Made by a program: the position numbers and the translations under genes. A DNA stretch of 21,082 nucleotides, from the IMG/VR virus record IMGVR_UViG_3300033145_000122, positions 1 to 21,082 of that record; one strand, 5' to 3'. The notes beneath the pieces were generated by a model. The model did not search any database. It had not been told where the DNA came from and saw only the letters and a program-made list of their open reading frames with translations. The first letter of the stretch is position 1; each line of letters opens with the position of its first letter. Below, piece after piece: positions 1 through 21,082 of the stretch. This DNA is from a virus.

Positions 1-62
1 TCACAGCACTTTGCCAGTAGCTTTGATAATGTTTCTAGCAACACTTTCTCAAGGTTTGTCAT
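1..62 (-). CDS. Partial hypothetical gene, N-terminus only, running off the left edge
   Basis: The reverse strand has an ATG at 62-60 and an open frame to the window edge (20 codons, beginning MTNLEKVLLETLSKLLAKCC). An AGGAGG Shine-Dalgarno sequence lies at 75-70, 7 bases upstream, and a sigma70-like promoter lies further up. It is divergent from the packaging genes, so it probably belongs to a different transcription unit. The visible residues look like one amphipathic helix. The fragment is too short to assign a function. Confidence 0.6.
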   Translation of the reverse strand, partial: MTNLEKVLLETLSKLLAKCC

Positions 63-86
63 TCCCTTACCTCCTTTTATACTCTC

Positions 87-115
87 ACTTTACTATGCTG
101 ATATAGCCTTGTCAA
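87..115 (-). promoter_or_regulatory. Candidate sigma70 promoter for the leftward gene
   Basis: Read on the reverse strand, a perfect TTGACA -35 box (115-110) is followed after 17 bases by TAAAGT (92-87), a 4/6 match to the -10 consensus. Transcription would begin near position 80, just ahead of the SD at 75-70 and the ATG at 62. Position and spacing fit well, but the -10 box is weak. No equally good promoter is visible for the rightward terminase genes. Confidence 0.45.
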
Positions 116-165
116 ATCTCACCACGCCTAGCGGTAAACTTTTTTTAACGGAGATAATAAAATAA

Positions 166-756
166 ATGCAGGAACTAACCCAAAAACAAGAGAACTTTGT
201 TAATAATATATTTAAAGGACTAACCCAGCGTGAGTCCTGGATACAAGCCGGCTACTCCTCAAACTATGCCCTTTCAAATGTCGATAGAAATGCGTGTATC
301 TTAGCTGGAAAAACAAAGATAAAACAAAGACTTGAAGAACTGAGACAGGCTGCAAAAATCCCACTGATTGCCAATGAAATTGAGAGAAAAAAAATACTGT
401 CAGAAATCTCAAGGGGTAAACTGGTTGACTATCTTACCTGTGGACCCGACCGAGACCTTATAAATGTAGGCAAAGAATCACCAAATCAATCTGCATTACA
501 AGAGGTAACTAGTAAAACCGAGTATGACAAAGATGGTGCTGGTGAAGCTGTAGTAACAAAGGTTAGGTTGCACGACCCTGTAAGAGCCATAGCAGAGCTA
601 AACAAAATGGAAAGGGTTTATGAGCCTGAGGGCGGGAATACAATCAATATAAATGTAGATAAGATGGTAGTAGACGCAAGATGGAAGCTAGAGGGTGCTC
701 TCAAACTACTGGCAGAAAGGTTAAATGATGCCACTGAGCAAGAAGAAACAGGCTAA
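166..756 (+). CDS. Terminase small subunit (TerS)
   Basis: This 196-residue protein is the DNA-recognition subunit of the packaging terminase: it binds the phage pac/cos region and loads the large subunit. The N-terminus LTQKQENFVNNIFKG followed by the AGYS segment is the typical opening of the Terminase_2-type small subunit, where it forms a helix-turn-helix (family knowledge). A helical oligomerisation region and a charged, Glu-rich C-terminus follow. The ATG at 166 has a GGAG at 150-153, somewhat distant at 12 bases. The location just before TerL agrees with the call. Its 3' end overlaps the next gene by 32 bases. The recognition site itself cannot be placed with certainty. Confidence 0.9.
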   Translation: MQELTQKQENFVNNIFKGLTQRESWIQAGYSSNYALSNVDRNACILAGKTKIKQRLEELRQAAKIPLIANEIERKKILSEISRGKLVDYLTCGPDRDLINVGKESPNQSALQEVTSKTEYDKDGAGEAVVTKVRLHDPVRAIAELNKMERVYEPEGGNTININVDKMVVDARWKLEGALKLLAERLNDATEQEETG

Positions 757-1102
757 ATGGATGAGAGACTATAGGAGGAGCGTTATACCCAAACAGTCTC
801 ACAAGCAATCTTCTGTTATACCTAGCGTTATACCTAAGTTGGGTATAACGGACACCGATGTTATACCCAAAGTGTCGGACTTAAAGCAAAAGCTAGGCGT
901 GGCTGGTTTAAAGGTTGATAATAATGGTAGATTAGACCTCGTGAGGTCAACGAGAAGTGCCCTGAAATGTGAAGGTAATAGTAAACCACCTAGGTATAAC
1001 AAGCGTCTTCATAAGCCAGGTGATATGGTAAGTTATCAAGGCAAAGAGGTAGCAGTGCAAGAGCTAGATGCTGATGGTAATGTTATAAATAAAGGATGGT
1101 AA
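725..1102 (+). CDS. Small basic protein with Val-Ile-Pro repeats, between TerS and TerL
   Basis: This is a 125-residue protein of unknown function. It opens with a lysine/arginine-rich segment (KKKQAKWMRDYRR) of a kind I recall in short phage proteins encoded beside terminases, where it is often followed by V-T-P or V-I-P repeats. Four V-I-P triplets occur between residues 20 and 48, and the C-terminal third is ordinary and soluble. The start is ATGATG at 725; a more internal Met13 is less likely because it would remove the basic segment. The gene overlaps TerS by 32 bases and its TAA overlaps the TerL ATG, so the three are probably translationally coupled. A DNA-binding role is only an inference. 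Confidence 0.7.
   Translation: MMPLSKKKQAKWMRDYRRSVIPKQSHKQSSVIPSVIPKLGITDTDVIPKVSDLKQKLGVAGLKVDNNGRLDLVRSTRSALKCEGNSKPPRYNKRLHKPGDMVSYQGKEVAVQELDADGNVINKGW
782..868 (+). repeat. Cluster of five GTTATACC(C/T) motifs, one inverted
   Basis: Direct copies start at 782, 815, 827 and 860. An inverted copy (GGGTATAAC) lies at 841-849. The copies at 826-834 and 842-850 form a perfect 9-bp hairpin (CGTTATACC / GGTATAACG, 7-base loop). The four direct copies encode V-I-P in frame, but the inverted copy is read in another frame as G-I-T. The cluster may therefore be more than a protein repeat. A further copy lies at 1885-1893 inside TerL. Confidence 0.7.
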
Positions 1103-2433
1103 TGTCTGAGAATTCTAAGATACACAGGCTGGCTCTATTATCGGAAAGTGACAGAGAGAAGTTTTTAAAGGGTCTAACTGATAAAGAGTCAGCGGTATTA
1201 TACTATGATTGGCCACAGTGGGCTAGGCGGAAGCAGTTGCCTCCTGATGGTGATTGGTTTATCTGGTTACAGTTATCTGGTAGAGGCGGGGGAAAGACAA
1301 GGAGTGGCGCCGAGTTAGTAAGACAGTGGGCAAGTGAAGGTTATAGTCCTATAGCTCTAGTAGGGCAAACAAAGGCTGATGTCCGTGACACAATGGTTGA
1401 GATAGGGGACAGTTCATTATTAAAGATAAGCCCTCCCTGGTTTTATCCTCAGTATGAGCCGTCAAAGAGAAGATTGACCTGGCCTAATGGGGTTCAGGCT
1501 ATTATCTATTCTGGTGATGAGCCAGACCAGTTAAGGGGACCGCAGCATATGAAGGTGTGGTGCGATGAGCTAGCAAAGTTTATGTATCCTCAGCAGACCT
1601 GGGACAATCTTATGATGGGGTTAAGGGTAGGTGATAAGCCTCAATGTGTAGTAACTACCACGCCACGGCCAATTAAATTGTTAAAAGAGCTTATCAAGGA
1701 TAAGGCAAGGGTAAAGGTTACCAAAGGGCATACGCTTGAGAACAGAGACAACCTAGCTCCAGACTTCCTGACATACATAATGGCAAAGTATGAAGGCACC
1801 AGGTTAGGTAGGCAGGAGTTAGCTGGTGAGTTATTGACCACAATGGAGGGGTTAGTGTATGATGCCTTTAACAGTGAGATGTGCGTTATACCCAGGAGGG
1901 CTATACCTTCTGACTGGCCTAGATACTTTGGGCAGGACTTTGGAAGCGTGAATACGGCAGCCGTATGGTATGCGCAGGAGCCGGCAACGGGGTTCTTCTA
2001 TTTATACAGGACATATCTACGGAAGGCTAGCGTAGTCGACCATATAAAGAACTTTCAGCAGTTAAGTCAAGGGGAATCAATTCAGAGGAAAGTAGCAGGC
2101 AATCATCAGGAGCAGGAGGCGAGGGATGGGTATTCATTAGGTGGGTGGCACTTAGCGGAGGGTGCGTTAAGCAATGAGAGGATAGAGAGGATACGGAGGG
2201 TTAACTCTTTACACGCACAGAACAGGATATATGTGTTTAGTGACTTAAATGATTATATAGATGAGAAGACATCGTTCAGTTATGAAGTTGATAAAGAAGA
2301 CACAATGACAGAGAAGATACACAATGAGGCTACATATCATTTAATGTCTGCGGAGAGCTATATTTTAAGTGAGTTTAATCCAGTTATGGTCAGGAAAGAT
2401 AGTAACAAGATGCCGGTGCAGGTATTCAGATAA
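1102..2433 (+). CDS. Terminase large subunit (TerL), ATPase plus nuclease
   Basis: This 443-residue protein is the motor that pumps DNA into the prohead and cuts it. The ATPase domain shows a Walker A motif SGRGGGKT (residues 59-66), a Walker B motif VWCDE with D155 and E156, and a TTTPRP coupling motif. The C-terminal RNase H-like nuclease begins with GQDFG (D279), followed by ARDGYSLGGW and a DLNDYIDEK segment. The usual closing motif of related proteins, roughly LxDAxRY, is here LMSAESY, so the expected metal-binding Asp is Ser416. I chose the ATG at 1102 because AAAGGA (1091-1096) is a ribosome site at proper distance from it but overlaps the alternative ATG at 1096. The start overlaps the preceding stop (TAATG). 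Confidence 0.95.
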   Translation: MSENSKIHRLALLSESDREKFLKGLTDKESAVLYYDWPQWARRKQLPPDGDWFIWLQLSGRGGGKTRSGAELVRQWASEGYSPIALVGQTKADVRDTMVEIGDSSLLKISPPWFYPQYEPSKRRLTWPNGVQAIIYSGDEPDQLRGPQHMKVWCDELAKFMYPQQTWDNLMMGLRVGDKPQCVVTTTPRPIKLLKELIKDKARVKVTKGHTLENRDNLAPDFLTYIMAKYEGTRLGRQELAGELLTTMEGLVYDAFNSEMCVIPRRAIPSDWPRYFGQDFGSVNTAAVWYAQEPATGFFYLYRTYLRKASVVDHIKNFQQLSQGESIQRKVAGNHQEQEARDGYSLGGWHLAEGALSNERIERIRRVNSLHAQNRIYVFSDLNDYIDEKTSFSYEVDKEDTMTEKIHNEATYHLMSAESYILSEFNPVMVRKDSNKMPVQVFR

Positions 2434-2436
2434 TAA

Positions 2437-2451
2437 AGGAGGGTTGTTATC
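2437..2451 (+). promoter_or_regulatory. Strong ribosome binding site placed before an ATC codon
   Basis: AGGAGGG (2437-2443) lies 5 bases before ATC at 2449-2451, the ideal distance for initiation. The frame downstream is the phosphoesterase frame. Between the in-frame TAA TAA (2431-2436) and the first GTG at 2533 there is no ATG, GTG or TTG in frame. This site therefore points to ATC as the start codon, or to an ATG changed by mutation or sequencing error. Confidence 0.6.
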
Positions 2452-3294
2452 GAAGTAATCACCAAGCAGATTATCTACAAGCCAGGGGAGAAGTTCTATT
2501 TCTATCCTATTGGGGACATACATTTAGGGGTAGTGCATTGTGCTGAGGACGAGTTAGGCGAGAAGGTAAAAGAGATAGAGAGGCAGTCCAATGCCACATG
2601 GTTAGGGATGGGTGATTATGCTGATTGTATAGTGCCGTCCGACTTTAAGAGGTGGGAGGGGAAGATACTCTCTCCCTGGATGAAGGATAATGTAGACAAT
2701 ATCGGACCGACACAGTGTGATGCGGTATGTGAGCAGTTAAAGCCGATTTGGAACAAATGTCTTGGGTTATTGGAAGGCAATCACGAAGACAGTATAAGAC
2801 GGTTTAACCATTATGATATGCTGAAGGAGATATTAAAGAGGGCTAATCAGAAGAATGAAGTCCCATATGCTGGGGTTAGTTGCTTTGTAAATCTATCCTT
2901 CAGGAGGAAAAACAGCACAGAGGTTCACTCCTATATAATACACGCAAGGCACGGTGAGGGTTCGGCAAGGACATCTGGTGCCAGGGCTTTATCAGTTTTA
3001 AGGTTATCGCAATCTATGGTAAATGCTCATATAGTCTTGATGGGACACCTTCACGGTCAGGAGTCACCTGACATCCCGCAGAGGCTTATTTTAAGGGGTG
3101 GTAAGATTAAGTCCTTTGAGACCATTGCAACAATGACTGGTGCTTGGATTAAAGCCTATATGCAGGGAGTTCCGCCTTGTTATCTGGAAAGGTGGGGGAC
3201 ACCACCGTCAACACTAGGTTGTCCGAGGATAGTGATTGAACCGCATATAGATAGGATGACACTGGAGAAGTCAAGGAAGACGATAGCACTTTAG
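2449..3294 (+). CDS. Calcineurin-like metallophosphoesterase, apparent ATC start
   Basis: This is a two-metal phosphoesterase with all five family motifs. Counting from the ATC start they are GDIH (D23, H25), GDYAD (D56, D59), GNHE (N111, H112), HARHG (H168) and GHLHG (H200, H202). Enzymes of this fold hydrolyse phosphomono- or diesters; the substrate here is unknown. The first ordinary start, GTG at 2533, would delete GDIH and leave an inactive protein. The region 2449-2532 also reads as good protein (IEVITKQIIYKPGEKFYFYP), so I extend to ATC, which sits under a strong SD. Length is then 281 residues, a normal size. It lies immediately after TerL, before the DUF4406 gene. A DNA- or nucleotide-processing role is inference. 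Confidence 0.85.
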   Translation: MEVITKQIIYKPGEKFYFYPIGDIHLGVVHCAEDELGEKVKEIERQSNATWLGMGDYADCIVPSDFKRWEGKILSPWMKDNVDNIGPTQCDAVCEQLKPIWNKCLGLLEGNHEDSIRRFNHYDMLKEILKRANQKNEVPYAGVSCFVNLSFRRKNSTEVHSYIIHARHGEGSARTSGARALSVLRLSQSMVNAHIVLMGHLHGQESPDIPQRLILRGGKIKSFETIATMTGAWIKAYMQGVPPCYLERWGTPPSTLGCPRIVIEPHIDRMTLEKSRKTIAL

Positions 3295-3306
3295 AAGGGG
3301 GGTAAA

Positions 3307-3624
3307 TTGCGGGTAATATATATTGCTGGTAAGTATCGGGGTACCTCAGAGAACGAAGTCTTTGAAAACATTATGAAAGCCAGGGCAAAGGCAAAAGAAT
3401 TATGGGACGAGGGTTATGCGGTGGTTTGCCCACACACCAATACAATGTTTATGGGAAGTAAACTAGGTGATGCCCGATATATAAAAGGCGACCTGGAAAT
3501 CCTGCAGAGATGTGACGTTATATATATGATGAACGGTTGGGAAGGGTCGGAGGGTGCGACAAAGGAATTAGAGAAGGCAAAAGAGATGCGGTTGGGTGTA
3601 ATCTTCGAAGACGGTCTTGCCTAG
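3307..3624 (+). CDS. DUF4406-like protein, nucleoside 2-deoxyribosyltransferase superfamily
   Basis: This 105-residue protein begins RVIYIAGKYRG, the nucleotide-binding N-terminus of DUF4406 and deoxyribosyltransferase-like proteins. It continues with GYAVVCPH, then CDVIYMMNGWEGSEGATKE, whose W78 and E87 match the conserved 'pgWe.S.GA..E' block of the family. Members are small Rossmann-like proteins, often phage-encoded and thought to act on nucleosides or nucleotides; the exact reaction is not established. The start is TTG at 3307, preceded by AAGGGGGG (3295-3302). It lies 12 bases after the phosphoesterase, so the two probably share a transcript. Confidence 0.8.
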   Translation: MRVIYIAGKYRGTSENEVFENIMKARAKAKELWDEGYAVVCPHTNTMFMGSKLGDARYIKGDLEILQRCDVIYMMNGWEGSEGATKELEKAKEMRLGVIFEDGLA

Positions 3625-3680
3625 GTAGCAGATGTAGATTTATACAAGTATTATATATAAATAGGTATTTAATTTAAATT

Positions 3681-3908
3681 AACGGGGTGGCGGAATAGGT
3701 AGACGCTATAATGGTAGATTAGAACACTGGTGGCATAGTGACACGCTACGGCCTAAACGGATTGAACCGACCCATAGGACTCCGTTAAGTGGCAAGGTAG
3801 ACAAAGCTAACCATCTAGGGTGACAAAGTTGTCAAACAACGAAATCCCTAGCCCCGTGCATTACGACGGAGGGGTCTCCAGAAAGGTTCTGTCCTTATGG
3901 GTGCCCCT
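3681..3908 (+). ncRNA. Structured RNA resembling an interrupted tRNA-Leu with a reduced group I intron (tentative)
   Basis: Positions 3681-3707 read as the 5' part of a tRNA-Leu: a 7-base acceptor strand AACGGGG, U8, then GGCGGAATAGGTAGACGC with a leucine-type D arm. The acceptor strand can pair with CTCCGTT at 3780-3786 (followed by A, the usual leucine discriminator) or with CCCCGT at 3852-3857. Positions 3744-3768 resemble, from memory, the exon-intron junction of cyanobacterial/plastid trnL(UAA) group I introns (CGCTACGG.CT.AA..GGATTGA.CC). Further on, CTAGGG (3815-3820) pairs with CCCTAG (3846-3851) around hairpin GTTGT/ACAAC (3828-3840); 'AAATCCCTAGCC' resembles a group I Q element and 'GTGCA..ACGACGG' an R element. 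AGGGG/CCCCT (3870-3874, 3904-3908) encloses CAGAA/TTCTG. I could not build a full cloverleaf or a convincing P7, so it may be a degenerate intron or another RNA. The AT-rich stretch 3640-3680 just upstream could hold a promoter. Confidence 0.35.
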
Positions 3909-3919
3909 TCAGTTATCCC

Positions 3920-3941
3920 CCCTATTGCTTCGGTGGTAGGG
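3920..3941 (+). other. UUCG-capped RNA hairpin
   Basis: CCTATTGC (3921-3928) pairs with GTGGTAGG (3933-3940) around a TTCG loop, including three G-U pairs. C3920-G3941 extends the stem to 9 bp. The C(UUCG)G cap is an especially stable tetraloop, and the G-U pairs indicate folding as RNA of the + strand. It lies between the tRNA-Leu-like RNA and the next hairpin and may be its 3' domain. Confidence 0.55.
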
Positions 3942-3943
3942 AG

Positions 3944-3968
3944 TAGAGTCCCCAAAGTGGGGACTCTA
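3944..3968 (+). terminator. Perfect 10-bp hairpin, terminator- or processing-like
   Basis: TAGAGTCCCC (3944-3953) and GGGGACTCTA (3959-3968) form a perfect 10-bp stem with a 5-base loop (AAAGT). It lies 6 bases before the tRNA-Asp. There is no run of T after it (GCATTTACC), so an intrinsic terminator is doubtful. It could be an RNA-processing signal separating the upstream RNA from the tRNA. Confidence 0.4.
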
Positions 3969-3974
3969 GCATTT

Positions 3975-4046
3975 ACCCCATTGGTCTAATGAATAGGATG
4001 CCTGCCTGTCGAGCAGGAGGCAGGAGTTTAATTCTCCTATGGGGCG
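3975..4046 (+). tRNA. tRNA-Asp (anticodon GTC)
   Basis: A full cloverleaf can be drawn. The acceptor is ACCCCAT/ATGGGGC (6 of 7 pairs; A1-C72 is mismatched). The D arm is GTCT..AGGAT, and the anticodon stem CCTGC/GCAGG encloses loop CTGTCGA with GTC at 4008-4010. The variable loop has 4 bases, and the T stem AGGAG/CTCCT has the 7-base loop TTTAATT. G73 at 4046 is the aspartate identity base. No CCA is encoded (CCT follows). The T loop has T instead of the usual C56 and the acceptor end is mismatched, so function is probable but not certain. Phage tRNAs typically top up host supply during late expression. Confidence 0.88.
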
Positions 4047-4057
4047 CCTGTATATAA

Positions 4058-4133
4058 ATGTCTACACAGATGTCAAATTTGAGTAGATAGGGTTTATATC
4101 TAAGCTTAATATAGAAATGTCCGCTAGTATGTC
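4058..4133 (+). repeat. Two pairs of ATGTC direct repeats, possible operator
   Basis: AAATGTC is followed by a second ATGTC exactly 12 bases downstream, twice: at 4058/4070 and at 4117/4129. The two pairs are 59 bases apart. They sit in the otherwise empty stretch 4047-4156 before the head genes. Half-sites about one helical turn apart suit a protein binding site, but no clear promoter could be fitted between them. The rest of the stretch shows nothing recognisable apart from the SD of the next gene. Confidence 0.3.
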
Positions 4134-4156
4134 CACAATTTTAACTGGAGGCAATT

Positions 4157-4297
4157 ATGCCCGTAAAGGTAAGTAAGCGAAGCGGTAGCAAACCTTTTAA
4201 GATTGTAGAAAAAACGGGTAGGATAGTGGGTAGTTCAACAACAAGGGCAAATGCCCAGAAGTCAGCAAATGCTAGGAATGCCTCAAGAAGGAAGTAG
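4157..4297 (+). CDS. Small basic phage protein (46 residues) before the portal gene
   Basis: The ATG at 4157 follows CTGGAGG (4145-4151) and gives 46 residues ending at TAG 4295-4297. The protein starts MPVKVSKRSGSKPFKIVEKTG and ends in an Ala/Asn/Arg-rich, lysine-ended helix. I recall similar short 'KPFKIVEKTGKVVG' proteins in phage head regions, with no known function. It is strongly basic and could bind nucleic acid or pack inside the head (inference). It sits 3 bases before the portal ATG, and its last codons carry the portal ribosome site. It is too short for ordinary ORF lists but has good coding character and SD. Confidence 0.75.
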   Translation: MPVKVSKRSGSKPFKIVEKTGRIVGSSTTRANAQKSANARNASRRK

Positions 4298-4300
4298 TTT

Positions 4301-6022
4301 ATGAAAGAGATTAAAGAGATTTTAAAGGACATAAAAGAGTGTGAGGCCAGGACACTAGAACGCCGAGACTTGGCAGAGGAAGACTTTGGGCTATTACGAC
4401 TTGAGCCTTACTGTTCGGATAAAGAGAAGAAGCCCAATGCTAAGAATTTTACCACAAACAGTGCTTCCGTTCTTGGTCATAAACTTATAGAAACACTGGC
4501 TTACTCCAAATTAAAACTGCGTATTGAAATTACAGATGAGAACCAAAAAGAAAGGGATGCCCTTTCACTTACTGAACGATTAGACATCGGCTCGATAAGG
4601 CTTGCCGACCAGAGATTAAAATCAATCCCTGGTAGTGGCGGTGGTATTCAGAGCCAGTTATCTTTTCACGCTCCTATTCGGGGTTTTGTTGCACTCAGGT
4701 TTTTGATGAAAAAAGAGGATGACTTGGTAATTCCAGATGTTGCCGTCTGGGACTGGCTAAATACCCGTTGGGGTGCTGGAACTAAAGGCTTGGAGTGGGC
4801 TTGCTATAGAAGATGGGCGTCTGCCAGCCAATTAAAAGAAGAGTATGGTGATATTAAACACGCTAAAGCAGACAAACAAGGTAGGATTGAAGTGTGGGAC
4901 GCTTGGGATAAGAATGAGGAGGGGGTTTTTGTTGGCGAAGAGTGGATACAAGAACCAGAACCACACGGGCTTAACTATGTTCCTGTCTATATTAGAGAAG
5001 TAGGTAGCACACCATTTATTCAGAGTTCTAAATTCGATGATACTTTCAAGGATGTGGGGGTTTCCTGCTTTGCCAATAACAGGCATATTTATAAACTGGA
5101 GAGTGAAATACTAAGCGACTATAGAACGATAGTGCAGAAAGCAGCCAAGAACCCCCTAGTTATAGAGTGGGACAGCACAAAGGGAGATAAGCCAGAACCT
5201 GAGCAAGACCCCAACGTGCCCGGGGGAATAGTCTATGTTGATACAAGCAAAGGGCAATCAATAGGTGAATTTGTAAAGAGTGAAATGCCCAGGGATGCAG
5301 CCTTTTTACTCTCAAATTATATGCAGCAACTTTCTATGGGGGGTATGGCTCCAATAGCTTATGGTCAAATAAACCAGCAAATGCCTGCGGCACTAGGTGG
5401 TATGCTCACTAGGGCGGCAATGTCTGTTTTGAAACCTGCCCAGTTAGCGATAGAGGAAGCTTTCGAGTGGCTCTGTGAGGAGATTAACTCTCAATATACA
5501 AACGGTGACTTTGGAGAGATGACACTTCAAGGCGTTGACAGCACTAATAGGAGATTCAGGGTAGAAGTGTTGCCAGACAAGATAAATACCGATTGGAAAG
5601 TAGAGTGTGACTTGGTGCCTGACCTACTACAAGATAAACTAGAAAATGCAGGACTAGCGTTGCAGTTGAAAGAAGCAAGGTTGTGGTCACGGCAGACGGC
5701 TATGGATGAGGTGGGAGTTGAAGATGTAGACTCAGAAATCAAGAAGATTCAGAGGGAAAATGCCGAGGGACTTGCCGAGGTTGACCTAATGAAAGCTGCC
5801 GTAGCCTGTATTGACGACAAGGACTATAGCACAGCCGATATACTCCTGATGGAACTTCACCGAAGAATGGGAGGGCAACGACAGGCTCAGGGTGTTAATA
5901 ATCAGGCAGGGCTTCCAATGGGTATGCCACCTCAGGCACAGGTCGCTCAACGGGGTATGCCAAATGTGCAAAATCAGGAACAGCAGAGGTTGGCTAATTT
6001 GGGAATGGTGAGAGGTAGATAA
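4301..6022 (+). CDS. Portal protein
   Basis: This 573-residue protein is predicted to form the dodecameric ring at the head vertex through which TerL pumps DNA. Support comes from the position after the terminase genes and before scaffold and capsid, the length, and the sequence style. It has a charged helical N-terminus (KEIKEILKDIKECEARTLERR) and a central beta-rich clip/stem region with VAVWDWLNTRWG. A long helical region follows (ESEILSDYRTIVQKAAKNPLVIEW) with a SMGGMAPIAYGQINQQMP segment. The tail is Gln/Met/Gly-rich, as in many podovirus-like portals. GGAAG, overlapping the preceding stop, serves as SD. The assignment rests on context and general resemblance rather than one diagnostic motif. 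Confidence 0.85.
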   Translation: MKEIKEILKDIKECEARTLERRDLAEEDFGLLRLEPYCSDKEKKPNAKNFTTNSASVLGHKLIETLAYSKLKLRIEITDENQKERDALSLTERLDIGSIRLADQRLKSIPGSGGGIQSQLSFHAPIRGFVALRFLMKKEDDLVIPDVAVWDWLNTRWGAGTKGLEWACYRRWASASQLKEEYGDIKHAKADKQGRIEVWDAWDKNEEGVFVGEEWIQEPEPHGLNYVPVYIREVGSTPFIQSSKFDDTFKDVGVSCFANNRHIYKLESEILSDYRTIVQKAAKNPLVIEWDSTKGDKPEPEQDPNVPGGIVYVDTSKGQSIGEFVKSEMPRDAAFLLSNYMQQLSMGGMAPIAYGQINQQMPAALGGMLTRAAMSVLKPAQLAIEEAFEWLCEEINSQYTNGDFGEMTLQGVDSTNRRFRVEVLPDKINTDWKVECDLVPDLLQDKLENAGLALQLKEARLWSRQTAMDEVGVEDVDSEIKKIQRENAEGLAEVDLMKAAVACIDDKDYSTADILLMELHRRMGGQRQAQGVNNQAGLPMGMPPQAQVAQRGMPNVQNQEQQRLANLGMVRGR

Positions 6023-7134
6023 TGCCAGAAGAAAAGGAAAAAATTAGTTGGCTAACAGATAGAAGTAAAGAACCTAGAGGTAAATTTTATCATACAAAGG
6101 CAGGGATAGGTTTCCTATCTGCCAAATTGCAGGACTTACAATCTCCATTCGAAGATGAACTCAAGGAAGGTTGGTATAGACCAGGGACACAATGGGAGGA
6201 AACAAGACTAGACTATAAGGGCGAACCCACCAGTTTTGAAGAGGCTCAGTGGATATTAAACTATATTGGAGAACAAGGAGCCCCTCCGACACCACAAGAA
6301 GCTGCAAGGTGGAGGTCAGGGCACGATAGGGAAGATTGGACTTATAGACCCGAAAGCACTATGGGAAAGCTGGGTTGGGAGTCGCCGGGAGAATACCAGC
6401 GATTTGCAGGGAATGTCCGTTACGGCCCACACGGGGGAGGATTAGTTCCCGAAGAGGGCGTAGTTTTAACAGACCAGTTTGGAAATCCTTTATATAGGAC
6501 TTTCGATTATCAGAGAGCTAAACCACATATCGAGAAGGGCAGATATATACCAATGGGAGAACAGGGTTTATCGGAATACCAGAGAAGTCAAATGGGAATG
6601 GAAGAAGCACCGCCAAGTGTCTTTAAAGGTGACTCTAGTCAATACTATCCAGAACCTGTGGATGTAAAACCCTTTGAGCCGCCATCATTTGTTGAGTTCC
6701 TGAGTGGAAGTTATGTTAATCCAGGGGAGATGTATAAAGCACGGTTGCAGGATTACTTTGCTGACCAAATGAGCAGGGCGGGGGATTTGGGAGAGAGAAA
6801 GGCTATCCTTAGTGAACAGCAAAAAGCCGTTGAGCAAATCCGTATCCTCCAACAGACAGGTGCTTCGCCTGAGCAATATCCTTTCTATGAAGCGTCAAGG
6901 CGGCTTACGGCTGGACAGAACACGCAAAATCTTTATAACCAGCATGTAGAATTTGCAAGGAAAAACTGGCAAGCCAGTATGATACCACCAGGGGCTCCCC
7001 AGGTGACAGGGACAGTCCAGCCACAAAACTATTATCCACAACCACAACAAAGTTATCAAAGCCAAGAGGAACAATGGTATCCGCCTTATACCAGTAGGAG
7101 CGTGCCGAGGACAAGGTGGTTATTAAATTATTGA
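6022..7134 (+). CDS. Pro/Gln/Tyr-rich hypothetical virion protein
   Basis: This 370-residue protein has no recognised domain. The N-terminal half is Trp/Glu/Gly-rich with many turns, as in WYRPGTQWEETRLDY and EDWTYRPEST. A helical stretch with QQKAVEQIRILQQTG lies near residues 265-285. The C-terminus (about 315-365) is low-complexity, rich in Pro, Gln, Tyr and Ser, and looks disordered. No signal peptide or membrane segment is seen. Its ATG overlaps the portal stop (TAATG), and the next gene starts 8 bases after its end, so it is co-translated with portal. Location suggests a minor virion or internal head protein (inference). Confidence 0.65.
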   Translation: MPEEKEKISWLTDRSKEPRGKFYHTKAGIGFLSAKLQDLQSPFEDELKEGWYRPGTQWEETRLDYKGEPTSFEEAQWILNYIGEQGAPPTPQEAARWRSGHDREDWTYRPESTMGKLGWESPGEYQRFAGNVRYGPHGGGLVPEEGVVLTDQFGNPLYRTFDYQRAKPHIEKGRYIPMGEQGLSEYQRSQMGMEEAPPSVFKGDSSQYYPEPVDVKPFEPPSFVEFLSGSYVNPGEMYKARLQDYFADQMSRAGDLGERKAILSEQQKAVEQIRILQQTGASPEQYPFYEASRRLTAGQNTQNLYNQHVEFARKNWQASMIPPGAPQVTGTVQPQNYYPQPQQSYQSQEEQWYPPYTSRSVPRTRWLLNY

Positions 7135-7141
7135 GGACAAG

Positions 7142-10100
7142 ATGCCAGAGAAAGATATAACAACAAAAATAGCTAAAGACCTCCGTAAAGATGGTGATGT
7201 AATCAATGACTATCTTAATAAAAAATTACAGCCGAATGTAAATCGTGAGGAAAGAACCGATGTCCCGTTCTGGCTGGATGCTCTGAGATTTTATGTAGAA
7301 AGTGGTTTCAGGGCTATTGATGTTGGAATGAGGGGGATACAGGAGGGCTGGGTAAAACCAACAGCTAAAGCTATGGAGGTTAGGACTCCTATAATGGAAA
7401 AGGTTGCTCCAGTAATAGAAACGGCTTCAATCCCAGCACATTTTGTGGGTTCTGGTATTGGTTATTTGGGCGAGGAGCTTGAGAAGCGTTCCAAGATGAC
7501 GCAGGAAGAGTGGGAAGCTTATAAGGAAACTGGTTTACCTGTTGCATCTGCGGAAGATTTAAAGAAGTTTTTGCCAGATGGAGAGTATTACGAGAGGTTA
7601 CAGGAGTCTGATACGGTAACTCAGATGGTTTTAGCCGCACCTTTCTGGTTTGGTTTAGCACAAGGTGGTGTTAGTGCCTTAAATGCTATAAGGGCTTTAA
7701 AGGAGGCAGCCGCAAAGGGGACTATTCCTCAAGGGATGGCAAGGGCTGGGGAGGTGATACTTGAGACTACTGGATTGCCGGTTGCAGAAAGGGGAATAGG
7801 TTTTGTTCTCACTCAGACTGTGAGTAGGGTATCTAATGCCGTAGTTAATAAGGTTATACTGGAAGCCACCAAGAAACAACTGCAAAATCTGGCAAAGGCT
7901 CAGGGGGTTGGAATTCCCTCAGCCACTATGAGTAATTTACTCAAGGCATATAAGACGGCCTTTGAACGCCATTTATATCAGGAAATCCAAGTTTGGTCGG
8001 AAAGGCGTGGAATACAATTAACCGCTAAACAAATTGAAAAGCTAACAAATCTTCTTGTCAAGAGGGCTTCTCCTAAGTGGGCTTCCCAGAGGATGATGGA
8101 CGGGCTTGGTGCAGGAAAAATTACCCCTCAAATGATAGAACCCGTGGCTGATATGACTGCCAAAGAAGCCGTATCTGGTTTATCAAAGATGCTTGATGAT
8201 ATTGCTGAAGTTAAACCTCCACCAGTAAAGCCTCCTCCCATTAAACCTCCACCAGTAAAGCCTCCTCCCATTAAACCTCCACCAGTAAAGCCTCCTGTTG
8301 CTGGGGAGATTACCCCCAAAGTCGAGGCGGGTATACCAGAGGCTCCACCCGCAGTCACACCCATTGAGCCACCTCGCCCTTCGGTTGTGGGGGAGTTCCC
8401 TTCAACGGAGTCAATTTTAAGATATGTTAAAACGCCAACAAAGAGGAAGGAAGTAGCCCGTCTACCAGTGATAAGGCAGGTTGTTAAGCTCCTAGACCCC
8501 AAACTATTAGCTGATAATCCTATCGAGCAAGCCAAGATACTTCAAGGAAAGTTAAGGGATATGTCAGACTCTTTCCAAGATATAGCTTTAGCTGGGGTAA
8601 ATAATATCAAAGCCAAAGGCGGAAAGCCAAAAACATCTAAGGGAATTGTAATTGATAAAAGCGTAAAGCCAAAAGAAACTGCACCTAAACTTCCAGATGG
8701 TAGTCCTGATATGCACATCCACACCATAACCGAAAACTCTCCACACTACGATATGCCCGATGAATATATGGATTACTTTATCGAACTTAGGCAGGTATCA
8801 CGTGAAATCACTTCTATGCTGGAAAAGGAACTTGCAAAATATGACATAAAGCTACATAAGATGTCTGGTGAAAGTGACTGGGTTTACTTGAGGCGTGTTG
8901 TTGATAAGGTTGGTGATATTGAGGCTTATGGTAGGGGCAGGTGGAAGGGAACTCAAAAGCCTAGATACTATGAGACAACCGGAGCCGGTGCCGAGGCAAA
9001 GAAGCCTGTTACATACCTAGACCCTGAATTGGAATTGAAGTATCAGTCGCAGGCAGCTTATAACTGGATTATAGACTTGCGCGTTAAGGAGATGTTGACC
9101 GAACTAACAACTACCGCAAAGGCGAGAATTCCCGCAAAGTATATCAATGACCTGATAGATAAAACCCACCAGAAAGTTGCTGTTGATAAACTTATGGGTA
9201 GTTATCGCTACCCATCTTTAATAACAAGAGCTGGCAGGGGTGAGGTAATATCCCCTCAAACTATGGCTCAAATCAGAAGAGCCTTCCCTGAGATGGCAGA
9301 TAAATTGGGTGCATTGATAACCAGAGGTGCAAAGGCCGGAGAGTTTACAACACTCAAGAAATCCTTTTGGGAAACCGCAGATGATGTAAGATATCAATAT
9401 GAACTGAGCAGGAAAGCATACCAAGCCGCAAAGGTTGGAGCTGGACCCAGAATAGATGAGGGTTGGGGTATGTATTTACCTGGCAAGATATTTACTACTC
9501 AGGAGTTAGCAGGTAAAGAGGTTCTGGGTAGGGACATCCTGCACCAAACAGAGAAGTATTTCGGTTACAATCGTCCTGGGCTTGCTAAAAAAGCTACAGG
9601 AGCACTCGGTGATGTTGGGGCAGTATTAAGACAGACAAAGGCATCACTTGACCTTTCAGTGCAGGGTATCCAGACATTAGGTGCTCTGGGGCTTGACACA
9701 ATGAACCTTATCAAGTTTATGCCAAGATTACGTAAAGGGGTTCCTGCTCAACCATCAGCTTACTGGATTAAGGGTGCGTTTAGAGGCTGGCAGAGGTTGT
9801 TTGACCATAAGCGTGCAAAGGCTTGGATAGACTTACCTGAAATAAAGCAGGTACAGCTAGAGATGGTTCAGCACAGTGCACCACTGAGCCAGTCTGAGTT
9901 TGCCGAAGCGACAAACATACTAAGTAAGATACCATTGCTGGGTAATCTCTATAAATGGACTGGTGCTGCCTTCACCTGGGGTAGAAATGCCACTCAGACC
10001 TATCTTTATATAGGTGAAAGGCAAAGGGCTTTACACGGATTAAAAGACCCTGCTGAAATAGAAAAGAGATTGGATGAACTCGCTGAGTGGTCAAACCCTG

Positions 10101-11563
10101 CTACTGGCGGGCTTTCAACAAGAGCAATGGGTGTGGGGGATACGCAGCAAGCGGTGGAAAATATACTGTTCTTTTCCACAAGACTTAATCGGTCTGTATT
10201 TGGGAACATAGCCCATTTGACTGAAGGCAATTACACTGGACATATGGCAAGGGATTCTATCGGTGGACTAATGATAGCTGTGGTTGCTTTCACAACAGGC
10301 ATTTCCCTAGCTTTAGGACAAAAACCGAGGCTTAACCCTTTACCTGAGAGTGCTGGCGGAGATGGTGCCAAGTTCCTTACTGTTAAGGTTGGTGAAGGAT
10401 ACATAGGTGTAGGCAGCACTTATTACGCTCTGGCTAGATTGCTGGTAAACATACACGCCATTATGGGAGATAACCCGAAGGACTTAATCAAACTTGATAT
10501 GGGTAATCCGATAGTGAGGTTCATTCGTTCAAAGTTTGGACCCCCAATGTCTTTAATGGCAGACTTTGTAACTGGACACGATTATCTAGGTGAACTAACG
10601 AGGGACAATCTAGCCTCTGTAGCTAAGACTTTGGGAGATTGGGGTATTCCTATCTGGGCTGGAACACTGATAGAAAAAGACGGTGCACATATACCAACAT
10701 GGGACGAGTGGATGAGGGCATTAGCTGAGGGCTTTGGTGGCCGAACAATCCCTGAGACAGACTGGGATAAAGTTAGAATTCTAAGGCAGATATATGCTGA
10801 GTCAGATTACAATAAGAAGTTCGAGGACTTAAACCGAGCCCAATTAGATGAGTTGATGCGTAATCATCTCGACCTAGCAGAATTGGAAGAAAAGCAAAAA
10901 GCTCACTGGGTTGAAGCAGGTGACGCTTTCAATCGAACAAGTAGAGAATTAAGTGAAGCGGCTACGAGAAGAAGGGATGCTGGATTAGATAGGGCTGCGG
11001 AGAAACTTCTGACCGGTGAAATGAATAAATATGACTATGACAGGGAGAGAGGTTACATAAGACCCTATTATAGCGGGGCAAAGGCAATCCTGTGGGAGAT
11101 GAGAGAAGGGCTTGACCCAGAAGGCGTTAAAGAGTTTGAAAGACGCTATGCGGAAAGTGCCAAGCCCGAAGACAAGGCAATGGACGCTTACAAAGAGTTC
11201 AGGGCTGAGTTGATTGAGAAAACTGAATTACCAAAAGACTGGGATGTAATAGAAGCAGAGCTTGAAACATTTTTAGAAGGATATGATTCGAGTATTAGAA
11301 ACTATATCCTAGAGCATAAAGACGACTGGATTAAGGACTTGCCCCCGGCCGCCCGTGAAGTGGAAGAAATGAGGGCAGATGGTATAGAGGACGAAACCTG
11401 GTGGGATAACTATCGGGAGTCCAGCGTATTGGGCGGCGACAGAGCCACCTTTGATTTTGACAAAGAACTCGATGAGCTTTTTAAAGGACAGGGTGCAGAG
11501 CCGTTTCCTCCAGCACCTCCACAGCAAGGTGGAACACTGGAGGAGTTAGAGATAAAGTGGTGA
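7142..11563 (+). CDS. Very large (1473 aa) probable internal virion/ejection protein
   Basis: By far the longest gene here, lying between portal and scaffold where podovirus-like phages often encode large internal proteins delivered with the DNA. The N-terminal 350 residues are helical. Residues about 357-385 are a repeated KPPP linker. The middle part has no motif I recognise. Around residues 985-1020 the pattern NPATGG...ALFFS-like (here VENILFFSTRLNRSVFGN) resembles a conserved block I recall in large phage virion/'polyvalent' proteins. A hydrophobic stretch near 1040-1059 (LMIAVVAFTTGISLALG) could insert into a membrane. The C-terminal 350 residues are charged and coiled-coil-like, ending with an acidic, Pro-rich tail. 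No lysozyme or protease motif was found. SD GAGGA at 7133-7137. A role in DNA ejection is inference. Confidence 0.65.
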   Translation: MPEKDITTKIAKDLRKDGDVINDYLNKKLQPNVNREERTDVPFWLDALRFYVESGFRAIDVGMRGIQEGWVKPTAKAMEVRTPIMEKVAPVIETASIPAHFVGSGIGYLGEELEKRSKMTQEEWEAYKETGLPVASAEDLKKFLPDGEYYERLQESDTVTQMVLAAPFWFGLAQGGVSALNAIRALKEAAAKGTIPQGMARAGEVILETTGLPVAERGIGFVLTQTVSRVSNAVVNKVILEATKKQLQNLAKAQGVGIPSATMSNLLKAYKTAFERHLYQEIQVWSERRGIQLTAKQIEKLTNLLVKRASPKWASQRMMDGLGAGKITPQMIEPVADMTAKEAVSGLSKMLDDIAEVKPPPVKPPPIKPPPVKPPPIKPPPVKPPVAGEITPKVEAGIPEAPPAVTPIEPPRPSVVGEFPSTESILRYVKTPTKRKEVARLPVIRQVVKLLDPKLLADNPIEQAKILQGKLRDMSDSFQDIALAGVNNIKAKGGKPKTSKGIVIDKSVKPKETAPKLPDGSPDMHIHTITENSPHYDMPDEYMDYFIELRQVSREITSMLEKELAKYDIKLHKMSGESDWVYLRRVVDKVGDIEAYGRGRWKGTQKPRYYETTGAGAEAKKPVTYLDPELELKYQSQAAYNWIIDLRVKEMLTELTTTAKARIPAKYINDLIDKTHQKVAVDKLMGSYRYPSLITRAGRGEVISPQTMAQIRRAFPEMADKLGALITRGAKAGEFTTLKKSFWETADDVRYQYELSRKAYQAAKVGAGPRIDEGWGMYLPGKIFTTQELAGKEVLGRDILHQTEKYFGYNRPGLAKKATGALGDVGAVLRQTKASLDLSVQGIQTLGALGLDTMNLIKFMPRLRKGVPAQPSAYWIKGAFRGWQRLFDHKRAKAWIDLPEIKQVQLEMVQHSAPLSQSEFAEATNILSKIPLLGNLYKWTGAAFTWGRNATQTYLYIGERQRALHGLKDPAEIEKRLDELAEWSNPATGGLSTRAMGVGDTQQAVENILFFSTRLNRSVFGNIAHLTEGNYTGHMARDSIGGLMIAVVAFTTGISLALGQKPRLNPLPESAGGDGAKFLTVKVGEGYIGVGSTYYALARLLVNIHAIMGDNPKDLIKLDMGNPIVRFIRSKFGPPMSLMADFVTGHDYLGELTRDNLASVAKTLGDWGIPIWAGTLIEKDGAHIPTWDEWMRALAEGFGGRTIPETDWDKVRILRQIYAESDYNKKFEDLNRAQLDELMRNHLDLAELEEKQKAHWVEAGDAFNRTSRELSEAATRRRDAGLDRAAEKLLTGEMNKYDYDRERGYIRPYYSGAKAILWEMREGLDPEGVKEFERRYAESAKPEDKAMDAYKEFRAELIEKTELPKDWDVIEAELETFLEGYDSSIRNYILEHKDDWIKDLPPAAREVEEMRADGIEDETWWDNYRESSVLGGDRATFDFDKELDELFKGQGAEPFPPAPPQQGGTLEELEIKW
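8211..8296 (+). repeat. 30-bp tandem repeat encoding a (VKPPPIKPPP) linker
   Basis: A 30-base unit (TTAAACCTCCACCAGTAAAG followed by CCTCCTCCCA) is repeated without change at 8211-8240 and 8241-8270, and for its first 26 bases at 8271-8296. It encodes alternating VKPPP and IKPPP blocks, a rigid proline linker between the N-terminal and central parts of the 1473-residue protein. Perfect identity indicates recent duplication and likely copy-number variation. Confidence 0.9.
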
Positions 11564-11618
11564 ATTAGAAATTTACTGTTTGTTTTAAAATATTTTTAAT
11601 AGGAGGACAACTAACATT

Positions 11619-12419
11619 ATGGCTAAGGAATCACAGGAGCGGGAGGTCGGTGCTGAGGAGCAGGCCGAGGTTCAGACTTCAGAAAAGGAGACTGATACTC
11701 AAACTGTTTCAAAGGTGAAGGACACTGTTTCAAAAGAGAACCAAGGCAAAGAAGAGGGTAGTGAGTCCCAGGAATCGAAAGATACCAAAACTTACACTGA
11801 TGAGGAAGTTCAGAAAAAGGTTAAGGCGGAGGCAGCTACATTAGCTCAGTCCATGAAGGATAGAGAGTTAAAGCCACTCTATGCGCAGTTGGATACGGCT
11901 ACGAAGAGAATTGGCGACCTTGAAACCAAAGCAGAAAAGGAAGCTGATTTAGTGCAGTTAGCCCAGAATGAAGCCAGCGAACTTAAAGGGTGGAAGGAGC
12001 AGGGAATTGATGAGGGGACTATTAAGGACTTCCAGAAGGAAAAGCGTGTTTTAATTGAGGCTACTTCCAAGTCAAAAGAGGGTTGGAAAACCCTTGAGAA
12101 GGAAAAGGAGAAGATTGGAGAGGACTCACACAGAAACACGGCACTCAGGTTAGCTATTCAATATGGTTTGGAGAACGGTGAAGAGATTATTAAAACGCTT
12201 GGTAGTTTCATTGAAAAGATTAAGGCTGGGGAAAGCCCTGCCGAGATGGAGTTATTGGCACTCAAAGCCTCACTTCAGCCAAAAGAAAAGCAAGAACCTA
12301 AAAAACCCCCCGCAAAGAAGATAGACTCCAGTTTACCTAGTGCGGGAGGGGGTGTTGATATGAAGAATATGACACCTGACCAGAAAGTAGAAACTGGACT
12401 AAAAAAGCTAAGAAAATAA
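11619..12419 (+). CDS. Scaffolding protein
   Basis: This 266-residue, highly charged, Glu/Lys/Gln-rich protein is predicted to be almost entirely helical and coiled-coil. It has a disordered acidic N-terminus (residues 1-60) and a basic C-terminal region. The Gly-rich break SAGGGVD is followed by a short helix, DQKVETGLKKLRK, as in scaffolds whose C-terminus binds the capsid protein. It lies directly before the major capsid gene, the classic position. Scaffolds guide prohead assembly and leave before or during packaging. SD AGGAGG at 11601-11606 is 12 bases from the ATG. The 55-base gap before it is very AT-rich. Confidence 0.85.
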   Translation: MAKESQEREVGAEEQAEVQTSEKETDTQTVSKVKDTVSKENQGKEEGSESQESKDTKTYTDEEVQKKVKAEAATLAQSMKDRELKPLYAQLDTATKRIGDLETKAEKEADLVQLAQNEASELKGWKEQGIDEGTIKDFQKEKRVLIEATSKSKEGWKTLEKEKEKIGEDSHRNTALRLAIQYGLENGEEIIKTLGSFIEKIKAGESPAEMELLALKASLQPKEKQEPKKPPAKKIDSSLPSAGGGVDMKNMTPDQKVETGLKKLRK

Positions 12420-12430
12420 GGAGGGAATAA

Positions 12431-13441
12431 ATGCTAACCCTAACACAATACGATTACCTTGACCGGGATGCGATACTTAGCGGTGTTGTTGATTGGATGG
12501 TAAAGGAGAGCCCATTACTGGCTGCCTTGCCAATGAAAGCCATCAAGGGCAACTCTTATAAGTATAATGTCGCAACCGCCCTACCCACATCCTCGTGGCT
12601 AACTATTGGCGACCAGATTGTTGAGAGTACTGGCACAGTTGAACAGAGAAGCACTGACATCTACACTCTGATTCAAAATGCCTACACCGACAAGTCTGCG
12701 ATTGAACTCAACGCCACCCAGAACCCTGAAACAATAGACATCCAGTTAGCGGCACAGTCTATGGCACACGAGTTTGAGAAGACCCTGATTATAGGGCAGA
12801 CATCGGTCGACAACACAACTAAGCAGTTTAAAGGCTTACTCAGGATAATTGCCGAGTTTGAGACATCTTCAACCACTGACCTTGATGGCAGCATCTACAC
12901 TTCACCTGGAACAGGAAACAATACTCAGGTTCTAACTCAGCACGCCACATCAGCAGGGCTTGATATGAAAGCTATGGATGCGTTGGTTGACCAAGTTAAA
13001 CCTGGGAAGCCTGACGTTCTCTTAATGTCTCGCTACGCAAGGCGGAAGTTGAACGTAATCCAAAGAGCTAGTGGCTCCGGGGTAGAAAGTGATGACATGA
13101 ACCTGTTTGGTATGAGGATGGAGCGTTACGATGGTATACCCATCTATGTATCAGATTGGATTTTGAACAACTACCCTAACAACTCCTCTAGTGTTCTGGA
13201 CATTACCGCTTACGACTTTGATACTACCAGGGCAACCGATTACGACAACACGGTAATTATCGCTATGCAGATTGGCGAGAAGAAAGTTCAAGGTCTGCAC
13301 GCTGGCGAAATGAAGCACGAGCGGGAAGAGTTCGTTGAGGACTACAACGCAATATGCAACCGGTTCGTCTGGTATACTGGTCTAATGTGTGCCAGTAAAT
13401 ACTCAATGGCAATCCTAACTGGTATAGAACCCAGCACTTAA
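12431..13441 (+). CDS. Major capsid protein
   Basis: This 336-residue protein is called as the shell subunit, probably of HK97 fold. It begins with a helical arm (YDYLDRDAILSGVVDWMVKESPLL). The middle contains QLAAQSMAHEFEKTLIIG, a helix followed by the GLL loop typical of capsid proteins (FKGLLRIIAEF), then DALVDQVKPGKPDVLLMS for the spine/A-domain region. A C-terminal beta segment follows (RYDGIPIYVSDWI, 'GIPI' before a domain end). The scaffold lies upstream and a decoration-like protein downstream, which fits. SD AAGGAGGG ends 6 bases before the ATG, the strongest in the window and suitable for the most abundant protein. Confidence 0.9.
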   Translation: MLTLTQYDYLDRDAILSGVVDWMVKESPLLAALPMKAIKGNSYKYNVATALPTSSWLTIGDQIVESTGTVEQRSTDIYTLIQNAYTDKSAIELNATQNPETIDIQLAAQSMAHEFEKTLIIGQTSVDNTTKQFKGLLRIIAEFETSSTTDLDGSIYTSPGTGNNTQVLTQHATSAGLDMKAMDALVDQVKPGKPDVLLMSRYARRKLNVIQRASGSGVESDDMNLFGMRMERYDGIPIYVSDWILNNYPNNSSSVLDITAYDFDTTRATDYDNTVIIAMQIGEKKVQGLHAGEMKHEREEFVEDYNAICNRFVWYTGLMCASKYSMAILTGIEPST

Positions 13442-13448
13442 AGTTAAA

Positions 13449-13482
13449 AGACCTGATGGGGGTAGGTCTCTAATAGACCCCC
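13449..13482 (+). other. Mutually exclusive hairpins after the major capsid gene
   Basis: AGACCT (13449-13454) can pair with AGGTCT (13464-13469). Alternatively GGTCT (13465-13469) pairs with AGACC (13475-13479), or GGGGGT (13458-13463) with ACCCCC (13477-13482). The structures exclude one another. There is no T-run. The element lies in the 70-base gap before the next start and may tune read-through or mRNA stability after the capsid gene (inference). Confidence 0.4.
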
Positions 13483-13511
13483 TATATCGAGTAATGGAGG
13501 TGAAAGGTAAA

Positions 13512-14333
13512 ATGTCAGACTTCAGACACAAGTTAATCAATACCAAACTAGGCGTGATAGTCTTACCACGCATAGACGAAGAAACCGAGATGAAGGTTAA
13601 TGTCTCTGATATAGATGTTAGGGCTGAAAGCTCTACCCAGTTGTTCCCGATTGGGACGGCTCTTATCAGGGATGACGGAGTGCTTCGTTATACTAAAAAT
13701 GGCGGAGTAGCCGTAACCATCGGTAAGTTACTCCAGCAAGCTGCTGCGGAAGGTTCAGACCACGACAACGATTTAGCAGTAGCAGCTACGGCGGCAGTGG
13801 GGGCCACTTCTATAACAATCACCAACGGTGATTCTACAGCTATCACGGAGGATATGTATAAGGATGGCTACATCTTTATCAACAACGCTGCTGGTGAAGG
13901 GGCACGCTACAAGATAAAGACACATCCTGCCGCAGATACTAGCGCCAGTTGTGTTCTTACACTAGTGGATGCCATTGAGGTAGAGTGCACGACTAGCTCG
14001 AAGGCTGGTCTCCGGAAGAACCTTTACGATGCTGTGGTTGTTAACCCGACCACTCCGACAGGTGTGCCAGTGGGTGTAGTAATCATCTCTAGCTTTACTG
14101 CCAATTACTATGGTTGGATAAAAACCAAAGGCATAGTAGCTGGGCTAACCAATGGGACATTGGTGTTAGGCGAACACGCTGCTGGAACACAGGGTAGTGA
14201 CCAGGTAGCAGGGTCATTTATGCCACTGGACAACGATGGCGCTACAAACTATGTATCCGTTTGCACGGTAATGTGCGTTGCTGCCGATACGGAATACAGC
14301 TTGCTTAAGATTGACCTCGACCCAAGCTGGTGA
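13512..14333 (+). CDS. Probable head decoration/stabilisation protein
   Basis: This 273-residue, beta-rich, Ala/Thr/Val-rich protein follows the major capsid gene, where phages commonly encode capsid decoration proteins. It contains GYIFINNAAGEGARYKIKTHP followed by a CVLTLVDAIEVECT strand, and repeated small-residue loops. It has no signal peptide or membrane segment. I place the start at ATG 13512 rather than ATG 13494, because GGAGGTG (13497-13503) is an excellent SD for 13512 and overlaps the earlier ATG. No family could be named with certainty; the role is inferred from position and composition. Confidence 0.65.
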   Translation: MSDFRHKLINTKLGVIVLPRIDEETEMKVNVSDIDVRAESSTQLFPIGTALIRDDGVLRYTKNGGVAVTIGKLLQQAAAEGSDHDNDLAVAATAAVGATSITITNGDSTAITEDMYKDGYIFINNAAGEGARYKIKTHPAADTSASCVLTLVDAIEVECTTSSKAGLRKNLYDAVVVNPTTPTGVPVGVVIISSFTANYYGWIKTKGIVAGLTNGTLVLGEHAAGTQGSDQVAGSFMPLDNDGATNYVSVCTVMCVAADTEYSLLKIDLDPSW

Positions 14334-14346
14334 CGTAACCACGAAT

Positions 14347-14375
14347 GGAGGGAGGGGATGTTATCCCCTCCCTCC
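14347..14375 (+). terminator. Perfect 13-bp GC-rich hairpin, attenuator or stability element
   Basis: GGAGGGAGGGGAT (14347-14359) and ATCCCCTCCCTCC (14363-14375) pair completely with a 3-base loop (GTT). The hairpin begins 13 bases after the decoration gene. No T-run follows, so it is not a classical terminator; partial termination or protection of the upstream mRNA are possible. It would also hide the AGGGAGG sequence from ribosomes. Confidence 0.55.
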
Positions 14376-14392
14376 GAAGCGAAAGGTGTGCT

Positions 14393-14917
14393 ATGGACGA
14401 AGAGGTAATTAACTTGATTGGGAAAACACTCAAGGATAATGTTGCTGGTAATAACCCAAACTTAACATCTCGTAAAGTAAGGCATATCATTCTTCATAAT
14501 CCCTTGAGGCGATACTTTATAGAGATGGTAAAAGCTCCATTATTAAAGGCAATAATATCCCTCGCTGAGAAGTATCCAGAACCCACCAAGGAAAGCACCG
14601 ATAGGGTGATTGCCCACACCTTACTTGATTGCTTTGATGAGTTTCATAAGCACAACCTGACAAGGGAAGACCTGTTCCACGCCATAGGCAAAGTGGTGAT
14701 AGACGAAGTGGAACACGACTCCGTCTACTGTGATTTATTCCAAATCTTCCTTGAGCATATCATTGAGGCTATTCTTGACGGCAAGTGGAAGCCGAGGGAA
14801 CTCAACAAACCAGCCGATAGGTATTGGGGTGAGGAGAAGCCGTATGGCGGAGAACACACTATCATCTATAAGTTGACAAAGCACAGGGAAGAAGTAAACG
14901 ACATATTGAACAAATAG
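14393..14917 (+). CDS. Hypothetical helical protein (174 aa) in the head-completion position
   Basis: This is a soluble, mostly helical protein with no recognised family. It starts MDEEVINLIGKTLKDN and includes VAHTLLDCFDEFHKH-type helices (residues about 78-95), a conserved-looking acidic/His patch DEVEHDSVYCD, and a Trp/Pro-rich region WKPRELNKPADRYWGEE. The start at 14393 follows GAAAGG (14381-14386). The longer reading from ATG 14345 would pass through the 13-bp hairpin and give an odd leader, so I reject it. Its place after capsid and decoration suggests a head-completion or assembly role, but nothing in the sequence proves it. Confidence 0.65.
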   Translation: MDEEVINLIGKTLKDNVAGNNPNLTSRKVRHIILHNPLRRYFIEMVKAPLLKAIISLAEKYPEPTKESTDRVIAHTLLDCFDEFHKHNLTREDLFHAIGKVVIDEVEHDSVYCDLFQIFLEHIIEAILDGKWKPRELNKPADRYWGEEKPYGGEHTIIYKLTKHREEVNDILNK

Positions 14918-14925
14918 GAGGGTCT

Positions 14926-15168
14926 ATGTCCGATTTAATCCCCCAGATAAATTTCACAGACTTCAAGAAGCTGAAGGCAGAGCAACTTAGGAGGCTCAAG
15001 TCCTGTGAGGTCTTCTTTAACAGTGATTATCTGTTCACTTTTGTTAATGGAGATACCGAACCTTCAGGATACCTGAGAACACAGACAGAATTTAAAGCTC
15101 AAACTGCCAATGCAGTTGGCGGGGAAACCCTAGAGCAAATACTGGAGGCAGACCTTGCCTCTGTATGA
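14926..15168 (+). CDS. Small hypothetical protein (80 aa)
   Basis: An 80-residue protein starting MSDLIPQINFTDFKKLKAEQ. A helical basic N-terminal half with a LKAEQLRRLKSCEVFF stretch is followed by a short strand region YLFTFVNG and an acidic C-terminus. The SD AGGAGG (14917-14922) is well placed. It overlaps the downstream zinc-ribbon gene by 14 bases, so translation is probably coupled. No family recognised. Confidence 0.65.
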   Translation: MSDLIPQINFTDFKKLKAEQLRRLKSCEVFFNSDYLFTFVNGDTEPSGYLRTQTEFKAQTANAVGGETLEQILEADLASV

Positions 15169-15379
15169 TTTTAAATGTGAGGCTTGCCAACTGAGGTTTG
15201 ATGCTCTTAAAGGGATTGATGATAGGCATAGTGCTGAATGTCCAAGATGCGGACAAAGGTCAAGGAAACTTATGTCTGTCGCCAACCATACTTTTGGCTG
15301 GAGGTTGACTGAAGACTCGCACCTTCCCACAAAAAACCTTTATAAACGCAAACAGGATGAGTGGGAAAAGAATGTTTAA
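15155..15379 (+). CDS. FmdB-like zinc-ribbon protein
   Basis: This 74-residue protein opens MPLYDFKCEAC and has two CxxC pairs, C8/C11 and C29/C32. This is the arrangement of the FmdB-type 'putative regulatory protein' zinc ribbon (family knowledge). The C-terminus is basic and unstructured. The start is TTG at 15155 inside the preceding gene, with GGAGG at 15143-15147; the conserved M-P-x-Y-x-F beginning supports this choice. Such zinc ribbons are frequent in phages and bacteria but have no settled function; nucleic-acid or protein binding is likely. Confidence 0.82.
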   Translation: MPLYDFKCEACQLRFDALKGIDDRHSAECPRCGQRSRKLMSVANHTFGWRLTEDSHLPTKNLYKRKQDEWEKNV

Positions 15380-15390
15380 GGAGGTAATTT

Positions 15391-16170
15391 ATGGCAACTT
15401 ATAACACAAAAGCATTTGATGTACATAGCAGGCGAATCCACCCCGTCCTATGCAACACGGCAAAGGACGGTAGCGGGACTTGGTATTACGCCCTCGTAGA
15501 TTCAGACGGACACACACAAGTAGATGTCCTATCAGGAGGTGGCGGGACAGAATATGCTGAAGACGCTGCACACACTTCTGGCGATAAGGGTATTATGGCA
15601 TTAGCCGTCAGGGCAAACACAGCAGCAGCAACGGGTGCTGATGGGGACTATGTTCCGTTAATAGTGGATACCAATGGTAGACTGCACGTCTTAGACCAAA
15701 ACTCGGCTGCAATCAAGACAGCAGTTGAACTTATTGACAATGCTATATCGGGCACTGAAATGCAGGTTGATGTGGTAGCTGCACTCCCAGCGGGCACAAA
15801 TGCTATCGGTAAACTTGCTGCTAACACAGGAGTAGATATTGGGGATGTAGATATTCTGTCAATAGCTGCTGGGACAAACCAAATTGGTGCTAGGTCAAAA
15901 TGCACTCTATTAAATAGTGGAGTTTTAGCAGCAGATACCAACATTAAGGGAAGTGCCGGGGATGTATACTGGATAACAATTTCCGATACGGCTGCTCTGG
16001 CTATCGAGCTAAACAACAGCACGGATAACAGTGGCACTGACCTCTGGGCTATTGACTTACCGGCTGACGGTTATGCTCATTTCATTTTTGACCCACCGAT
16101 TGAGTTTAGTGCTGGTATCTACCTAGATGTGACAACAGCAACTTGTAAAGTAACAGTTGGCTATAAATAA
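15391..16170 (+). CDS. Beta-rich structural protein with short GTN repeats
   Basis: This 259-residue protein is probably a virion surface or tail protein. It contains DSDGHTQVDVLSGGGGTEYAEDAA followed by GADGDYVPLIVDTNGRLHVL, a pattern I recall from phage structural proteins. In the middle are the imperfect repeats LPAGTNAIGKL...DIGDVDI and IAAGTNQIGAR (residues about 130-170), short beta repeats as in fibre-like segments. The C-terminal third (about 170-259) looks like a compact beta-sandwich with DTAALAIELNNS and a Thr/Val-rich end. A strong AAGGAGG SD lies 6 bases before the ATG. Function is inferred from neighbours and composition. Confidence 0.65.
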   Translation: MATYNTKAFDVHSRRIHPVLCNTAKDGSGTWYYALVDSDGHTQVDVLSGGGGTEYAEDAAHTSGDKGIMALAVRANTAAATGADGDYVPLIVDTNGRLHVLDQNSAAIKTAVELIDNAISGTEMQVDVVAALPAGTNAIGKLAANTGVDIGDVDILSIAAGTNQIGARSKCTLLNSGVLAADTNIKGSAGDVYWITISDTAALAIELNNSTDNSGTDLWAIDLPADGYAHFIFDPPIEFSAGIYLDVTTATCKVTVGYK

Positions 16171-16181
16171 AGGGGGCTCTT

Positions 16182-17489
16182 ATGTTTGATAAAGCAATAA
16201 GGGATAGTTATGTCCAGAAGCAACTCTTGGGACAGGGGTTCGACCCTGACGAATGGGAGCTATCTGCTGATTACAGCATAAGAAATCCTTACTCAAAGGC
16301 CTATCGTAGTCTGAGGGGAAAAGAACGCCTTGCGATTGTCGGAGGTTTGCCCAAAGTAAGACCTGACCAATTGAAGATTTGTGGGAACGGGCACAATCTA
16401 ACTACTGTAGGATGGGAACGCCTGTCATCTTCTACCTTTGGTGCGACCCCTAATCTTGTGGATGCTGGTGTAGTAGACGGAAAAATTTCACTTGTCAATC
16501 TATTTCCTACCAAGTCAGGGCTGAAGCCTAATCAAAGAATAAGCTGGAGTCCGCAACTATATCTGAAAGGTAAAGAGCAGTCCTGCGGTGAGGCTACCCT
16601 GCTTGAGACCGACCCCTATAATGAGAACTACCATAACAATGTATTGGAATGGGACTACGGGGTGTGTAAGAGGCATCTGAGGCTCATAGAGGGTGGTTTG
16701 CTGGGTAGGTGGGTATTCACTGATAACCCTAATGGCGAAGTTAGGATAAAGTATAACCAGACTGGGGACTTCAAATTAAGTCTAGGCGAGTCTAAAGTCT
16801 CTGACGATGAGGAGTTAATACCTGAGAGTGTATTTGACAGTGAGAAATATCCTCTAGTAATCGCTGATAGTGTAACAGTCTACTCTACCGCTAGTGATGG
16901 TGGGGCTTATGCCACTGATGCTACTTATGCCACAGCCCACGATGCTGCCAATGCCGATACAGTAAGGGCGGGGAACGACTGGACTAAAGGGGGGAATACT
17001 TGGGCAGACCCCAATTATATAGTTGAGAGGTCATTCCTTTACTTCATTCACGGGCTTGCTTCTAATGCCACAGTTTCCGCAGTCACAATGTCCGTCTATG
17101 ATGAAGGCAATAGTAGTGAAACTAATGCCGACCACGCTGATTTAGGTATCTTTGAGGGAGTTCAAGGAGACCCCTTTGACGCAGCCGATTACGGAGACCA
17201 TCTAACAAAGACTACTCTTGGGGCTGCTTCATATTATCCCTACCCGTTGACTGGTGGACAGTATGACGACCTAGCTCTCAATGCTACTGGTCTAGGTTGG
17301 GTTCAAAGTGCGGTTGATGGTGGAACAAATGTTAAGCTATGCCTGAAAGTCAAGGGTGATATAGATACAGCTACCCCGACAGGTGAAAACGCTACCCGTG
17401 TCTGGGCAAGTGAAAGGGGTGCTGGCTACTACCCCAAGCTGGCAATTACTTATACCGTGCCAGCAAGCCGAGGATGGGCGCAAAAATAA
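16182..17489 (+). CDS. Tail/surface protein with C-terminal DNRLRE-like beta-sandwich
   Basis: This is a 435-residue protein. The N-terminal part (1-210) has Trp/Asn-rich loops and no family I recognise. Residues about 225-430 resemble the DNRLRE/carbohydrate-binding-like beta-sandwich found in bacterial and phage surface proteins: a VIADSVTVYSTASDGG strand, RSFLYFIHGLASNATVSAVTMSVYD, then GLGWVQSAVDGGTNVKLCLK and YYPKLAITYT near the end. Such domains bind sugars or hold extracellular proteins together (family knowledge). Receptor contact or head decoration is therefore possible. SD AAGGGGG is followed 8 bases later by the ATG. No signal peptide. Confidence 0.65.
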   Translation: MFDKAIRDSYVQKQLLGQGFDPDEWELSADYSIRNPYSKAYRSLRGKERLAIVGGLPKVRPDQLKICGNGHNLTTVGWERLSSSTFGATPNLVDAGVVDGKISLVNLFPTKSGLKPNQRISWSPQLYLKGKEQSCGEATLLETDPYNENYHNNVLEWDYGVCKRHLRLIEGGLLGRWVFTDNPNGEVRIKYNQTGDFKLSLGESKVSDDEELIPESVFDSEKYPLVIADSVTVYSTASDGGAYATDATYATAHDAANADTVRAGNDWTKGGNTWADPNYIVERSFLYFIHGLASNATVSAVTMSVYDEGNSSETNADHADLGIFEGVQGDPFDAADYGDHLTKTTLGAASYYPYPLTGGQYDDLALNATGLGWVQSAVDGGTNVKLCLKVKGDIDTATPTGENATRVWASERGAGYYPKLAITYTVPASRGWAQK

Positions 17490-17501
17490 GGAGTTATAGA
17501 T

Positions 17502-18794
17502 ATGCCACAGGTAATAGCAGATAGAAACAGGCTGGAAATCAGGCAGAGTATAGGATATAACTTAAATGATATAATCGTGAGTGAAGTAACGGCTACTGTT
17601 GATAATGCTAGTTTACAGGATACATATGGGCTTGCAAAAGGTGGGGATAACGAGTATGCAGGCAGGCAGGTTCAGATAAATACACCTGCGGGAAGTATAG
17701 TTTCTGGCGAGAAGTCCTTTGTCACCTCCCACGATGCAGGGACATTTGATTGCACAATGGCTCCTGTCTTTAGTGATGCTATCACTGATGGTGATACATA
17801 TGAGATGTGGAAAACCTTTACCATTGAAGAGATAAACGACCAGATAAACCAGACTTTAATGGATGTTACCAACGATGCTCTCCAGTTGAAAGAAACCCAC
17901 GACACTTTCACACTTTCCACGAAATATGAGTATGACTGCCTGACTGGTTTTGAAGCACTTCACACGGTAGAATATGTGAGTGCAATAGGAACTGAGAAGA
18001 AAATTCACAACTGTGAGACTGCTTGGGATGAATTGACTGACACCGATGTTACCGCTACTGCGGACACCACATACAATACGGAGGGTGATGCCTGTCTGAA
18101 ATTAGTGGTAGCTGCGGGGTGTGGAGCTGGTGACATTCTGGCCACTGATGATATAAGTTCTACAGATTTATCAAAGTGTGACCAGTTGGAAGTAACGATA
18201 AGGTCGTCTACGGCCTTAGACGCTGGTGACATTCAGGTGCTACTAGATAATACTGCTTCGTGTGCTTCAGTTTTAGAGGCTCTTGACATCCCAGCGACAT
18301 CGGCAAATACAACCACTCGGCATACCATAAGCCTGGCAAACCCCCACTCAGATACCGCTATTATCAGCGTGGGTTTGAAGATGGTAACGGACAAAGGGGC
18401 TTTTACCCTCTATGCCGACCACATAAAAGGCGTTCTTTCTACGTCAAAAATATACAAGACTCTTCACCCCGACTATTTGAGCATAGTCAAGGGTTCTACC
18501 ACATATCTGAAATTAACACCTGATGGTCTTGGGATAACAGGTAATCCTACCCAGCTCAGGTTGAGTGGTTATCAAATACCAGCCTTACTAACCGATGATA
18601 CTACTGACTCAAAGGTTGACCCAGCATACCTTATAGCCCAGGTAACAGGTCATTTACTGATAGGACACGCCAAGAGCAGAAACCTTGATATACACGATAG
18701 GCAAGGGTTGGCAAAATACTGGTTAGGAAGGGCTGAGGTGTTGAAACGGCAACTTAGAACATCAATGAAACCAAATACAAGGTGGGTCGTTTAA
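17502..18794 (+). CDS. Probable neck/adaptor protein with embedded beta-sandwich
   Basis: This 430-residue protein has a composite design. Residues 1-110 are beta-rich (RLEIRQSIGYNLNDIIV... GTFDCTMAPVFSDAITDGDTYEMW) and lead into a helix, INDQINQTLMDVTNDAL. Residues about 165-315 form a jellyroll-like insertion rich in Thr/Asp (TDTDVTATADTTYNTEGDAC... QLEVTIRSSTALDAGDI), similar in style to carbohydrate-binding modules. The end returns to helices, YLIAQVTGHLLIGHAKSRN and QGLAKYWLGRAEVLKRQLR, as in short-tailed-phage adaptor proteins (for example the P22 gp4 / T7 gp11 role). SD AAGGAG precedes it. The adaptor call is inference from layout and position. Confidence 0.5.
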   Translation: MPQVIADRNRLEIRQSIGYNLNDIIVSEVTATVDNASLQDTYGLAKGGDNEYAGRQVQINTPAGSIVSGEKSFVTSHDAGTFDCTMAPVFSDAITDGDTYEMWKTFTIEEINDQINQTLMDVTNDALQLKETHDTFTLSTKYEYDCLTGFEALHTVEYVSAIGTEKKIHNCETAWDELTDTDVTATADTTYNTEGDACLKLVVAAGCGAGDILATDDISSTDLSKCDQLEVTIRSSTALDAGDIQVLLDNTASCASVLEALDIPATSANTTTRHTISLANPHSDTAIISVGLKMVTDKGAFTLYADHIKGVLSTSKIYKTLHPDYLSIVKGSTTYLKLTPDGLGITGNPTQLRLSGYQIPALLTDDTTDSKVDPAYLIAQVTGHLLIGHAKSRNLDIHDRQGLAKYWLGRAEVLKRQLRTSMKPNTRWVV

Positions 18795-18797
18795 GAT

Positions 18798-20612
18798 ATG
18801 GCAAATAGAGTTATAAGCGAAAATGAAGTATTCCTGGGGTCGAACTATTTTAAGACTGAGGGGCAGGTTCGAGCATCTACAATAAGTAGGTTTCCAGCCA
18901 AGATGATAACTGGGGACTATTCATTTATGAATGAGCAGTTTTTGTCTAACTTGATAATGAGTGACCAGCGTGGCGGTGGTATGATTGAGGAGATGGACGA
19001 GAGTATCCACACCGACCGCTACTGGTGGTCTACTTGTAATACAAATTATAAAGGTCATATCGTTTTACCTCGATTATCAGGGAATGTCGGCACTCTAACG
19101 GGTACCACCTTTTCCTATGCAAACTTCAATGGAGAACTATATTTATCAGATGGTAGTAAGTTCTATTCCCTAAATGCTACTGGAACGGGTTTGGATGAGA
19201 TACTGTTCGGAGGAAATTCTATTACAAATGTTACAGATTTAACTGCTGATGGCGATACGCTAATCCTGCATCGCTCTGGCGACACTTATAAAATGAACAC
19301 CAGCGAAGTAGTCTCTAACGCTAGTGTTACTGTGTATCATCTTGGGGTTCATCTCGCAGGCACAGTTTATGCAGTTAGAACAGACACAGGCGCTTTTGGG
19401 ATAACAACCGACCACGGGGTGACTTGGACAGAAAAAACGGCTTTCCCCCGTATAGCTGCTGGACCACCACGAAGGATATTTGTTTATCAGGATGCTAGCG
19501 CAAATATGGTGGTATATATTGCAGCTAAGAGCGGTTTATGGATTTTCGATGCCACAAATGACTTGTGGTTGCCTACTCACCTTACATCACCATTTGAAAC
19601 CTATGGGGGTTACGGCGCAACAACTTGGCAAGATGCAGCCTTTTACAGTGCTGCGTTGGGTATAAAGAAATATACCGTTGCCTCAACAGCAACAATAAGT
19701 AATGTGGGCTTAGATAAAGATGACGGGTTGCCCTCTGAATACAATGGGGAGATTACTAACATCATAGGTGGTGGGGATAATTTCCTTTATGCTCTTGTGT
19801 CTTCATATATAACAGTAGGAACAGGTTACTCAACAGTAATGCAGACAGATGGCAAAGGCTGGTCTTGTTTATGGGCTGATGCAAATGCGGATAAATATGG
19901 TGGTATTATTTCTCCAGCCAGTGGTAAATACCGCCTATACTTTGATAGTAATAAAATTATCTACTATGTGGATATTTCGAGAGGGGTGCTTAACCCCAAG
20001 AAAATATCGGGCTATACCTACGCTGCGGCGGGGATGCACATCGGGTCTTGGTTTGATGCGGGAACGGCTGTCTACCCCAAATTAGCCACAAAGATAAAAC
20101 TGTTTGTAGATGGCGTAACTGCTACTGAAACTATAGTCGTAAAATACAGGATAGACCACGTTAATACGAATAGGGATACTGGCTGGACTACCCTGGGGAC
20201 AATCAACAATGCCACATCAGGTATTTCAGGTGGTAGAGGGACGGTAACTTTTACATTTGGGACAAATGTTGGTATAGCCTTTAAAGCTATTCAGTTCAGG
20301 TTTGACCTGGCTACGGGGACTAGCACCCTAACCCCAGACATTCAAGCCGTAGTTTTATCTTATATGAAGATACTAGACTTGAAAAAGGGTTGGAGTTTCA
20401 CTGTTAATTGTGGTGAAGAATACAAAGGGAATAAGCCTCGCCAACAGGTTGCTGCTCTATGGACAGCCGCAGAAACTCAGACATTATTAGAGTTCACATT
20501 CAGGGATGATTCAACGGAGACTTACTATGTCAAAATACATCCTATGCACGGGCTTGAACCCACCGGACCGAGCTATCAAGCTAAATACAATATAATGGTG
20601 ATAGAGCCGTGA
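18798..20612 (+). CDS. Beta-propeller tail protein, nozzle-like
   Basis: This 604-residue, all-beta protein has repeated blade-like segments. GELYLSDGSKFYSLN, DTLILHRSGDTYKMN, TVYAVRTDTGAFGITTDHGVTWTE, MVVYIAAKSGLWIFDATND and LYALVSSYITVGTG each show the strand-turn pattern of propeller blades; the DHGVTW piece resembles an Asp-box (BNR). Residues about 390-600 form a beta-sandwich tail with a C-terminal domain. In short-tailed phages the gene after the adaptor encodes a nozzle or tubular protein built around a propeller (T7 gp12, P22 gp10), so that role fits. It starts 4 bases after the adaptor candidate, and its stop overlaps the next GTG start. No catalytic residues are evident. Confidence 0.62.
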   Translation: MANRVISENEVFLGSNYFKTEGQVRASTISRFPAKMITGDYSFMNEQFLSNLIMSDQRGGGMIEEMDESIHTDRYWWSTCNTNYKGHIVLPRLSGNVGTLTGTTFSYANFNGELYLSDGSKFYSLNATGTGLDEILFGGNSITNVTDLTADGDTLILHRSGDTYKMNTSEVVSNASVTVYHLGVHLAGTVYAVRTDTGAFGITTDHGVTWTEKTAFPRIAAGPPRRIFVYQDASANMVVYIAAKSGLWIFDATNDLWLPTHLTSPFETYGGYGATTWQDAAFYSAALGIKKYTVASTATISNVGLDKDDGLPSEYNGEITNIIGGGDNFLYALVSSYITVGTGYSTVMQTDGKGWSCLWADANADKYGGIISPASGKYRLYFDSNKIIYYVDISRGVLNPKKISGYTYAAAGMHIGSWFDAGTAVYPKLATKIKLFVDGVTATETIVVKYRIDHVNTNRDTGWTTLGTINNATSGISGGRGTVTFTFGTNVGIAFKAIQFRFDLATGTSTLTPDIQAVVLSYMKILDLKKGWSFTVNCGEEYKGNKPRQQVAALWTAAETQTLLEFTFRDDSTETYYVKIHPMHGLEPTGPSYQAKYNIMVIEP

Positions 20613-20959
20613 CGACCCAAGTTGGTTCAAAGCCAGAGGTTAAAGTATATAATGCGCTGGTTAAACTTGGGATAAGTTTCGACTTTCAATCAGCACAGCT
20701 TGGGGGCAGGCAAGAACTCGGAGGTATGGTTCTTGACTTCTATATCCCCGACCTCTACTTAGGAATAAATGTCCAAAGCGAATACTATCACTACGGCAAT
20801 CCTGAGAGGATTGCTATTGATAAAACACAAAAGGCAATCCTTGAGACAATGGGCATTAAAGTTATCTATATAGATGAAGAGGATGCTTTAAGAAATGCCG
20901 TGTATTATGTGAAAGAGGCCTTAGCGGGACGTGACCACAGTCGGATGAGAGACCTGTAG
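20609..20959 (+). CDS. Small PD-(D/E)xK/Vsr-like nuclease-fold protein
   Basis: A 116-residue protein with the layout of small restriction-endonuclease-fold proteins (DUF559/Vsr-like). It has E10 in the first helix, then GGMVLDFYIPD with D43, a strand GINVQSEYYH, and the late helix-strand IDKTQKAILETMGIKVIYID. In relatives the strand usually reads 'I-E-x-x-G-x-x-H'; here the acid is N54 (GINVQ), although E58 and H61 are near. The site may be altered or inactive. It starts with GTG at 20609, overlapping the preceding TGA by 4 bases. Its placement in a tail operon is common for phage nuclease-like genes, but its role is unknown. Confidence 0.55.
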   Translation: MTTQVGSKPEVKVYNALVKLGISFDFQSAQLGGRQELGGMVLDFYIPDLYLGINVQSEYYHYGNPERIAIDKTQKAILETMGIKVIYIDEEDALRNAVYYVKEALAGRDHSRMRDL

Positions 20960-20993
20960 ATTAGTCTGGGGAACTAACTTTGAGAGGTATGTT

Positions 20994-21082
20994 ATGACTG
21001 AGAAATTGAAAGTAAGCCAACGGGACGAACTCTTAATCAGGATTGACGAAAGGACTAGCGAGTTACCAGAGATGAAAAAACA
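20994..21082 (+). CDS. Partial small protein, C-terminus beyond the window
   Basis: The ATG at 20994 follows GAGAGG (20982-20987) and opens MTEKLKVSQRDELLIRIDERTSELPEMKK up to the right edge. The ELLIRIDERTSELPEM piece resembles a short helical coiled-coil protein that I recall near lysis/holin genes in many phages. With only 29 codons visible, this is a weak lead. The 34-base gap after the nuclease-like gene carries nothing else recognisable. Confidence 0.5.
   Translation, partial: MTEKLKVSQRDELLIRIDERTSELPEMKK

Follow-up and report, generated by a model that had tools for sequence, protein, structure and literature searches.

A widespread tRNA-like phage RNA with a variable domain in place of the anticodon arm

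What kind of RNA, if any, is encoded just upstream of the tRNA-Asp gene in the window, by which we mean the whole 21,082-nucleotide stretch of viral DNA analyzed here? An earlier note had seen at this locus a structured RNA with traits of both tRNA-Leu and a group I intron, and had offered three options: a shrunken intron, a tRNA gene broken by insertion, or a new phage RNA family. The first two had to be given up, and the third was retained. As judged from sequence comparison, positions 3681 to 3858 belong to a phage RNA that is widespread, has not been cataloged, and folds in the manner of a tRNA. That the family is real is hardly in doubt, and its status as a family is well supported, but its function is not. 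Membership of the window element is highly probable as well, its weak point being an acceptor stem with 6 of 7 bp.

The stretch is indeed structured, as the earlier note held (z = -2.90, with 1 of 200 shuffles equally stable). Its reading of positions 3681 to 3706 as an acceptor strand (AACGGGG) followed by a D arm of the tRNA-Leu type was borne out too, but the pieces join otherwise than it had supposed, the 3' partner of the acceptor strand being CCCCGTG at 3852 to 3858. What had been taken for a P4/P5 arm with a Q-like strand (3815 to 3851) is actually a T arm, whose stem CTAGGG...CCCTAG encloses a T-loop that is interrupted. The Q, R, and S strands of a group I intron were not confirmed, with no match to RF00028 (a model of the P3-P8 core) in the window up to an E value of 5; the "S-like" strand, AGTAGAGTCCC, lies outside the RNA, as one arm of a separate hairpin (3944 to 3968).

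An unconstrained fold yielded the same stems, with probabilities of 0.77 to 1.0 for the acceptor, D, and T pairs (0.89 to 1.0 in the acceptor stem, where A3681 opposite G3858 remains unpaired, and 0.87 in the D arm), and it also contained the T-loop hairpin (Table 1); the possible closing helix of the middle was absent from it. A T-arm/acceptor partner downstream of the D arm arose by chance in only 2 of 5,000 dinucleotide shuffles of the downstream sequence. The window element has the D motif, U48 before the T stem, a 6-bp T stem, a T-loop of the form UG...AAAU, and acceptor pairing (6/7), all of which characterize the family described below. More precisely, its T-loop reads UGAC...GAAAU around a small hairpin, GUUGU/ACAAC, a short version of the helix found in a whole class of relatives, and the base following the acceptor is C. 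A covariance model (R1) that is useful for standard members gave the window 41.7 or 30.8 bits, a score that rests on the D arm, and thus ranked it no better than tRNA-Leu (about 32 to 47 bits), because the long middle and the T-loop insert exceed the span of the model. An alternative 3' end proposed by R1, at 3780 to 3786, pairs with the acceptor strand at 7 of 7 positions but leaves no T arm and was rejected.

Table 1. Features of the tRNA-like element in the window and the neighboring tRNA gene
Feature	Position	Strand	Remarks
Whole tRNA-like RNA element, 178 nt	3681..3858	+	Descriptor match, unconstrained fold, 162 distinct relatives
Acceptor stem, 5' strand AACGGGG	3681..3687	+	6/7 pairs with 3852-3858
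UG and D arm UGGCGGAAUAGGUAGACGC, tRNA-Leu type, 3-bp D stem	3688..3706	+	19/19 identical to family consensus
Variable middle, 108 nt, CCAU at end, replaces anticodon and variable arms	3707..3814	+	
Possible closing helix of the middle	3711-3715/3810-3814	+	Enriched in family
T stem, 5' strand CUAGGG	3815..3820	+	6/6 pairs with 3846-3851; same stem in L072, L114, L318, L325
Interrupted T-loop UGACAAAGUUGUCAAACAACGAAAU	3821..3845	+	Internal hairpin 3828-3832/3836-3840; TGAC...[C/G]AAAT insertion class
T stem, 3' strand CCCUAG	3846..3851	+	Pairs with 3815-3820
Acceptor stem, 3' strand CCCCGUG	3852..3858	+	No encoded CCA after it
tRNA-Asp (GTC), neighbor outside the element	3975..4048	+	ARAGORN and Rfam RF00005

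No existing catalog accounts for this RNA. No Rfam 15 family covers it, whether at relaxed thresholds in the window and in one relative (L119) or at gathering thresholds at 16 loci, and Infernal searches with the Rfam models for group I introns, tmRNA, and GOLLD, which the earlier note had named, gave no match. The tRNA model RF00005 did not match positions 3681 to 3858 up to an E value of 5, ARAGORN called no tRNA there with default or intron-allowing settings (relaxed settings gave only spurious calls), and across the family, ARAGORN made any call in just 2 of 162 elements. No prior description was found in open papers, the literature searched as distinct from subscription papers and preprints. 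The element is present in phi3T, SBSphiJ, Listeria phages LP-101 and P70, and Enterococcus phage EFP01, and no RNA feature is given for it in the annotated records of these five phages that were fetched. RliG of Listeria prophage A118, considered as a possible known member, was dismissed since the corresponding A118 interval contains no element.

More than 160 distinct relatives with a common plan were found in phages and prophages, among both Firmicutes isolates and IMG/VR contigs. The plan runs from a 7-bp acceptor stem through UG, a D arm, a middle of 8 to 192 nucleotides (median, about 65) ending in CAU, a 6-bp T stem, and a T-loop (UGCAAAU or UGAC...CAAAU) back to the acceptor, and in 108 of the 162 members, the T stem is immediately preceded by "CAT". 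The D arm, GGCGGAANAGGUAGACGC, is nearly invariant, an invariance that is overstated because most relatives were collected via a tRNA-like motif; in the insertion class, mostly fetched without the D motif, 43 of 63 elements contain it exactly. The body of the RNA is made up of the acceptor, the D and T arms, and conserved elbow nucleotides, with an acceptor-T stack of 13 bp (7 + 6). It has no anticodon arm, encoded CCA, or fixed discriminator base; the variable domain occupies the position of the anticodon arm, and one class, the window included, adds a hairpin in the T-loop. The exact D-arm word occurs in at least 120 viral contigs, and among the matches listed, 21 of 122 copies belonged to ordinary tRNA-Leu genes according to ARAGORN, most others sharing the family plan.

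The 162 distinct elements that were extracted comprised 99 standard ones and 63 with a T-loop insertion, and further ones were seen afterwards. Since this extraction required pairing, we also evaluated an unbiased set of 89 elements, anchored on the D motif and GUGCAAAUC with no pairing demanded. Here, 95% of acceptor positions were paired, compared to 54% when the 3' strands were shuffled among elements (maximum of 59% in 500 shuffles); the acceptor was complete (7/7) in 71 elements, and nearly all pair types occurred. Covariation in related phages, proposed in the earlier note as the mark of a real RNA, turned out to be strong: in alignment A1, both-sided changes were found in 7 of 7 acceptor pairs and 4 of 6 T-stem pairs, and the covariation score reached 0.661; it was 0.173 after shuffling, and sliding the partners never gave more than 0.136. 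The D stem covaries as well, from GGC..GC to GGU..AC in the insertion class and between phages Grass and SBSphiJ. Some phages hold the element twice, as identical copies (L205) or as different ones (L159).

The insertion class (TGAC...[C/G]AAAT), to which the window belongs, counts more than 60 relatives. A search for GGUGACUAUACGAGU, which did not require a D arm, revealed features of the element at 108 of 121 places, and in 72 of the 87 fully readable places, a 7/7 acceptor partner followed by UG was found upstream. The inserted helix is mostly CGAG/CUCG, with CAGG/CCUG, CGAA/UUCG, CAAG/CUUG, CUAG/CUAG, and CUAA/UUAG also occurring, and was 94.6% paired, compared to 88.7% after shuffling (maximum, 91.0%). 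Close relatives of the window element were found in L072, L114, L318, L325, and L279, and its T stem, CUAGGG/CCCUAG, recurs in related phages. The closest parallel found is that of L318, with a 110-nucleotide middle, CACCAU, and CUAGGG UGACAAUGGCAACA...UGUUGCUCAAAU CCCUAG. In L072, which shares a phrog_7339-type exonuclease gene and a DUF4406 gene with the window, the same T stem encloses a loop with no insertion; this T stem is also found in L114, which is more distantly related (28% identity in the major capsid protein [MCP], 48% in a tail protein); and in L279, whose MCP is 66% identical to that of the window, the element lies upstream of the capsid genes and has an insertion in the D-loop. 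The outcome that the earlier note had named as refuting its reading, with unrelated sequence in homologous phages, therefore did not arise, since L072, L114, and L279 carry the same element. No element was found in the stretches examined of four further MCP relatives (L274, L280, L282, and L283), and no relatives of the window's portal protein were found. Downstream of the element in L325 and at 3850 to 3920 of L279, a similar segment is present, GAGCTACAT.GATAGCCCATTTA.GAG, with a terminator-like GGGCTTTTTT at its end.

Against this conserved scaffold, the middle stands out. In phages Grass and SBSphiJ, flanks, acceptor, and T arm are nearly identical and the middles unrelated, so that near-identical phages differ here by a swapped middle only, and conversely, one common middle was found inside two different scaffolds (L008 and L027). 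The comparisons show exchange of the middle between close relatives, with scaffold and flanks kept. They also show that unrelated phages of one host can have a similar middle, as in phi3T and Bacillus herelleviruses; a similar likeness, of 76 to 82%, was seen among Listeria phages LP-101, B054, and P70. Mere transfer may account for similar middles in unrelated phages of one host. A closing helix of at least 6 bp directly 5' of the AU-T stem is present in 50% of the family, versus 13% after shuffling, and the middle is therefore structured. Apart from one duplicated element, middles matched their own locus no better than chance, and no target was found; the idea that the payload pairs with the genome of the phage carrying it was dropped, since such complementarity did not exceed chance either. 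An exact 16-nucleotide repeat in the window, ATAATGGTAGATTAGA, at 921 to 936 (within a small open reading frame [ORF], 725 to 1102) and at 3708 to 3723 (the start of the middle), was likewise ruled out as target pairing, being a same-sense repeat within an ORF. Some middles contain tRNA-like parts: that of L080 holds a complete nested tRNA-Lys(UUU), which is one of the two ARAGORN calls mentioned above, that of L099 a tRNA-like piece, and T-arm-like hairpins occur in 7 of 162 middles (0.07 expected).

Gene neighbors of the element vary among phages. In temperate Firmicutes phages, it follows RinA/ArpU and precedes HNH/terS; in Herelleviridae, it lies within tRNA clusters; and in other phages, it is found beside exonuclease, endolysin, or polymerase genes. 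Intrinsic terminators were located within 130 nucleotides downstream of 22 of 154 elements, compared to 29 of 1,540 random windows, and tRNA genes lay within 600 nucleotides of 25 of 162 elements (8.9 expected), all 40 such neighbors being co-oriented with the element. In Listeria phage LP-101 (L140, 2812 to 3237), the element is flanked by two RNAs known to Rfam, rli62 and mcrA, in an RNA-rich late-switch region that follows the RinA gene. In the window itself, the fold of the interval between element and tRNA-Asp (3859 to 3974) contains three further hairpins, among which is a perfect 11-bp stem without a U-run (3944-3954/3958-3968; UAGAGUCCCC...GGGGACUCUA), the source of the "S-like" strand. 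A small basic ORF (MPVKVSKRSGSKPFKIV...) is found at 4157 to 4299, and a similar one lies upstream of the portal gene in L274.

Because of the terminators and co-oriented tRNA genes, the varied context, and a middle that is both exchanged and structured, we favor, with a probability of roughly 0.45, a free-standing RNA in which a tRNA scaffold would carry host-adapted payloads and act in trans. The tRNA shape would stabilize the RNA, which host tRNA enzymes would perhaps trim, and the middle, together with the T-loop insert where present, would be the working part. We infer that this part acts on a host target; its exchange would then reflect the need to match a host-specific RNA, protein, or defense factor. 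More tentatively, the element might represent a major class of phage RNA, a tRNA-shaped carrier reloaded with exchangeable, host-specific payloads that could, for example, block host defense or redirect host RNA metabolism, and that would have escaped notice because it is rejected by tRNA finders and has no entry in Rfam. Such a reloadable carrier would be a new phage tool against hosts as well as a ready-made tRNA-scaffold design.

The chief rival, which we consider unlikely but worth weighing, is a tRNA decoy: the tRNA-shaped body would be the active part, occupying host proteins that recognize its acceptor or its elbow (such as RNase P and RNase Z, tRNA-modifying enzymes, or a defense nuclease that cuts tRNA), and the middle would be a neutral spacer. 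The function could reside in the conserved elbow, and the middle might vary simply for lack of constraint, given that elbow nucleotides and stems are the sole conserved parts and that the tRNA elbow is recognized by numerous RNAs and proteins (PMC4810234). A neutral spacer, however, is hard to reconcile with a closing helix conserved in kind before the T stem and with middles that recur among phages of one host, and T-loop insertions of up to about 100 nucleotides should impede elbow binding; discriminator and CCA, moreover, are not conserved. A decoy would point to an unknown tRNA-targeting process. Both this reading and that of a carrier can be tested in Bacillus subtilis, and the element occurs in well-studied laboratory phages.

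A cis-acting role is improbable. According to this idea, the late transcript would contain the element as a tRNA-like leader or processing site, where a cut by RNase P or RNase Z separates or stabilizes mRNAs. In favor of it, many temperate phages of Firmicutes have the element on the coding strand, with the RinA/ArpU activator on one side and terS on the other. It does not explain the occurrence in Herelleviridae tRNA clusters and beside unrelated genes, nor an orientation that is not always that of the neighboring genes, and downstream terminators that are commoner than chance speak against it as well.

Slightly less probable still is a Y RNA-like scaffold, in which a ring protein of the Ro type would bind the middle, with access gated by the tRNA-like body, as in bacterial YrlA/Rsr. 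YrlA, too, mimics a tRNA, its functional stem occupying the anticodon position, and the tRNA cluster of Listeria phage P100 holds a degenerate copy of the element, about 3 kb from the gene for a DUF2828/DUF7788 "RNA-binding protein" (gp165), possibly Ro-like. For a P100-like Listeria phage, the authors of a 2025 study proposed Y RNAs for the most abundant transcripts, near tRNA genes (PMC12282133), a proposal in line with this idea; equating the degenerate P100 element with those transcripts would be speculative. As general partner genes, TROVE, DUF2828, and DUF7788 were ruled out among the records tested: TROVE was absent from 22 of 22, a count that covers partners encoded in these records themselves, and DUF2828 was present in P100 only (1 of 22). 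Ro-site words occurred in 6 of 162 middles, the YrlA model RF02553 had no match over its cutoff in the window and nine element-bearing records, and YrlA is circularly permuted relative to the element. In P100 (NC_007610, 119000 to 131384; L405), the tRNA genes are annotated on the plus strand, and the DNA reads them on the minus strand.

Finally, decay of a tRNA-Leu gene or of a trnL group I intron, as offered by the earlier note among its options, has virtually no probability left: the D arm is identical to the tRNA-Leu type and AACGGATTGAACC resembles the start of a trnL intron, but Rfam group I and tRNA models and intron-allowing ARAGORN runs find nothing at the locus, and strong pair conservation and covariation across relatives refute both the degenerate tRNA-Leu and the intron remnant.

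How, then, does the element compare with known RNAs? With group I introns (RF00028), it shares short word resemblances only and has no core. Like the tRNA-like domain of tmRNA, it combines a tRNA-like end with the lack of an anticodon arm, but it has a true D stem and no tag reading frame, and neither ARAGORN -m nor the Rfam tmRNA model matched it. Bacterial tRNA-Leu shares the D arm GGCGGAANAGGUAGACGC, the 7-bp acceptor, and the elbow bases U54, C56, A58, and U48. Unlike tRNA-Leu, the element has G at position 55, a 6-bp T stem (and hence the 13-bp stack), no anticodon arm, and no CCA; the features needed for charging (CCA and the discriminator, A73 for Leu) are not conserved, an A following the acceptor in 58 of 99 standard and 24 of 63 insertion elements. 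The nearest known analogue found is YrlA (RF02553), whose order of parts we took from an alignment of true YrlA genes. In YrlA, this order is circularly permuted (Ro stem, T arm, acceptor hairpin, D arm), its ends forming the Ro-binding stem, whereas in the element the D arm precedes the T arm and the ends form the acceptor stem; both RNAs mimic a tRNA with D-like and T-like arms, and in YrlA it is a functional stem that takes the place of the anticodon arm.
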